From the NCBI RefSeq assembly GCF_003207795.1, contig NZ_NIRT01000003.1, positions 1 to 64,000 on the forward strand: 64,000 nt of DNA, read 5' to 3'. Shown here piece by piece: positions 1-64,000 of this stretch (positions within the stretch are counted from its first letter, which is position 1; every line of letters starts with the position of its first letter). The DNA is from Komagataeibacter nataicola. Lineage in GTDB: Bacteria > Pseudomonadota > Alphaproteobacteria > Acetobacterales > Acetobacteraceae. The notes beneath the pieces are model-generated. The model saw only the letters and a program-made list of their open reading frames with translations. It was not told the DNA's origin and ran no database searches. A program made the position numbers and the translations under genes.

Positions 1-897
1 GATGACATGCAGCAGCACGGGGCCGACATCCTCGGCATCGCGCAGGTTGCGCAGGATGTGGACGAGCTGGTTCATGTCATGCCCGTCAACGGGGCCGACA
101 TAATAGAAGCCGAGCTCCTCGAACAGCGTGCCGCCGGTCATGATGCCGCGCGCGTATTCATCGGCCTTCTTGGCCGTGCGCTCGAGGCGGCCGGGCAGGC
201 GCTTGGCCATCTTGGCGGCGAGTTCGCGCAGGGAGAGGAACTTGCGCGACGACATCAGCCGCGACAGATAGCTCGACATCGCGCCCACGGGGGGCGCGAT
301 CGACATCTCGTTATCATTGAGCACCACGATCAGGCGCTCCGCGCCCGGGCCGCAATGCGATGCGTTGTTCATGGCCTCATACGCCATGCCCGCCGAGATC
401 GAGCCATCGCCGATCACGGCAATCACGTTGCGTTCACGGTAGGAGGGGTCTTCCTCCGCGCGCAGGTGGTGGGCGACGGCCATGCCGAGGCCCGCGGAAA
501 TGGAGGTGGAGGAGTGCGCCGCGCCAAACGGGTCGTATTCGCTCTCGCTGCGGCGGGTAAAGCCCGAAAGCCCGCCCGGCTGGCGCAGGGTGCGGATGCG
601 GTCGCGCCGCCCGGTCAGGATCTTGTGCGGGTAGGTCTGGTGGCCCACATCCCAGATCACGCGGTCGGCCGGGGTGTCAAACACGGCATGGAGTGCGACC
701 GTCAGTTCAACCACGCCAAGTGATGCGCCAAGATGGCCGCCGGTGGTGGACACGGTATCGATCGTTTCCGACCGCAGTTCCTCCGCAAGCTGCTTGAGCT
801 GCTCGACCGAGAGGTTGCGCATGTCGTGCGGCCACTGCACCCGGTCAAGCTGGGCGTAGCGCCCAAGGGTCGGAATCGCGGGTTTGGTCTGATCCAT
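1..897 (-). CDS. dxs: 1-deoxy-D-xylulose-5-phosphate synthase (N-terminal part, runs off the window)
   Basis: Condenses pyruvate and glyceraldehyde-3-phosphate to DXP with thiamine diphosphate, the first step of the cytosolic MEP isoprenoid pathway. Read on the minus strand the protein begins [14 protein letters not shown] and contains the family blocks [56 protein letters not shown] and the ThDP/Mg motif [16 protein letters not shown]. Only 299 residues lie in the window; the rest is beyond base 1. An in-frame ATG five codons upstream (base 912) is an alternative start; neither has a convincing Shine-Dalgarno. It diverges from hpnH, so an isoprenoid supply gene and a hopanoid tailoring gene share one intergenic region. 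Identification is firm; the exact start is not. Confidence 0.95.
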
Positions 898-912
898 GAT
901 GTTCGCGTCCAT

Positions 913-1341
913 TGTTCTGTGTCGGCCCTTGCCCATATGGGAGGAACCGACCCGGTTTTCGGTTAGGCCCCGCGCCCCGGCAAGGGGGCGGGCGGGCTGC
1001 CCCGGCGGCGATGAATGGCGGCTCATGGCAAACAGACCATGGCGACCGTAGCGTAATCGCGATGTGTTACTCCGGTTAGGCGTGCAAATACAGTCTCTAA
1101 TTCCCTGACTGTTGTTAATTGGCCACACTGAAGGCAATAGCAATTGAATACAGGATGCTTTCTGTCCTATACCCTCGCGAAAGGCTTCATGTGTCGTACA
1201 AGTCCGCAACCTCGGCATGCTCTATGTGCACGGCTGAGTGATGTTGGGCTTGTTTTCTTGTAGGTGGATGTGTCCATAGTCCGACCTACCAGACTTGAAA
1301 TATGAGACCGGCGGTTGGGCCGGTGCAGGAGCAGAGGTTTC
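913..1341. other. dxs-hpnH divergent intergenic region
   Basis: No gene is visible in these 429 bases. The region must hold both promoters. The perfect palindrome CCCATATGGG lies at 932-941, just upstream of dxs. AACCGA (945-950) and TCGGTT (959-964) form a second inverted repeat. The hpnH-proximal part holds the nested hairpin at 1260-1289. I could not assign -35/-10 boxes with confidence. Confidence 0.6.
1260..1289 (+). promoter_or_regulatory. nested inverted repeat upstream of hpnH
   Basis: GTAGGT (1260-1265) pairs with ACCTAC (1284-1289). Inside it TGGA (1265-1268) pairs with TCCA (1273-1276) around a TGTG loop. It ends 52 bases before the hpnH ATG, so it could be an operator or part of a leader RNA. 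No T-run follows, so it is not a terminator. Confidence 0.35.
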
Positions 1342-2526
1342 ATGGCCGTTCCTATTATGCAGGCAGTCCGCGTCGGCGCCTATGTTGTCAAGCAGCATGT
1401 CACGCGGCGTAAACGTTATCCGCTCGTGCTTATGCTCGAGCCCTTGTTCCGCTGTAACCTGGCATGCGCCGGGTGCGGCAAGATCGACTACCCCGCGCAG
1501 ATCCTGAACCAGCGCCTGAGCGTGCAGGAATGCCTTGATGCGGATACCGAGGCCGGTGCGCCCGTTATCGCCGTGGCCGGTGGCGAGCCGCTGCTGCACA
1601 AGGAAATGCCCGAGATCATCCGTAGGCTGATCGCGCGCAAGAAGTACGTATATCTGTGCACGAACGCCCTCCTTCTTGAAAAGAAGATGGACGATTACGA
1701 GCCGAATCCGTTCTTCTCGTGGGATGTGCACCTTGATGGCGACCCGCAGATGCACGATGCCTCCGTCTGCCAGGACGGGGTGTACGAACGCGCCGTGGCT
1801 GCGATCAAGAAGGCGAAGGCGCGCGGCTTCCGCGTGTCGATCAACTGCACCCTGTTCGATGGGGCCGACCCCAAGCGCATCGCCACCTTCTTTGATGAAG
1901 TGATGGCCATGGGCGTGGACGGCATCATGACCGCGCCGGGCTATGCCTATGAGCGTGCGCCTGACCAGGAGCACTTCCTCAACCGGCAGAAGACCAAGCA
2001 GCTGTTCCGCGACATCTTCCGCCTGGGCAAGGGCAAGAAGTGGCGCTTCACGCAGTCGCCGCTGTTCCTGAACTTCCTGGCCGGCAACGAGCAGTATCAC
2101 TGCACGCCCTGGGGCAAGCCGCTGCGCAACCCGTTTGGCTGGCAGCGCCCGTGCTACCTGCTTGGTGAAGGTTATGCCAAGAGCTTCAACGAGCTCATGA
2201 CCGATACCGACTGGGATGCCTACGGCACCGGCAACTACGAAAAATGCGCCGACTGCATGGTCCATTCGGGCTACGAGTCGACGGCGGTGATGGATGCGGT
2301 CCGCAGGCCCTGGCACATTGCCAAGGTTGCGCTGTTCGGTCCCGAGACGGAAAAGCCGATGGCGCCGGAAATCTCGCTCGAGCACCAGCGCCCGGCGGAA
2401 TACGTGTTTACCCAGCACGTCGATGCCAAGATGGCCGAGCTTGCCGCTCGCAAGAAGCCCGCGGCCCCGCCGCGCGTGAAGAAAGTTGCGGCGGCCCCGG
2501 CCGAGACGGCAGACGCAGCCGACTGA
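1342..2526 (+). CDS. hpnH: adenosylhopane synthase, radical SAM protein HpnH
   Basis: HpnH attaches a 5'-deoxyadenosyl group from SAM to diploptene, the first step in building the C35 hopanoid side chain. The sequence shows MLEPLFRCNLACAGCGKID with the radical SAM CX3CX2C cluster at C38, C42 and C45, the AVAGGEPLLHKE block and WDVHLDGD. Several C-terminal cysteines include the C-X2-C of EKCADCMVHSGYES. Length is about 394 residues with a low-complexity Ala/Pro/Lys tail. The start at MAVPIMQ is chosen because AGAGG lies just upstream and homologues begin the same way; an upstream in-frame ATG at 1315 is less likely. It diverges from dxs and ends in a strong terminator. Confidence 0.95.
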   Translation: MAVPIMQAVRVGAYVVKQHVTRRKRYPLVLMLEPLFRCNLACAGCGKIDYPAQILNQRLSVQECLDADTEAGAPVIAVAGGEPLLHKEMPEIIRRLIARKKYVYLCTNALLLEKKMDDYEPNPFFSWDVHLDGDPQMHDASVCQDGVYERAVAAIKKAKARGFRVSINCTLFDGADPKRIATFFDEVMAMGVDGIMTAPGYAYERAPDQEHFLNRQKTKQLFRDIFRLGKGKKWRFTQSPLFLNFLAGNEQYHCTPWGKPLRNPFGWQRPCYLLGEGYAKSFNELMTDTDWDAYGTGNYEKCADCMVHSGYESTAVMDAVRRPWHIAKVALFGPETEKPMAPEISLEHQRPAEYVFTQHVDAKMAELAARKKPAAPPRVKKVAAAPAETADAAD

Positions 2527-2563
2527 GCACGTATTCCGGCATCATATCGACCGGATGGTTAAA

Positions 2564-2596
2564 GGAAGGCGGGGCATGTGCTCCGCCTTTTCTTTT
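2564..2596 (+). terminator. rho-independent terminator of hpnH
   Basis: AAGGCGGGG pairs with CTCCGCCTT (one G-T pair) around the loop CATGTG, followed by TTCTTTT. It lies 38 bases after the hpnH stop and before the next gene on the same strand. Confidence 0.85.
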
Positions 2597-2657
2597 GCGC
2601 GCGAGACGGGGGCAAAATATGCCCGTCTGGCTGAATATGCTGTAAGAGCGTGGGATC

Positions 2658-3947
2658 ATGCTTGTCTCCCTGATTGTCATATTGTGCCTCGTTCTGCTCA
2701 ACGGGCTTTTTGCCATGGGCGAACTGGCGCTGATTTCCGCCCGCCGGGCGCGGCTTGCCATTCTTGCGCGTGATGGCACCAAAGGCGCAGACCGTGCGCT
2801 GAAACTGGCAGGCGACCCGCAGAGCTTTCTGCCCACCGTGCAGATCGGCATGACGCTGGTCTCGATTCTCGAGGGCACGTTTGGCGGCAACAGCATCGAG
2901 GCCGGGGTCAGCCGGTGGCTTTCACACATTGCGGCCCTGCGCTCGATTGCCGATGAACTGGCCATGTTCCTCGTGGTCAGCGCCATTACGGCGGTCATGC
3001 TGGTGCTGGGCGAACTGGTGCCCAAGCAGATCGCGCTGCGTCAGCCCGAACTCATTGCCGCCCGCCTGTCGCTGCTGCTGGAATGGATGGCCTGGCTCAC
3101 GCGCCCCATCGTCTGGCTGCTTGGCCGCTCATCGGAGCTGGTGCTCAGGGTGATGGGCATTGGCAATGCGATCCGCCAGTCGGTCTCGGTGGAGGAACTG
3201 CGCGCCTATATTGCCGAGGGCGCCCAGGCGGGTGTGCTGGAGCAGGAGGAGCGCGACATGATCGAGCGCCTGCTGCGCCTGGCCGAGCGCCCGGTCCGCG
3301 CCATCATGACGCCGCGCAACGAACTGTGCTGGGTGGAGCGCCACGTGCCGCGCGCGCAACTGCTGCAGGTGCTGCGCTCGACCACCTATTCACGCATCGT
3401 GGTGTGCGAAGGCGGTGTGGACAACCCGGTGGGCGTGATCCTGGCCAAGGATATGCTCGACCGGTTTCTTGATGGCAAGAGCCCCTCGGTCGAGATCGGG
3501 CTGCGTCATCCCATCTCGGTGCCGGATACGCTGTCCGCCTTTGACATGCTCGAGCGCATGCGGGCTTCCCCGCTGGGCATGGCGCTGGTGCTTGATGAAT
3601 ATGGCTCGTTCGAGGGGATCGTGACCTCATCCGACCTGTTTGGCGCGATTGTGGGCGAGCAGCATGAACCGGGCAATACGCCGCCCCAGCGCCTGGCGCA
3701 TGACAATGTGCTCGTGCTCGATGGCGCCATGCCTGCCGATGAGGTCAAGGACCGGCTCGGCCTGTCCGACCTGCCAGCCGAGGGCAGCTACCACACGCTG
3801 GCAGGGCTGGTGCTGGCCCTGCTGCGCCGCGTGCCCGCAAAGGGGGACAAGGTCGTCTTCTCGGGCTGGCTGTTCGAGGTGCTGGAAATGGAAGGCCGCC
3901 GCGTGGTGCGCGTGCAGGCCAGTCGCCAGCTTCTGGCCGAGAACTGA
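2658..3947 (+). CDS. CorC/HlyC (CNNM-like) membrane protein with CBS domains
   Basis: Membrane protein of the hemolysin C/CorC/CNNM family, often annotated as a putative divalent cation efflux protein. In order: an N-terminal DUF21 membrane domain with hydrophobic segments at roughly residues 1-20, 90-115 and 135-155 (MLVSLIVILCLVLLNGLFAM, GELALISARRARL, VLGELVPKQIAL); a CBS pair at about 200-325 (MTPRNELCWVE, VLDEYGSFEGIVTSSDLFGAI); and the small CorC_HlyC C-terminal domain at about 345-425. Length 429 matches full-length members. It stands alone after the hpnH terminator and converges on the lytic transglycosylase, with repeat R1 between. The transported ion cannot be read from sequence. 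Confidence 0.88.
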   Translation: MLVSLIVILCLVLLNGLFAMGELALISARRARLAILARDGTKGADRALKLAGDPQSFLPTVQIGMTLVSILEGTFGGNSIEAGVSRWLSHIAALRSIADELAMFLVVSAITAVMLVLGELVPKQIALRQPELIAARLSLLLEWMAWLTRPIVWLLGRSSELVLRVMGIGNAIRQSVSVEELRAYIAEGAQAGVLEQEERDMIERLLRLAERPVRAIMTPRNELCWVERHVPRAQLLQVLRSTTYSRIVVCEGGVDNPVGVILAKDMLDRFLDGKSPSVEIGLRHPISVPDTLSAFDMLERMRASPLGMALVLDEYGSFEGIVTSSDLFGAIVGEQHEPGNTPPQRLAHDNVLVLDGAMPADEVKDRLGLSDLPAEGSYHTLAGLVLALLRRVPAKGDKVVFSGWLFEVLEMEGRRVVRVQASRQLLAEN

Positions 3948-3970
3948 GATCCTGCGCCTGAAAATCCAGG

Positions 3971-4049
3971 AAAGTTTCTGGTGAAGCTTTTTTCAAAGAG
4001 CTTCAGAAGATGTCGCTTTTTGGAAAAAGGCGACATTATTACTCTTTTA
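3971..4049. repeat. intergenic palindromic element, copy R1 (full, B-A order)
   Basis: Left arm AAAGTTTCTGGT; hairpin B at 3983-4004 (GAAGCTTTTT.. / ..GAGCTTC); linker AGAAGAT; hairpin A at 4012-4034 (GTCGCTTTTT.. / ..AAAAAGGCGAC); then a degraded right arm ending CTTTTATC. Read on the minus strand it has the same A-linker-B order as R2. It fills the gap between two convergent genes (CorC-like and lytic transglycosylase) and could end transcription from both sides. Confidence 0.85.
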
Positions 4050-4055
4050 TCGAGT

Positions 4056-6044
4056 TTAGTGGATGGTGTGGCCTGCGTGGCCCGCCATGGCCATTTCTGC
4101 GCCAAAGCCGGGCCATTCATTGCGCGCCATCGCCTCGAGCGAGGGTGCCGCGACACCGAGCCGGTCGGCATAGATCCATAGATAGGTAAAGGCCCGGCGC
4201 ACGTAATCGCGCGTTTCGCCATTGGGCAGGCTCTCGATATAGAGCAGGGGATCTTCATCCTCGTCCATCGTCGCACTGCGGCGCGAGATGGCCGAAGGGC
4301 CGGCATTATAGCTGGCCAGCATGCGGATCATGTCGCCGCCTGCGGGCACATGCGTGCCCCCCGCCTGGGTGGAAAGCTGGGCAAGGTAGAGCACGTAACG
4401 CTGCCCGATATCGAGATTGGTGGCGGGGTCGTGCAGGTCGGCGGGGCGGCGGGTGAAGCGATCCTTGTCATGCACCACAAAACCGGCGGTGACCGGCATG
4501 ACCTGCATCAGCCCATGCGCCCCGGAGCCGGAAACGGCATTGCTGTCGAAATTGGATTCCAGCCGGGTCAGCGCATAGACAAGCGCAGGGTCCATGCGGA
4601 AGCCATGCTCGGGCTGGAGCGGCGGCAGCGGGAAGCGGGCGGCGTGGGTGTTGTGCTCGCTCTCGTTGGTGTCGATCAGCAGGAGCATCTGCGATGACAG
4701 CTCCTTAAGCCCCATGGCGTCGGCCACCATCTGGGTGGAATGGCACAGGGCGGCATCGTTCTGGATATCGGGCCACAGCCGCCGCAGCGCGGTTTCGGCC
4801 CGCTCGCGCTCGCCCACCTGCATCAGGGCAAACGCCCTGCGCCCGGCCGGGGTCGCGGCAACGGCCTCGATATCGATTTCACCCAGCACCGGGCTGCCGG
4901 CATGGATTGTCTGCTGGGCTGCCGCGAGCGTCATGTCGGCATCGGTGCTGATGGTATCGGGCGTGTTGTGGACCGACCGGCTGGCCGGTGCGGCCCGCAG
5001 GCCCAGAATCTGTGAGGCCAGAAGGCCATAAAAGGTATGCGGAGCCGCCGCCGCCCGGTGCAGCCATGGGTGATAGGCCGCGACATCGCCGGTGGCCTGG
5101 TGCGCGCGGGCCGCCCAGTAGGCCGCACCGGCGCGGATGCTGCCCGGTGTCAGGCTGGCGCGTGATGCTGCCTCGAACAGGGGCTCGGCCATGTCGGCGC
5201 GGCCTTCCCGCCAGGCGGCAAGGCCGGCGACATAGCCCGCAAGCCCAAGCCTCTGGCCGGATTTGGCAAACGCATCGCGTGCAATCGACATGGCCAGCCG
5301 GTTTTCGCCGCTGCTGAACAGCGTCATGGCAATTTCGGCATGCAGGTGGGCGGCGTACAGGTCATTCATGCCCGGTGTGATGGCAATCAGGTGCAGGGCG
5401 CTGCGCGCGCCCTTTACGCCCTGGGCCGCGCGCTCGCGCACGGTGCGGTCGAGCATGCTGTTGCGCGTGAATACCCGCAGCGAGGGGTCATCCTCCTCCG
5501 GCAGGTGGATGTGCTGCGGCGGGCGGCTGCTGTCCAGCGTGTCATGGGCGGGTGCCGGGGGCAGCGGCCCCCCACGGACCGGCGCGGGCATGGCGGCGAG
5601 CATGGAATAGATGGCCGGTGAATCAGCCAGGCCCGAAAACGTGCGCAGCCACAGGCGGAGCTGCCCCGCATTGGGGTGATAGGCCGGGTTGAGGTAGCGG
5701 GCGGCCAGGATGTCTCCAAGCAGGGTGTCATCATGGATGGCCGCCGTCTCGCGGATGGCGGCATCGAACTTGCCATCGGCCTGCAGGCGGAACACCCGGC
5801 GGATATGGCTGACATCCTCGGGCGAGAGCGGGCGGGGCATCCCGGCGTTACCGTGCGCGTGCAGGCGCGGAAGGGCGAGCGCCGTTTCCTCGTTATGGTC
5901 ACCAAGGCTGGCTGGATCATCGTCCAGTCGGCCAGGTGCCACTGTTTGGGCACGCAGCGGCGCGAACGCCGCTCCTGCCAGAAATGCGGCGCCAGCCAGA
6001 AAGGCTGCCACCGCGTGATGGGGGGTATTGATTGTCCCTCGCAT
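4056..6044 (-). CDS. soluble lytic murein transglycosylase (SLT family)
   Basis: Periplasmic muramidase-like enzyme that cleaves the MurNAc-GlcNAc bond and leaves 1,6-anhydro-MurNAc ends. An N-terminal signal (FLAGAAFLAGAAFAPLRAQ) is followed by a long helical-repeat region (about residues 75-460, Slt70-like superhelix) and a C-terminal SLT domain (about 480-640). Catalytic Glu496 is visible in YALTRLESNFDSNAVS, followed by GAHGLMQVMP and the ASYNAGP motif. Total 662 residues, usual for the Slt70 class. The start is the ATG giving the signal peptide. It lies downstream of the UDG-like gene on the same strand, with a 182-base gap holding an inverted repeat. Confidence 0.92.
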   Translation of the reverse strand: MRGTINTPHHAVAAFLAGAAFLAGAAFAPLRAQTVAPGRLDDDPASLGDHNEETALALPRLHAHGNAGMPRPLSPEDVSHIRRVFRLQADGKFDAAIRETAAIHDDTLLGDILAARYLNPAYHPNAGQLRLWLRTFSGLADSPAIYSMLAAMPAPVRGGPLPPAPAHDTLDSSRPPQHIHLPEEDDPSLRVFTRNSMLDRTVRERAAQGVKGARSALHLIAITPGMNDLYAAHLHAEIAMTLFSSGENRLAMSIARDAFAKSGQRLGLAGYVAGLAAWREGRADMAEPLFEAASRASLTPGSIRAGAAYWAARAHQATGDVAAYHPWLHRAAAAPHTFYGLLASQILGLRAAPASRSVHNTPDTISTDADMTLAAAQQTIHAGSPVLGEIDIEAVAATPAGRRAFALMQVGERERAETALRRLWPDIQNDAALCHSTQMVADAMGLKELSSQMLLLIDTNESEHNTHAARFPLPPLQPEHGFRMDPALVYALTRLESNFDSNAVSGSGAHGLMQVMPVTAGFVVHDKDRFTRRPADLHDPATNLDIGQRYVLYLAQLSTQAGGTHVPAGGDMIRMLASYNAGPSAISRRSATMDEDEDPLLYIESLPNGETRDYVRRAFTYLWIYADRLGVAAPSLEAMARNEWPGFGAEMAMAGHAGHTIH

Positions 6045-6158
6045 GGCGAAGCGGATGTAAGCCGTGCGTGCAAGGAAAGCAATAGCTAACGCATTTCGTG
6101 GCGGTAAATAAGTTTTCAGAACAGAATGAGGGAACTTATGTAAACACCACGAAACATG

Positions 6159-6191
6159 TGCACAAACAGGAATGAATAGCTGGTTTGTGCA
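6159..6191. promoter_or_regulatory. inverted TGCACAAA / TTTGTGCA half-sites upstream of the lytic transglycosylase
   Basis: TGCACAAA (6159-6166) and TTTGTGCA (6184-6191) form an inverted repeat with centres 25 bp apart, about 115-145 bases upstream of the lytic transglycosylase start. The same 8-mer forms a tight palindrome upstream of oprB at 32990-33006. This suggests a binding site for one dimeric regulator. Confidence 0.4.
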
Positions 6192-6225
6192 GGCTAATAT
6201 GCCGGAATGATTATGTTAATACCCT

Positions 6226-7080
6226 TTATGATTTTAAGGGGATGTTTCCGATTGTTTCGCGTATGAGCAGCATGTCTTTCCACGCATCGCGCCGGGCGGT
6301 GGCGCTGGCGCGCAACTGCAATGGATGGCGCATGGAAAGGGCTGGCAGCGTGGTGGCGGGCGCGCCATCGGGGCCGGTGGGCAGCGTGATGTCGCGCCAC
6401 CGCCCGCGCATGCGCGCCGCCGTGGTGTTCTGCCCCGTGATGAGGGAAATGGCGAGATTGCCAAGCAGTACCACCCGCCCCGGCCGCGCGAGCACGATGG
6501 CGCGCTCGATGAAGGGCAGGCAGATCCGTGCCTCCGCCACCGAAGGCGGCCTGCCGCCGGGCGGCCGCCACGGAATGACGGGGGCGGCGAGCAGGTCGGC
6601 GCGGTCGATGCCGATGCTGGCGAACATGGTCGTGACCAGCGCCCCGCTCTCCCCTGCGAAGGGGTGGCCACTGCGGTCCTCATCCGCATCCGGCGCTTCG
6701 CCGATCAGCATCAGCGGGGCCTGCTCCGGGCCTTCCACGCACACGCTATGGGTGGCGGTCGCCCGCAGCCCGCATGGCTCGAAGCCGCTTATGGCCGCGC
6801 GCAGGGCGGCCAGCGTATCAGCCGCTGCCGCTGCCGTGCGGGCAGCCGCCACGGCCTCGTCAATCAGCGTGGCGCGCGAGGGGGGGGCAGGCGGGCGTGG
6901 CCTGCGGGCGGGTTTTGGGTGTCCATTCCCCGCGTCTGGCTGTATGGGGGTGGGCTGAACGGAAGGGGCAGGGTTGCGTGCCGGAGTGGGAAGCGCGAGC
7001 CTGTCATGCGGGTCGGGGTCCAGCGCGTCATCCGCGCCCCACTCTACATAAAGGCGTAACAGGGACAGGGAATCAGTCAT
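6226..7080 (-). CDS. uracil-DNA glycosylase family protein (family 4-like)
   Basis: Predicted base-excision repair enzyme removing uracil from DNA. The C-terminal 200 residues carry the family-4/SPO1-pol pattern: LMLIGEAPDADEDRSGHPFAGESGALV, VIPWRPPGGRPPSVAEARICLPFI, RVVLLGNLA and RHPLQLRASATARRDAWKDML. The first 85 residues are a Pro/Ala-rich extension. Two oddities: the usual GEAPG motif reads GEAPD here, and only part of the Fe-S cysteine set is evident (C of FEPCGLRATATHSVC, C of ARICLPF). The start at MTDSLSLLRLYVEW is preferred; an upstream extension to 7128 would overlap the divergent gene's leader. It diverges from the TPR gene and precedes the lytic transglycosylase. Confidence 0.82.
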   Translation of the reverse strand: MTDSLSLLRLYVEWGADDALDPDPHDRLALPTPARNPAPSVQPTPIQPDAGNGHPKPARRPRPPAPPSRATLIDEAVAAARTAAAAADTLAALRAAISGFEPCGLRATATHSVCVEGPEQAPLMLIGEAPDADEDRSGHPFAGESGALVTTMFASIGIDRADLLAAPVIPWRPPGGRPPSVAEARICLPFIERAIVLARPGRVVLLGNLAISLITGQNTTAARMRGRWRDITLPTGPDGAPATTLPALSMRHPLQLRASATARRDAWKDMLLIRETIGNIPLKS

Positions 7081-7185
7081 CGGATGGATATATCCCGCAC
7101 CGGCACGGGCCATGCAGCCGCGCGCCATCCTGCCTCCCCGCTCAGGGTTTGGCAGCGGACGCCGCGCGCGGTAGATTCTGGCGTC

Positions 7186-9015
7186 ATGCTCTTACCTCGT
7201 CTGTCACGCATGGTCGTGGCCTCCCTTGTTGTACCGCTCCTTGCCGGGATTCCCAACCGTGAAATGCGGGCCGCCCCGCCGGTGGACCCCATCATGGAGG
7301 CCGGAAAGCAGGATCTGGCCACCAATCTGCTCGTTGGCAACGTAGCTGCGGCCGAGGGCGATAATGCCGAGGCCGCGCGGGCCTATGGCGTGGCGGCAGG
7401 GCTCGCGCCCACCTTCCGGCTGTTTGGCGAGCGGGCGTTTTTCTACAGCATTCTGGCGGGCAGCCCGGAGGCGGGTGCGCTCGCCCGCGCGCAGCCCTCC
7501 GGCGTGATGCCCGAACTGGTCATGGGCAACACCGCAGCCCTTGCGGGGCGGTGGGATGAGGCGGTGACACATTATCAGAACGCGCCAGCCGACCAGATCA
7601 TGGGCCTGCTGCGCCCGCTGCTGCGCGCCTGGGCGCTCCAGGGCGCGGGCAAGACGGATGAGGCCCTCGCAGCCCTCGCGCCCGCCGAAGTGGATGCCCG
7701 GCTGGGTGGGTACTATATCCTGCACTCGGCCCTGATCGCCCAGCTTGGCGGCATGCAGATGCGGGCTGATACGCTGTTCCGCCAGGCGGCGGAAAAGGGC
7801 AGCGGCGATCTGTTCACCACGGTGGTCATGGCGCGCTGGCTGGTCACCCAGGGGCAGGAGGCGGCGGCGCGCGACCTGATTAACCAGCGCATCACGGCCA
7901 TGCCGGTGCTGGAAACGGCGCGCGGCAACATCATGGCCATGCTCCAGCACCCGGTGGTGAGCCATGCCACGCAGGGTCTGGCACAGGCCTACGGACTGGT
8001 GGCGCTGCTGATCGACCAGCAGCTTTATGCCCATGAAGGCGCGGATGAAGACCATGCGGGTGATGCCGCGCTGGAAATCGGCACCCTGCGCGGCACCGAG
8101 CAGATGATGCTGCGCATGGCGCTCACCCTTGACCCTGCGGATTCGGAGGCGCGGCTGCTGCTCTCCTCCATGCTGCACGCCCGCAAGCAGGACCGGCAGG
8201 CGCGCGCCGCCTTTGATGGCGCCCCGGGCAGTGATCCCCTTCTGCCCGTCTATCACGCCGAACAGGCCGATCTTGACGTGGTGCTGGGCCACAAGGAACA
8301 GGCGGCACAGGAGTTGCGCGACCTGCTGCGCCAGTCCCCCGATGACCGCATGCTGTGGAGCAGCCTCGGCGATGCCCTGCTCGACCAGCAGAAATGGCCC
8401 GAAGCCCTTGATGCCTACCAGCATGCCATCGCCCTCACCCCCCACCGGCTGGAAGGTGATGACTGGCGGCTGCTGTTTGGTCAGGCCATAGCGCAGGAGC
8501 GCCAGAATCACTGGCCGCAGGCGCGGGTTCTGCTGCAGCATGCCCTCCAGCTTGCGCCCAATGAGGCGGAACTGCTGAATTACCTCGGCTATTCCATGGT
8601 TGAGCACGGCGAGAACCCGGCCCTGGCCGAAGCCTACCTGCGCCGCGCACTCGCGCTTGCCCCCTCCGATAACCAGATCCGCGATAGCGTGGGCTGGGTG
8701 CTCATGCGTCTGGGCCATGTGGCGGAGGGCCTGCCGCTGCTTGAGCAGTCGGTTGAGCAGATGCCGCAGGACCCGGCCATCAACTACCACCTTGGCGTGG
8801 CGTACTGGATGGCGGGCCGGAGGCTGGAGGCGGTGAATGAATGGCAGAACGCCATCCAGTTCCAGCCTGACCCGATGGATCGCCGCAAGATCACGGCGGC
8901 GCTGGACTATGCCCATGCGTGGCAGGCCCACAGGCCCATGGCCCTGCCTGCCGACCTCAAGCCGGTGGCAACGCCGCCTTCTTCCCCTTCCCAGCCAAAT
9001 GGAACCCGTCACTGA
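7186..9015 (+). CDS. secreted tetratricopeptide-repeat protein
   Basis: 610-residue protein with an N-terminal signal (MLLPRLSRMVVASLVVPLLAGIPNREMRAA) followed by tandem TPR-like helix pairs. Clear repeats lie in the second half, such as DRMLWSSLGDALLDQQKWPEALDAY, NEAELLNYLGYSMVEHGENPALAEAYLRRALALAPSD and DPAINYHLGVAYWMAGRRLEAVNEW. It probably acts as a periplasmic scaffold; no enzymatic motif is seen. The start is set by the signal peptide (an in-frame ATG at 7084 would put about 34 atypical residues in front). Its stop TGA overlaps the ispE ATG by one base (TGATG), so the two are translationally coupled. The partner is unknown. Confidence 0.82.
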   Translation: MLLPRLSRMVVASLVVPLLAGIPNREMRAAPPVDPIMEAGKQDLATNLLVGNVAAAEGDNAEAARAYGVAAGLAPTFRLFGERAFFYSILAGSPEAGALARAQPSGVMPELVMGNTAALAGRWDEAVTHYQNAPADQIMGLLRPLLRAWALQGAGKTDEALAALAPAEVDARLGGYYILHSALIAQLGGMQMRADTLFRQAAEKGSGDLFTTVVMARWLVTQGQEAAARDLINQRITAMPVLETARGNIMAMLQHPVVSHATQGLAQAYGLVALLIDQQLYAHEGADEDHAGDAALEIGTLRGTEQMMLRMALTLDPADSEARLLLSSMLHARKQDRQARAAFDGAPGSDPLLPVYHAEQADLDVVLGHKEQAAQELRDLLRQSPDDRMLWSSLGDALLDQQKWPEALDAYQHAIALTPHRLEGDDWRLLFGQAIAQERQNHWPQARVLLQHALQLAPNEAELLNYLGYSMVEHGENPALAEAYLRRALALAPSDNQIRDSVGWVLMRLGHVAEGLPLLEQSVEQMPQDPAINYHLGVAYWMAGRRLEAVNEWQNAIQFQPDPMDRRKITAALDYAHAWQAHRPMALPADLKPVATPPSSPSQPNGTRH

Positions 9016-9944
9016 TGTCGTCGCTGCACGAACTGGCGCATGCCAAGATCAACCTGTACCTGCATGTCACGGGGCGACGGCAGGCAGATGGCTATCACCT
9101 GCTTGACAGCCTTGCCGTATTCGCTGGTGCCGCAGACCGGCTGGACCTGAAAACGGGCAGCGGGCAGGGCGGCCATGTGGCGCTTGACATCAAGGGCCGG
9201 TTTTCCGCCAGGCTGGGGGATGAGGACTGCACCGATAACCTGATCGTACGCGCAGGGGCGATCCTGCGCGAACAGATTGGCAAGGATGCCGCGCGTAGCC
9301 TGCCGGATGTAGAGATCACGCTGCACAAGGAACTGCCCGTGGCCTCGGGCATTGGCGGCGGCTCGGCTGATGCCGCTGCCGCCCTGCGGCTGCTGCTGGG
9401 GGTCTGGAATCTTGACCTGCCGCGCGCAACACTCATGGCGCTGGCTACGCGGCTCGGTGCGGATGTGCCGGTCTGCCTCGATCAGTGTGCCGCGCGCATG
9501 GAGGGAATCGGTGAGGAACTCTCACCCGCGCCCCGTCTCCCGCCCTGTGGCATGATGCTGGTCAATTGCGGGCAGAGCGTATCCACCCCGCAGGTGTTCA
9601 AGGCCCGCGCGCCGGTTTTCACCCCCCGCGCCACGCTGCCCTCCACCTGGGCCACGCTGGCCGATATGGTGCGCGACCTCGCCACCCAGACCAACGACCT
9701 GCAGGAGGCCGCCTGTGCCATCTGCCCGGAAATCGTGACCGTGCTCGATGCCCTGCGGACAGCGCCCGGTTGCCGCCTTGCGCGCATGAGTGGGTCGGGG
9801 GCCACGTGCTTTGCCCTGTTCGACAGCCCCGACGCCGCCCGTGCGGCACAGGCCGCCGTGCAGCAGGCTGGCGCGCACTGGTGGGTGTGGGCGGGTGATC
9901 TGTGCCGCAGCAGTGCGGATGTGCGGACATCTATCCCCGCCTGA
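9015..9944 (+). CDS. ispE: 4-diphosphocytidyl-2-C-methyl-D-erythritol kinase
   Basis: Phosphorylates CDP-ME at the 2-hydroxyl with ATP in the MEP isoprenoid pathway, downstream of dxs. A GHMP-kinase fold is evident: Lys11 in HAKINLYLHVTGRRQADGYH, the glycine-rich ATP loop ELPVASGIGGGSADAA (106-121), catalytic Asp150 in LGADVPVCL, and the C-terminal RMSGSGATCFALF loop. Length 309 is normal. It starts inside the stop codon of the TPR gene, so expression is tied to that gene. It ends just before repeat R2 and converges on the SDR gene. Confidence 0.95.
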   Translation: MSSLHELAHAKINLYLHVTGRRQADGYHLLDSLAVFAGAADRLDLKTGSGQGGHVALDIKGRFSARLGDEDCTDNLIVRAGAILREQIGKDAARSLPDVEITLHKELPVASGIGGGSADAAAALRLLLGVWNLDLPRATLMALATRLGADVPVCLDQCAARMEGIGEELSPAPRLPPCGMMLVNCGQSVSTPQVFKARAPVFTPRATLPSTWATLADMVRDLATQTNDLQEAACAICPEIVTVLDALRTAPGCRLARMSGSGATCFALFDSPDAARAAQAAVQQAGAHWWVWAGDLCRSSADVRTSIPA

Positions 9945-9962
9945 GCGGGAAGGGCGTTTTAC

Positions 9963-10050
9963 GGATAGAAGTTTTTGGGTGCCGCCTTTTTTCAAAAAGG
10001 CGGCGTCTTCCGAAGCTTTTTGAAAAAAGCTTCGCCAAAAACTTTTATCC
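9963..10050. repeat. intergenic palindromic element, copy R2 (full, A-B order, best preserved)
   Basis: Left arm GGATAGAAGTTTTTGGGT; hairpin A at 9981-10004 (11-bp stem GCCGCCTTTTT/AAAAAGGCGGC, loop TC); linker GTCTTCC; hairpin B at 10012-10033 (10-bp stem GAAGCTTTTT/AAAAAGCTTC, loop GA); right arm CCAAAAACTTTTATCC, complementary to the left arm. It lies between convergent ispE and the SDR gene. Both hairpins carry T/A tracts on both strands, as in bidirectional terminators. Confidence 0.9.
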
Positions 10051-10055
10051 GGTTT

Positions 10056-11042
10056 TCAGCTTTTTTTACGGCGCAGGGCCAGCAGCACGATGCCCATCAG
10101 CCCCGTTACGGTGGCAAGCTGGGCATGGCGGCTGGTCAGCAGGAACGGCATGGCCTTGCGGGTGACCATGTCAAACCGCCCATGGGCGGCATAGGCGCCG
10201 GGCACGGTTTCATACAGGTCATCAGGCTCATTGCCTGCCACCGGGGTCTTTTCCAGTTGCTTCGCGTAGCCCTTGCCCGACAGCCAGCGGTCTGACAGGC
10301 CGGGCAGAAAGGTGGAAAGCGCCCATTTGCGCACGCCCGACAGGCCCACCCAGATATCGCGCTCGCGCCCGAAGGCGGCGCGGCAGATGGCCTCGGCGGC
10401 GATTTCAGGCTCATAGACCGGCCCCATCGGCTTGAGGCGCTTGCCGGTGTGGTTGCGTGTCCATGAAAAGCGCGGCGTGTTGATGGCGGGCAGGTGCACC
10501 AGCGCGATATGGATGCGGTCGCCATCATGCAGGATTTCGGGGCGGATGCTCTCGGAGAAGGCCCGCACGGCGGCACGCGCCCCGTTTTCCACCGCCTGCA
10601 GCGGCGGCGGGCGCAGACTGGCCAGCCGGTCGAGGTTGACGATGGTGCCATGGCCGCGACGGCGCATGCGCGTAAGCGCGGCGCGGGTGCCGTTGACGGT
10701 GCCGAGATAGGTCACCTCGGTCGCGCGGCGGATCTCATCGGCCTCAAGGGCTGCGACCTGACCGGTTACAGTGGCCCCGGCGCAGTTGATCCATAGCGTG
10801 ATGGGGCCGAGTTTTTCCTCTATTTCCTCAGCCGCCTGTTCCACTGCCGCCGCATCCGCCACGTCGGCGCATACGATATGGGTGCGCACGGTGAGTTCGC
10901 GCAGTTCGGCGGCGGCATCATTGAGCCGGTCGCGGTTGCGGCCAAGCAGGGCGACATCGCACCCGGCCCGGGCCAGTGTGCGGGCCGTGGCGCGGCCGAT
11001 TCCCGCGCCCGCTCCGGTAATGACGGCAACCTGCTGCGGCAT
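10056..11042 (-). CDS. SDR-fold protein lacking the catalytic residues, C-terminal membrane tail
   Basis: Rossmann-fold short-chain dehydrogenase relative. The NAD(P) loop VAVITGAGAGIGRATA is intact near the N-terminus, and WINCAGA (NNAG-like) and TYLGTVNGTRAAL are recognisable. The active site is not. Where family members have N-x-S-S the sequence reads NLDRL (136-140), and where they have Y-x3-K it reads E-N-G-A-R (E152, R156). The C-terminus ends in LATVTGLMGIVLLALRRKKS, a single hydrophobic segment with a basic end. It probably binds a dinucleotide without normal SDR chemistry. The start MPQQVAVITG is chosen over an ATG 15 bases upstream. The function is unknown. Confidence 0.8.
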   Translation of the reverse strand: MPQQVAVITGAGAGIGRATARTLARAGCDVALLGRNRDRLNDAAAELRELTVRTHIVCADVADAAAVEQAAEEIEEKLGPITLWINCAGATVTGQVAALEADEIRRATEVTYLGTVNGTRAALTRMRRRGHGTIVNLDRLASLRPPPLQAVENGARAAVRAFSESIRPEILHDGDRIHIALVHLPAINTPRFSWTRNHTGKRLKPMGPVYEPEIAAEAICRAAFGRERDIWVGLSGVRKWALSTFLPGLSDRWLSGKGYAKQLEKTPVAGNEPDDLYETVPGAYAAHGRFDMVTRKAMPFLLTSRHAQLATVTGLMGIVLLALRRKKS

Positions 11043-11169
11043 GAATGATGCTCCCACCCGTTGGTAACAAGGACCGCGCGGGCAACGCCGCGCGGGCTCA
11101 AGATCAGGATCGGCACCCTATCACGGCCTGCGGCGGGCGAACACCATCACGCAGGCCGGGCTGCCTCCC

Positions 11170-11748
11170 TCAGATGTATTTCAGCGCCACGATGCCACCC
11201 ACCAGCATCACCGCGAACAGCCCGGCCACCAGCGGCAGGCGGCGCTCGATAAAGCCCTGGATCGGCGCGCCATAGCGGCGCAGCAGGGCCGCAAGCAGGA
11301 AGAAGCGCGTGCCGCGCGTTACCGCGCAGGCCAGCAGGAACGGCACCAGCGACAGATGCGCCGCCCCGCTGGCAATGGTGACGAATTTGAACGGGATGGG
11401 AGTCAGCCCCTTGATGAGGATGATCCAGATGCCCCATTCGCGGAAGCGTTCCTGCAAAGTCTGCAATGTGTGCTCGGCATGATAGAAATGCACGATTGGC
11501 ATGGCCGCATATTCCAGCAGGAACGAGCCGATGCACCAGCCCAGCACTGCCCCCGCCACGGAGGCGGCGGTGCAGATGGCGGCCAGGCGGAAGGCCCGCT
11601 CGCGCTGTGTCAGCACCATCGGCAGCAGCATGATGTCGGGCGGCAGCGGAAAGACGCTGGCCTCGGCAAAGGCGATGACCGCCAGCCAGATGACGGCATG
11701 CCGGCTTGAAGCCAGCGCGATGATGCGGGAGTACAGGCGATCAAGCAT
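11170..11748 (-). CDS. YqaA-family (VTT/SNARE-associated domain) membrane protein
   Basis: 192-residue inner-membrane protein with the re-entrant loop pattern of the DedA/YqaA superfamily: AVIAFAEASVFPLPPDIMLLPMVL near residues 24-47, SVAGAVLGWCIGSFLLEYAA, and GLTPIPFKFVTIASGAAHLSLVPFLLACAVTRGTRFF at about 113-150. Four or five membrane segments are evident. Relatives are linked to membrane lipid handling (undecaprenyl phosphate or phospholipid scrambling), but the substrate cannot be told here. It lies on the same strand as the SDR gene; the gap holds two GC-rich hairpins without T-runs. Confidence 0.82.
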   Translation of the reverse strand: MLDRLYSRIIALASSRHAVIWLAVIAFAEASVFPLPPDIMLLPMVLTQRERAFRLAAICTAASVAGAVLGWCIGSFLLEYAAMPIVHFYHAEHTLQTLQERFREWGIWIILIKGLTPIPFKFVTIASGAAHLSLVPFLLACAVTRGTRFFLLAALLRRYGAPIQGFIERRLPLVAGLFAVMLVGGIVALKYI

Positions 11749-11788
11749 TATCGGGCAATGCCATTAACCGCCTGCCTGCGGCAAGAAA

Positions 11789-12268
11789 TTATTGCGCGCG
11801 GGTTACGCGTGGCTCGCAGGTTACGGGAAAGCGGACCGAGCGTGCGATGCAGCTGCGCATGGCGGCATCATGGTGCAGGTCGATCACCTGCTGCACGTCA
11901 TGCGCGGTGGAAAGGGCGGCATGGGGCCGCAGGATGACCTGCGTGAAGGAGAATGACCCGTCCTCGAATTCCTCCAGAATGCCCTCGGCATGATCGGCAT
12001 AGGAAAGAATGCCGATTCCCATCGCCGTGCACAGATGGATGAACCAGAGCTGGTGGTCCGCGCACAGCGCGCCGAGCAGCAGCTTCTCGGGGTTCCATTT
12101 CTGGGAATCGCCGCGAAAGGCGGGCGAGGCCGAGCCATCAATGACCGGCCGGCCCGTGCAGTGCAGCTCGTAGCTGCGTTGATGATGGGCCTGCCGGGAA
12201 GCCCCGTCATGTTCGCCGTTTCCGGTCCATAAAAGTGAGACCTGATAACGGTGTGTTCTGTCCGGCAT
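11789..12268 (-). CDS. OsmC/YhfA-like family protein
   Basis: 159-residue OsmC-superfamily protein; relatives are thiol peroxidases or stress proteins. Visible landmarks are VSLLWTGN, the block KWNPEKLLLGALCADHQLWFIHLC (residues 57-80) and SCIARSVRFPVTCEP (139-153). Relatives usually have the peroxidatic Cys immediately before the His of this block (S-x-C-H). Here that position is Asp71, with a Cys two residues earlier (C69) and others at C80, C140 and C151. Redox activity is therefore uncertain; the alignment is from memory. It is the next gene after the sensor kinase on the same strand. Confidence 0.75.
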   Translation of the reverse strand: MPDRTHRYQVSLLWTGNGEHDGASRQAHHQRSYELHCTGRPVIDGSASPAFRGDSQKWNPEKLLLGALCADHQLWFIHLCTAMGIGILSYADHAEGILEEFEDGSFSFTQVILRPHAALSTAHDVQQVIDLHHDAAMRSCIARSVRFPVTCEPRVTRAQ

Positions 12269-12308
12269 CGAGCGCTATATCCTGAATTGTCCGTACTGGA
12301 ATCGGACC

Positions 12309-13886
12309 TTAGCAGACAAGTGTGACAGTCACACGTAATCCATGCGGGTGTCGGTTGCCTAGCCGGATATCGCCGCCAAGCCCCCAGATAATGTTGCGCG
12401 AAATCGACAGGCCCAGCCCTGTGCCGCCGGTTTCACGGTTGCGGCTGTGCTCGGCGCGCACAAAGGGGTCGAACATGCGCTCGAGGTCCTCGGTGGGCAG
12501 GCCGGGGCCATCATCCTCGATCAGGATGGTGACGGTGGATTCCGCGCCGTCCTCGCCCGTGCCCTTGTGGGGCGGCAGCAGCACGATCCGCACGCCGCCG
12601 CCATATTTTATGGCGTTGGTGACAAGGTTGCTCAGCGCGCGCTTGAGCGCCATTGGGCGCGCGCGCACCAGCACGTCTGGCATTTCCGATGAAAACGCGA
12701 TGTTGTCCGCCTCATCGAGGTAGGTCTCGGCGGCTTCATCGGCAATGGTCTGCAGGAGGGCGGTCAGGTTGACCTGCCCCATCGGCTCGCGTTGCGAGGC
12801 GTCGCGGCCAAAGGCCAGGGTGGCGGCCACCATGGCCTCGAGTTCATCGAGGTCAGCCAGCATCTTGGCCCGCATCTCGTCATCCTCGATGAATTCGGTG
12901 CGCAGTTTCAGGCGCGTGATTGGCGTGCGCAGGTCGTGGCCGATGGCGGTCAGCATCAGCGTGCGGTCGGTCAGGTAGCGGCGGATGCGGTGCGCCATGG
13001 TGTTGAAGGCATGGGCGGCGCGCGCCACCTCGCTTGGCCCGTCCTCGGGCATGGGGGGCGCGTTGACGTTGCGGCCAAGTTCCTCGGCGGCGGCGCCGAG
13101 CGTGCTGACGGGCGCGATCAGCCTGCGCACGCCCCACAGGATCAGGATGCCGCCCGCGAAGGTCATGATGAGGAAGGCAATGGGGAAGGTGGGCGAACGG
13201 AACGGGCTGGGCCGGGGCAGGATGTAATGGATCGTGACCCACCGCCGCTCATCGGGCAGCAGAAAGGCAACCGTCCGCCTGCGCCCTGATGTGGGCGAGA
13301 TCAGCACCTGCTCGGGGCGCATGGATTGCGGCAGCGGCCCCATGCCGGGGTCATTTTCCGGGCCGAAGCCATGCGGGCCGCCGGGGCTGTCGGGGCCGAA
13401 GGGGCCGCCGGGTCTGTGCGGACCACCATGGCTGAAGGGCACCGGCCCCATGTCATCGGGCATGTGGCCGCCATTCCACTCACCCGTCGGCATGTGGTGC
13501 TGGGGGTGGGGCGGGAGCGCCATGGCGTTGATCATGTCCGGCTCGGGGCCGGGGGTGAGGGTGATGTGCACGCTGTCAGGCAGATGGAGCGCTGCAAGCT
13601 CGCGGTCGCGGTCCGAGGGCGCGGTCTCCACGATGGCGCGGTAATAGGTGAACATCTTGCTGCGCGCGCGCTCATAGATCATGCGCTGGTCAAAATCGAA
13701 CCGGTCCAGCGCATGGATGGTCAGCCCGATGATCTGGATGATGCCCAGCCCCCCGATCAGCAGCAGCGTGGTGCGCGCGGCAAGCGACTGCGGCAGGAGA
13801 CGACGCCACAGGCGCGGCCATGCACCCGGCGGCTTTTCCTCAGGTGGTGGCGCGGACAGGAAGGAGGAACCGGAGAACGGCTGCAT
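12309..13886 (-). CDS. sensor histidine kinase with a His/Pro/Gly-rich periplasmic insert
   Basis: EnvZ-type inner-membrane kinase, 525 residues. Two membrane segments (about 41-59 and 233-252) flank a periplasmic domain. HAMP follows (about 253-305), then the DHp helix with phosphoacceptor His317 in TAIGHDLRTPITRLKLR, the N box LVTNAIKYGG, and G boxes EDDGPGLP and GGTGLGLSISRNI. The periplasmic domain carries an unusual insert at residues 121-188, rich in Pro, Gly, Met and at least seven His, which looks like a metal-binding region. It lies eight bases after the response regulator on the same strand, so the two form one operon. The stimulus is unknown; metal sensing is inference. Confidence 0.93.
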   Translation of the reverse strand: MQPFSGSSFLSAPPPEEKPPGAWPRLWRRLLPQSLAARTTLLLIGGLGIIQIIGLTIHALDRFDFDQRMIYERARSKMFTYYRAIVETAPSDRDRELAALHLPDSVHITLTPGPEPDMINAMALPPHPQHHMPTGEWNGGHMPDDMGPVPFSHGGPHRPGGPFGPDSPGGPHGFGPENDPGMGPLPQSMRPEQVLISPTSGRRRTVAFLLPDERRWVTIHYILPRPSPFRSPTFPIAFLIMTFAGGILILWGVRRLIAPVSTLGAAAEELGRNVNAPPMPEDGPSEVARAAHAFNTMAHRIRRYLTDRTLMLTAIGHDLRTPITRLKLRTEFIEDDEMRAKMLADLDELEAMVAATLAFGRDASQREPMGQVNLTALLQTIADEAAETYLDEADNIAFSSEMPDVLVRARPMALKRALSNLVTNAIKYGGGVRIVLLPPHKGTGEDGAESTVTILIEDDGPGLPTEDLERMFDPFVRAEHSRNRETGGTGLGLSISRNIIWGLGGDIRLGNRHPHGLRVTVTLVC

Positions 13887-13894
13887 GGGGCGGG

Positions 13895-14614
13895 TCAGCT
13901 GCGCTCGACCTCGGCTGCGAGAACGTAGCCCCCGCCACGCACCGTCTTGATCAGTTGCGCGTTGCGGCCGTTATCTTCGAGCTTGCGGCGCAGGCGGCTG
14001 ATGGCGACATCAATGGCGCGGTCGAACGGACCGGCCTGCCGCCCGCGCAAAAGGTCGAACAGCATGTCGCGCGTCATGACCCGGTTGGCGCGGTCGAGCA
14101 GGGCGAGCAGCAGGTCGTATTCGCCACCGGTCAGGGGCACTTCCACCCCTTCGGGGTTGTGCAGCCGCCGCCGCCCGGTGTCGAGCGTCCAGCCCGCAAA
14201 GCGCAGCGTGTGCAGCACCGGCACGCTGCGCGGGTCCGGGGTGTCGCTGGCCCGGCGCAGCACGGCGCGGATGCGCGCAAGCAGCTCACGCGGGTTGAAG
14301 GGCTTGGGCACGTAGTCATCCGCGCCGAGTTCAAGGCCGATGATGCGGTCGGTGTCATCGCCCATGGCGGTCAGCATCACGATGGGCACGTTGGCCTGCG
14401 TGCGCAGCCAGCGCGAGATGTCCAGCCCGCTCTCGCCTGGCAGCATGAGATCGAGGATGACCAGCTGGTAATGCCCCTCCGCCCAGCGGCGGCGGGCCTC
14501 CTGCCCGTCACGCGCGGTGGTGACGCGCAGTTCGTTGCGTTCGAGGAAGCGTGCCAGCAGGTCACGGATCTCGCGGTCGTCATCGATGATGAGGATATGC
14601 GGCAGCGGGTTCAT
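13895..14614 (-). CDS. OmpR-family response regulator
   Basis: Cytoplasmic transcription regulator, 239 residues. The receiver domain has the acidic pocket ILIIDDD, phosphoacceptor Asp55 in LVILDLMLPGESGLD, the conserved Thr in PIVMLTAMG and Lys in DDYVPKPF. The C-terminal winged-helix domain (about 140-235) has LTGGEYDLLLALLDRANRVMTRDMLFDLLRG and DRAIDVAISRLRRKLED. The ATG at 14614 is preferred because AGGA sits six bases upstream; a GTG two codons earlier would abut that site. It is transcribed before its kinase. Target genes cannot be inferred. Confidence 0.95.
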   Translation of the reverse strand: MNPLPHILIIDDDREIRDLLARFLERNELRVTTARDGQEARRRWAEGHYQLVILDLMLPGESGLDISRWLRTQANVPIVMLTAMGDDTDRIIGLELGADDYVPKPFNPRELLARIRAVLRRASDTPDPRSVPVLHTLRFAGWTLDTGRRRLHNPEGVEVPLTGGEYDLLLALLDRANRVMTRDMLFDLLRGRQAGPFDRAIDVAISRLRRKLEDNGRNAQLIKTVRGGGYVLAAEVERS

Positions 14615-14691
14615 GCGCACATCCTACACCATGGCGCGCAGGCCCGCACCCGGTGTTTCACTCCGTTGCAATGGCGCGGGCCGCGGTTTGT

Positions 14692-15714
14692 TCAGGCCAG
14701 CCAGGACGGCACGGGCAGGTTTTTGCCGCGCAGGAATTCCGGGTTGAACAGCTTGGACTGGTAGCGCGCGCCCCCATCGCACAGGATGGTGACGATGCGG
14801 TGCCCCGGCCCCATGGCGCGGGCGACGCGGATGGCGGCGGCGATGTTGATGCCCGCCGACCCGCCGACCGAAAGCCCTTCATGGATCAGCAGGCTGTAGA
14901 TCTGCTCCAGCGCCTCGGGGTCGGGGATGCGCACGGCATCATCGAAATGCAGCCCCTCGAGGTTGCCCGTCACGCGGGACTGGCCGATGCCTTCGGTCAC
15001 GGAAGACCCGCTGACCGAAAGATCACCCGACTTCACCCAGCCATACAGGCCCGAGCCTTCGGGGTCGGCCAGCACGATGCGCGGGCGCGCGACGCCGGCC
15101 TTGCGGGCTTCATCCTCCAGCCCCAGCGTCACCCCCGCCAGCGTGCCGCCGGTGCCGCACGAGCAGGTGAAGGCATCGAGCTTTCCGCCCATCTGCTGCC
15201 AGATCTCGGGCGCGGTGGTGTGGCGGTGGCCTTCGCGGTTGGCGGTGTTGTCGAACTGGTTGGCCCATACGCCGCCGGTCTCTTCCGCCAGGCGGCGCGA
15301 GACATGCACGTAGTTGCCCGGATCGCGGAAGGGTTTGGCGGGCACGAGGCGCAGGTCTGCCCCGATCATGCGCAGGAAGTCGATCTTCTCGCGGCTCTGG
15401 GTCTCGGGCATGACGATGATGGAGCGGTAGCCGCGCGCATTGGCCACGAGCGTGAGGCCAATGCCGGTATTGCCTGCCGTGCCCTCCACAATCGTGCCGC
15501 CGGGTTTGAGCGTGCCGCGCCGTTCGGCATCGTTGATGATGGCCAGCGCCGCGCGGTCCTTGACCGAGCCGCCGGGGTTCATGAATTCCGCCTTGCCGTA
15601 TATCTCGCACCCCGTGATGTCCGATGCATGGCGCAGGCGGATCAGCGGCGTATGGCCGATCGCGGCGGGCATGTCAGCACTGGGGGAGGAGACGGGATTT
15701 GCACTTTCGGCCAT
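14692..15714 (-). CDS. cysK: cysteine synthase A (O-acetylserine sulfhydrylase)
   Basis: PLP enzyme making L-cysteine from O-acetylserine and sulfide. Seen: the PLP-lysine block EFMNPGGSVKDRAAL, substrate loop VEGTAGNTGIGL, phosphate loop CSCGTGGTLAGV, and SVGGSAGINIAAA near the C-terminus. About 340 residues, normal for the family. Start MAESANPVSSPSAD; AAGG lies upstream with about 8 bases spacing. A related cystathionine-beta-synthase-like role is possible but there is no CBS or heme domain. It diverges from the rhodanese gene, so sulfur genes flank one promoter region. Confidence 0.9.
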   Translation of the reverse strand: MAESANPVSSPSADMPAAIGHTPLIRLRHASDITGCEIYGKAEFMNPGGSVKDRAALAIINDAERRGTLKPGGTIVEGTAGNTGIGLTLVANARGYRSIIVMPETQSREKIDFLRMIGADLRLVPAKPFRDPGNYVHVSRRLAEETGGVWANQFDNTANREGHRHTTAPEIWQQMGGKLDAFTCSCGTGGTLAGVTLGLEDEARKAGVARPRIVLADPEGSGLYGWVKSGDLSVSGSSVTEGIGQSRVTGNLEGLHFDDAVRIPDPEALEQIYSLLIHEGLSVGGSAGINIAAAIRVARAMGPGHRIVTILCDGGARYQSKLFNPEFLRGKNLPVPSWLA

Positions 15715-15865
15715 AAGGCAGCACCTTCGCTTGATCTGGGTCGTACCATGCGGCACGGCAGGCCGGATGGTGGCCATGCAGTGCCTGTTGCATCCTTACT
15801 ATCAGGAATGGGGCAGGGCTGGCATATCCTCCCTCCACAGGTTTTTCCAGCCGAAAGGAAACATG

Positions 15866-16276
15866 ATGATTGACGATATTTCCCCCGCCGCCGCCTGGGC
15901 TGCGGTCAGTGGCCGCCCCAACGCCCATCTGGTGGACGTGCGCACCCCCATGGAATGGGAACATATTGGCGTGCCTGATCTTTCTGGCGCGGGCCGTACG
16001 CTGGTGCGCGATAGCTGGCAGCTGCCGCCCGCAGGCCAGATCAACCCGGATTTCCTGACCACGCTGGAACAGGCGGGCATTGGCAAGACCGACGAGATCT
16101 ATTTCATCTGCCGCTCCGGCGCGCGCAGCATGGCAGCCGCCCACGCAGCGTATGACGCGGGTTATCACAATGTTTTCAACGTGGCCGATGGCTTCGAGGG
16201 ACCGGAAGACGCCACCGGCAGCCGGGGTCGCCTCGCGGGCTGGCAGGCGTCCGAGCTGCCATGGACACGTGGCTGA
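15866..16276 (+). CDS. rhodanese-like sulfurtransferase
   Basis: Single-domain rhodanese of about 136 residues. The active-site loop is YFICRSGARSMAAAHAAY with the persulfide Cys in CRSGARS; the domain also shows HLVDVRTPMEWEHIGVPDL and the closing VADGFEGP. It moves sulfane sulfur to thiophilic acceptors. Two tandem ATGs occur (15863 and 15866); AGGA at 15856-15859 gives a better distance to the second. It sits opposite cysK and is followed by repeat R3, which separates it from the convergent DUF2272 gene. Confidence 0.88.
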   Translation: MIDDISPAAAWAAVSGRPNAHLVDVRTPMEWEHIGVPDLSGAGRTLVRDSWQLPPAGQINPDFLTTLEQAGIGKTDEIYFICRSGARSMAAAHAAYDAGYHNVFNVADGFEGPEDATGSRGRLAGWQASELPWTRG

Positions 16277-16290
16277 GCAGGTGTTTGAAA

Positions 16291-16374
16291 AATAAAAGTT
16301 TTTGGTGAAGCGTTTTTCAAAAAGCTTCGGAAGACGTCGCCTTTTTGAAAAAAGGCGACACCCAAACACTTTTC
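16291..16374. repeat. intergenic palindromic element, copy R3 (full, B-A order)
   Basis: Left arm AATAAAAGTTTTTGGT; hairpin B at 16307-16328; linker GGAAGAC (complement of the R2 linker GTCTTCC); hairpin A at 16336-16359 with base GTCGCC/GGCGAC instead of GCCGCC/GGCGGC, so the second pair changed on both sides; right arm ACCCAAACACTTTTCC. It occupies the convergent junction of the rhodanese and DUF2272 genes. Confidence 0.9.
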
Positions 16375-16389
16375 CGTTTCAAGCCTGCC

Positions 16390-17283
16390 TTACTGGTCGG
16401 CCTGCGGTTCGCGCTCGGCGTCGTAATGCACCTGCAGCACCACGCACCACGGGTAGCGCGGATCGAGGCTCGCGCCGTGGCTGTTGGTCAGTCGGCCGTT
16501 CGGGGCAACAGGCACATGCGTCAGGGCCACGGCATCATCGATATTGCCGCCAATGATGCTGATTTCATGGCCAAAGGGCGCATCATCATGTGGTCCGGCC
16601 ACCACGATGCCGCAATGGGCGGGAAAGCCCTGCGGCGTGGGCAGGTCACGGAAGCGCACCGACTTGCTCGCCCCGCGTCCCACGCAGATCAGGTCGCCCG
16701 GTTTTGGCGCGTAACGGGCGGGATTGCGGGCCTTGACGCCCTTCTCCTGCCCTGATGCGGCAGCGTTGATGTAAGTGGCGTGGTTGGGGGAATAGGCGAA
16801 GCGGTCATTGGCACCCGCCACCCGCATTACATACGAGATGAACGCCGCCGACCAGGCATAATAGCCATCATGCACGAAATCGGTGATGTGGCCGTCCGCG
16901 TCATGCTTGCCATCCCATGAGGATTCGGTCTCGGCGGGGTCCTGGCCAATCCACCAGTATTCGCCCACGCGCTGCCACAATCCGGCCGTGCGCTCGGGCT
17001 TGACCACCGGGGTGGTCGGTTCGGGGCGCAGCAGCGGGTCGTCATCACTGACCGGCTGGCCGAACAGCCGCCATTCACGCAGCGCGATGGCCACGACATC
17101 CTGCCGGTTGAAGGGCTCGTAGTTACGGGTGGCGAAATCGGGCACGTGCGGGTTGACCGCCAGCGGCCCGGCCCCGTTGGCGTACTGCGCGACCGGGGTA
17201 GTCGCCCGATGGGCCTGATCGGCAGGCGCATGCGCGCACGCAGCCAGCACGAGCAGGGGGGCGAGCAGGACTGTCTTGCGCAA
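16390..17283 (-). CDS. DUF2272-domain lipoprotein
   Basis: Predicted lipoprotein of about 297 residues. The signal peptide RKTVLLAPLLVLAAC has a lipobox (LAAC) and is followed by an amidase-like DUF2272 domain. Visible landmarks are REWRLFGQPVSDDDPLLRPEP, ERVGEYWWIGQD-like KWERVG motifs, VHDGYYAWSAAFISYVMRVAG, PGDLICVGRG and FPAHCGIVV with Cys/His residues of a possible NlpC-like fold. The TTG at 17283 is chosen: GGAG sits seven bases upstream and the signal peptide then starts immediately. The ATG at 17319 would add twelve residues and has no ribosome site. It may act on the cell wall; the function is not established. Confidence 0.78.
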   Translation of the reverse strand: MRKTVLLAPLLVLAACAHAPADQAHRATTPVAQYANGAGPLAVNPHVPDFATRNYEPFNRQDVVAIALREWRLFGQPVSDDDPLLRPEPTTPVVKPERTAGLWQRVGEYWWIGQDPAETESSWDGKHDADGHITDFVHDGYYAWSAAFISYVMRVAGANDRFAYSPNHATYINAAASGQEKGVKARNPARYAPKPGDLICVGRGASKSVRFRDLPTPQGFPAHCGIVVAGPHDDAPFGHEISIIGGNIDDAVALTHVPVAPNGRLTNSHGASLDPRYPWCVVLQVHYDAEREPQADQ

Positions 17284-17527
17284 GGGGCACTCCGTAACAG
17301 GTGACGTGCCTCTACCCATACGGCGCGGACCGGCCTTGCGGAAGGGGTGCGCCCCTTCCCGGCCCGAAAAAGAACGCAACGCCGCCACGCGCTTCGTGTT
17401 GTGGGGAGCAGGCGGGGCATGCCTTGGCAGGTGGCGGGGTGGGTAACGCCGCGTGCCGCGTCGTGGCATAATGTGGCGGGCGGTTACCCCATCGCCACGA
17501 CCGTTTTACCACAAGGGAGAGCACTTC

Positions 17528-18526
17528 ATGACGCAGGCGCCTGTTAAGGAAACCATCGAGATCAGGGGGCTCAGGCATCCCGTCTCGCGCATTGCGCTGG
17601 GCACATGGGCCATTGGCGGGTGGATGTGGGGCGGCCCGGATGACCGCAATGCCATCGCCACCATCCACGAAGCCCTTGATCTGGGCATAACGCTGGTCGA
17701 TACCGCCCCGGTTTACGGTTTTGGCCATTCGGAGGAGATCGTGGGCCAGGCTCTGGCCGGGCGGCGCGAAAAGGTGGCCATCGCCACCAAGGTGGGCCTG
17801 GACTGGAAGGATGACCACAAGCCTTTCCGTAACTCATCCCCCGCGCGCATCCGCAAGGAAATCGAGGATTCGCTGCGCCGCCTGCGCACCGACTACATCG
17901 ACCTCTATCAGGTGCATTGGCCCGATTCCGCGGTGCCGATGGAAGAGACCGCCCGCACGCTCGAGGCCCTGGTGCGCGAAGGCAAGGTACTGGCGCTGGG
18001 CGTGAGCAATTTCTCCATTGCACAGATGGATGCCTTCCGGGAGTTCGCTCCGCTCTGTGCTGTGCAGCCGCCCTACAACCTGTTCGAGCGCGCGATGGAG
18101 CATGACATCCTGCCCTATGCCCGCCAGCACGACCTGGCCATTCTGGCCTATGGCCCGCTGTGCCGTGGACTGCTTTCAGGCAAGATGACGGCGGAGACGA
18201 AATTCGGCCCCGATGACCTGCGCAGCGCCGACCCCAAATTCCAGCCGCCCCGCTTTGCGCATTACCTGCAGGCCGTGCGCGAACTGCAGGACTTCGCCCG
18301 TGAAAAGCACGGCAAGTCGCTGCTCGCGCTGGCCATACGCTGGGTGCTGGACCAGGGGCCGACCATTGCGCTGTGGGGCGCGCGCCGCCCCGACCAGATC
18401 GCCGCCGTGGCCGATGCGATGGGCTGGCACCTGAGTGCTGATGACCGGCGCGAGATCGATGCGATCCTGACCCGCTGCATCCCCGACCCGGTTGGCCCCG
18501 GCTTCATGGCGCCTCCGGGGGCCTGA
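17528..18526 (+). CDS. aldo/keto reductase (AKR11-like)
   Basis: NADPH-dependent carbonyl reductase, TIM-barrel, 332 residues. The catalytic tetrad is readable: Asp and Tyr in LVDTAPVYGFGHSEEIVG, Lys in AIATKVGLDW and His in YQVHWPDSA. The N-terminal RIALGTWAIGGWMWGGPDD and the C-terminal IALWGARRPDQI closely resemble the Gluconobacter oxydans AKR11 enzymes that reduce short polyol-derived aldehydes, as I recall that sequence. The start has AGGGAGAG upstream. It diverges from the DUF2272 gene and faces a small secreted protein gene, with only a GC hairpin (18544-18564) between. Confidence 0.88.
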   Translation: MTQAPVKETIEIRGLRHPVSRIALGTWAIGGWMWGGPDDRNAIATIHEALDLGITLVDTAPVYGFGHSEEIVGQALAGRREKVAIATKVGLDWKDDHKPFRNSSPARIRKEIEDSLRRLRTDYIDLYQVHWPDSAVPMEETARTLEALVREGKVLALGVSNFSIAQMDAFREFAPLCAVQPPYNLFERAMEHDILPYARQHDLAILAYGPLCRGLLSGKMTAETKFGPDDLRSADPKFQPPRFAHYLQAVRELQDFAREKHGKSLLALAIRWVLDQGPTIALWGARRPDQIAAVADAMGWHLSADDRREIDAILTRCIPDPVGPGFMAPPGA

Positions 18527-18564
18527 CGGGCGCGCGGCCCCGGGCCCTGCGGCTTGCGCAGGGC

Positions 18565-18924
18565 TCAGGGGTCGACCGAGTCGCCCACGTTGCTGTCGTA
18601 ACGGGGTTGCCATACCCCGGCCTCGACCATGCATTCGGAGAAGAAAGTGGTATGTGACGAGCCCACCCATGTCTGGGCGCTGCCGCTGTTTCCGCCGCCC
18701 ATGGCGCCAACGCCAGCCTTGCTCTGGCACCGTTGCGATGCCGAGACGTAGCGGGGGTCTTTCTGGCTTACGGTAGGTACGAAGCCGCTGATATCACCAT
18801 AGGGCGACCTGCCATGCGGATGATGTTCGCGCACGTTGAAGTGGTGCGAGCGGGCCTGTGCGCCCGCGGCCCCGACGGTGCCGAGGCACAGGCAGGCCAG
18901 CAGGATACGGATGCGCGGGAGCAT
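18565..18924 (-). CDS. small secreted protein of unknown function
   Basis: 119 residues with an N-terminal signal (MLPRIRILLACLCLGTVGAAGAQA) and a polar, Gly/Ser/His-rich mature part that contains two cysteines (SQRCQSK, SECMVEAG). A good Shine-Dalgarno (AGAGGAA, nine bases before the ATG) and local codon usage support it. I do not recognise a family. It lies downstream of the Na+/H+ antiporter on the same strand with a 52-base gap, so it may be co-transcribed. Confidence 0.6.
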   Translation of the reverse strand: MLPRIRILLACLCLGTVGAAGAQARSHHFNVREHHPHGRSPYGDISGFVPTVSQKDPRYVSASQRCQSKAGVGAMGGGNSGSAQTWVGSSHTTFFSECMVEAGVWQPRYDSNVGDSVDP

Positions 18925-18976
18925 GGGGCGGTTCCTCTTGTGGTTTCGGTCTGCCTGGAGAATGGAGGCCCTTTTA

Positions 18977-20746
18977 TCAGTCTGTCATGGCGGGTGCCAT
19001 GCATCCCGTTTCAGACAGGGCTGCGCCATCATGGGTGCTGGCATGCGGCAGGCCATCGGGGCGGGGCAGGGATCTGGCCTCGATCTGGAGTTCCTGCTCG
19101 ATGAAATCAAGCTCCTGGTTGATGCTCAGTTCGGTCTCGTCATTAATGAGTTTCTGCACCACCCGCATGTGCAGGCGTTCGCGCATGTGGCGGATGAGGC
19201 GGAACCGCAGCGCAAGCTCGGTCCGCTTTTCGCGGATGGCGGTGGCGCGGATGCTGGCCTCCGCCGCGCGTGAATTGTCCAGCCTGCGCAGTGTATCCTG
19301 ATATTCGTGCAGCAGGCGGCCAATGGCTTCCTGCTTGAGGTCCACGCTTTCCGAGCCCTCGGGCATGGTGTCGAGTTCCTGCTGCGCCAGAATGGCCTGC
19401 TCGGCATGCAGGGCCTCGATGGCGGTCTGCGCCAGTTCGATGCGCATCATGTCCAGTTCGTGCAGGCTGGGGTCGTCCTCATCGGTGCTCATGCCGTGCA
19501 GCAGCGGGGGAATGGCCAGGCTCGCCAGCACCAGCGAGCAGATGATTACGCCCGCCGCCAGCGTTACCAGCAGGTCGCGGCCCGGAAAGCCCGGCCCCGC
19601 CAGCGTTGCCACCGGCAGCGACAGCACGGCCGCCAGCGTAATGGCCCCGCGCGTGCCCGCCACGGTCATGAGCAGCACGTTGCGCGCGGACGGAATGACC
19701 GTGTTGCGGTGGCGCAGATGGGCGAACAGCCGCCGGGCGGAAATGGAAATCCAGATCCACGCAAAGCGGATCAGGCTCATCATGAGCTGGATGCCGACGA
19801 TGGCCAGAATCAGGAACCACGGCGAAATGCCGCCCGCCCGCGCAATGGCGGCGCCCCCGGTCACCAGATCGGGCAGCTGCAGCCCCAGCAGCAGAAAGAT
19901 CACGGCATTGAACGTGAAGTTCACCATGTCCCACACCGTGGTGGCCTTGAGGCGGGTTTCGGTGCGGGCCTCGTTCATCACGCCGGTGAACTTGACCGTC
20001 ATGCCGCCCGCCACGGCGGCGAGAATGCCCGAGCACTGCACCGCATCGGCCAGCAGGTAGATGCCAAAGGGCAGCATCATGGCCAGGGTGATGTGGGTGG
20101 GCGGGTCGTCATAGCCGCGCACCAGCAGCATGTGCTCCGCCCGGCACGCGGCCCACGCCACGACAATGCCGATCACGATGCCGCCCGCCGCCATGAAGAT
20201 GAAGCTGCCCAGCGCCTGCTGGAACGAGAACAGCCCCGTCATGGCCGCCGCCACCGCGAACTTGAAGCATACCAGCCCCGAGGCATCGTTGAGCAGCGCC
20301 TCGCCATGCAGGATGTGCACCACGCGCGCGGGCGCGCGACCGCCCTCGATCATGCTGCCCACCGAGACCGCATCGGTGGGGGACATGACGGCGGCGAGCG
20401 CGAAGGCCGCGGGCAGCATGATGGGCGGAATGAGCCAGTGGATGAAGTAGCCGCAGGCCAGCGTGGTGAACACCACCAGGCCGAGCGCCATCATGACGAT
20501 GATGTTGCGCAGTTCGCCAAACTCGCGCATCGGCATGCGGTAGGCATCGGCATAGAGCAGCGGCGGAATGAACAGCAGCAGGAACATGTCGGGGTCGAAG
20601 CCGATATTCAGCCCCGCCAGCGCCGCGATGGCCCCCACCGCGATCTGGATCAGTGGCAGAGGCACGGGAATGCGCCCCACGCGCGAAATCAGGCTGCTGA
20701 TCCCGGTAACGGTCAGTAATGCAAGGGTGATGAAAACGGCATGCAT
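18977..20746 (-). CDS. CPA1-family Na+/H+ antiporter
   Basis: 589-residue inner-membrane cation/proton exchanger. About twelve hydrophobic segments occupy residues 1-410. The ion-site motifs LAAVMSPTDAVSVGSM and HILHGEALLNDASGLV are present, as is the conserved AGTRGAITLAAVLSLP. A roughly 170-residue cytoplasmic tail is helical and charged (MRIELAQTAIEALHAEQAILAQQELD...), similar to other NhaP/YjcE-type proteins. Role: pH and Na+ homeostasis, plausible for an acid producer. It diverges from cbpA over an AT-rich promoter region. Confidence 0.9.
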   Translation of the reverse strand: MHAVFITLALLTVTGISSLISRVGRIPVPLPLIQIAVGAIAALAGLNIGFDPDMFLLLFIPPLLYADAYRMPMREFGELRNIIVMMALGLVVFTTLACGYFIHWLIPPIMLPAAFALAAVMSPTDAVSVGSMIEGGRAPARVVHILHGEALLNDASGLVCFKFAVAAAMTGLFSFQQALGSFIFMAAGGIVIGIVVAWAACRAEHMLLVRGYDDPPTHITLAMMLPFGIYLLADAVQCSGILAAVAGGMTVKFTGVMNEARTETRLKATTVWDMVNFTFNAVIFLLLGLQLPDLVTGGAAIARAGGISPWFLILAIVGIQLMMSLIRFAWIWISISARRLFAHLRHRNTVIPSARNVLLMTVAGTRGAITLAAVLSLPVATLAGPGFPGRDLLVTLAAGVIICSLVLASLAIPPLLHGMSTDEDDPSLHELDMMRIELAQTAIEALHAEQAILAQQELDTMPEGSESVDLKQEAIGRLLHEYQDTLRRLDNSRAAEASIRATAIREKRTELALRFRLIRHMRERLHMRVVQKLINDETELSINQELDFIEQELQIEARSLPRPDGLPHASTHDGAALSETGCMAPAMTD

Positions 20747-21025
20747 CTGGCGTGGTCTTTTTTATAGTTCTATTGCATTGCGGAAATACTTCATTTTTGC
20801 ATGAATTAAAAATACAAAAGATGTTATTTTGAAGTTCCTGTTGTGTTATTTTCTTCTGCCAGCCATGCGTGGATCGAAGATTTCCTCACCCTTCATTGAC
20901 CCCGCTCTCCCCACTTCCCATTATTGAAGCATGAAGGGCCGCAAGGCTGTATTGATGGTGTTCAGGGGGTACGGGCGTGGCGCATGGCCGGGCTGGCCCA
21001 TTCCTGACGGAGGGATGATTTTTAA

Positions 21026-21955
21026 GTGAGCAAGGATCCATACGAAGTACTTGGCCTGACGCGCTCGGCCAGCCAGGATGATATCCGCAAGGCTTACCGC
21101 AAGCTGGCCAAGAAGTACCACCCCGACCTCAACCCCGGCGACAAGGTGGCCGAGGAACATTTCAAGGCCGTGGGCGCAGCCAACGCCCTGCTGTCCGATG
21201 AGGCGCAGCGCGCGCGCTACGACCGGGGCGAAATCGATGCGGCCGGGCAGGAAAAAGGCTTCGGCTTTGGCGGTGGTGGTGGCGGCTACCGTGACCATGC
21301 CGAAGGGCCGCAGGGCTTCCATTACGGTGGTGGCCAGTTCTCGGAAGATGACCTTGGCGACATCTTCGGTATGTTTGGCGGTGGTGGCGGTGGCTTCCGC
21401 CGCAGGCCGCAGGGGCCGATGAAGGGGGCGGACCGGCAGTACGCGCTGACCGTAAGCTTTCTTGATTCCGTCAATGGCGGCACCACGCGCATCACGCTGC
21501 CCGGTGGCGCCCAGACCGATGTGAAGATCCCCCCCGGCACGACCGACGGGCAGGTCATGCGCCTGCGCGGCAAGGGGGATCCGGGGCATCAGGGCGGGCC
21601 TGCGGGCGATGCGCTGATTACCATCACCGTGGCCCCCGACAGCACCTACACGCGTGATGGCAACGACATCCGCATGTCGCTGCCGGTGGACCTGAAAACG
21701 GCGGTGCTGGGCGGCAGCATCACCATCCCCACGCCTGCCGGGTCGGTGAAGATGAACGTGCCCGCCCATTCCGACAGTGGCAGCGTGCTGCGCCTGCGCG
21801 GGCGCGGGGTCAAGGCGCATGGCAAGACCGAGGCGGGCAACCTGTATGTCAAGCTGGTCGTGACACTGGGCAAGGTTGACCCGGCGCTGGAGGAATTCCT
21901 GCGCAATGGCACGGCGGATGAGAAGGCGGAGCCTGCGGAGGGCAAGAAAGCATGA
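21026..21955 (+). CDS. cbpA: curved-DNA-binding-type J-domain chaperone
   Basis: DnaK co-chaperone. The J domain is at residues 1-65 ([37 protein letters not shown] present), then a Gly/Phe-rich linker (about 85-130), then the DnaJ C-terminal beta domains (about 140-290) with no zinc-finger cysteines. That is the CbpA rather than the DnaJ layout. Start codon is GTG, with GGAGGG eleven bases upstream and no other plausible start. It overlaps cbpM by four bases (ATGA), so the regulator is translationally coupled to it. Confidence 0.92.
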
Positions 21956-22281
21956 TTACGATCGAGACCCTGTGCCTGCGCATTGGCAATGTGCCCGAGC
22001 GCGACGTGCAGGCATGGATCGACAGTGACTGGCTGCGGCCCGAGGGCGCGCCGGGGCATTACCTGTTTCGTGAAATCGATGAGGCGCGGGCCCGGCTGAT
22101 CGTCGAACTGCGCAATGATATGGGCATCAATGACGAAGGCATGCCGGTGGTGCTGTCTCTGCTCGACCAGCTTTATGCCGCCCGCCGCCAGATGCTGCGC
22201 CTGCGCGAGGCGATCAGCATCCCGCGCGAGAACGAACTGCGCAGCAGGCTGCGTGGCCTGCTCACCAGCGCGCAGGACTGA
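21952..22281 (+). CDS. cbpM: chaperone modulator CbpM
   Basis: 109-residue MerR-like helical protein that in Escherichia coli binds the J domain of CbpA and blocks its co-chaperone and DNA-binding activity. The N-terminus [26 protein letters not shown] and the central [35 protein letters not shown] are typical. It overlaps the cbpA stop by four bases, and a strong terminator follows directly, closing the two-gene operon. Confidence 0.9.
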
Positions 22282-22291
22282 CACGCCCCGA

Positions 22292-22323
22292 CCCCGTAGC
22301 CGCATCCGGCCACGGGGGTTTTT
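22292..22323 (+). terminator. terminator of cbpA-cbpM
   Basis: CCCCGT (22292-22297) pairs with ACGGGG (22312-22317) and GCCG with CGGC inside, giving a ten-pair hairpin with CATC at its tip, followed by GTTTTTC. Confidence 0.88.
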
Positions 22324-22329
22324 CATGGT

Positions 22330-22737
22330 TCAGTCCGCGCGGCTGAGCGGCAGGTCCAGCTTCTGGCCCGGCTTGGCGCCCTGCATCTGCAGGTCGGCGG
22401 CATTGGGCGAGGTCAGGCGGAAGACGGTGCGCGGGTCATCATTGACCGAGCGCAGCGAGGTGTCATCCTGCACCTTCAGCTCGATGGTGCGGCCGGTCAG
22501 CCCCGTGATCTTGCCCAGCGAATCCGGCAGTTTCAGGTAAAGCCGCGCCGCAGGCCCCAGCGCCTTGTTGGCGGTGATGGTGACGGGCTGGAGGCCAAGC
22601 GCCGTCCACTCGCCCGTATAGGCGCCGGGGCCATAGGGGGGGGTGGGGTCGGGCTGGTCGGCGCGCGCCACGCCAGCACCCGCGATCATGCCGGTCAGGC
22701 CCAGGGCTGCGATCGCCATGTGGAGGGGTTTCATCAT
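22330..22737 (-). CDS. small secreted protein of unknown function
   Basis: 135 residues: signal peptide MKPLHMAIAALGLTGMIAGAGVARA, then a mature domain with WTALGLQPVTITANKALGPAARLYLKLPD and TIELKVQDDTSLRSVNDDPRTVF. No cysteines and no recognised family; the composition suggests a small beta-rich periplasmic protein. The start is set by AGGA seven bases before the tandem ATGs at 22737/22734. It converges on cbpM and diverges from budA. Confidence 0.65.
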   Translation of the reverse strand: MMKPLHMAIAALGLTGMIAGAGVARADQPDPTPPYGPGAYTGEWTALGLQPVTITANKALGPAARLYLKLPDSLGKITGLTGRTIELKVQDDTSLRSVNDDPRTVFRLTSPNAADLQMQGAKPGQKLDLPLSRAD

Positions 22738-22831
22738 CGGGTAATCCTGCATGTTCATTGACCGTTCACAATGCAGGCGGGGCGCGGGCAGGGCAAGCCG
22801 CAAGCCCCGTGTAGCCGCCCTGCGGTCCACG

Positions 22832-22878
22832 CCAATCCATATATTTTGAATATGGAAATAGCCTTGAATATATATTGG
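22832..22878. promoter_or_regulatory. AT-rich dyad region upstream of budA
   Basis: TCCATAT (22836-22842) and ATATGGA (22850-22856) form a 7-bp dyad. CCAAT (22832-22836) and ATTGG (22874-22878) form an outer one. TTGAATAT occurs twice, once overlapping the inner dyad and once 17 bases further on. In this GC-rich genome such a patch between divergent genes is a good candidate for the acetoin promoter and its operator. Confidence 0.4.
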
Positions 22879-22981
22879 ACGTACTGACCAGCCTGCCGCA
22901 CCATCATCGTGCCATCTACACATGATCGGGAAGCAGGCCGTGCCACGCTGTGCCGCCGCCCCGTTGCAGGAGACCCAGGTC

Positions 22982-23767
22982 TTGAAGCTGAAATGCTACT
23001 CGGTAGGCGATATCGATACCCGCTCCAGCGCCGCTGACGCGACGGGCGTGCGTCCGCGCATGAACCGCCTGTACCAGACCTCCACCATGGCCGCGCTGCT
23101 CGATGCCGTCTATGATGGGGAAACCACGCTTGACGAACTGCTGCTGCACGGCAATTTCGGCCTTGGCACGTTCAACGCGCTCGATGGCGAGATGATCGTC
23201 AATGACAGTGTCATCCATCAGTTCCGCGCCGACGGTCAGGCCGGTCGCGTGCCGGGCGACCTCAAGACCCCGTTCGCCTGCGTCACCTTCTTCAACCCGG
23301 AGAAGGAGTACATGATCGACACCGCGCAGGACAAGGAAGGCTTCGAGGCGATTGTCGACCGTCTGGTCAACAACCCCAACCTGTTCGCCGCCGTGCGCTT
23401 TACCGGCCTGTTCGAGCGTGTCGAGACCCGCACCGTGTTCTGCCAGTGCCACCCGTACCCGCCCATGCTCGAGGTGGTCAGCCGCCAGCCGACCATGCAG
23501 CTTGGCGCCGCCACCGGCACCATGCTCGGCTTCCGCACGCCGGGCTACATGCAGGGCGTGAACGTGGCGGGCTATCACCTCCACTTCCTGACGGAAGACG
23601 GGCGCCGTGGCGGCCACCTGACCGATTACGCCGTGCTCAAGGGCAGGCTCGAGGTGGGCATCATCTCCGATGTCGAGATCCAGCTGCCCCGTACCGAGCA
23701 GTTCGCGAAGGCCAACCTTTCACCCGAGAACATTCACGAGGCCATTCGCGTGGCCGAGGGCGGTTGA
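22982..23767 (+). CDS. budA: alpha-acetolactate decarboxylase
   Basis: Converts (S)-2-acetolactate to acetoin. Zinc ligands are visible in VAGYHLHFLTEDGRRGGHLTDY; other blocks are LYQTSTMAALLDAVYDGETT, GNFGLGTFNALDGEMIV and TPFACVTFF. With the TTG start at 22982 the protein begins MKLKCYSVGD and has 261 residues, near the usual 240-260. AGGAGA eight bases before that TTG decides the start over the ATG at 22922. It is followed after 75 bases by budB on the same strand, the next-upstream enzyme of the acetoin branch. Confidence 0.93.
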   Translation: MKLKCYSVGDIDTRSSAADATGVRPRMNRLYQTSTMAALLDAVYDGETTLDELLLHGNFGLGTFNALDGEMIVNDSVIHQFRADGQAGRVPGDLKTPFACVTFFNPEKEYMIDTAQDKEGFEAIVDRLVNNPNLFAAVRFTGLFERVETRTVFCQCHPYPPMLEVVSRQPTMQLGAATGTMLGFRTPGYMQGVNVAGYHLHFLTEDGRRGGHLTDYAVLKGRLEVGIISDVEIQLPRTEQFAKANLSPENIHEAIRVAEGG

Positions 23768-23842
23768 GGGGTTAACCCTCCCGCTCCTTCCCTGCCCGGC
23801 AGCCCAGGCTGCGGCACATAATCTTTCAGGATAGCTGAAACA

Positions 23843-25534
23843 ATGACTGACAGGACCAAATCGGCCGCGCCTGAGTGCGGGGCGGACATGATCGTGCGCA
23901 ACCTCGTGGCGCACGGCACGACCCACGTATTCGGCATTCCCGGCGCCAAGGTGGACCGCCTGTTCGACGCGCTGGTCGACAGCCCGATCGAGACGGTGGT
24001 GACCCGCCATGAGCAGAATGCCGCCTTCATTGCCGGTGGCATTGGCCGCCTGACCGGCAAGGCGGGCGTTGCCATCGCAACATCCGGCCCTGGCGCCTCG
24101 AACTTCGTGACCGGTCTCGCCACCGCCAACTCCGAAGGTGACCCGGTGCTGGCCATTGGTGGCGCGGTGAAGCTGGCCGACCGCCTGAAGCTGACCCACC
24201 AGAGCATGGACACGGTGGCCCTGTTTCAGCCCATTACCAAATACAGCGCGGAAATCACGTCGCCTGCCGCCGTATCCGAATCCATCGCCAATGCGCTGCG
24301 CTTTGCCGAGAGCGGTCGCCCCGGCGCCGCCTTTGTCAGCACGCCGATGGATATCCTGTCCATGCCGGCGGAAGGCAAGGTGCTGGCCGGGCGCGAACTG
24401 CCCAGGAATGGTGCGGCTCCGGTCGAGGCCATCAACGAGGCGCTGGGCCTGATCCGCAAGGCGCAGCGCCCGGTCATCCTGCTCGGCCTGCTGGCCAGCC
24501 GCCCTGACGTGTCTGATGCGGTGCGGGCGCTGGTGGCGACCACGGGCGTGCCGGTCATTGGCACCTACCAGGCCGCCGGTGCGGTATCGCAGGAACTGTC
24601 CGACCGCTTTGGCGGCCGCGTGGGCCTGTTCCGCAACCAGCCGGGCGACCAGCTGCTGCATGAGGCCGATCTCGTAATTTCGGTTGGCTATAACCCGATT
24701 GAATATGATCCGTGGTTGTGGAATGTCGATAACGGCCGCAAGATCGTGCATGTCGATGTGGTCGCCGCCGAGCTCGACACGCATTACGACCCGGCGGTGG
24801 AACTGGTGGGCGATATCGCGGCCTCCATCCGCGCGCTGGCGGCGCAGGCGGGCAAGCTTGCGCGCGCGCCGCAGCTTGAAGAGATCCTGAGCCAGTATCA
24901 CGCCACCCGCCTTGCCGCCCTGTCGGGGGCGCGCAGCACCTCGAACACCGCCGTTCACCCGCTGCAGATCGTGCGTGAACTCGAGCAGTTCGTAACGCCT
25001 GACGTGACGATGTGCCTCGACATGGGCACCTTCCACATCTGGCTGGCGCGTTACCTCCTGTCCTTCCGCGCGCGCCAGATGCTGATCAGCAACGGCCAGC
25101 AGACCATGGGCGTGGGTCTGCCGTGGGGCATTGCCGCAAGCCTGGTCAACCCGGGGCAGAAGGTCATCTCGATCTCGGGCGATGGCGGGTTCATGATGTC
25201 GTGCATGGAACTGGAAACGGCGGTGCGGCTGAAGTGCAACCTCATCCACATGGTCTGGGTTGATCAGGCCTACAACATGGTCGAGATGCAGGAGAAGAAG
25301 AAATACGGTCGCGGCTCGGGCGTGGATTTCGGGCCGATCGACTTCGCCATGTTCGCCCGCTCGTGTGGCGCGCACGGCATTGCCGTCCATTCCGCCGATG
25401 GCGTGGCGGGCGCCCTGCGCGAGGCCATGGATATTGAAGGCCCGGTCGTGATTTCGGTGCCGGTCGACTACTCGCAGAACCATCTGCTCATGAAGCCACT
25501 GGCAACACTGGGCGAGACCTCGGCTGCGGCGTAA
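23843..25534 (+). CDS. budB: catabolic acetolactate synthase
   Basis: ThDP enzyme joining two pyruvates to acetolactate, 563 residues. N-terminal Glu in VVTRHEQNAAFIAGGIGRLTGK, GPGASNFVTGLATANSEGDP, and the ThDP/Mg motif ISGDGGFMMSCMELETAVRLKCNLIHMVWVDQAYNM are evident. No separate small regulatory subunit gene is nearby, and the budA neighbour marks the fermentative (AlsS/BudB) type rather than the anabolic IlvB. A terminator hairpin follows, so budA-budB look like one transcription unit. Confidence 0.93.
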   Translation: MTDRTKSAAPECGADMIVRNLVAHGTTHVFGIPGAKVDRLFDALVDSPIETVVTRHEQNAAFIAGGIGRLTGKAGVAIATSGPGASNFVTGLATANSEGDPVLAIGGAVKLADRLKLTHQSMDTVALFQPITKYSAEITSPAAVSESIANALRFAESGRPGAAFVSTPMDILSMPAEGKVLAGRELPRNGAAPVEAINEALGLIRKAQRPVILLGLLASRPDVSDAVRALVATTGVPVIGTYQAAGAVSQELSDRFGGRVGLFRNQPGDQLLHEADLVISVGYNPIEYDPWLWNVDNGRKIVHVDVVAAELDTHYDPAVELVGDIAASIRALAAQAGKLARAPQLEEILSQYHATRLAALSGARSTSNTAVHPLQIVRELEQFVTPDVTMCLDMGTFHIWLARYLLSFRARQMLISNGQQTMGVGLPWGIAASLVNPGQKVISISGDGGFMMSCMELETAVRLKCNLIHMVWVDQAYNMVEMQEKKKYGRGSGVDFGPIDFAMFARSCGAHGIAVHSADGVAGALREAMDIEGPVVISVPVDYSQNHLLMKPLATLGETSAAA

Positions 25535-25560
25535 AACCTGGCCCGGCGTATTTGAAAACC

Positions 25561-25600
25561 GGCCCGCCACGCCCTGACCGGCGGGCGGGCCGTTCTGTTT
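25561..25600 (+). terminator. terminator of budA-budB
   Basis: GGCCCGCC (25561-25568) pairs perfectly with GGCGGGCC (25584-25591) around a 15-base loop, with TTCTGTTT following. Confidence 0.75.
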
Positions 25601-25735
25601 GGGCATGCGACCTCAGCATTTTATGCGCACGTCGTCCGATGCGGAACATGCCAGACTATGCAACATCATTTTACGAATGCCCCCAGGCCGGTACTGGCGC
25701 AGGAGCATGCGGGAATGACACCGAAGGACAATAAA

Positions 25736-27469
25736 ATGCTGAAAGCGGCACAGGACATGGCATCCACATCGGGCGCGCAACTGGTTACGGAACTCCAGCA
25801 GATCGTGGGCAACAACCATGTGCTGACCGAGGACGGGGCAACCCTGCCCTACCGGCGCGGGTTCCGTTTTGGCGAGGGGCGTGCCCTTGCGGTCGTCATG
25901 CCTGGCTCGCTGGTGGAGCAGTGGCGCGTGCTGCAGGCCTGCGTGAAGGCGGGCGTGATCGTAATCATGCAGGCGGCCAATACCGGGCTGACCGGCGGCT
26001 CCACGCCCGATGGCAACGCCTATGACCGTGATGTCGTGATCGTGCACAGCATGCGCATGCGCACGATCCACCTGATTGGCGGCGGCAGGCAGGTGGTGTG
26101 CCTGCCGGGCGCCACGCTCGATCAGCTCGAGACCATGCTCAGGCCCATCGGGCGGGAGCCGCATTCGGTCATTGGCTCCTCGTGCATCGGCGCTTCGGTG
26201 TTTGGCGGCGTCAGCAACAATTCGGGCGGCGCGCTGGTGCGGCGTGGTCCGGCCTATACCGACATGGCGCTGTTTGCCCAGGTCTCGGCGCAGGGCGAGC
26301 TGCAGCTCGTCAACCACCTTGGCATCGAGCTTGGCGCCGACCCCGAGGAAATTCTCAAACGTGCGGAGGAAGGCAACTTCCCCGATGCCAGCATCAACTG
26401 GCAGGCCGGTCGCGGGCATGACGATGGGTACGCCACCCATGTGCGCGACGTGAACGCCGATACCCCCGCACGCTACAACGCCGACCTCCAGCGCCTGCAC
26501 GAAGGCTCAGGCTGCGCGGGCAAGCTCGGCCTGTTTGCCGTGCGTCTTGATACATTCGAGGCGGAAAAGGACCCGGTCGTCTTCTACATGGGCACCAACC
26601 AGACCGATGTGCTCGAGGATGTGCGCCGCCATATCCTGTCGGAATTCAAGGAACTGCCGATCGCAGGCGAATACCTGCACCGCGATGCGTTCAACATTGC
26701 CGAGAAATACGGCAAGGACACCTTCGTCATCATCCGCATGATCGGCACCAGCCGCCTGCCCGCCATGTTCGCCATGAAAAATGCGTTCGACCGCATCGCG
26801 GACAAAATCGGGTTCCTGCCCAGGCATTTCAGTGACCGGTTCATGCAGTTCATGAGCCATTTCTTTCCGCAGCATCTGCCCGCGCGCATGCGTGACTACC
26901 GTGACCGCTTCGAGCATCACCTCATGCTCAAGGTCAGCGCCTCGGGCGCGCAGGAGGCGCGTGACTTCCTGAAAAGCCATTTTGCCACGCATGAGGGCGA
27001 ATTCTTCGAATGCACGCCCGATGAAGGGGCCAAGGCTTTCCTGCACCGCTTTGCCGCCGCAGGGGCCGCCGTGCGGTACCGCAATGTCCACACCGACACG
27101 ACCGAGAATATCGTAGCCCTCGACGTGGCGCTGCGCCGTAACGACCGTGAGTGGTTTGAGGTGCTGCCCAGGGACATCGAGGACGAGATCATCGTCAAGC
27201 TGTATTACGGCCATTTCCTGTGCCACGTGATGCATCAGGATTACGTGGTGCGTAAGGGTTATGACTGCGTGGCGCTCGAGCACCGCATGCTGCCGGGCCT
27301 GGACAAGCGCGGCGCGCGCTATCCGGCGGAGCATAATTTCGGTCATCTCTATCAGGCACCCGAGGACGTGCTGGCCCATTACCGCCAGCTTGACCCGTGC
27401 AACTGTTTCAATCCCGGCATTGGTCAGGCAACCAAGCGCCGGAACTGGGTTGCCGAAAGCGTAGGGTAA
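25736..27469 (+). CDS. dld: FAD-dependent (quinone) D-lactate dehydrogenase
   Basis: Membrane-associated flavoenzyme oxidising D-lactate to pyruvate and passing electrons to quinone; 577 residues, close to the 571 of Escherichia coli Dld. The FAD-binding PCMH domain shows MQAANTGLTGGSTPDGNAYDR and SVIGSSCIGASVFGGVSNNSGGALVRRGPAYT. The C-terminal membrane-binding Dld domain shows HHLMLKVSASGAQEARDFL and the end motif YPAEHNFGHLYQAPEDVLAHYRQLDPCNCFNPGIGQ. The ATG at 25736 has AAGGA at good distance; one at 25715 is less likely. It supplies pyruvate to its neighbours budAB and pdc. Confidence 0.93.
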   Translation: MLKAAQDMASTSGAQLVTELQQIVGNNHVLTEDGATLPYRRGFRFGEGRALAVVMPGSLVEQWRVLQACVKAGVIVIMQAANTGLTGGSTPDGNAYDRDVVIVHSMRMRTIHLIGGGRQVVCLPGATLDQLETMLRPIGREPHSVIGSSCIGASVFGGVSNNSGGALVRRGPAYTDMALFAQVSAQGELQLVNHLGIELGADPEEILKRAEEGNFPDASINWQAGRGHDDGYATHVRDVNADTPARYNADLQRLHEGSGCAGKLGLFAVRLDTFEAEKDPVVFYMGTNQTDVLEDVRRHILSEFKELPIAGEYLHRDAFNIAEKYGKDTFVIIRMIGTSRLPAMFAMKNAFDRIADKIGFLPRHFSDRFMQFMSHFFPQHLPARMRDYRDRFEHHLMLKVSASGAQEARDFLKSHFATHEGEFFECTPDEGAKAFLHRFAAAGAAVRYRNVHTDTTENIVALDVALRRNDREWFEVLPRDIEDEIIVKLYYGHFLCHVMHQDYVVRKGYDCVALEHRMLPGLDKRGARYPAEHNFGHLYQAPEDVLAHYRQLDPCNCFNPGIGQATKRRNWVAESVG

Positions 27470-27495
27470 GGCGCGCATAGCCTTACCGTGCTTTT
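27465..27495 (+). terminator. terminator overlapping the dld stop codon
   Basis: GGTAAGGC (27465-27472, includes the TAA stop) pairs with GCCTTACC (27480-27487) around GCGCATA; TTTT follows after GTGC. This separates dld from pdc. Confidence 0.7.
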
Positions 27496-27598
27496 GGCAT
27501 GATGGTCCGGCTGCGGGCCATTCATGTGGATCTTCCCCCCGATGGGGGAGGGGCGCGGCCCGCCGCGCCCGCCACGCAAGGGAAGGAAAGTCGTCATA

Positions 27599-29293
27599 AT
27601 GACATATACAGTTGGCCATTACCTTGGTGAACGCCTGGCGCAGATCGGGCTCAGGGATCATTTCGCGGTGGCGGGTGACTACAACCTTGTCCTGCTCGAC
27701 CAGCTTCTTGAAATCGAGGGCCTGCGCCAGGTCTATTGCTGCAATGAACTGAACTGTGGCTTCAGCGCCGAGGGCTATGCCCGCGCCAACGGGGCGGGCG
27801 CTGCGGTTGTCACCTTCAGCGTGGGCGCGCTTTCGGCACTCAACGCCATTGGGGGGGCCTATGCCGAGAACCTGCCGGTCATCCTGATTTCGGGCGCGCC
27901 CAATTCAAACGATCATGGCAGCGGGCATATCCTGCACCACACCACCGGCACGCCGGATTATGGCTACCAGCTTGAAATTGCCAAGCGTCTGACCTGTGCG
28001 GCGGTGTCCATCACCGCGGCCGAGCACGCGCCGGTGCAGATCGACCATGCCATCCGCACGGCGCTGCGCGAGAAGAAGCCCGCCTATATCGAGATTGCGT
28101 GCAACGTTGCCTCCCAGCCCTGTTCGCGCCCCGGCCCGGTCAGCGCCATCGTGGCCGATGTGCCCTCCGACCCGGCCACGCTGAAAGTGGCGGTTGATGC
28201 ACTGGCCCGCTTCCTTGATGCGCGCAAGAAACCCATCATCCTGGTCGGCAGCCGCCTGCGGGCCGCAGGCTGCGAAGAGGCGGCCATCCGCCTGGCCGAT
28301 GCGCTGGGCTGCGCCGTGGTGAGCATGGCGGCGGCCAAGAGCTTCTTCCCCGAGGATCACCCGGCCTATGCCGGCACCTACTGGGGCGATGTGAGTAGCC
28401 CTGGCGCGCAGCAGATCTTTGACTGGGCGGATGGCGTGCTGTGCCTGACACCGGTGTTCAATGATTACTCCACCGTTGGCTGGACCGCGTGGCCTAAGGG
28501 CGACAACGTGGCGCTGATGGAGGCGCGGCATATCGAGGCGGCTGGCACCACCTATGATGGCGTGCACCTGCGCGACGTGATCGAGGCGCTGATTGCCCGC
28601 ATCAAGGGTCAGCCCAAAAAGGATGCGACGCTGGTTGAATACAACCGCATCAAGGCTCCCGTGGCCCCGGTCGCGCCTGCCGCCCCCGATGCCCCGCTGG
28701 TGCGCGCCGAGATGGCACGCCAGATCCAGGCGCTGCTGACATCGAACACCTCGGTCATCGCCGAGACGGGCGATTCGTGGTTTAACGCCATGCAGATGAA
28801 GCTGCCGCGTGGCGCGCGCGTGGAACTGGAGATGCAGTGGGGCCATATCGGCTGGTCCGTGCCCGCCACCTTCGGTTACGCCGTGGCCGAGCCGGAGCGG
28901 CGGATCATCGCCATGATCGGCGATGGCTCCTTCCAGCTGACCGCGCAGGAAGTGGCCCAGATGGTGCGGCTCAGGCTGCCGGTCATCATCTTCCTGGTCA
29001 ATAACCGGGGTTACACCATCGAAGTCCAGATTCATGACGGTCCGTACAACAACGTCAAGAACTGGGATTATGCCGGGCTGATGAAGGTGTTCAACGCCGA
29101 GGACGGCCACGGCCTGGGCTTCCGTGCCACCACGGGCGCGGAGATGGAAAAGGCGATTGCCGCAGCCCTTGCCAACAAAGAAGGCCCGACCCTGATCGAA
29201 TGTCAGATCGATCGTGATGACTGCACGAGCGACCTGATCTCATGGGGGCGGCGCGTTGCGTCCGCCAACGCCCGGCCGCCTTCCGCGCGCTGA
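27599..29293 (+). CDS. pdc: pyruvate decarboxylase
   Basis: ThDP enzyme converting pyruvate to acetaldehyde and CO2, 564 residues, as in Acetobacter and Zymomonas. Catalytic Glu in [20 protein letters not shown], the paired His of [13 protein letters not shown] and the ThDP/Mg motif [37 protein letters not shown] are all present. The ATG at 27599 has AAGGAAAG upstream. In acetic acid bacteria acetaldehyde is oxidised on to acetate; this gene sits beside the acetoin branch and dld as a pyruvate-disposal block. It ends in a perfect terminator. Confidence 0.96.
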
Positions 29294-29321
29294 AGCGCCA
29301 GAGCTTTTATGGCATGAAAGC

Positions 29322-29350
29322 GGGGGTGCCTTCGGGCACCCCCTTGCTGT
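29322..29350 (+). terminator. terminator of pdc
   Basis: Perfect 9-bp stem GGGGGTGCC (29322-29330) / GGCACCCCC (29335-29343) with a TTCG tetraloop, followed by TTGCTGT. Confidence 0.85.
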
Positions 29351-29384
29351 ATGGGGCAGCCCTCAACCACAAAGGATGGCTGAC

Positions 29385-29816
29385 ATGACCGGACAGACCG
29401 GCCCGCGCGTGGGCTGCGGCGCCGCCATTATGGATGGGAGAGGGCGCATTCTGCTGCTCAGGCGCCTGCGCCAGCCGCAGGCGGGGTGCTGGGGCCTGCC
29501 CGGTGGCAAGGTGGAGGCGTTTGAGACGACCTGCCAGGCCATGGCGCGTGAAATTGAGGAGGAAGTGGGCCTGAGCGTAAAGGCCCCTGAGTTCCTGTGC
29601 CTGGTGGAGGAACGCGACACCACGGCAGGGTATTTCTGGGTTTCCCCGGTATATCTGGTCACGTCATGGCGCGGCACGCCGCGGCTTATGGAGCCAGACA
29701 GGCATGAGGGGCCGCGCTGGTTTGCGCTCGACGCCCTGCCGGAAGAACTGACAACCCCCACCCGCCATGCGGTGGAGGAACTGGCACGCAGGGCAACCCT
29801 GAATTGTAAAAAATGA
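29385..29816 (+). CDS. Nudix hydrolase
   Basis: 143-residue nucleoside-diphosphate-X hydrolase. The Nudix box GX5EX7REUXEEXGU is complete in GGKVEAFETTCQAMAREIEEEVGL (residues about 42-65). The fold also shows VGCGAAIMDGRGRILLLRR and the aromatic GYFWVSPVYLV. The ATG at 29385 has AAGGA eight bases upstream; the ATG at 29376 overlaps that site. The substrate is unknown; resemblance is to the MutT/ADP-ribose class. It is the last gene before a long AT-rich gap. Confidence 0.88.
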   Translation: MTGQTGPRVGCGAAIMDGRGRILLLRRLRQPQAGCWGLPGGKVEAFETTCQAMAREIEEEVGLSVKAPEFLCLVEERDTTAGYFWVSPVYLVTSWRGTPRLMEPDRHEGPRWFALDALPEELTTPTRHAVEELARRATLNCKK

Positions 29817-29875
29817 CAAAGTTTGATTTTTGTCGTGGTTGCCGTGGGCGATTCGGTCTCAGATAAGGCGAAGGG

Positions 29876-30061
29876 TCAGGACGGGTCGGCTGGCGTATCG
29901 AGGGTGCGGGCATAATCGAGCAGCGCGCGGCGGTGACGGGCATGGATCATCCGGGTGGTCAGGGACCGGGTCGGGGTTTCATCCGGGATTAACGGAAGGC
30001 CACCGGCTGCGATGGATGAAGCTGCGGCAGACGGGGCGATCGTATCAACTGCAGGGGTCAT
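29876..30061 (-). CDS. possible 61-residue protein of unknown function
   Basis: Short minus-strand frame beginning MTPAVDTIAPSAAAS and ending RHRRALLDYARTLDTPADPS. Third codon positions are mostly G or C, as in the real genes here, while the flanks are AT-rich, so it may be coding. CGGA lies about ten bases before the ATG; an upstream TTG at 30085 would add eight residues. Upstream are two dyads, GGTT-GTT-AACC (30111-30121) and ACATTA-CC-TAATGT (30129-30142). No family recognised. Confidence 0.4.
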   Translation of the reverse strand: MTPAVDTIAPSAAASSIAAGGLPLIPDETPTRSLTTRMIHARHRRALLDYARTLDTPADPS

Positions 30062-30357
30062 TGCTGTTTTTCCGTTGTGTGCCAAGGACAGGACATGCTC
30101 CGGTGAGTCGGGTTGTTAACCGAACGACACATTACCTAATGTTCATACATGTCAGAATTGAGGCATAAAAGACATACTGGACCGAAAAGCTCGCTTTATC
30201 GTTCACATTTAATTTATCATATGAAACTCAGAAATAGGACGCTGTTCCTCCGGAATCTTTCCGTGCGGTAATCTGAGCGCTTTATCGACCAGCATGAATT
30301 AAAAAATTATCTAAATTTGTCCTCTGGCTGGAAAAATACGGATGGTTCGCCCCGCCT
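30062..30357. other. AT-rich intergenic region
   Basis: About 300 bases clearly more AT-rich than the surroundings. It holds the two small dyads at 30111-30142 upstream of the possible small gene. Beyond those I see no frame, tRNA or clear terminator. Confidence 0.5.
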
Positions 30358-31341
30358 TCAGCCGAGATGACGCAGGAACTGCCCGTTTTTCCATGCGTGG
30401 CACAGGGCGAACGTGCGTCCGGCCCAGTCCCGGCCCAGACTTTGCACCTGTTGTGTCTGGGCATGGGTGCCCGTCCATGCCAGGAGCTGGATGCGGCGCT
30501 GGATGACGAGGGCTGGCAGTATATCAAGGTCAGCCTGCGTCAGCTTGCCCGTTGCGCCATACCCCGCCAGCCAGTGGTCAACCCAGCGCGGAGCCTGCGG
30601 GTGGTCTTCATAAAAACTCAGTGCCGCCGCCAGATCGTGCATGAACCAGCTTATGCCGCAGTCATCAAAATCGATCAGGCGGGTGTGCGTGCCACTGACC
30701 AGCAGGTTGGCCAGACGCAGGTCGGCATGGATCAGCCCGAATTGTTCCGGCCCGGTGCCATAATCCGCCAGTTGCGCCGCAACCGTGCGCAGGCAGCCTG
30801 CAATCAGGTCGCGGGCGGGGGCGGTCATGCCCGGGGCGTCGGGCCACCGGCCCCACAGGGCATCGGGGCCGGTCATGGTGGCGGGGGTCCAGACCTTGCG
30901 GGTGAAGCCGGGCGGGCGCTGCCAGTGGCGGCTGTGGGCATGCAGGCGGGCGGTTACGCGGCCCAGCCGGGCGAAGGCGGCGGGGTCGATATCGGTGGTG
31001 GGTTCGGTGCCCTCCATCCAGCCAAACAGCACGGCGTGGCGGGGTATGCCATCGGCGCCGGAAAGGGTGCGGATGCGCCCGCCATCAAGACCGGGCCGGG
31101 GCTGGGGCACGTCCAGCCCGGTTTCGTGCAATGCATCGAGCCAGGCCAGTTCGCTGCCAATTTCAGCGGCGGTATGATAGCCGGGCCGGTGCAGGCGCAG
31201 CACATGGCGCGGGCCGGATGGCGTATCGATGCGAAAGACGACGTTTTCTGAAATGGAAAGCAGGCTGGCGCGCGCGTCACGCAGTGGGTACTGGGCCAGC
31301 GCTGCGTGGGCCAGCCGGTAAAGGAAGGCGGGATCGGTCAT
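30358..31341 (-). CDS. aminoglycoside-phosphotransferase-fold kinase
   Basis: 327-residue protein with the APH/choline-kinase fold. The catalytic loop is GLIHADLRLANLLV (HxDxxxxN) and the metal Asp lies in RLIDFDDCGISWFMHDLAAAL. An N-terminal lobe carries ENVVFRIDTPSGPRHVLRLHRPGYH. Relatives include SrkA-type Ser/Thr kinases and homoserine kinase type II; the substrate is not predictable. It is followed on the minus strand only by AT-rich DNA, and oprB lies 45 bases upstream on the same strand, so oprB and this gene may share a transcript. Confidence 0.82.
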   Translation of the reverse strand: MTDPAFLYRLAHAALAQYPLRDARASLLSISENVVFRIDTPSGPRHVLRLHRPGYHTAAEIGSELAWLDALHETGLDVPQPRPGLDGGRIRTLSGADGIPRHAVLFGWMEGTEPTTDIDPAAFARLGRVTARLHAHSRHWQRPPGFTRKVWTPATMTGPDALWGRWPDAPGMTAPARDLIAGCLRTVAAQLADYGTGPEQFGLIHADLRLANLLVSGTHTRLIDFDDCGISWFMHDLAAALSFYEDHPQAPRWVDHWLAGYGATGKLTQADLDILPALVIQRRIQLLAWTGTHAQTQQVQSLGRDWAGRTFALCHAWKNGQFLRHLG

Positions 31342-31386
31342 GATCCCTCTCCCATACCGCCTGGGCGCGTATTGATGAAGGGTGCG

Positions 31387-32865
31387 TCAGAGGATGCAGT
31401 TGAACTGCAGGCCCATCACCGCCGCATCATGATAGGTGGTGGTGCCGCCGGGGCGGTTGATATACTGGAAATCCGGCTGGAAGCTCATGCCGCGCGCGGT
31501 ATGGATGTTGTAGAAGACTTCGTACACATCCTCATGCGTCTGGATGCCCCAGGCCTTGCCCCACTGGTTGTTCAGGTAAGGCGTGCCTGCCAGCACCGAG
31601 GATTCCTGCTGCAGCACCGAGGCGCGGCTCATCTCGAAATAATGGAACATCGCACCCACCGTATCGAGCGGGCGGCCCCATGCGGCGCCTGTTTCCACCA
31701 TGCCGGCCCAGGCATGGTATTTCATGGCCGAGACCTTGCCTGACGTATACATGATGCCTGAAAGCGCGATCAGGCCGTTGGTCGGCCCCTTGCCGTTGCG
31801 GATGAACATCTGGTCGGCCTGGAACCAGGCCGTGCTGACACCGGACTGCTTGCGGAAGGGCTTGCCCGTCAGCACGGCGGAGTTGCCGTTGATGTCGGAA
31901 TACAGGTCGTTGTACTGCGAGTTGTCATAGCCGTAACCCGCCTTGTAGTGACCGGCGAGGTGGTGTTTGCCGAATTCGGGCAGCCAGCCGAATTCCACCG
32001 GGGTGGAGAACTTGCCCAGCCCGCTCTGCGCCCAGGCCCAGCCCGAGATGCCACCGTTATAGGAATGTGGCGAGACGGCAAACATCGAGGCCATGATGTA
32101 GGTATCGACCGTGGGCATGACGCGCATCACCACGCCAAGGTTGCCCGAAGGCCAGTCGCGGCCGCCCGGCACGTATTTGCCCGGCGCGGGATTACCGCAG
32201 ATCGACACGTTCATGAAGTCACAGAACAGGGGGGATGCGGCGAAGAAGCTGCCCACCGGAATCCAGCCCGCGCTGATGTCGAGCCGGTTATGGAACAGTG
32301 ACTGTTCGGCATACATGTACACAAGGTGGGCGACCACGTTACCACGCGCACCGTAGATCTGCTGCACGCCTGCAAGCGAATCGTGGATGTAGTCCGTGCT
32401 GGCGTTCCGGCCATGACCGTTCACGATCATGGTGTGGGTCCAGAAATTCTTGGGCGCGCCTGCCAGCTTGTGCCAGTCGATATCGATTTCCACGCCAACC
32501 TGGCCGGCATCGGTCACGCCCTGCTTGGCGCCGCCACGGAAGTTGCCTGCCAGTTCCTCATGCACGTCGGCCTCGATGTGCACGCCGTGCTTCTGCAGGA
32601 AGGGCTGAAGCCCTGCCCAGTCACCAAAAAAGTGCTGGTTGCCATAGGGCGCGCTGTAAAACAGCCCCGGATCCTGCACCGTCACATTACGGCGCGAGTT
32701 GATGTTGAGGCTGGGCTGCGCGCCGATAACGCCCTGGCCTTCCCCCGGAAGGGCCTGTGCCTGTGCGCCTTCGCCACAGGTGAAAAAGGCAAGAAGAAAC
32801 AGGGGGAACAGCGCAAAAGAGCGGATAAATCTTCGGGTCATTCGCATATCGGTAGCATATTTCAT
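31387..32865 (-). CDS. oprB: OprB-family carbohydrate-selective porin
   Basis: Outer-membrane beta-barrel for sugar uptake. A signal peptide (FIRSFALFPLFLLAFFTCGEGAQA) precedes a mature protein of about 450 residues with OprB landmarks: LGDWAG-like FFGDWAGLQPFLQKHGVHIEADVHEE, GQVGVEIDIDWHKL, RLDISAGWIPVGSFFAASPLFCDFMN and the C-terminal DAAVMGLQFNCIL strand. Several in-frame starts exist (32865, 32847, 32841); 32865 is chosen because AAGG lies upstream of it, though spaced widely. Its AT-rich upstream region contains the 17-bp palindrome TTTGTGCA-A-TGCACAAA. Confidence 0.88.
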   Translation of the reverse strand: MKYATDMRMTRRFIRSFALFPLFLLAFFTCGEGAQAQALPGEGQGVIGAQPSLNINSRRNVTVQDPGLFYSAPYGNQHFFGDWAGLQPFLQKHGVHIEADVHEELAGNFRGGAKQGVTDAGQVGVEIDIDWHKLAGAPKNFWTHTMIVNGHGRNASTDYIHDSLAGVQQIYGARGNVVAHLVYMYAEQSLFHNRLDISAGWIPVGSFFAASPLFCDFMNVSICGNPAPGKYVPGGRDWPSGNLGVVMRVMPTVDTYIMASMFAVSPHSYNGGISGWAWAQSGLGKFSTPVEFGWLPEFGKHHLAGHYKAGYGYDNSQYNDLYSDINGNSAVLTGKPFRKQSGVSTAWFQADQMFIRNGKGPTNGLIALSGIMYTSGKVSAMKYHAWAGMVETGAAWGRPLDTVGAMFHYFEMSRASVLQQESSVLAGTPYLNNQWGKAWGIQTHEDVYEVFYNIHTARGMSFQPDFQYINRPGGTTTYHDAAVMGLQFNCIL

Positions 32866-32989
32866 GCCGAATATAAACCTTGGCAGGGGAATTGTATAAA
32901 AACTAATATTTTGCAAAATAATGGTAAAGATATTTTTTATGTTATATCAATAGATTTATGTAAAATCTTACTATTCCTGAAGGTGTTTT

Positions 32990-33006
32990 TTTGTGCAATG
33001 CACAAA
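32990..33006. promoter_or_regulatory. 17-bp palindrome between oprB and moaB
   Basis: TTTGTGCA and TGCACAAA separated by one A. It lies about 125 bases upstream of oprB and 109 upstream of moaB in an AT-rich divergent promoter region. The half-site also occurs as an inverted pair upstream of the lytic transglycosylase. It is likely an operator; the regulator is unknown. Confidence 0.5.
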
Positions 33007-33114
33007 TACATCAGAATTTTGTGTTTGTTCTCACATATTACTCATTTGCCCTGTCCAGGCGCATGATGCCGTACTCCGTTGACGCAACCCCGTGAGAATG
33101 GTGAACATGGCCCC

Positions 33115-33666
33115 ATGTCACGCCTTGATATGAAAAAACCTTTCCTGCCCGTTCGCATCGCCGTGCTCACGGTATCTGACACCCGCACGCCGGATACGGA
33201 CAGGTCGGGCGATATACTGGCCGCGCGCATCGCCACGGCGGGCCATGAAGTCGCTGCCCGCGCCATCGTGCCTGATGATGCGGGGCAGCTTGTGGCCGCG
33301 CTGTCGGGCTGGATTGCCGACCCGCAGGTCGATGTGGTCATTTCCACCGGGGGCACGGGCGTGACCGGGCGTGACGTCACGCCAGAGGCCTTCGACCGGG
33401 TGATCGAGAAGCGCATCGAAGGGTTTGGCGAGCTGTTCCGCATGCTGTCGTATCAGAAGATCGGCACCTCCACCATCCAGTCGCGCGCGCTCGCAGGCGT
33501 TGCGGGGGGCACCTATCTGTTTGCCCTGCCCGGATCGACCGGCGCGGTGAAGGACGGGTGGGATGATATTCTGGTCTGGCAGCTTGATAGCCGTCATGTG
33601 CCCTGCAATTTTGTTGAACTCATGCCCCGTCTGCGTGAACATCTGCCGCCCGCCCATCATGACTGA
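33115..33666 (+). CDS. moaB: molybdenum cofactor biosynthesis protein MoaB/MogA family
   Basis: 183-residue MoCF-fold protein handling molybdopterin (adenylylation or related step). The pterin-binding motif [20 protein letters not shown] and the later [31 protein letters not shown] are characteristic. The ATG at 33115 is chosen; no start shows a strong Shine-Dalgarno. No other Moco gene is in the window. It is followed by truncated repeat R4 and then by the DJ-1 gene on the same strand. Confidence 0.9.
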
Positions 33667-33686
33667 TGCGCGAAACGCGGGGAAAA

Positions 33687-33729
33687 GGATAAAGGTTTCC
33701 GGGTGCCCCCTTTATTCAAAAAGGCGGCG
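33687..33729. repeat. intergenic palindromic element, copy R4 (truncated)
   Basis: Only the left arm (GGATAAAGGTTTCCGGGT) and hairpin A (GCCCCCTTTATT.. / ..AAAAAGGCGGC) remain; hairpin B and the right arm are missing. It lies between moaB and the DJ-1/PfpI gene, the only copy between two plus-strand genes. Confidence 0.75.
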
Positions 33730-33759
33730 CCGGGCTGAAGCAGGCTGAGGAGAACAGGC

Positions 33760-34341
33760 ATGACAGGCACGAAAAAGCTGCTGTTGCTGGCGGGCGACTA
33801 TGTCGAGGATTACGAGATCATGGTGCCCTACCAGGCCCTGACCATGCTCGGCTACGCGGTTGATACGGTCTGCCCTGGCAAAAAAAAGGGCGACTACGTG
33901 CTGACCGCCATCCATGATTTCGAGGGCGCGCAGACTTATAGCGAGAAGCCGGGCCACCGCTTCGTGCTCAATGCCGATTTTGAGGCGATCAATCACGCGG
34001 ATTACGCGGGCCTGATCCTGCCCGGTGGCCGCGCGCCGGAATATCTGCGACTCGACGGGCGGGTGATTGAACTCGTCCGCGCCTTTGCCGGTCGCCCGCT
34101 GGCCGCGATCTGCCATGCCGCCCTGCTTCTGGCGGCGGCCCGCGTCATTTCAGGCAGGCGTGTTTCCGCCTATCCCGCCTGCCGCCCCGATGTGGAACTG
34201 GCGGGTGGCGTTTATGCCGATATTGCCATTGATGCCGCGGTGACCGATGGCATGCTGGTTACGGCGCCCGCATGGCCCGCGCACCCGGCATGGCTGGCGC
34301 AGTTTGCTGCCGTGCTGGGTGCGAAGGTGACACTCGCGTAA
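33760..34341 (+). CDS. DJ-1/PfpI family protein
   Basis: 193-residue glutamine-amidotransferase-like protein. The nucleophile elbow is [14 protein letters not shown] with Cys in AICHA; the conserved acid lies in [18 protein letters not shown], and [13 protein letters not shown] is present. Relatives include glyoxalase III/protein deglycase-type and stress proteins; activity is not proven by sequence. GAGGAGA lies upstream of the ATG. It converges on folE with repeat R5 between. Confidence 0.87.
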
Positions 34342-34343
34342 AA

Positions 34344-34401
34344 GCGGATAAAAGTTTCTGGGTGCTGCCTTTTTTGGAAAAAAGCTTCACCAGAAACTTT
34401 G
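34344..34401. repeat. intergenic palindromic element, copy R5 (short A/B hybrid)
   Basis: Left arm ending AAAGTTTCTGGGT; then the left half of hairpin A (GCTGCCTTTTTT) joined directly to the right half of hairpin B (AAAAAAGCTTC); right arm ACCAGAAACTTT. The arms still pair, and both carry a C:G pair where R2 has T:A. It lies between convergent genes (DJ-1 and folE). Confidence 0.85.
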
Positions 34402-34409
34402 CACGGTAT

Positions 34410-35015
34410 TCAGATACCCGCGCTGCTCATGGCCGGGCGGTTGAGAATGGACAGGAATTCCCGCCGGGTGTCGGAATTGGTGCGGAACGTGCCGAGCATG
34501 CGGCTGGTCACCATCGACACGCCAGGGCGGTGCACCCCGCGCGTGGTCATGCACTGGTGCGCCGCCTCGATCACCACGCCCACGCCGTAGGGCTGCAGTT
34601 CTTCATTGATCGTGTTGGCGATTTGCGCGGTCAGGCGTTCCTGGATCTGGAAGCGCCGCGCATAGGCATCGACCACGCGGGCCAGCTTGGAAATGCCCAC
34701 GACCCGCTTGCGCGGCAGGTAGGCCACATGCGCCACGCCAATGATGGGCACCATGTGGTGCTCGCAGTGGCTCTCCACGCGGATATCGCGCAGCAGCACC
34801 ATCTCGTCATAGTCATCCACCTCGGAGAAGGTGCGGCGCAGCATGTCCACCGGGTCTTCGGCATAGCCCGCGAAGAACTCGCCATAGGATTTGATGACGC
34901 GGGCAGGCGTGTCGCGCAGGCCTTCGCGGTCGGGGTCTTCGCCCGCCCAGCGCAGCAGGGTGCGTACGGCTTCTTCTGCTTCCGTGCGGGTGGGGTGGGA
35001 ATCGATGGGGGTCAT
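34410..35015 (-). CDS. folE: GTP cyclohydrolase I
   Basis: Converts GTP to 7,8-dihydroneopterin triphosphate, the entry to folate and other pterins. Zinc ligands are visible in [23 protein letters not shown] and in [15 protein letters not shown]. The catalytic core continues with [24 protein letters not shown] and ends [11 protein letters not shown]. About 201 residues, normal length. Start MTPIDSHPT. It is transcribed in the same direction as apaG with a 56-base gap. Confidence 0.96.
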
Positions 35016-35071
35016 GCTGTGGGTTCTTGTTGCAGGGGCCGCCCGGCAGGGACAGGCCACGGAGGAAAAAC

Positions 35072-35548
35072 TTAATGCAGGATGGTCGGATGGTGCGGGC
35101 TGTCGAGGCTGAAGACCGGAATGCTGATATCGAAGTGCTCCCGGCTGCCCGGGCGGACCATGTGGTACTGCCCGCCCATGAAGCCGGTTGGCGTTTCAAG
35201 GGCGGCGCCCGACATGTATTCAAAACTGGCGGCGGCGTCGATCAGGGGCTGCTCGCCCACCACGCCTTCGCCTTCCACCCGTTCGATCCGGCCCTGTCCG
35301 TCCACGATGCGCCAGCTGCGGCGCAGGAGCTGCACCGCCGTGTCGCCGTGGTTCTCGATCCGCACCCGGTAAGCCCACACGTAGCGGTGCTCATCGGGTT
35401 CGGACTGGTCATCGAGCCAGAAGGTCTGGACCACCACGCGCACCCTGTCGGTCGTCGCCTCGAAACACGGCGTGTTCTCCAGTGTCTCGCCCAATGCTGT
35501 GTCAGCGCCTTCCCCGCCGGGGGGAAGGAAAGGCCTGTTCTTGCTCAT
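35072..35548 (-). CDS. apaG: ApaG protein
   Basis: 158-residue ApaG-domain protein, an immunoglobulin-like beta fold linked to Co2+/Mg2+ resistance. The core shows [86 protein letters not shown] and [11 protein letters not shown]. The molecular role is not settled in any organism. It starts 19 bases after metZ on the same strand, so it is probably co-transcribed with metZ under the same riboswitch. Confidence 0.93.
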
Positions 35549-35567
35549 GGTGGCGACGCTCCTGCTG

Positions 35568-36770
35568 CTACCGGTTGGCCAGCGCCGCGAGGCCGCGCTT
35601 GAGGTCATCGATCAGGTCATCGGCATCTTCCAGCCCGACCGAGAAGCGGATCGCGCCATCGGTAATGCCAAGGCGGGCGCGCTCTTCAGGGGCCAGCTTC
35701 ATGTGGGTGGTCGTCGCCGGATGCGTGACCAGCGAACGGGCATCGCCAAGGTTGTTCGAGATCGAGATCAGCCGCAGCGCGTTCATGAAGGCAAATGCTC
35801 CAGCCTTGCCGCCCTCGACCTCAAACGCTACCAGCGTGGAACCCGCCGACATCTGCGTTTTTGCCAGTTCGTATTGCGGGTGGTCCTTGCGGCCGGGATA
35901 GAACACGCGGGCAATGCCGGGTGCTCCGGCCAGGAAGTCGGCCACTTTCGCCGCATTCTGCGTCATGGCGTTTACGCGCAGGGCCAGGGTCTCGATGCTT
36001 TTGAGCATGACCCAGGCATTAAACGGCGAGAGGCTGTTGCCGGTATTGCGCTGGAAGGGGCGCAGCACCTCGTTGATCCATTTTTCCGTGCCCAGCACGG
36101 CGCCGCCAAGCACGCGGCCCTGGCCATCAATGTGCTTGGTGCATGAATACACCACCACGTCAGCCCCGAGTTCGAGCGGTTTCTGGTACAGCGGGGTGGC
36201 GAACACGTTATCGACCACCACGGTCGCCCCGGCCTTGTGCGCAAGATCGCAGATCATGCGGATGTCGAGCACGTCGAGCATCGGGTTCGACGGGCTTTCA
36301 AGCAGGACGGCGCGGGTGGGCTTGCCCAGCGCTTCTTTCCACGCGGCCATGTCGCCGCCATCGACGAACACTGTCTCCACGCCGTAGCGCGGCAGCAGTT
36401 CGGAGACGATCCAGTGGCACGAGCCGAACAGTGCGCGCGAGGCCACCACGCGATCACCCGCGCGCACCTGCGCCAGCAGCGCGGAGGAGACGGCCCCCAT
36501 GCCTGTGGAAGTCAGCGCACAGGCTTCAGCGCCTTCAAGGTCGCACAGGCGGCGCTCGAGACTGGCCACCGTGGGGTTGCCAAAGCGGGTGTACTGGTAG
36601 TGCGAAACATCGCCGGTAAAAGTGCCTTCGGCCTGCTCGGCGCTGTCATAGACAAAGCCGGAGGTCAGGAACATCGCCTCGCTGGTCTCGCCATAGGGCG
36701 TGCGCTCGAGGCCTGCATTAATCAGGCGCGTGGCGGGGCGGAAGGACTTGGGGTCGGGCTGGTCAGTCAT
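35568..36770 (-). CDS. metZ: O-succinylhomoserine sulfhydrylase
   Basis: PLP enzyme of direct sulfhydrylation, making homocysteine from O-succinylhomoserine and sulfide; 400 residues. The Cys/Met metabolism PLP family is shown by YQYTRFGNPTVASLERRLCDLEGAEA, VVDNVFATPLYQKPLELGADVVVYSCTKHIDGQGRVLGG (PLP Lys in SCTKH) and SLGDARSLVTHPATTTHMKL-like ISNNLGDARSLVTHPATTTH. Start MTDQPDPKSF. The family could also be cystathionine gamma-synthase-like, but the SAM-II leader and the MetZ pattern favour this call. It is preceded by a SAM-II riboswitch and followed by apaG. Confidence 0.9.
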   Translation of the reverse strand: MTDQPDPKSFRPATRLINAGLERTPYGETSEAMFLTSGFVYDSAEQAEGTFTGDVSHYQYTRFGNPTVASLERRLCDLEGAEACALTSTGMGAVSSALLAQVRAGDRVVASRALFGSCHWIVSELLPRYGVETVFVDGGDMAAWKEALGKPTRAVLLESPSNPMLDVLDIRMICDLAHKAGATVVVDNVFATPLYQKPLELGADVVVYSCTKHIDGQGRVLGGAVLGTEKWINEVLRPFQRNTGNSLSPFNAWVMLKSIETLALRVNAMTQNAAKVADFLAGAPGIARVFYPGRKDHPQYELAKTQMSAGSTLVAFEVEGGKAGAFAFMNALRLISISNNLGDARSLVTHPATTTHMKLAPEERARLGITDGAIRFSVGLEDADDLIDDLKRGLAALANR

Positions 36771-36903
36771 GGTGGGTGGCAGTTCCTGCAAACAGGGTGG
36801 TGTGAAAGCAGGCCAGCGCCGGTTGATGCCCGGCAGTCTGGCCCGAAGGCGGCGCACGACCGTGGAAACCATGATGCCCGCGCCCTGTCACCGGCGGGAT
36901 CAG

Positions 36904-36960
36904 GCCTCTTTAGCGCGTATGTTTTACCTCGCCGCAAGCCGGCCGTATCAAATCACGAGG
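36904..36960 (-). ncRNA. SAM-II riboswitch in the metZ leader
   Basis: Read on the minus strand: CCTCG (36960-36956), then TGATTTG, a GGCCGGCTTGCGG segment, CGAGG (closing helix P1 with CCTCG), then TAAAACA and GCTAAAGAGGCC. The run TGATTT - GCTTGC - GTAAAACA - GCTAAAGAGG matches the conserved SAM-II core known from alphaproteobacterial metA/metZ/metX leaders. The terminal GGCC can pair back into the first loop, as the SAM-II pseudoknot requires. It lies 134 bases before the metZ ATG. High SAM is expected to shut off homocysteine synthesis. I see no T-run terminator between aptamer and gene. Confidence 0.85.
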
Positions 36961-37048
36961 GCCCGGGCGCAACCTTGCACGGGCATGCATGCTTATTGCG
37001 GATCAGGGCCGGGTGCGTCAACTGCTGGCCTGCCCCGTAAAGGGGTGA
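36961..37048. other. metZ / tRNA-Gly divergent spacer
   Basis: Holds the metZ promoter on one strand and leads to the tRNA promoter on the other. No frame or clear dyad is evident. Confidence 0.4.
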
Positions 37049-37077
37049 TTGCATCTGCCATGCTTGTGCAGTATAGA
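37049..37077 (+). promoter_or_regulatory. sigma-70-type promoter of tRNA-Gly
   Basis: -35 TTGCAT (37049-37054), a 17-base spacer, and -10 TATAGA (37072-37077), ten bases before the first tRNA base. Confidence 0.7.
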
Positions 37078-37087
37078 GGGCGGGCCT

Positions 37088-37161
37088 GCGGGTGTAGTTC
37101 AATGGTAGAACGGCAGCTTCCCAAGCTGCATACGAGGGTTCGATTCCCTTCACCCGCTCCA
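37088..37161 (+). tRNA. tRNA-Gly (anticodon CCC)
   Basis: Acceptor stem GCGGGTG (37088-37094) / CACCCGC (37151-37157); discriminator T; CCA encoded (37159-37161). Anticodon arm GCAGC-TTCCCAA-GCTGC places CCC at 37120-37122. T-arm GAGGGTTCGATTCCCTT. It reads GGG codons. Its 3' end borders the gene-poor stretch with R6, IS630, R7 and R8. Confidence 0.97.
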
Positions 37162-37280
37162 GCTTCCCCAAAAATCGTTATCCTGATTGTGGTCATGATG
37201 GTCCAGCCAGGCACGTGCCGCTGGCCTGTCAGGTCGCCTTGGTGGCTGCTTGAAAAGCAGGATCAATAATATCCTGAAAC

Positions 37281-37344
37281 GATAAAAGTTTTTGGTAAAG
37301 CTGCTCTCAAAAAGCTTCAGAAGGCAGCACCCAAAGACTTTTCT
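37281..37344. repeat. intergenic palindromic element, copy R6 (B plus half A)
   Basis: GATAAAAGTTTTTGGT, a degenerate hairpin B (AAAGCTGCTC.. / ..AAAAAGCTTC), short linker AGAA, then only the right half of hairpin A (GGCAGC) and right arm ACCCAAAGACTTTTC. GGCAGC would pair with the GCTGCC seen in R5. It lies between tRNA-Gly and the IS630 element. Confidence 0.8.
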
Positions 37345-37460
37345 GATTTCTAAAAATTTCTTGTATATTTAGAGCGCGCTGCGAATGGCTTGAATCATAG
37401 GATTCCCAAAGGGCGTCTGATGTGATTCAAGATGAAGACTGGCGAAGGAGGCCAGCCTTC

Positions 37461-37841
37461 ATGCCGAAAGCCTACTCGCAGGATTTACGAGACCGTGTAA
37501 TTGATGCGGTGGAGAAAGACGGCATGAGTTGCCGGGCAGCGGCGCGGCGCTTCGGCGTGAGTGATGCTTCAGCGATCAAATGGGTGCAGCGCGCAAGACG
37601 CGTCGGGGATCGGTGCTGCGCCGGCACGGGCGGGCATCGTCCCTCGAAAACCAGACCTGAACGGGCCTGGCTGCTGGCCCTCATTGATGCCGAACCTGAT
37701 ATCACCCTTGCGGCGCTGTCGATCCGACTGCGCGAGGAACGTGGCGTTCAGGCCGACACGGGCATGCTCTCACGCTTTTTCCAATCCGAAGGGATCAGCT
37801 TCAAAAAAAAGCGTGCTGCCCTGCGAGCAGGACCGGCCTGA
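37461..37841 (+). CDS. IS630 transposase, N-terminal frame (orfA)
   Basis: 126 residues starting [21 protein letters not shown], with a helix-turn-helix DNA-binding region ([25 protein letters not shown]). AAGGAGG lies nine bases before the ATG. The frame runs on past an A8 tract (37803-37810) and stops soon after ([12 protein letters not shown]). A full-length transposase requires a shift into the next frame at that tract. Confidence 0.85.
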
Positions 37842-38409
37842 CGTCGCGCGCAAGCGCAGGTTCTGGAAGCGCTATCAGGCCAACATAGATCCCACCCGTC
37901 TGGTCTTTATCGACGAAACCTGGGCCAAGACCAACATGACGCGCACGCACGGCCGGTGCCGCAAAGGTGAGAGACTGAAAGCCAGGGTCCCTCATAGCCA
38001 CTGGAAGACACTGACATTTCTGGCTGCCTTGCGTCATGACCGGATCACCGCACCCGGCGTTCTCGACGGACCGATCAACGGGCGCAGTTTTTTGGCCTAT
38101 GTCGAGCAGTTTCTGGTTCCAACACTCAAGCCGGGCGATATCGTCGTGCTCGACAATCTCGGCAGTCACAAGGGCGATGCGGTTCGCAAGGCCATTCGGG
38201 CTGTCGGGGCGAGGATGATCTTCCTGCCGCCCTACAGTCCCGATCTCAATCCGATCGAACAGGCCTTCGCCAAACTCAAGACTTTGCTGCGAAAAGCCGC
38301 GGAGCGATCCGTTGAGACAACATGGAAACGCATCGGCGCACTCATCAAATGCTTCTCTCCACAGGAATGCGCCAATTATCTCAAGAACTCTGGATATGCA
38401 TCAATCTAA
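37804..38409 (+). CDS. IS630 transposase, catalytic frame (orfB, reached by frameshift)
   Basis: DDE domain: first Asp in [16 protein letters not shown], second in [12 protein letters not shown], and the final Glu in [26 protein letters not shown]. It lies in the +1 (equivalently -2) frame relative to orfA and has no good start of its own, so it is expected as a fusion made at the A8 tract by ribosomal or polymerase slippage. The stop codon lies inside the right terminal repeat. Otherwise it looks intact. Confidence 0.85.
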
Positions 38410-38424
38410 TCACAGAATTCTCTA

Positions 38425-38589
38425 AATAAAAACTGGACAATTAAAGTATAATTATAAAATTCGAGATGCTTTTTGTATTAATACAGGGAGGGGAAATCCT
38501 ATTCCCGGTATATAAAAAAGCCCCACAGGTTCATATGATGACCCATGCTGAGTAAAATAAAATATTATGTGTCAGCAATGATTTTAAAG
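38425..38589. other. AT-rich spacer between IS630 and R7
   Basis: 165 very AT-rich bases with no frame or RNA gene that I can see. The composition is unlike the core genome on either side. Confidence 0.5.
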
Positions 38590-38645
38590 AATAAAAGTTT
38601 TTGGGCACTGCCTTTTTGGAAAAAAGCTTTATCAAAAACTTTTGG
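38590..38645. repeat. intergenic palindromic element, copy R7 (short A/B hybrid)
   Basis: Arm GAATAAAAGTTTTTGGG, left half of hairpin A (CACTGCCTTTTT), right half of hairpin B (AAAAAAGCTTT), arm ATCAAAAACTTTTGG. It has the same hybrid architecture as R5. It lies between the IS and the convergent small secreted protein gene. Confidence 0.82.
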
Positions 38646-38659
38646 GGTTTGCTGCCGTT

Positions 38660-39148
38660 TCAGCGGGCCGGGGCGGGTTCGGCAGTAGCCTGCGTGTCGG
38701 TATAGGTGCTGCCGTTCCATATCCAGCGATCCGTGCCATCCACCAGCAGGTCGTGCATGTCCTCATGCATCTCGGGCGCAATGGTGATCGGACCGCTGAC
38801 GGAATCCAGAATCTGTATCCATTTACGGCCGTCGGGCAGGTAAACGGAGGTGGAGCACCCCGCCGAGCCACACAGGCTGGCTGATTGCAACTGCACGAAC
38901 AGCGCCGTGCGTGGCGGATCATCTGACAGGCGGCCTGAGCCGGTCAGCAGCACCGGGCGTTCATTCTGGGTGGCTGCGTCATGCAGGTCGGGCGAGACCA
39001 GCAGCCGGGCCTGCCGGTCGAGTTCGGTGCCCGGATGCTGCGCCAGAATCACCGGGCCACCTTCCGCCCATCCAGCACTCACGCCCGGCAGCCCCATGAT
39101 CACGACAGGGAGCACGATGGCACGCAGCAGGCGACGGATACACGGCAT
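38660..39148 (-). CDS. secreted protein of unknown function
   Basis: 162 residues with a signal peptide (CIRRLLRAIVLPVVIMGLPGVSAGWA) and a mature part containing QLQSASLCGSAGCSTSVYLPDGRKWIQILDS, with a close Cys pair, and DGTDRWIWNGSTY. No recognised family; the pattern resembles small periplasmic stress or inhibitor-like proteins but that is only an impression. ATG 39148 has GGAG ten bases upstream. It is isolated between R7 and R8. Confidence 0.6.
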   Translation of the reverse strand: MPCIRRLLRAIVLPVVIMGLPGVSAGWAEGGPVILAQHPGTELDRQARLLVSPDLHDAATQNERPVLLTGSGRLSDDPPRTALFVQLQSASLCGSAGCSTSVYLPDGRKWIQILDSVSGPITIAPEMHEDMHDLLVDGTDRWIWNGSTYTDTQATAEPAPAR

Positions 39149-39334
39149 GAAGGGCACACTCCCGCAACGATGAAGCTATTGCGAACCCAATGCGCATCAG
39201 CCCCCAGGGTTCCATGCCGTATTCCTGCATAAGGCCATCAGGGGGTGACTTCAAAATAACAGCTTCACCGAATTCGAACTGGCCTTTCAGCCAGTTTTCA
39301 ATCCCATGAATTGTATTTTGATAAATATAAAAAT

Positions 39335-39417
39335 GGTAAAGGCTTTTGGGTGCCGCCTGTTTTCAATAAAAGCGGCATTCCCTGAAGCGTTTTAAAACGA
39401 GCTTCATGCAAAATATA
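39335..39417. repeat. intergenic palindromic element, copy R8 (full, A-B order)
   Basis: Left arm GGTAAAGGCTTTTGGGT; hairpin A at 39352-39376 (GCCGCCTGTTTT.. / ..AAAAGCGGC); linker ATTCCCT; hairpin B at 39384-39405 (GAAGCGTTTT / AAAACGAGCTTC, one base bulged); degenerate right arm. It sits just after the last gene of the Mla-like operon, where a terminator is expected. Confidence 0.82.
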
Positions 39418-39419
39418 CT

Positions 39420-40094
39420 TCAGCTCCGCCCGTGGCGGCGGGTGCTGGCGGCCGGTTCTGCCGCTGTCGTGGGCCAGCTCGCCTCAATGCGGTCGCTCAG
39501 CTGGTTCAGCAGGCCCTCGGTCACCTTGGCAATGTTGTCATTGCTGCCAGTCGCCCCGCTGCCCAGAATGATGGTGCGGTTGCGCTGGATGGGCTGGCGC
39601 GAATCCTGCGGAATGATGGCCCAGTCCGCATTCAGCGCGGAGGAACCATCGCGGCTCACATCAAGGCGGCTGATATTGAGCTGCAGCCGCCAGGTGGGGC
39701 GGTCAGGCTGGGGCTGGTCGGTCACGAACAGGTTCGGCCATTTCTGCGCAAGGCGCGCCGTTATCAGGTCGGTCGCCCCCACGGAAAGACGGCTGGCCCA
39801 GCGGCCCAGCCCGCTGCGCTCGATCTCGTGGCCATTGCGCACCATGATGTCCTGGCTGTCCAGATAGTCAGGCAGGCGGGCGCGCTCGACCTCAATGACT
39901 GGCGTGCTGTCAGTAATGGGGGTGGTGGAGGTGGCTTCCGCCCCCGTGGCGATGGCAGGCGCGCCCAGCGTGTAAAAGCGCACGGGTGCCGAGGAACAGG
40001 CCGACAGCACCATGGCTGACAGCAGCAGGCCACCCCCCGCCCGCAGGGCCGGATACAGGCGCGAAAGGGAGAGAGCGGGCTGGCGCGTTTTCAT
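39420..40094 (-). CDS. PqiC-like (ABC-type transport auxiliary) lipoprotein
   Basis: 224-residue outer-membrane-type lipoprotein. The signal peptide ends LLLSAMVLSACSSAP with a clear lipobox (LSAC); the mature domain begins RFYTLGAPA (the FYTL motif of the PqiC/DUF330 family) and contains VIEVERARLPDYLDSQDIMVRNGHEIERSGLGRWAS. It is thought to receive lipid from the MCE protein at the outer membrane. It overlaps the MCE gene by four bases and is the last gene of the operon. Confidence 0.87.
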   Translation of the reverse strand: MKTRQPALSLSRLYPALRAGGGLLLSAMVLSACSSAPVRFYTLGAPAIATGAEATSTTPITDSTPVIEVERARLPDYLDSQDIMVRNGHEIERSGLGRWASRLSVGATDLITARLAQKWPNLFVTDQPQPDRPTWRLQLNISRLDVSRDGSSALNADWAIIPQDSRQPIQRNRTIILGSGATGSNDNIAKVTEGLLNQLSDRIEASWPTTAAEPAASTRRHGRS

Positions 40095-41053
40095 TGATTG
40101 CGTCCCATCAGCAGAAGTTGCGGATTACTTTCGACTTCATTGGCGAATCCGCGCAGCCCGTAGCCTGCTTCCATAATATCACGCATCATATCGTCCAGAT
40201 TGAGCCTGTCGCGCGATTGCGGGTCGAGCAGGGCGCGCAGGCTGGCAAGGGTTTCACGCGATTGCGCCATGGTTTGCCTTGTGTTGGCAATGAGCGCCAG
40301 CAGTTCGGCACGGCGGCCCTCGAACTGGTGGGTGTTGGTGGCAATCAGCCTGTCCAGCTTGTTTATGGTCACGTTGGCCCGGTTTTGTGCATCAATCACG
40401 GCGGCGCGGATCTGGCGCACCGCCACGTCACTGTGCGCCGATGTGTCATGAATACTGGTCATCATGCCCGGCATGGTGTCGTTCATGTCGATTGCGAGCC
40501 TGTGCACGCTGGCAAGGGCGGCGGCCAGGTCGTGGCGCAGCCCCTGCATGGAGGTGGAAACCATCATGGCTTCAAGCTGCTGCAGCGCGGTCTGGCCCAT
40601 CGGTATTTCGGGCAGGTCGGTCATCAGGTCGGGGTGCAGGCGCGCCGGCGTGCCGGGGTCGAGGTCGAGGTCCAGTTCGGTCTGGCCCGTGACCAGGCTG
40701 TGCAGCATCATGTCCGCCCGCAGCCCGTTGGCCACGAGTTGCGGCAGCGGCGGCAGGTCGCCCCGTCCCGGCGCATGGGCCGGGTCGAACAGGATATAGA
40801 CCGGCATGTAGGTGTGGTGATCGACCGGGTCCACCTTGACCGTAATCCGCTCGACAGCGCCCACCGGCACCCCGCGGAAATTGACCGGTGAGCCGATATC
40901 AAGCCCGTTCGTGGGGCTTTCAAACACCACTACGGCCTCGCTGCTGCGACCGGGCAGGGGCAGGTTGCCCTTGACCGCCAGCACGCCAAGCCCCACGGCC
41001 GCCACCCCGAGCACGACCGCGCCGATCAGTGTCTGCCTGCCGGGCATCGGCAT
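40091..41053 (-). CDS. MlaD/MCE-domain lipid-binding protein
   Basis: 320-residue protein with an N-terminal membrane anchor (TLIGAVVLGVAAVGLGVLAVKG), one MCE domain (about 38-115: VVFESPTNGLDIGSPVNFRGVPVGAVERITV) and a long helical C-terminal region (about 155-300). MCE proteins form hexameric periplasmic rings or tunnels carrying phospholipids between membranes. Its start overlaps the ATPase stop and its end overlaps the lipoprotein start, showing tight coupling. Confidence 0.9.
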   Translation of the reverse strand: MPMPGRQTLIGAVVLGVAAVGLGVLAVKGNLPLPGRSSEAVVVFESPTNGLDIGSPVNFRGVPVGAVERITVKVDPVDHHTYMPVYILFDPAHAPGRGDLPPLPQLVANGLRADMMLHSLVTGQTELDLDLDPGTPARLHPDLMTDLPEIPMGQTALQQLEAMMVSTSMQGLRHDLAAALASVHRLAIDMNDTMPGMMTSIHDTSAHSDVAVRQIRAAVIDAQNRANVTINKLDRLIATNTHQFEGRRAELLALIANTRQTMAQSRETLASLRALLDPQSRDRLNLDDMMRDIMEAGYGLRGFANEVESNPQLLLMGRNQ

Positions 41054-41856
41054 TACCCGTTTCCATGGGTGCCGGAACTGTCCAGCTGTTCACGGTGCAT
41101 GAAGGCATGCACCGTGGGGTCGGTGCAGTGGTCGCGCAGCCAGGTGGGCGAGCCATGGGCGATGGCGGTTTTCTGGTCGGCATCCAGAAAGATGCCATCA
41201 TCAGCGATATGGAACAGGCTGGACAGCTCGTGGCTGACGATGATGATCGTGGCGCCGAGCCCGTCGCGCAGGTTCAGGATCAGCTCATCGAGCCTTGCCG
41301 AGGTAATGGGGTCGAGCCCGGCCGAAGGTTCGTCGAAGAACAGGATATCGGGGTCGAGCGACATGGCGCGCGCCAGCCCCGCGCGCTTGCGCATGCCGCC
41401 GCTGAGCTCGGACGGATACTGGTCAATGGCGTGCAGCATGCCCACAAGCCCCAGCTTGAGCTCGACAAGCTGGCGGATGACATGCGGTTCAAGCTTGGTG
41501 AACATCTGCATGGGCAGCGCCACGTTCTCGCCCACGGTCATCGAACTCCACAGCGCCCCGCTCTGGAACAGCACGCCAAAGCGCCGCCCGATCTTGACCC
41601 GGCTTTCATCATCACCGGACCAGTAATCATCCTTCTGCACCATGTAGGTGCCGTGCGTGGGGCGCAGCAGGCCGATCATGCTCTTGAGCAGCGTGCTCTT
41701 GCCGCAGCCCGAACCGCCCATCACGGCGAAGATGCTGCCGCGCCGGACCTGAAACGAGACATCATGCTGGATCACGCGCGAGCCGAAGGCCAGTGTCACG
41801 TCATTCACGTCGATCATGACGGGGCGGTCATCGGTGGAGGGCATCTGGTTATTCAT
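41053..41856 (-). CDS. MlaF-like ABC transporter ATPase
   Basis: 267-residue ATPase of the MCE lipid transporter. Walker A GGSGCGKSTLLKSM, Q-loop FGVLFQSGALWSSMTV, signature ELSGGMRKRAGLARAM, Walker B DILFFDEPSAGLDP and the switch His in IIIVSHEL are all present. It lies between the permease (five-base gap) and the MCE protein (one-base overlap). Confidence 0.95.
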   Translation of the reverse strand: MNNQMPSTDDRPVMIDVNDVTLAFGSRVIQHDVSFQVRRGSIFAVMGGSGCGKSTLLKSMIGLLRPTHGTYMVQKDDYWSGDDESRVKIGRRFGVLFQSGALWSSMTVGENVALPMQMFTKLEPHVIRQLVELKLGLVGMLHAIDQYPSELSGGMRKRAGLARAMSLDPDILFFDEPSAGLDPITSARLDELILNLRDGLGATIIIVSHELSSLFHIADDGIFLDADQKTAIAHGSPTWLRDHCTDPTVHAFMHREQLDSSGTHGNG

Positions 41857-41861
41857 GGTGA

Positions 41862-43052
41862 TCAGATCCCGATAACATTGGCAATAACCGCGAACACCGC
41901 ATCAAGCGCGATCACGCCCACAATGCCCACCACCACGGCCTTGGTGGCCGCGATGCCCACATCGGCGGCACTCCGCCCGGCCTTGAGGCCGATGCGGCAG
42001 CTTGTCAGCCCGATGAAGGTGCCGAACACGAGGCTCTTGATGAAGCCGAAGGTGAACTGGTCAAGCGGCAGAGCATGCAGGGTTTCATGAAAGTAACCCA
42101 GCGGCGAGACGTCGAGCATGATGTAGGAGACGAAGAACCCGCCGAGCATGCCGATCAGGCAGCCATAGAGGTAAAGCAGCGGCATGGTGAAGGCCAGCGC
42201 CAGCACCGAGGGCAGGATCAGGTAGCTCGAAACCGGAATGCCGAACACCTGCAGCGCGTCGATTTCCTCATTGGCCTGCATGGTGGAGATGCGCGCGGCA
42301 TAGGCGCCACCGGTGCGGCCCGCCATGATGATGGCCGTCATCACCGCTGACATTTCGCGCACCATGGCAATGGCCACGAGGCTTGCCACATAGATGTCGG
42401 CCGCGAATTTGTGCAGTTCCACCGACCCCACAAAGGCCAGGATCGCGCCGACAAGGAAGTTGACCACGCCCACGATCAGCAGCGCCGCAGGCCCCGCCGC
42501 ACTCAGGTCGGACATGAGATCGACGGTGCGCATCATGCCGCGCCCCACCACGGCGGCAAACCCGCCCTTGGCGGCGGCGGCCCCCATTTCGCTCACGCAG
42601 CCGACCTCGTTCAGCGTATCGAGCGTGAACTGGCCCACGGCGGTGACGGGCTGGAATTTATGTGGCGGCGGTGGCGCGGGTGTGGGCGGGATTTCGGGCA
42701 GCAGGTCGAGCAGCTTGCGCGCGGATTCCGGCAGGGTGTCGATGCGCAGCTGCACGTTGTCTTCGCGGGCGGTGCGCTTGAGCTCCCACAGGAAGCTGAT
42801 CAGCGAGGTATCCCATTTGCCAAGCTGGTCGGTGCTGAATTCAACCGGTTCGCCGTGTGGCACATCCCTGAACCCGGATTCCGGAAAGTCGGGAAGATGG
42901 CCCTGCTGTGCAATCCAGTCCCCGGATAATGTGACAAGGGTCCGGTTCGCCTCGGGCTGCAGATGCCATTGCGGCGCACCATTGACGGACGTTTTCACCA
43001 GCCTCTCCAACCTCAGTGCCGCAACCTCGCCCACCCGGTTGCGGGGCGGCAT
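41862..43052 (-). CDS. MlaE-like permease with fused N-terminal STAS-like domain
   Basis: 396 residues. The first 130 resemble a STAS domain (RTLVTLSGDWIAQQ, WDTSLISFLWELKRTA), which in gamma-proteobacteria is the separate protein MlaB. A Pro-rich linker (PEIPPTPAPPPPHKF) follows, then the MlaE/YrbE permease (about 155-396) with DLMSDLSAAGPAALLIVGVVNFLVGAILAF, EMSAVMTAIIMAGRTGGAYAA and TMQANEEIDALQVFGI. The start at 43052 is one of two reasonable ATGs (the other is 43079). First gene of the operon permease-ATPase-MCE-lipoprotein. Confidence 0.88.
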   Translation of the reverse strand: MPPRNRVGEVAALRLERLVKTSVNGAPQWHLQPEANRTLVTLSGDWIAQQGHLPDFPESGFRDVPHGEPVEFSTDQLGKWDTSLISFLWELKRTAREDNVQLRIDTLPESARKLLDLLPEIPPTPAPPPPHKFQPVTAVGQFTLDTLNEVGCVSEMGAAAAKGGFAAVVGRGMMRTVDLMSDLSAAGPAALLIVGVVNFLVGAILAFVGSVELHKFAADIYVASLVAIAMVREMSAVMTAIIMAGRTGGAYAARISTMQANEEIDALQVFGIPVSSYLILPSVLALAFTMPLLYLYGCLIGMLGGFFVSYIMLDVSPLGYFHETLHALPLDQFTFGFIKSLVFGTFIGLTSCRIGLKAGRSAADVGIAATKAVVVGIVGVIALDAVFAVIANVIGI

Positions 43053-43213
43053 GCACAAAACGATCCCCGTTCTCGTCATCCGCCTGCTTGCTGGCAGGCA
43101 GGTGGCGGGTCTCTCACGGTGTTCTGTTTTCAATACCAGATGACCCGCCCGGCACAAGCCCCGCTGCCGTGAAGGCTCCGCGATGGCAGCGCATGGCTTT
43201 GGCGCGCCTGTGC

Positions 43214-44275
43214 TCAGGGCGGGGTGGGGGCGTGGGGCATGTCCACCACAGGGTCATCCACATGCCCGGTCATGATGGCGGCAGTGATGTCGGCCATGAC
43301 GCGGCGGGCGACGGGCTGGCGGTAATGCAGCGGATCCCAGAAATTGTCCCGGTTTCCGGTCAGGGCGGTGTCATGGTTGAAGTCGAGCACGAGCGTGTCG
43401 CGGCGGGGATCTGTCACCCGGCTTACGCCCAGGCGGCAGGCCTTGAGTCGCGCATCGGCCACGCTGCCGGGCGTGCCGTGCAGAAAGTCCGAGGCGGGTG
43501 GAAACCACACCACGCGCAGCGTGGCGGCAGGCATGCGCGCCAGCATGTCAGCCAGCAGGTCCATGCCTGGTGGCGGGGTTTCGGCCATGCCGGGCGGGGC
43601 AGGGGTATTGTCTGGCGGGGCCCAGCGGCTGAAAATGGCCTGCACGCGGGCGGGGTCGTACTGCCCGTCGGGCGGCACGAAGCTGGTATAGCCATCGGTG
43701 CCAAAGCGCTGGGCCTTGCGCCCGGCCAGCCACCAGAACTCATTGGCCGCTTCCTGCAGGGCATACAGGCTGGCCATGTGCAGGTAGCCCATCCATGCGG
43801 GGTGGCCGTACATCCATTCCGGCCAGGGGCGGTTGGGGCCGCTCAGGCTACCGGGGCGGGGGTGGCACCAGGCGGCGTCGATGCCGATCATGATAATGCG
43901 CGGGACCGGATGAGCCCGCAGAAAAGCGTCGAGTTCGCGCGACTGCTCCCACGGGCTGGCGCTGTTCATGGCCATGTTGAGAAAATGCGCGCCCAGCGGC
44001 GGCCCCAGCACGGCAGGCTGCATGAGGCGGCTGGTCGAGGTGCCGATGATGACGGAATCAAACCGTGGCGCGCGCGCCAGCGCGGGCATGGTGTAGCGGG
44101 CGTTGGACGTGACGGGTATGCGCGCAAGCCGCGGCGAGAAGGGCAGGATGTTCCACGGGTCAACCGTGACGATGAACAGGTAGAGCCCGCCTCCCGTCAC
44201 CACTGTCGCCAGCAGGGCCAGCAGGGCAAAGCGCCGCCATGGGCCTGCCTGCCCCGCCCGCGTGGGCCGCCTCAT
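43214..44275 (-). CDS. membrane-anchored SGNH-like protein
   Basis: 353 residues. An N-terminal membrane anchor (FALLALLATVVTGGGLYLFIVTVDPWNIL) is followed by an extracytoplasmic domain. The block-I serine lies in DSVIIGTSTSRLMQP and the Asp/His pair in NFWDPLHYRQPVARR near the C-terminus, the positions expected for SGNH/AlgX-DltD-type acyl hydrolases or transferases. Middle motifs MIGIDAAWCHPRP and VVWFPPASDFL also fit. The assignment is from motif pattern only. It overlaps the dioxygenase gene by four bases, so the two are coupled. Confidence 0.65.
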   Translation of the reverse strand: MRRPTRAGQAGPWRRFALLALLATVVTGGGLYLFIVTVDPWNILPFSPRLARIPVTSNARYTMPALARAPRFDSVIIGTSTSRLMQPAVLGPPLGAHFLNMAMNSASPWEQSRELDAFLRAHPVPRIIMIGIDAAWCHPRPGSLSGPNRPWPEWMYGHPAWMGYLHMASLYALQEAANEFWWLAGRKAQRFGTDGYTSFVPPDGQYDPARVQAIFSRWAPPDNTPAPPGMAETPPPGMDLLADMLARMPAATLRVVWFPPASDFLHGTPGSVADARLKACRLGVSRVTDPRRDTLVLDFNHDTALTGNRDNFWDPLHYRQPVARRVMADITAAIMTGHVDDPVVDMPHAPTPP

Positions 44276-45018
44276 TGATGGCGGAACGTCACGACCAGAA
44301 CATCACGGTAGGCCGGGCGGGTGGGGTCGAGCGGGCGCACCGCCGTCACGCCATGATAGACGCGGTTGTCATTGACCACCGCCGTATCAAGCGGCTGGTC
44401 GAGCATGAACCCGCCCAGCAGGGTGCGTTGCAGGTCATGGATGGAGGTCTCGCCCGACATGACGTTTTCACGCCGCACCATGATTACCATCACCCAGTCC
44501 ACGCCATCGCGGTGCAGGCCCTCGGGCGTGGGCTGGCCGGGGTTGTTCTCCAGCGCCTCGATGCGGAACTGGTGCACCTCGGTATGCCACACGTCGGGCC
44601 GGTTTGCGGGTTCGCTCAGGTCGGTCACGATGCGGTGCATGAGCTGCAATATGGCCAGCAGGGCAGGGTGGGCGCCCATCTCGGGCTCGATGGCGCGGAA
44701 CCAGCGCTCGATGCCGCCATTGAGCTCGTTGTAGTCGCGGCTCTGGTAATGGGGCTGGTGCTTCTTGCGGCTTATGCCCCCGGCGCTGATGGCGAAGGTG
44801 GCATGGCGGCGGCGGCGGTAGCGCCCGCCATCGGCCATGTAGCGGTCCAGCCCCAGCCGGTTCCAGCTTGCGGCAAAGCTGGCCCAGTCCGCCACGGCCT
44901 GCTGGCCAAGCAGGGCGCGCATGGCCCCCGCGGGCACGAAGGCGAAGCCATCCGCGCGCAGGGGAGCCTCAAGGCGGGCCAGAGCGCTTGCCGTATCCTC
45001 AGCCATGGGTGGAGTCAT
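44272..45018 (-). CDS. 2-oxoglutarate/Fe(II)-dependent dioxygenase family protein
   Basis: About 248 residues resembling the 2OG-Fe_Oxy_2 family (relatives hydroxylate free amino acids such as isoleucine). Candidate iron ligands are the HxD in GLHRDGVDWVMVIMV and the distal His in NRVYHGVTAVRPLDP. Other blocks are HTEVHQFRIEA and GETSIHDLQRTLLGGFMLDQPLDTAVVND. The start is uncertain (45018 or 45006); both overlap the end of mscS. The product is unknown; gene order suggests work with the SGNH protein. Confidence 0.72.
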   Translation of the reverse strand: MTPPMAEDTASALARLEAPLRADGFAFVPAGAMRALLGQQAVADWASFAASWNRLGLDRYMADGGRYRRRRHATFAISAGGISRKKHQPHYQSRDYNELNGGIERWFRAIEPEMGAHPALLAILQLMHRIVTDLSEPANRPDVWHTEVHQFRIEALENNPGQPTPEGLHRDGVDWVMVIMVRRENVMSGETSIHDLQRTLLGGFMLDQPLDTAVVNDNRVYHGVTAVRPLDPTRPAYRDVLVVTFRHQ

Positions 45019-47602
45019 TTCCCTTTGGCGCGGCGTCCGCTTCGGGGTTTTCGGCCTTGGGGCCTTCAACCTTTGGCGCATCGGTTGCGCTGTCTCCGGT
45101 TTCAGGCTGCGCGGGCCTGTCGAGGGCGGCCCTGGGGAAGTTCTCCTCCATGTTCATCTGCAGCGTGCCGGAGGGGCCGTTGGTCAGCAGGTTCATCGAA
45201 GTCGGGATCGGGAACTTGACCTTTTCCTTCACCATGCGCGCGCTCAGACGGCTGTAATACTCGCGGTAGACCTTCCACTTCGATCCCGGCGAGGTGCGGA
45301 TGGAGCCAAGGAACTTGGAGCCATTGCCATCAGCCTGTTCCAGCCCGAGGAAGGAGAAGTCCGACTTGATGAGCGGGCCATACACATGGTCCTTGCGCAG
45401 GATCGCCAGTTCATCCTGCAGGATTGCAGCCACCCGGTGCGGGTCTTCCGACAGGTCGAGCATGAAGCTGACCACCACGAGGTTGTAGTCGCGCGAGGTA
45501 TTGGCAATCGAGGTGACCGACGAGAACGGGATGATGTGCAGGTCCCCGTTCACCGCGCGCAGCCGCAGCGTGCGGATGGACAGATGCTCCACCGTGCCTG
45601 AAACGGCGCCCGCCGTGACCCAGTCGCCCACCTGCATGGCGTTTTCAACCAGCATGAAGAAGCCGGTGATGAAGTCCTTGACCAGGCTCTGGGAACCGAA
45701 CGCGATGGCCGCACCCATGATGCCCGCACCCGTAAGCAGCGGGGCGACGTTGATGCCGATCTGCGAAAGGGTGGTCACGGTTACGATGATGATGATGAAG
45801 GTGAGCAGCACCGTGCGGATGATCGGCAGCACCGTGCGCAGCCGTGTCGCGCGGGAGGCCTGGTCCGATGTCTCGAAGCGGGTGATCTGGTTCTGCAGGG
45901 TTGCGTTGGCCACTTCCCACACCACAATGGCGATGGTGTAGGCGATCATGATCGTCAGCATCGCGCCCACGATCTTGGTGCCCAGCGAGCCATGCACGAA
46001 GAAGCGGATGGCCGGCAGACCCCATGACTGCAGCAGCAGCACGACCGTGAAGAACACCAGCAGCACCGACAGCGTGCGCCGCGCCATGGGGTAGTAGTAG
46101 TCCACGCGGGCCTGCAGGCCGGGATAGCGCTTCTCGGTTGCCTCGGGCACGTGGAAGATTTTGTTCTGCAGGCTGAAGGCCAGCACCGAGAGCAGGCGCG
46201 CGCCCAGTATGACCACAATGGTCAGTGACAGCGTGCGCAGGATCCACGCATAGCCGCCCTGGATCTGGGTAGCCCAGACCAGCCACAGCGCGAAGTCAAA
46301 GAACATGGCCGGGATCCACCAGAAGCGGACCATCTTGCCCACGAACATCCAGAACGGCTTGTCACGCAGGCGGCCCGAGGGCTGCAGCGCCGCGCCCACA
46401 TGGTGGCGGATGCGCCAGATGAAGATGGCGATGAGCATGTGCTCGATCAGCACCACGGCGCGGATGATGGCCTCGGTGCCACGGGCGGGCATGTCGAACA
46501 CGCCGCCAAGCGTGGACAGGCAGACCACGATGGAAGGCGCGGCCACAAGGAAGTTCCACCACCGCGTGACCATGCGCGCCGTTGCATCGGATGCGCTGCA
46601 CAGGCGGATGGTGGGCGAGTGCGGCACGAACACGGTCTCGAGCAGCAGGTAGATCACGCGCGCGATGACATAGGCGTTGGTGAGCGTGATGGTGACCATC
46701 GCCGCCTGGTGGGTGGTGGCGAACAGCGCGGAGGCGCCATAGCCCAGCCCGAAGAAGAGGGCGACCGGAAGCAGCTTGATGAGGAAATGCAGCAGGGAAT
46801 AGGGAATGCGCGTGATGATGCGCAGCGTTTCATGCTGCTTGCGGTCATCCTGCTCGCGGGTCTGCTCGGTCTGCTGTTCGGCCTGGGCATCGGCTGCGGT
46901 GGCGGGCGGGGGAGTAGGCTGGTCGGCATCGGCCTGGTCCTCGCGCGCGAGGCGCTGGTTCAGGCGCTGCTCGGTGGCCACCGCGCGCGCGGTCACGCCG
47001 GCAAGCGGCTTGCGCAGGGCAATGGACAGGCCACGCTCGGCCACGAGGGCGAGGATGAAGATGATGCCAGCGCGCCCCATCGCATCCAGCAGGATCTGGC
47101 GTGAATCCGTATTGGACAGGATGGAGTGCACCCACCGCCCCACGAAGGCCAGATCGGCAAACAGCGCCATGAAGTTCTGGCCCTGCTTCAGCGCGATATC
47201 GCGGATATGGCTCAGCTCGTTCATGGTTTCGCTGCTGATGCTGCCTGGCTCGACTTCCACGTCGGACTTGGCTGCGGCAGCCTTCTTGGCGGGAGCCGGG
47301 GCAGGTGCCGGGGCTGCGGCAGGCGTGGTCGGCGCGGGCAGACCCTTGGCGATGGCGTCAAGGGTGTGGGTGAATTCCTCGCGCTTCTGCGGGTCGTTCA
47401 TCACCGCGAGCACCTGCTGGGCCTGCTGGGCGGTGATGGTCTGCCCCGTGGCCTGGGCGGCCGCGGTGCCGGGATCGGCGGCATGGGCGTGGGGAATGCA
47501 GGGCAGGAGGGCGAGCAGGAAAGCCGCCAGCACTGTCAGGATGCCGCCCCGTCGGGACTGTCTGGATACGGGATGGGCGCGCGTCGTGAAATGGGCTGAC
47601 AT
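44999..47602 (-). CDS. large MscS-family mechanosensitive channel
   Basis: 867 residues. A signal sequence (GGILTVLAAFLLALLPCIPHAHA) is followed by a periplasmic helical region, about eight extra membrane segments (residues 165-610), then the MscS core: pore helix NVAPLLTGAGIMGAAIAFGSQSLVKDFITGFFMLVENAMQVGDWV and the cytoplasmic beta/alpha domain ending near 810. The last 55 residues are charged and Pro-rich. This is the YbiO/YnaI-like large class that opens under osmotic downshock. The ribosome site is unusually strong (AAGGAGGTGA, nine bases upstream) and sits just after a terminator-like hairpin. First gene of the mscS-dioxygenase-SGNH operon. Confidence 0.9.
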   Translation of the reverse strand: MSAHFTTRAHPVSRQSRRGGILTVLAAFLLALLPCIPHAHAADPGTAAAQATGQTITAQQAQQVLAVMNDPQKREEFTHTLDAIAKGLPAPTTPAAAPAPAPAPAKKAAAAKSDVEVEPGSISSETMNELSHIRDIALKQGQNFMALFADLAFVGRWVHSILSNTDSRQILLDAMGRAGIIFILALVAERGLSIALRKPLAGVTARAVATEQRLNQRLAREDQADADQPTPPPATAADAQAEQQTEQTREQDDRKQHETLRIITRIPYSLLHFLIKLLPVALFFGLGYGASALFATTHQAAMVTITLTNAYVIARVIYLLLETVFVPHSPTIRLCSASDATARMVTRWWNFLVAAPSIVVCLSTLGGVFDMPARGTEAIIRAVVLIEHMLIAIFIWRIRHHVGAALQPSGRLRDKPFWMFVGKMVRFWWIPAMFFDFALWLVWATQIQGGYAWILRTLSLTIVVILGARLLSVLAFSLQNKIFHVPEATEKRYPGLQARVDYYYPMARRTLSVLLVFFTVVLLLQSWGLPAIRFFVHGSLGTKIVGAMLTIMIAYTIAIVVWEVANATLQNQITRFETSDQASRATRLRTVLPIIRTVLLTFIIIIVTVTTLSQIGINVAPLLTGAGIMGAAIAFGSQSLVKDFITGFFMLVENAMQVGDWVTAGAVSGTVEHLSIRTLRLRAVNGDLHIIPFSSVTSIANTSRDYNLVVVSFMLDLSEDPHRVAAILQDELAILRKDHVYGPLIKSDFSFLGLEQADGNGSKFLGSIRTSPGSKWKVYREYYSRLSARMVKEKVKFPIPTSMNLLTNGPSGTLQMNMEENFPRAALDRPAQPETGDSATDAPKVEGPKAENPEADAAPKGNDSTHG

Positions 47603-47622
47603 GCCGATTGTTCACCTCCTTG

Positions 47623-47704
47623 AAAATATTAAAGCCCCGCCGGAGCGGGGTCAGGCTCCCCTGTCGAATGACACAGCACCCCCGCCCATCACTGCGCGGG
47701 GGTG
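47623..47704 (-). promoter_or_regulatory. structured mscS leader with terminator/antiterminator-like hairpins
   Basis: On the minus strand, in order: a 9-bp hairpin CACCCCCGC/GCGGGGGTG (47704-47678); GGGGAGC (47661-47655); a 6-bp hairpin CCCCGC-TCCG-GCGGGG (47650-47635) followed by CTTTAATATTTT; then the AAGGAGG of mscS. GGAGC (47659-47655) can pair instead with GCTCC (47646-47642), which would break the terminator hairpin. It may simply end RDD transcription, or it may be an attenuator. Confidence 0.5.
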
Positions 47705-47796
47705 TGCCATCTTACCGCCTGAAAACATGCAATATCAGGACAAAAGATTGCCAAAGCCTGCATGGTTGCATCCTTGGCATGCCTTTTTTGCGTTTT

Positions 47797-48399
47797 TCAG
47801 CCCCATTGCGGGGGCTGTGGGGCCAGGGCGCGGGCCTCGCGCCGGATCACGCAGGTACCGGCCAGAATGTCGTGCAGCGCCTGCTTGCGCTGCGTCCACA
47901 TGACCATGAGGAAGCCTATGCCAAGCAGTAGCGTCGAGAGATATTTGCCAAAATAGCGCCCCGCCGCGCGCAGCGGCGTGATCCGGTTGCCATAAAGGTC
48001 GGTCACGCGCATCTGGCACGCCAGCTTGCCGGGCGTGGCCTGAAAGCGCGAGGATTCAAACAGGATGAAATAGAACGCGGGCAGCAGGAGCGATGTCAGC
48101 TCGAACAGCCCGTTCCCGTTCCAGTGCAGGTGGGGCATGCTCGAGACAATGGTGTAGTCGGCCTGCGTATAGCCCGCTGGCTCGATGTAGGAGATGCGGT
48201 AGTCACCACCGCTGCCGCCAGTCACCTGCGGGTCGAACACCGATACAGAAAGGCTGGGCGGCACCAGCAGCAGGCCCATAAGCCCCAGCACCGCCCAGAG
48301 CACGATGCCATCGATCACATGGGCGACCACACGCATCCAGAACCCGGCATAGGTCCAGATCTCGGTGGGGGAGGCAGGGCGGGAAAACGGGTTCGTCAT
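47797..48399 (-). CDS. RDD-family membrane protein
   Basis: 200-residue inner-membrane protein with the RDD pattern: GFWMRVVAHVIDGIVLWAVLGLMGLLL (first segment with the Arg and Asp), FYFILFESSRFQATPGKLACQMRVTDLYGNRI, and GKYLSTLLLGIGFLMVMWTQRKQALHDILAGTCVI. The function is not established; some RDD proteins are exchangers. ATG 48399 has AGGA nine bases upstream. It precedes mscS on the same strand with a structured 194-base gap. Confidence 0.85.
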   Translation of the reverse strand: MTNPFSRPASPTEIWTYAGFWMRVVAHVIDGIVLWAVLGLMGLLLVPPSLSVSVFDPQVTGGSGGDYRISYIEPAGYTQADYTIVSSMPHLHWNGNGLFELTSLLLPAFYFILFESSRFQATPGKLACQMRVTDLYGNRITPLRAAGRYFGKYLSTLLLGIGFLMVMWTQRKQALHDILAGTCVIRREARALAPQPPQWG

Positions 48400-48521
48400 G
48401 CAGGGCATTCCTGTCTGGCTGCCAAGGGGGTCACCCGTACAGCAATGCCATTGCTCGGGGCGCAGCGGAAGCAGGAAAAACGCTCCATCCATCAGACAGG
48501 CCCGGCGGCTGTGTCAAAACA

Positions 48522-48576
48522 CAAGAAAGTTCTTGATGAAGCTTTTTCCCAAAGGCCGACGCCCAGGAACTTTTAC
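48522..48576. repeat. intergenic palindromic element, copy R9 (short B/A hybrid)
   Basis: ACAAGAAAGTTCTTGAT, left half of hairpin B (GAAGCTTTTT), right half of hairpin A (AAAGGCCGAC), then GCCCAGGAACTTTTAC. The arms pair through AAGTTC/GAACTT, a base change shared by both sides. It lies immediately after the argJ stop. Confidence 0.78.
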
Positions 48577-48582
48577 TTCCTG

Positions 48583-49818
48583 TTAGCTGCGATAGGAGCC
48601 GTTGATGTCGATATAGCCATGCGTCAGGTCGCATCCCCACGCCTGCGCCGTGCCGTTGGCCAGGCCAAGGTCAATCGTGATCTCGATTTCCTTGCCCTTC
48701 ATGTGGGCTACCACCGGAGTTTCATCATAATCAGGCACCACGGTGCCGTTCTGTGCGATCCATGTGCCGCCAATGCCAACGGAAAGCGTATCGCGGTTGG
48801 CGGGCTCGCCGCATTTGCCCACCGCCATGACCACGCGGCCCCAGTTGGCGTCCTCGCCCGCTACGGCGGTCTTGACCAGTGGCGAGTTGGCTACGGCCAT
48901 CGCCACCTTGTGGGCTGATTCATCCGACGTCGCACCGGTTACGACAACATGCATCATCTTGGTCACTCCCTCGCCATCGCGGATGACGAGCAGCGCCAGT
49001 TCCAGCAGCAGCGAATCAAGGGCCGCGCGGAACTGGGCCAGTGCGGGCGAGGCGGGGTCGGTGATCCCGGCATTGCCCGCCTGGCCTGTGGCGAACAGCA
49101 GCACCATGTCGGAGGTGGAGGTGTCCGAATCCACCGTGATGCAGTTGAAGCTGCGGTTCACGCCCTCGGTCAGGAAGGACTGGAGCACGCTGGCGGGCAG
49201 CTTCGCATCGGTCGCGACAAAGGCGAGCATGGTGGCCATGTCGGGTGCGACCATGCCGCTGCCCTTGGCAATGCCCTGGATGCGCACCGTGGTGTCGCCG
49301 ATCTTCGCCGTGCGGGTCGCGGCCTTGGGGAAGGTGTCGGTGGTCATGATGCCACGCGCGGCATCCGCCCAGCCATCAGCCGAGAGGGTGGCGTACAGGC
49401 CGGGCAGGGCGGCCGAAATCTTCTGGTAGGGCAGGACCTCGCCAATCACGCCGGTGGAGGCGAGGAACACCTCGCTTGCGGCGCAGTTGACCAGGCGCGC
49501 GGCATCCGCCGCGTTGGCCTGTGTCGCTTCAAACCCGGCCCGGCCGGTAAAGACATTGGCGTTGCCCGCATTGACCACCAGCGCACGCGCCCGGCCATCG
49601 GCCATGGCGGCGCGGCACCAGTCCACCGGTGCGCCGGGGCATTTGCTTTTTGTATAGACGCCCGCCACCGTCGTGCCCGGTGCGAATTCAGCCATGACCA
49701 GATCGGTGCGCCCCTTGTAGCGGATGCCGGCCTCGGTCGCGCCAAAACGCACGCCAGCCAGTGCTGGCAGTTCGGGCAGGGGCTGGGCAAGGGGGGAGAC
49801 GGGCAGGGCTTTGGCCAT
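48583..49818 (-). CDS. argJ: bifunctional ornithine acetyltransferase / N-acetylglutamate synthase
   Basis: Recycles the acetyl group from N-acetylornithine to glutamate in the cyclic arginine pathway; 411 residues. The self-cleavage site with nucleophilic Thr is in ARGIMTTDTFPKA. Other family blocks are LVVNAGNANVFTG, ASTGVIGEVLPYQKI, GIAKGSGMVAPDMATMLAFVATDA, NCITVDSDTSTSDMVLL and AGEDANWGRVVMAVGKCGE, with the C-terminal DLTHGYIDINGSYRS. It lies directly downstream of the parvulin gene and ends at repeat R9. Confidence 0.96.
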   Translation of the reverse strand: MAKALPVSPLAQPLPELPALAGVRFGATEAGIRYKGRTDLVMAEFAPGTTVAGVYTKSKCPGAPVDWCRAAMADGRARALVVNAGNANVFTGRAGFEATQANAADAARLVNCAASEVFLASTGVIGEVLPYQKISAALPGLYATLSADGWADAARGIMTTDTFPKAATRTAKIGDTTVRIQGIAKGSGMVAPDMATMLAFVATDAKLPASVLQSFLTEGVNRSFNCITVDSDTSTSDMVLLFATGQAGNAGITDPASPALAQFRAALDSLLLELALLVIRDGEGVTKMMHVVVTGATSDESAHKVAMAVANSPLVKTAVAGEDANWGRVVMAVGKCGEPANRDTLSVGIGGTWIAQNGTVVPDYDETPVVAHMKGKEIEITIDLGLANGTAQAWGCDLTHGYIDINGSYRS

Positions 49819-49903
49819 GGTCGGTCGGCTTCCGGTGCAGGGGCGGGGATAGGGACTCAGGTGGCGCGGCAGGGCATGGACCCCGCCGCGCGGCAGGCCG
49901 CTT

Positions 49904-50803
49904 TTAGTGGGCGGGCTGGTTTTCAGGCAGGGGCTTGCCGTCGGGGCCGTAGCGCACGACCTTGACCTGTGCGAGCGCGTTGGCAACCGCCTTCTGCACG
50001 CCGTCCTGGATCAGCTTCTGGCGGATCTGGTCGCGCGTTGCGTCAAGCGTGGGGGTGGGCGCCGTGCGCTTGCCAAGCACCTGGATCACGTGCCAGCCAT
50101 ACTGGGTGTGCACCGGGGTCTGGCTGTAGCTGTTGGGCTGCATGGAAGACGCCGCATCCCAGAATGTCGGCAGCATGTCGCCCTTCTTGAACCAGCCGAG
50201 GTCGCCGCCATTCTGCTTGGCCGAGCCGGGATCCTTCGACAGCTTGGTGGCCAGCTGCCCGAAATCGGCGCCGCCCTTGAGCTGCTTGATTACATCGTTG
50301 GCCTCGGCCTCGGTCTGGACCAGGATGTGGCGGGCATGAATTTCTTCAGCGCCCGGCTTGTTGGCGTAGTTCTTGTCGTAATACGCCTTGACCGCATCAT
50401 CGGTCAGGGTCGGGGCGACCTGGGCCGACAGGTAGGCATTCTGCAGCGCGCCCTGCGAGGCCTGCTGCATCTGCTGCTGCACGTCGGGCTGCTTGTCGAG
50501 CCCGGCCTTCGTGGCGGCAAGCTGGATGGCGCGCTGGTCAACGAGCTGGTTGAGCAGGATCGGCACGATGATGTTGTCGGGCAGCTTGCGCAGCTGCTCG
50601 GGCATCGTGGCCATGGCCTGCCGCACGTCATTGAGGCGGATGTCCTGCCCGTTCACGCTGGCGAGCAGCGGATTCTGGTCCGCCGTGGCCGGTGCGGCGG
50701 GCGCCGCCGGCGCGGGGGAGGCCGCCATTGCAGGAGGAATGATGAAAGAGGAAGCAAGCAGGGCCATCGTTGCGACAGCCTTTGCCGGACTGATAGTCCG
50801 CAT
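49904..50803 (-). CDS. periplasmic parvulin-type peptidyl-prolyl isomerase
   Basis: 299 residues: signal peptide (VATMALLASSFIIPPAMAASP), an N-terminal SurA-like helical region (about 40-150) and a parvulin domain (about 155-250) with EIHARHILVQTEAEANDVIKQLKGGADFGQLATKLSKDPGSAKQNGGDLGWFKKGDML and YGWHVIQVLGKR. It assists folding of exported proteins. It lies 85 bases upstream of argJ on the same strand and diverges from secA, so an export chaperone and the export motor share a promoter region. Confidence 0.9.
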   Translation of the reverse strand: MRTISPAKAVATMALLASSFIIPPAMAASPAPAAPAAPATADQNPLLASVNGQDIRLNDVRQAMATMPEQLRKLPDNIIVPILLNQLVDQRAIQLAATKAGLDKQPDVQQQMQQASQGALQNAYLSAQVAPTLTDDAVKAYYDKNYANKPGAEEIHARHILVQTEAEANDVIKQLKGGADFGQLATKLSKDPGSAKQNGGDLGWFKKGDMLPTFWDAASSMQPNSYSQTPVHTQYGWHVIQVLGKRTAPTPTLDATRDQIRQKLIQDGVQKAVANALAQVKVVRYGPDGKPLPENQPAH

Positions 50804-51052
50804 GTGCAAAAAACCCTAGTTATGAACGCGTTCGGCAGGCATCATGGCGAAGGGCGGCCCGCCCTGCAAGGGCCGTATGGCGGATGGCCGTTTTCCCCCG
50901 CTTTTTCCATGGCGCTGCGGTCCATCGGTTGACCCGTGGCGGCGTGGGTCCTATCTCATGTCTCCGCGCGAGAATTTTATCCGCACGCCTGCCCCGTCCC
51001 CGCCAGTTATTGTGTTGCGGGCGTGCGGGAATGTCATTCCGGGAAGGTCTTC
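50804..51052. other. parvulin-secA divergent intergenic region
   Basis: 249 bases with no gene. It holds the promoters of both genes and a perfect palindrome GAACGCGTTC at 50824-50833, just upstream of the parvulin start. No confident -35/-10 pair was found. Confidence 0.4.
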
Positions 51053-53794
<2,742 letters not shown>

Positions 53795-53860
53795 ACGGCC
53801 AGCCCCACCCGGGCCGATAGACAAGACAGTAACCAAGAACAACACGATCAGGGACGAACG

Positions 53861-54610
53861 ATGGCAGGTCATTCCCAATTCAAGAACATCATGCACCGCA
53901 AGGGCGCGCAGGACGCCAAGCGGGCCAAGCAGTTTGCCAAGGTCATCCGTGAAATTACCGTGGCCACGCGCGAGGGCATGCCTGACCCGGCCATGAACCC
54001 GCGCCTGCGCGCCGCCATCTCGGCCGCGCGTGAAGTGAACATGCCCAAGGATACGGTCGAGCGCGCCATCAAGAAGGCCAGCGGCGCGGGCGGTGGCGAT
54101 GACTACACCGAGGTCCGTTACGAAGGCTATGGCCCCGCAGGTGTGGCCGTGATCGTGGAGGGGCTGACGGATAACCGCAACCGCACCGCGTCTGATGTGC
54201 GGGCCGCGTTCTCCAAGCATGGCGGTTCGCTGGGCGAGACGAATTCGGTCTCGTTCATGTTTAGCCGCCTTGGCGTGATCGCCTATCCGCTCGATGCCGC
54301 GAGCGAGGATGACCTGATCGAGGCGGGCCTCGAGGCCGGCGCCGAAAATGTCGAGACCGTGGACGGCATGCATGAGGTGACCTGTCCGGTCGAATCCTTC
54401 TTCGCCGTGCGTGACGCGCTGGAAACCCGCTTTGGCGAACCCGCTTCCGCCAAGCTGGACTGGCGGCCGTCCAACACGGTCGAACTCGATGAGGACAAGG
54501 CCCGCAGCGTGTTCAAGCTGATCGACACGCTGGAAGACCATGACGACGTGCAGGCCGTGTACGCCAATTTTGACGTGCCGGACGACGTGGCCGAAAAGCT
54601 CTCGGCCTGA
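53861..54610 (+). CDS. yebC: YebC/PmpR-family protein (TACO1-like)
   Basis: 249-residue YebC protein. The N-terminus [32 protein letters not shown], the block [30 protein letters not shown] and [17 protein letters not shown] are invariant family features. It has been described as a transcription regulator and more recently as a translation factor for proline-rich stretches. Proline-rich TolA is encoded a few genes downstream. It is followed by ruvC after eight bases, the usual order. Confidence 0.95.
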
Positions 54611-54618
54611 TCCGGCCT

Positions 54619-55125
54619 GTGGTCCGCATCCTGGGCATCGACCCCGGCCTGCGTTTTACGGGCTGGGGGGTGATAACGGCGCAGGGCAACCGGCTGAGCC
54701 ACGTGGCCGATGGCGTGATTGCTACCGATTCGGCGCTATCCGTGCCCGAGCGCCTGCGCCACCTGCATGATGCGCTGCTGGAGCTGACCCGCAACTTCGC
54801 CCCCGATGAAGCGGCGGTGGAGGAAACCTATGTCAACCGCAATGGCGCCGCCACGCTCAAGCTGGGCTATGCCCGTGGCGTGGGGCTGCTGGTGCCCATG
54901 CTGCTTGATATTCCGGTCGCCGAATATGGCGCCAAGACGGTCAAGCGCGCGGTGGTGGGCACGGGTGCCGCCACCAAGGAGCAGGTCAGCATGATGGTCC
55001 GCCGTATCCTGCCCACCGCCCTGCTCAGGCGCGCCGATGCGGCGGATGCGCTGGCGGTGGCCATCTGCCACGCCCATCACCGCGCCAGTGCCGCCCACAT
55101 CGCCAACGCCACGAGGATGGCATGA
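54619..55125 (+). CDS. ruvC: Holliday junction resolvase RuvC
   Basis: Endonuclease resolving Holliday junctions, 168 residues. Catalytic acids lie in ILGIDPGLRFTGWGV (first Asp), AAVEETYVNRN (Glu) and the C-terminal DAADALAVAICHAHH. Start codon GTG directly after the yebC stop. It overlaps ruvA by four bases (ATGA). Confidence 0.96.
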   Translation: MVRILGIDPGLRFTGWGVITAQGNRLSHVADGVIATDSALSVPERLRHLHDALLELTRNFAPDEAAVEETYVNRNGAATLKLGYARGVGLLVPMLLDIPVAEYGAKTVKRAVVGTGAATKEQVSMMVRRILPTALLRRADAADALAVAICHAHHRASAAHIANATRMA

Positions 55126-55742
55126 TCGCGCAGCTGCGCGGCCTGCTGGCACAGGTCGAGGCCGATCGCTGCGTGATTGATGTCAGTGGCGTGGGCTACC
55201 TTGTGCAGGCCTCGAGCCGCACGCTCGCGGCCCTTCCGCAGCCGCCGGAACTGGCCCTTGTGCTGGTCGAGACCGTGGTGCGCGAGGATGCGATCCTGCT
55301 CTACGGCTTTGCCGAGGCATCCGAGCGCTCATGGTTCCGCCTGCTCACCACCGTGCAGGGGGTTGGGGCCAAGGTGGCGCTGGCCATCCTGTCGGTGCTG
55401 CCGCCGCCTGAACTGATGATGGCCATTGGCAGTGGCGACAAAACCATGCTCACCCGTGCGGGCGGCGTGGGCGCGCGGCTGGCCCAGCGCATCGTGACCG
55501 AACTGCGCGACAAGTGCGAGGGCATGCCCACGGGTGCGCCTGCGGGTGGCGGCGTGCCGGGTGTGACCATTACTGTGCCCACGCCGCGCAGCATTGCGGC
55601 GGATGCAGTGCTGGCGCTGTCCGGCCTTGGCTTCAGGCGGGCTGAGGCGCAGCCTGTGGTCGAGCGCGTAATCGACCGCTTCGAGGGTGATGTGAACCTT
55701 GATGTGGTGATCCGTGACGCGCTGAAGGAACTGGCCCGATGA
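55122..55742 (+). CDS. ruvA: Holliday junction branch migration protein RuvA
   Basis: 206-residue tetrameric junction-binding protein. The OB domain ([30 protein letters not shown]), two HhH motifs ([18 protein letters not shown] and [18 protein letters not shown]) and the C-terminal RuvB-contacting domain ([24 protein letters not shown]) are visible. It overlaps ruvC and ruvB by four bases each. Confidence 0.96.
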
Positions 55743-56800
55743 GTGAGCACCCCGAGCGCGAGATCGACGCCCGCCGGGCGGAGGAAGACGGCAACGAAGG
55801 CAGCCTGCGCCCGCAGACGCTCGATGACTTTACCGGCCAGAAGGCCAGCCGCGAGAATCTGGCCATCTTCATCGCCGCCGCCCGCCAGCGCGGCGATGCG
55901 CTGGACCATGTGCTGCTGCATGGCCCGCCGGGCCTGGGCAAGACCACGCTGGCGCAGATCGTGGCGCGCGAACTCGGGGTGGGCTTTCGCGCCACGTCGG
56001 GGCCGGTCATCCAGCGCGCGGGAGATCTGGCCGCCATCCTGACCAACCTCCAGCCGCGCGACGTGCTGTTCATTGATGAAATTCACCGCCTGCACCCCTC
56101 CATTGAGGAAGTGCTTTACCCGGCGATGGAAGATTTTCAGCTCGACCTGATTATTGGCGAGGGACCGGCGGCGCGTTCCGTGCGCATCGACCTTTCGCCG
56201 TTCACGCTGGTGGCCGCGACCACGCGGGCGGGGCTGCTGGCAACGCCGCTGCGCGACCGCTTTGGCATTCCGCTGCGGCTGGTGTTCTACACGCCCGAGG
56301 AACTGTGCCAGATCGTCTCACGCGGGGCGCGCAAGCTGGAGTTCGACCTGACACCGGAAGGGGCGGAGGAAATCGCCCGTCGCTCACGCGGCACGCCCCG
56401 CATCGCAGGCCGCCTGCTGCGCCGCGTGCGCGACTTCGCCGCCGTGGCGCGGGCGGGGCGCGGCCCGGTTGACCGCGCGCTGGCCGATGCCGCGCTATCC
56501 CGCCTCGAGGTCGATTCGATGGGGCTTGATGGCATGGACCGGCGCTACCTGCGCCGCATTGCCGAATACCATCATGGCGGCCCGGTGGGGGTCGAGACGC
56601 TGGCCGCCGCCCTGGCCGAGGCGCGTGACACGCTCGAAGACGTGATCGAGCCTTACCTGATTCAGGAAGGGCTTGTGCTACGCACCAGTCGCGGCCGCAT
56701 GCTGGGCGAGCGGGGCTGGCGGCATCTGGGCCTCCAGCCCCCCGCCCGCGTGCCCGGCCAGGGCGACCTGCTCGGAGAGGGGACTGATGGTTCAGCATAG
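55739..56800 (+). CDS. ruvB: Holliday junction DNA helicase RuvB
   Basis: 353-residue AAA+ motor. N-terminal [12 protein letters not shown], Walker [15 protein letters not shown], Walker [30 protein letters not shown], sensor [20 protein letters not shown] and the winged-helix end [20 protein letters not shown] are clear. It overlaps the thioesterase gene by fourteen bases, linking DNA repair genes to the Tol-Pal block. Confidence 0.97.
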
Positions 56801-57206
56801 TATTGATTTCCGCATCTATTACGAGGATACGGATGCGGGCGGCGTGGTCTATCACGCCCGCTACCTCGCCTTTGGCGAGCGCGCCCGCACCGAGGCCATT
56901 CGCGCGCAGGGGCACTCGGCCGCCGACCTGCTGGATGATTTCGGCCTGGCCTTCGTGGTGCGCCATGCCGCCATGGACTACCGCGCCCCCCTGCGGCTTG
57001 ATGACATCGTGTGCGTTACGACTCGCCTGACGGAACTGGGCGCTGCAAGTTGCAGGCTGCTCCAGACCTTTCACCGGGCAGGGGCGGCTGAAAAACCTGA
57101 TTGTGGCACGCTGGATGTGCGGCTGGCCTGCGTGCGGGCAGCCGACGGGCGCGCGGCCCGATTTCCGCCGTTATGGCGTGATCTGTTGCGCGGGCTGGTC
57201 GGCTGA
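56787..57206 (+). CDS. ybgC: YbgC-type acyl-CoA thioesterase of the Tol-Pal locus
   Basis: 139-residue hotdog-fold thioesterase. The motif [31 protein letters not shown] carries the catalytic Asp. Members hydrolyse acyl-CoA or acyl-ACP and associate with phospholipid enzymes. It starts inside the end of ruvB and precedes tolQ by 147 bases, with a weak terminator-like hairpin between. Confidence 0.93.
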
Positions 57207-57218
57207 ACGTAACAAAGC

Positions 57219-57241
57219 CATGCAGGGCATGTGTTCTTTTT
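57219..57241 (+). terminator. weak terminator-like hairpin after ybgC
   Basis: CATGC-AGG-GCATG followed by TGTTCTTTTT. The stem is only five pairs, so termination would be partial. Confidence 0.4.
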
Positions 57242-57353
57242 GTGTCATGGGTTGACCGTGGCGCAGGGCTGTGCGGAAAGCAGGTTGGCCGTGGCTTGCC
57301 AAACGGGCAATCTTCGTGTTTGAGCGAACGGCCAAGGTGGGCAGGAGGCGTAT

Positions 57354-58073
57354 TTGGACCAAGCGGTTAATGCAGCGAATCTGGGTGCTGCAGCGGGTGA
57401 TCTTTCAATGTGGGCGCTGTTCATGCACGCCTCGATTGTGGTCAAGCTCGTCATGATCGGGCTGGTGACCAGCAGCGTGATTGTCTGGGCCATCATTTTT
57501 GATAAATTCACCACCATCCGCCGGGTCAACCGGCAGGCCAACGATTTCGAGGAGCGCTTCTGGGCCGGTGGCAGCCTTGAGGATCTGTACGAATCCGATG
57601 GCGCCAAGCCCGTGCACCCGATGGCCGCCGTGTTTGGCGCGGCCATGGGCGAATGGCGGCGTTCCTCGCGCATTTCGGGCATCGACCTGGTGCATGGCGG
57701 CGTGCAGGACCGCGTCAACCGCGCCATGGCCATTACGATTACGCGCGAGATGGACCGGCTGAACCGCTGGATCATCTTCCTCGCCACCATCGGGCCGGTG
57801 GCGCCCTTCATCGGCCTGTTCGGCACGGTGTGGGGCATCATGCACGCGTTCGGCTCGATCGCGGCCATGCACAACACCAATCTTTCGGTCGTGGCTCCCG
57901 GTATTTCCGAGGCGCTGTTCGCCACCGCCATCGGTCTTGTCACGGCCATTCCCGCCGTGATCGCCTATAACGTGGTCAGCAACAGCATGAGCGTGTTCGA
58001 GGACCGGCTGGATGCGTTCGGCACCGAGTTCGCCGCCATCCTGTCGCGCCAGTCGGAAGAAAGGGGCGCGTAA
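57354..58073 (+). CDS. tolQ: Tol-Pal system proton channel subunit TolQ
   Basis: 239-residue inner-membrane protein of the MotA/TolQ/ExbB family. The first membrane segment is MHASIVVKLVMIGLVTSSVIVWAIIFDKF; the second and third (about 140-200) carry FLATIGPVAPFIGLFGTVWGIMHAFGSIA and APGISEALFATAIGLVTAIPAVIAYN. The start is TTG, fixed by GGAGG five bases upstream. With TolR it uses the proton gradient to energise TolA. tolR follows after one base. Confidence 0.96.
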   Translation: MDQAVNAANLGAAAGDLSMWALFMHASIVVKLVMIGLVTSSVIVWAIIFDKFTTIRRVNRQANDFEERFWAGGSLEDLYESDGAKPVHPMAAVFGAAMGEWRRSSRISGIDLVHGGVQDRVNRAMAITITREMDRLNRWIIFLATIGPVAPFIGLFGTVWGIMHAFGSIAAMHNTNLSVVAPGISEALFATAIGLVTAIPAVIAYNVVSNSMSVFEDRLDAFGTEFAAILSRQSEERGA

Positions 58074-58074
58074 C

Positions 58075-58506
58075 ATGGGGGCAAGCCTGGGCGACCTGCG
58101 GGGGCGGCGGCGCAAGCGGCGCCCCATGGCCGAGATCAATGTCACTCCACTGGTGGACGTGATGCTGGTGCTGCTCATCATCTTCATGGTGACGGCGCCC
58201 ATGATGACCAGCGGCGTGAACGTTGACCTGCCCAAGACGGATGCAGCTCCGGTCAATACCGACACCAAGCCCATCACGGTGTCGATCCGCTCCAATGGCG
58301 ACCTGTACCTGGGCGATGAACCCGTGTCGCAGGACCAGTTGGTGGACCAGCTCAGGGCAGCCGCGCAGAATGACAGCGAGCACCGTATTTTCGTGCGCGG
58401 CGACCAGCATATCGATTATGGCCGTGTCATGCAGATCATGGGGCAGATCACGGCGGGTGGCTTTACGCATGTGGCCCTGCTGGCCCAGCAGCCACCCGGT
58501 CACTAA
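58075..58506 (+). CDS. tolR: Tol-Pal system subunit TolR
   Basis: 143 residues: a basic cytoplasmic N-terminus (RGRRRKRRPMAEINVTPLVDVMLVLLIIFMVTAP) with the proton-carrying Asp in PLVDVMLVLL, one membrane segment, and a periplasmic ExbD/TolR domain (about 50-140). It starts one base after the tolQ stop. Confidence 0.95.
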   Translation: MGASLGDLRGRRRKRRPMAEINVTPLVDVMLVLLIIFMVTAPMMTSGVNVDLPKTDAAPVNTDTKPITVSIRSNGDLYLGDEPVSQDQLVDQLRAAAQNDSEHRIFVRGDQHIDYGRVMQIMGQITAGGFTHVALLAQQPPGH

Positions 58507-58536
58507 ACAGAATCTGATGCCAGGAGCCGTCTGATC

Positions 58537-59529
58537 GTGGTCCCACCGCGTCGTTCCGAACGCATCCTCATGCGGCGTTCCATCCTGGTTTCGGGCGGGC
58601 TGCATTTTGCCCTGCTGGTGGCCGTGCTGCTCAGGCTGCCGGTGCCGGTGCCCAAGGAGCCACCGCCACCGCCCACCATCGAAATGGAATTCGCGGCCGA
58701 TACAGGCACGGCAACACCCCACAAGGGCGACAGGCCGGCCCCCAAACCCGCGCCTGCGCCCGCTCCGGTGAGGCAGGAGGCGCCGCCTTCGCCCACACCG
58801 CCTGAAAAGGAACCCAACGAGGAGGCGGCGCCTCCCCCGCCGCCACCGCCCCCCATGCCGCCGCCGCAGCAGGTGTCCAAACCCGTGCCGGACGCGCCAA
58901 CGCCGCCGCGTGAGCAGACGCCTTCGCCCGATGCGGTGCCCCTGCCGCCCACGCCGCCCAAGGCGGCCCCCGCGCAGGCGCATGCGCCCGTGCCGCCCTC
59001 GGCGCAGCCGGACCCGACGGCAGCGCCCAAGGTTCAGCAGCAGTCGCGCACCACGCAGCCCAACGAGGCGAAGAAAACCGTGCCCGATACGCACTCGCTG
59101 CTGGCAACGCTCGATGCCTTCCGCGCGGACCAGAAGCAGACCCATCCGCCCAAGGCCAGGCCCAACCCGCAGCAGGGTGGCGCGCCTGATGGTGGTGGCT
59201 CGCCCGATGGCGATATTACCAGCTCCATGACCGCCACCGAGCAGAAGGCCATCGGCAGTTCCGTACGGCGCTGCTACTCGGAAGATACGGCGGCGCGTAA
59301 TTATGCCCAGTTTGTAGCGCATCTGGTCGTGACCGTGGATGGCACCGGCACGGCGCGGCTTGTGGAATTCGCGCCGCAGACGCAGGCGCAGATGGCGGCT
59401 GACCCGTCGTATCGCGCGCTGGCCGAACGCGCGCGTGATGCGGTGCTCAGCCCGACCTGTGCCAAGCTGCCCATTCCGCAGAACCTGCTGGGCCAGACCC
59501 GGCAACTGAAATTCGTATTCCGTCCCTGA
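58537..59529 (+). CDS. tolA: TolA-like protein with a proline-rich spacer
   Basis: 330 residues. An N-terminal anchor (RRSILVSGGLHFALLVAVLLRLPVP) is followed by about 140 residues extremely rich in Pro and Ala (runs of up to eight prolines) in place of the long alpha-helix of enterobacterial TolA. The C-terminal domain (about 225-330) has VRRCYSEDTAARNYAQFVAHLVVTVDGTGTARLVEFAP and a Cys pair typical of TolA domain III. The start is GTG 58537 with AGGAG ten bases upstream; ATG 58570 is possible. It bridges TolQR to TolB-Pal across the periplasm. Confidence 0.88.
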   Translation: MVPPRRSERILMRRSILVSGGLHFALLVAVLLRLPVPVPKEPPPPPTIEMEFAADTGTATPHKGDRPAPKPAPAPAPVRQEAPPSPTPPEKEPNEEAAPPPPPPPPMPPPQQVSKPVPDAPTPPREQTPSPDAVPLPPTPPKAAPAQAHAPVPPSAQPDPTAAPKVQQQSRTTQPNEAKKTVPDTHSLLATLDAFRADQKQTHPPKARPNPQQGGAPDGGGSPDGDITSSMTATEQKAIGSSVRRCYSEDTAARNYAQFVAHLVVTVDGTGTARLVEFAPQTQAQMAADPSYRALAERARDAVLSPTCAKLPIPQNLLGQTRQLKFVFRP

Positions 59530-59559
59530 TACAAAGCGGACGAAGGCGAGGAGAGGAAA

Positions 59560-60927
59560 ATGATGTCAAGCGTAAAGCCATTGATCCCGGATGATGATGC
59601 CGCACGGCTGGCATCGGCCTTCAGCCGGCGTGGTTTCATGGGTGCGGGTGTTGCAGGGGGGCTTATGGCCACGCCGCTGTTCGCGGCGGGCGCTGCCCAC
59701 GCACAGGATGCGGGTGCGGCCGAAATCACGGTCGATCAGGCGCGTACCGCCCCCATTCCCATTGTCCTGCCCTCGCTTGGCAGTGGCGTGGCCCAGCAGA
59801 TCACGGATGTGATCTCGGCTGATCTGGGTAATTGCGGCCTGTTCCGCCCCATCAGCGCCAGCATGCCGCAGGGCACGCCCGCCTTCGCCACCTACAAGTC
59901 GATGGGCGCGCGCGCGGTCATGACCGGCAAGGTGGTCGAGCAGGGCAGCAGCCTGCGCGTCGAGTTCCGCCTGTGGGATGTGCTGACCGGCAAGCAGCTG
60001 CAGGGCACGGCCTATACGGCCGCCAGTCAGGACTGGCGCCGCATCGCGCATGTGATTGCCGATGTGATCTACAGCCGCCTGCTTGGCGAGCAGGGCTACT
60101 TCAATTCCCGCATTGCCTACATCGCCCGCTCCGGCCCCCGCGCGCGCCAGGTCACGCGGCTTGCCATCATGGATCAGGACGGGGCGGACAGCCGTTACCT
60201 GACCAACGGGCAGTGGCTGACGCTCACGCCGCGCTTCAACCCGGCCAATAGCGAACTGGCATTCATGTCATATGCCAACTACAGGCCGCGTGTTTACCTG
60301 TTCAACCTCAATACCGGGCAGCAGAGACTGCTTGGTGACTTTACGGGTATTTCATTTGCACCGCGTTTTGCCCCCAACGGGCAGTCGGTCATCCTGTCGG
60401 TCACGCGCGGTGGCGGGTCGGACATCTTCGTGGTCGATCTCGCCACGATGGCGCGCCGGCAGATCACCTCGTCCGGGGCGATTGACACCAGTCCGTCCTA
60501 CAGTCCCGACGGGTCGCAGATCGTGTTCAACTCCGATCGTGGCGGCTCGCAGCAGCTCTATGTCATGAGTGCATCGGGCGGCGAGGCGAAGCGGATTTCC
60601 TACGGGCACGGGCGCTATGGCTCGCCCGTATGGTCGCCGCGTGGAGATCTGATCGCGTTCTCGCGCATCGCCAATGGCAGCTTCTCGCTTGGCGTGATGG
60701 CGCCCGATGGGACGGGAGAGCGAATCCTGACCCAGGGCTTTACGGTGGAAAGCCCGACTTTCTGCCCCAACGGGCGCGTGCTGGCGTTCTGCCGCCAGAG
60801 CGCGGCCGGGGCAAATGGTGCCGGATTTGCAACAGGTATCAATACAATCGACATAACCGGCTTCCATGAACGCGCTCTGCCTGCGGGCAGCGCATCTGAT
60901 CCGGCCTGGTCAGGTCTAAATAAGTAA
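59560..60927 (+). CDS. tolB: Tol-Pal system beta-propeller protein TolB, with a twin-arginine signal
   Basis: 455 residues. The leader is SRRGFMGAGVAGGLMATP preceded by about 21 residues and ending FAAGAAHAQ: a Tat motif (S-R-R-x-F-M) at residues 22-27, not a plain Sec signal. The mature protein has the N-terminal TolB domain (DVISADLGNCGLFRPI, FRLWDV) and a C-terminal propeller of WD40-like repeats (LTPRFNPANSELAFMSY, ISFAPRFAPNGQSVILS, DTSPSYSPDGSQIVFNSDRGG, GSPVWSPRGDLIAFS). It binds Pal and TolA. AGGAG lies upstream of the ATG. Confidence 0.95.
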   Translation: MMSSVKPLIPDDDAARLASAFSRRGFMGAGVAGGLMATPLFAAGAAHAQDAGAAEITVDQARTAPIPIVLPSLGSGVAQQITDVISADLGNCGLFRPISASMPQGTPAFATYKSMGARAVMTGKVVEQGSSLRVEFRLWDVLTGKQLQGTAYTAASQDWRRIAHVIADVIYSRLLGEQGYFNSRIAYIARSGPRARQVTRLAIMDQDGADSRYLTNGQWLTLTPRFNPANSELAFMSYANYRPRVYLFNLNTGQQRLLGDFTGISFAPRFAPNGQSVILSVTRGGGSDIFVVDLATMARRQITSSGAIDTSPSYSPDGSQIVFNSDRGGSQQLYVMSASGGEAKRISYGHGRYGSPVWSPRGDLIAFSRIANGSFSLGVMAPDGTGERILTQGFTVESPTFCPNGRVLAFCRQSAAGANGAGFATGINTIDITGFHERALPAGSASDPAWSGLNK

Positions 60928-60937
60928 TTTTTTCAAT

Positions 60938-61002
60938 GTGTTGGACAAACACATCGCCAGAACCCACTCATTTGGCAAATGGCGGGTATGTGTTTGTTCC
61001 AC
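60938..61002 (+). promoter_or_regulatory. long imperfect hairpin between tolB and pal
   Basis: GTGTTGGACAAACACAT...CGCC (60938-60958) pairs imperfectly with GGCGGGTATGTGTTTGTTCCAC (60981-61002, read in two halves), and CATTT-GGC-AAATG forms a tip hairpin between them. No T-run follows. It may stabilise the tolB 3' end or act as a processing site. Confidence 0.5.
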
Positions 61003-61003
61003 G

Positions 61004-61033
61004 TTGACTGAAACCGGGTTTGACAGCTATGCT
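61004..61033 (+). promoter_or_regulatory. candidate sigma-70 promoter for pal
   Basis: -35 TTGACT (61004-61009), an 18-base spacer, -10 TATGCT (61028-61033). A second TTGACA lies at 61020-61025 but has no matching -10. The mRNA would have a leader of about 135 bases before the pal ATG. Confidence 0.5.
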
Positions 61034-61174
61034 TGTGGCGGTTTCCAGCGATCGCGAGTTTCTGTTTTACAATTTGTTTGGCAGGGCGCAACGAGACTCG
61101 GGACCGTTCTATATTTAAATCCGGAAATTCAACAAATGGTTTCAAAACAAGAAACCGATCCAGGATCCAAAGTA

Positions 61175-61648
61175 ATGAAACTGAAGCTTTTTGGTGCGGC
61201 CGGTCTGGCTCTCTTCCTCGCCGCCTGTTCTGACCACGCGAACAAGAACGTCAACACCGGTGCTGCCACGCAGCAGCAGGTTGGCCCCGTGCCCGGCAGC
61301 GAGGCCGATCTGGTCGCGACCGCAGGTGACCGCGTGCTGTTCGCGCTGAACCAGAACACGCTGTCCAGCGATGCGAAGGCAACGCTCGACAAGCAGGCCG
61401 CATGGCTCGCCAAGTACCCGCAGGTACATGTGCAGATCGCCGGTAACTGCGATGATCGCGGCACCGAGGAATACAACATCGCACTGGGCGAGCGTCGTGC
61501 CAACGCTGCGCATGACTACCTGGTGGCCAAGGGTGTCGATGCATCGCGCATCACCACCATCTCCTATGGCAAGGACCGCCCCACCGCCGTTGGCGATGAC
61601 GAGGCTTCCTGGTCCCAGAACCGCAACGCCATCACGGCGGTGCAGTAA
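61175..61648 (+). CDS. pal: peptidoglycan-associated lipoprotein Pal
   Basis: 157-residue outer-membrane lipoprotein. The signal peptide MKLKLFGAAGLALFLAAC ends in a lipobox; the OmpA-like domain has VLFALNQNTLSSDAKATLDKQAAWLAKYP and the peptidoglycan site IAGNCDDRGTEEYNIALGERRANAAHDYL. The usual G-H-C reads G-N-C here. Start MKLKLFG; AGGA lies ten bases upstream. It has a candidate promoter of its own and ends in a strong terminator. Confidence 0.95.
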   Translation: MKLKLFGAAGLALFLAACSDHANKNVNTGAATQQQVGPVPGSEADLVATAGDRVLFALNQNTLSSDAKATLDKQAAWLAKYPQVHVQIAGNCDDRGTEEYNIALGERRANAAHDYLVAKGVDASRITTISYGKDRPTAVGDDEASWSQNRNAITAVQ

Positions 61649-61685
61649 GGTTCTGCCAGCACTTCAACGAAGTGTGGCGGTATGG

Positions 61686-61722
61686 AACCGGCCGGGCGCT
61701 TATCGCTCGGCCGGTTTTGTTT
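61686..61722 (+). terminator. terminator of pal
   Basis: Perfect 9-bp stem AACCGGCCG (61686-61694) / CGGCCGGTT (61708-61716) followed by TTGTTTT. cpoB therefore needs read-through or its own promoter. Confidence 0.88.
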
Positions 61723-61761
61723 TAGGTAGACGTGCGTAGTGTTGCTTGAAGGGTATGGTCC

Positions 61762-62514
61762 ATGCTGTCTGTTATGTCGTGTTTCCTTTCGGTTCCGGGC
61801 CGGCTTTCACGGTTGGGGCGGGTTGGCGTGCTGGCAGGTGGCGTATCGCTGGCCTGTCTGGCGAGTGCACATGCGGCTGACAGCGGTAATAACCTGACCC
61901 TGCAACTGCTTGACCGGGTCAACACGCTGGAAGAGCAGACGCGCGAGATGCGCGGCCAGATCGATCAGTTGACCAATCAGGTGCAGCAGCAGAACGCCGC
62001 CATGAGCAAGCAGATCGATGACATGAATTTCGCCATGCAGCAGCGTGGCCATGCCGCTGCCCCGGCAGTTCCGGCTTCGGTAACGGCGGCAGCTGGCGTG
62101 ACGCCGGCTGCAACGCCTGCCGCAGCCAGGCGCAGCCCTGATGATCTGCTCAAGGCGGGTAATGATGCGCTGTTGCAGCATGATTACGCCACGGCGCAGG
62201 CCGATGCGCAGCAGGTGCTCTCGGGCCCCAAATCGGCCAAACAGGTTGATGCCCAGTATCTGATGGCCCAGTCCCTGGCGGGGCAGAAGCAGTATCGCCA
62301 GTCGGCCCTTGCCTATTACGATACCTATAACCGCGCCCCGCATGGCCAGCGCGCCCCGAGCGCCCTGCTCGGTGTTGCGGCAACGCTGGTGGCGCTGAAC
62401 GACAAGGCCTCCGCCTGTCAGGCGCTGGACAAGCTTTCGAGTGAATTTCCCGCGCCCGCCCCGCGCATCAAAGCTGCCGAACTGGTGTACCGCAAGCGCG
62501 CCAAATGTAGCTGA
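61762..62514 (+). CDS. cpoB: cell division coordinator CpoB (YbgF)
   Basis: 250 residues: signal peptide (GRVGVLAGGVSLACLASAHAAD), a trimerising coiled coil (about 45-95: LLDRVNTLEEQTREMRGQIDQLTNQVQQQNAAMSKQI), an Ala/Pro linker, and C-terminal TPRs (about 125-245: DLLKAGNDALLQHDYATAQADAQQVL). In Escherichia coli it ties Tol energy to septal peptidoglycan synthesis. Standard last gene of the tol-pal cluster. Confidence 0.93.
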   Translation: MLSVMSCFLSVPGRLSRLGRVGVLAGGVSLACLASAHAADSGNNLTLQLLDRVNTLEEQTREMRGQIDQLTNQVQQQNAAMSKQIDDMNFAMQQRGHAAAPAVPASVTAAAGVTPAATPAAARRSPDDLLKAGNDALLQHDYATAQADAQQVLSGPKSAKQVDAQYLMAQSLAGQKQYRQSALAYYDTYNRAPHGQRAPSALLGVAATLVALNDKASACQALDKLSSEFPAPAPRIKAAELVYRKRAKCS

Positions 62515-62529
62515 TTGCCAGTAGGGCAC

Positions 62530-63807
62530 ATGCAGCCTTCCAACCCGGTCAGCCCGGCCTGTTTTGCTGCCTGCATGGCCACTCTTGGCCCCTGGCCGGG
62601 GCCGGGCACGCCTGTATGCGTTGCGGTGTCGGGCGGGGCAGACAGCATGGCGCTGGCCATTCTGGCCCGGGGCTGGCGGCCTGACGTGGTGGGGCTGGTG
62701 GTGGACCACGGGCTGCGTGCCGAGTCGCGGCAGGAGGCCGAGCAGACGGTAGCCCGCCTGTCCCGGCTGGGCATGCCAGCCCGCCTGCTGGTGCTTGAGG
62801 GGCTGGCGCGTGGCCCCCGCATGGCCGAGCGTGCCCGGCGCATGCGCTATCAGGCCCTGTTCGCCGCCTGCCGCGCGCTTGGCGCGCTTGACCTGCTGGT
62901 GGCCCATCATGCGGGCGACCAGGCGGAAACCGTGCTCATGCGCCAGCAGGCCGCAAGCGGGGATGACGGGCTGGCCGCCATGGCGGTGGCGACGGACATG
63001 GCGGATGTGCGCCTCGTCCGCCCCCTGCTGGGCGTGGGCAAGGCTGCCCTTTATGCCACGGTGCAGGCTGCGGGCGTGCAGTGGGTGGAAGACCCCTCCA
63101 ACGCCGACCTGCGCACCGCCCGCGCCCGGGCGCGTCATGCCCTGGCAGAAGATTCCCCTCTGGCAGGCACGCTTGTGGCTGATGCCCTGCAGGCCGGGCA
63201 GGCCCGTCAGGCACGCAACATGCATGATGCCCGCTGGCTGGCCGCCCATGCCCGTTTTCACCCTGGTGGCTGGGTGGTGCTGCCGCCGGAGCTTGCGCCG
63301 CCACGGCTGCTTTCGGCCCTGATCCGCGTGGTGGGGGGGCGGGATTATGCCCCGGCGCGGGAGGCGGTGGCAGCGCTTGCGGCCCGGCCCCGGGCGGCCA
63401 CGCTGGCCGGGGTCGCCCTCATGCCCTGGCGGGACGGGCAGTGGCTCGTGGCCCGTGAGGAGGCAGGTCTTGCGCCCCCGATGGCAGCCGAGGCCGGGGC
63501 CATATGGGACCGGCGTTTCATCCTGCATGCGCCCCCCCTGCCGCCGGGCTGGCGCGTGGGGGCGGCGGGGCCGGTGGCGGCGTGGTGGCCGCATGGCCGG
63601 GGGCGGTCATGCTGGCCCGCGCGGCTGTTGCGCACGCTGCCCGCGCTATGGCATGATGGACAGGTCAAGGCCGTGCCCCACATGGGCCTGCGTGCGCAGG
63701 AACATGCCGCCGCCCATGCGGTTTTTATGAACCAGCCCCCCCACCCCGTGCTCGACTGTGCTGTATTTGGCGGCGCCGGACGCCCCGCTGCGGGCGGGCT
63801 GGCATAA
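62530..63807 (+). CDS. tilS: tRNA(Ile)-lysidine synthetase
   Basis: Modifies C34 of the CAU tRNA-Ile to lysidine, essential for AUA decoding; about 425 residues. The PP-loop SGGADSMALAILARG near residue 36, VVDHGLRAESRQEAEQTVARL, MRYQALFAACRALG and the Asp-rich AHHAGDQAETVLMRQ are characteristic. ATG 62530 is chosen; a TTG at 62515 abuts the cpoB stop. The C-terminal domain is poorly conserved but of normal size. It precedes ftsH as in many alphaproteobacteria. Confidence 0.93.
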   Translation: MQPSNPVSPACFAACMATLGPWPGPGTPVCVAVSGGADSMALAILARGWRPDVVGLVVDHGLRAESRQEAEQTVARLSRLGMPARLLVLEGLARGPRMAERARRMRYQALFAACRALGALDLLVAHHAGDQAETVLMRQQAASGDDGLAAMAVATDMADVRLVRPLLGVGKAALYATVQAAGVQWVEDPSNADLRTARARARHALAEDSPLAGTLVADALQAGQARQARNMHDARWLAAHARFHPGGWVVLPPELAPPRLLSALIRVVGGRDYAPAREAVAALAARPRAATLAGVALMPWRDGQWLVAREEAGLAPPMAAEAGAIWDRRFILHAPPLPPGWRVGAAGPVAAWWPHGRGRSCWPARLLRTLPALWHDGQVKAVPHMGLRAQEHAAAHAVFMNQPPHPVLDCAVFGGAGRPAAGGLA

Positions 63808-63842
63808 AAGGTTGGCGGGTGGGGGTGTGAATATCCCCTGAT

Positions 63843-63863
63843 CGTCCTATGTATGGTAGGACG
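63843..63863. promoter_or_regulatory. inverted repeat upstream of ftsH
   Basis: CGTCCTA (63843-63849) / TAGGACG (63857-63863) with a 7-base loop, 77 bases before the ftsH start. No T-run, so it is more likely an operator or leader structure. Confidence 0.4.
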
Positions 63864-63939
63864 TAGTGAACGTGGCGTCTGTTCGCCTGCCCGCTGTGGG
63901 GCATGGGCGAGGGGGCCAGCGGATGGAACAGTGGACAAG

Positions 63940-64000
63940 ATGAACAATTTCGGCCGGAACTTGCTCCTGTGGGTTATCATCATCGTCCTGCTGCTGTTGC
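63940..64000 (+). CDS. ftsH: FtsH membrane protease, first 20 codons only
   Basis: MNNFGRNLLLWVIIIVLLLL reads as the cytoplasmic start and first membrane segment of the ATP-dependent zinc protease FtsH. The tilS-ftsH order is common in alphaproteobacteria. An in-frame GTG three codons earlier (63931) is an alternative. The rest lies beyond the window, so the call rests on 20 residues plus context. Confidence 0.75.
   Translation, partial: MNNFGRNLLLWVIIIVLLLL

Follow-up and report, generated by a model that had tools for sequence, protein, structure and literature searches.

A short-chain dehydrogenase-like protein without the catalytic triad in Komagataeibacter and its relatives, a candidate membrane-sited pseudo-oxidoreductase

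Few enzyme superfamilies are as large as the short-chain dehydrogenases (SDRs), and in profile libraries proteins such as the one described here carry the label 'oxidoreductase'. A gene of Komagataeibacter nataicola raises the question of what an SDR may do once its catalytic residues are gone. It lies in the first 64,000 nucleotides of contig NZ_NIRT01000003.1 (the window), with the following parts.

10056..11042, minus strand: triad-less SDR (candidate pseudo-oxidoreductase), 328 aa; adh_short, PRK07109, R139/E152/R156
10992..11018, minus strand: cofactor loop T9-R17 (TGAGAGIGR); invariant columns in 67/67 triad-less proteins
10575..10628, minus strand: former catalytic region with columns 139, 152 and 156; S/Y/K in 46/46 intact rows and 0/67 triad-less proteins
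10062..10130, minus strand: C-terminal hydrophobic helix, residues 305-327; hydropathy, predicted helix, basic end

The open reading frame starts with ATG at 11042 and its stop codon ends at 10056; an alternative in-frame GTG start at 11057 would give a protein of 333 aa. The product matches Pfam adh_short (1.2e-38) and belongs to the PRK07109 subfamily, scoring 342.8 bits against the NCBIfam profile (NF005495; curated cut-off 264) over positions 7-330 of 334. Its closest named matches, in K. xylinus and K. melomenusus, show ~99% protein identity. Codon use is normal (GC3 0.80, correlation 0.91), as an earlier note on this DNA had judged, and falls within the ranges of eight neighbour genes (0.77-0.87 and 0.81-0.95, respectively).

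The protein has the marks of the classical SDR superfamily, namely a predicted Rossmann fold, a TGxxxGxG loop (T9-G10-A11-G12-A13-G14-I15-G16) and an N-x-A-G motif (N86-C87-A88-G89), the last two being intact where the earlier note had placed them. The catalytic residues are replaced: the alignment gives Arg for Ser, Glu for Tyr and Arg for Lys in columns 139, 152 and 156, bearing out the reading of E152 and R156 as a lost catalytic pair. The Ser region does read NLDRL (N136-L-D-R139-L), as first described, and the alignment now specifies R139 as the Ser column, D138 standing in the column that is Gly in GSALAYR. At nine of nine other SDR loci examined in the same genome (of 23 other matches) S/Y/K occupy the same columns, indicating that the alignment is sound and the loss specific. 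Thus, the protein is not a classical SDR in the enzymatic sense, for which a catalytic Ser and Tyr-x3-Lys are required; none of the 67 distinct relatives described below has them. It fits the sequence-based definition of a pseudoenzyme, a conserved protein without the conserved catalytic motifs of its family, given in the accessible text of PMC10211241.

Distribution and the nearest intact relative

We found the gene in all 19 genomes of the genus, without stop codons, and every Komagataeibacter row has R/E/R. A sequencing error is rejected by these identical residues in 19/19 genomes. The triad is absent from 67/67 distinct related proteins under 12 genus codes, which were collected from a search of 299 family genomes, a genus search, named records and 20 hand-picked matches. 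The named triad-less loci belong to Komagataeibacter (13), Novacetimonas (3) and Gluconacetobacter (1), and these matches lead us to infer that the 12 codes all stand for acetic acid bacteria. Positions 152 and 156 are E/R in 55 of the 67 and V/N/I/G with His in the other 12; conservation of E152/R156, which the earlier note had put forward as a check, therefore holds across the genus and is not universal beyond it. Between triad-less subclades, column 139 varies among Arg, Ala, Leu, Met and Ile, column 152 among Glu, Val, Asn, Ile and Gly, and column 156 between Arg and His. Glu152 as a new catalytic residue of the whole clade is rejected because of its absence from the 12 relatives. G10, A11, G12, G14, G16 and R17 of the cofactor loop are invariant in all 67 proteins, as is R35. 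Column 89 is Gly in 67/67 triad-less proteins and Met in 35/46 intact members.

A phylogeny of 93 distinct proteins was computed by a 'quick' method with the catalytic columns removed, after 17 of 110 rows had been dropped as identical; its output warns of long branches. Forty extra relatives had been hand-picked from the family listing, mostly in rank order with some rows skipped (for example, G039, G139, G108 and G286), and 20 later ones, chosen as new and high-scoring, stand outside the tree. The 47 triad-less rows form one clade (SH-aLRT 100, stem 0.79) and the triad-less label requires a single change. Outside this group, S/Y/K is intact in 46/46 tree rows. These include the best match of each of ten other genomes that pass the PRK07109 cut-off in a class-wide search, in which 11 of 289 genomes pass, the window's own among them.

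The closest tree row with an intact triad (L032) belongs to genome G086, and the nearest orthologue with Tyr/Lys is ~55-57% identical to the triad-less protein. Neither a close Tyr/Lys orthologue nor a sequencing error, the two findings that the earlier note had named as counting against its view, has thus emerged. The gene order around the SDR in G086 (locus L133) is that of the window, where the TPR gene and ispE are convergent to the SDR and the remaining flanking genes are as follows.

8979..9944, plus strand: ispE (CDP-ME kinase), convergent, marking the locus; NCBIfam ispE above cut-off, synteny
11170..11748, minus strand: VTT-domain membrane protein gene, directly upstream of the SDR; PF09335, 1.4e-10
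12309-13886, minus strand: histidine kinase; Pfam, conserved synteny
13895-14620, minus strand: response regulator; Pfam, conserved synteny

The VTT gene of L133 was confirmed by Pfam; synteny across the relatives' loci was judged by tblastn. Since the nearest intact homologue occupies the same locus, it is a positional orthologue, and catalysis appears to have been lost once in an orthologue. In sequence terms, an enzyme turned into a presumed non-enzyme where it stood on the chromosome; it was not a redundant paralogue that diverged.

G086 also has several further PRK07109-like matches, an expansion that contrasts with the one triad-less copy in Komagataeibacter. A second SDR paralogue with intact S/Y/K, ~40% identical to the triad-less protein (L097, L098 and L171), is found in Novacetimonas-like genomes (code g73) and in the viral_contigs set, on a contig listed there as viral (L171).

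Conservation, C-terminal tail and predicted structure

We then compared selection on the two groups. Estimates of dN/dS are 0.054-0.356 for 13 triad-less pairs and 0.049-0.144 for four intact pairs. For column entropies, thinning of near-copies left 33 triad-less rows and 34 intact ones, and ten distant rows of the intact 46 were excluded. Core averages are alike (1.00 bits in triad-less and 0.98 in intact proteins). The cofactor-binding columns are lower in the triad-less group: the Gly loop has 0.09 against 0.32 bits, D60-V61 0.00 against 0.39, N-x-A-G 0.23 against 0.53 and the end of strand 2 0.72 against 1.44. The reverse is seen for the Ser region (1.50 against 0.54), the Tyr/Lys columns (1.12 against 0.00), helix 157-170 (0.82 against 0.53) and columns 182-198, which lie within what is normally the substrate lid (0.74 against 0.39). 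By these columns, the catalytic positions became relaxed and the cofactor-binding ones stricter after loss of the triad. As far as sequences can show, the triad was lost once and the cofactor motifs have been retained under selection. A dying gene is rejected by dN/dS and column conservation; the earlier note had likewise taken the frame to be intact and the gene alive. Its suggestion of a repurposed NAD(P)-binding protein would remain the best reading, given purifying selection and the stricter cofactor columns.

The hydrophobic stretch LATVTGLMGIVLLAL precedes the C-terminal RRKKS, and positive residues flank the segment on both sides. Its Kyte-Doolittle score over 15 residues is 2.35, a value that 13 of 2000 random draws of 40 residues from the protein also reach. 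Over 19 residues it is only 1.36, suggesting a short or borderline membrane segment for this candidate tail-anchored protein, a type with one C-terminal transmembrane segment and a cytosolic N-terminal domain. The tail sequence is poorly conserved (2.26 bits). The segment probably binds the membrane. The earlier note supposed that the tail had been gained. However, the mean 15-residue score is 2.09 in 45 intact rows and 2.16 in 47 triad-less rows (L143, a short reading, was excluded), and 1.6 over 19 residues is reached by 28/45 and 17/47, respectively. A new gain is therefore rejected, and the tail is ancestral to the subfamily.

A structure model was built from an alignment of 70 rows, 55 of them other SDRs. 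The close alignment brought up no relative in viral_contigs; a looser scan of the same set served to deepen the alignment, with 80 SDR loci kept, 54 examined, one dropped for a stop codon and 53 used. A previous model from 18 close sequences (pLDDT 43) was set aside. The model has a mean pLDDT of 78.8, with most of the core above 90 and helix 305-327 at ~70, and its structural matches are all SDRs (Z up to 30.5). The best Foldseek match is HSD17B13 (PDB 8g89 and 8g84; E 3.3e-20, TM 0.69 by query length). Because ordinary SDRs dominate its alignment, the model is weak evidence for an open cofactor pocket. E152 and R156 lie four residues apart on predicted helix 150-171, and this i to i+4 pair may form a structural salt bridge in place of the catalytic pair.

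Proposed function and competing explanations

In our preferred reading, to which we give a probability of about 0.5, the protein is a pseudo-oxidoreductase that binds NADP(H) and serves as a membrane-sited regulatory or scaffold subunit of an envelope process. It would descend from a conventional SDR of the PRK07109 subfamily that already had its tail and already stood at this locus. In the lineage that led to Komagataeibacter and related bacteria, Ser, Tyr and Lys would have been dropped once and the protein put to a different use. The invariance of Arg17 and, where strand 2 ends, of Gly34-Arg35 makes NADP(H) binding likely. It is plausible that the protein associates with the inner membrane through its C-terminal helix. 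NADP(H) occupancy or the redox state might then alter its shape or partner binding. The most likely function, though unproved, is that of a regulator or scaffold close to the neighbouring VTT protein. Conservation of the cofactor motifs can, on the other hand, be kept for folding alone.

Of 67 distinct cases, 63 have the VTT gene directly upstream of the SDR and in the same orientation (gap 12-210 bases); in three it is not adjacent, and in one the flank is too short. In a test from which eight further genomes of the same search were left out of the counts, VTT was present in 10/10 genomes with a triad-less SDR and also in 13/20 that lack this SDR. Under genus code g41, VTT and ispE have no SDR between them at 5/5 loci. 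An obligatory partnership is unsupported, since VTT occurs without the SDR, and the SDR would be at most an optional companion of the VTT locus. A more specific proposal, a membrane-bound NADP(H) gauge that controls the adjacent VTT-type transporter or scramblase and so links cytosolic redox state to envelope composition, seems to us doubtful. If it were true, cytosolic redox, which is extreme in oxidative fermenters, would be coupled to the composition of the envelope.

Altered catalysis is the main rival, possible although rather less than an even bet. SDRs without the standard Tyr-x3-Lys arrangement exist and function, for example 2,4-dienoyl-CoA reductases, so that the protein could still transfer hydride with NADP(H) (for example, to an imine or an activated double bond) and draw on an alternative donor, such as Tyr112 or a lid residue, in place of the canonical Tyr. 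The cofactor motifs, Tyr112, N188-T189 and parts of the substrate lid are invariant in triad-less proteins, and the conserved columns 182-198 with Tyr112 would also fit a surviving enzyme. However, the free variation of columns 139, 152 and 156 between subclades indicates no universal replacement catalyst, and Tyr112, equally conserved in intact relatives, is not a new acquisition.

The pseudo-oxidoreductase reading must also be set against a purely structural role, in which an inactive protomer would assemble with a catalytically active SDR from the same cell, in the manner of mixed SDR oligomers, and bind the cofactor only to fold. SDRs commonly oligomerise, the structure matches include a human ketoacyl reductase of SDR type that is a heterotetramer (4cqm and 4cql) and the genome has the 23 other SDR-like matches; yet the conserved neighbourhood contains no SDR partner gene and the nearest SDRs of the genome are only ~32% identical, making such pairing improbable. 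A functionless relic in slow decay might explain the clean absence of the gene from some relatives and the long stem branch. The stop-free genes throughout the genus, the dN/dS range and the invariant positions kept across 33 divergent triad-less proteins leave it hardly any credence, and for the triad-less clade the conservation data effectively refute it.

Among known systems, the PRK07109 subfamily itself has the same length and C-terminal hydrophobic tail, and one intact member at the same locus. Its intact members keep S139/Y152/K156, in contrast to this SDR, in which all three are gone. HSCARG/NMRAL1 and NmrA are atypical NmrA-type SDRs, mostly eukaryotic regulators. In the accessible part of their literature they are SDR-fold NADP(H) sensors and not enzymes, and they serve as our working analogy for the proposed function. 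Human HSD17B13 is a membrane- or lipid-droplet-associated SDR; its membrane attachment is N-terminal, not C-terminal. It is only 22-24% identical and, by its entry titles, an active enzyme. By sequence, the best PDB match (82 bits only) is a Vibrio 'blue fluorescent protein' (3p19), an NADPH-binding SDR that retains Tyr-x3-Lys in the alignment. A metagenomic protein of this name, mBFP, is described in the available text of PMC6207642 as an NADPH-binding SDR and NADPH reporter.

By the usual SDR rules, Arg at such cofactor positions points to NADP(H) rather than NAD(H). MAT2B, the regulatory subunit of human methionine adenosyltransferase, is an NADP-binding regulator of SDR fold with a Gly-x-Arg-Arg loop after strand 2, comparable with G34-R35 here (accessible text of PMC3793261). 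Taken together, these rules, this loop and the invariance of R17 and R35 suggest NADP(H) over NAD(H). MAT2B differs in being a nucleotide-sugar type SDR that retains the Tyr-x3-Lys and Ser triad, and the same portion of PMC3793261 mentions no membrane tail.

Pseudoenzymes and NADP-binding SDR regulators are known kinds; the triad-less branch was not found in our searches of the open-licence PMC literature, which brought up no paper on this protein, on a pseudoenzyme of acetic acid bacteria, on PRK07109 or on a DedA-SDR operon. Komagataeibacter papers there on inactive short-chain dehydrogenases, as judged by titles and the beginnings of abstracts, include none on this SDR. The branch would offer a clean natural experiment on the passage from an enzyme to a cofactor-binding non-enzyme in industrially used vinegar- and cellulose-making bacteria. 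It combines one loss in an orthologue at a constant locus with a sister gene that is still intact, dozens of living triad-less descendants and a visible shift of conservation from catalytic to cofactor columns. The branch also advises caution for metabolic models that count the SDR gene as a dehydrogenase.

Further features of the locus

An OsmC-like gene (11789-12268) lies between VTT and the histidine kinase. It is found in most Komagataeibacter loci and is absent from the other genera examined, a lineage-specific insertion into a conserved cluster. By the stop codon of the SDR we found a palindromic intergenic repeat (10012-10033), which recurs at 3983-4004 and 16307-16328. These are the three window sites at up to three mismatches (none expected), and the genome has 37 exact copies, against none for the reversed control. 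It looks like a dispersed repeat element or a repeated terminator-like structure.
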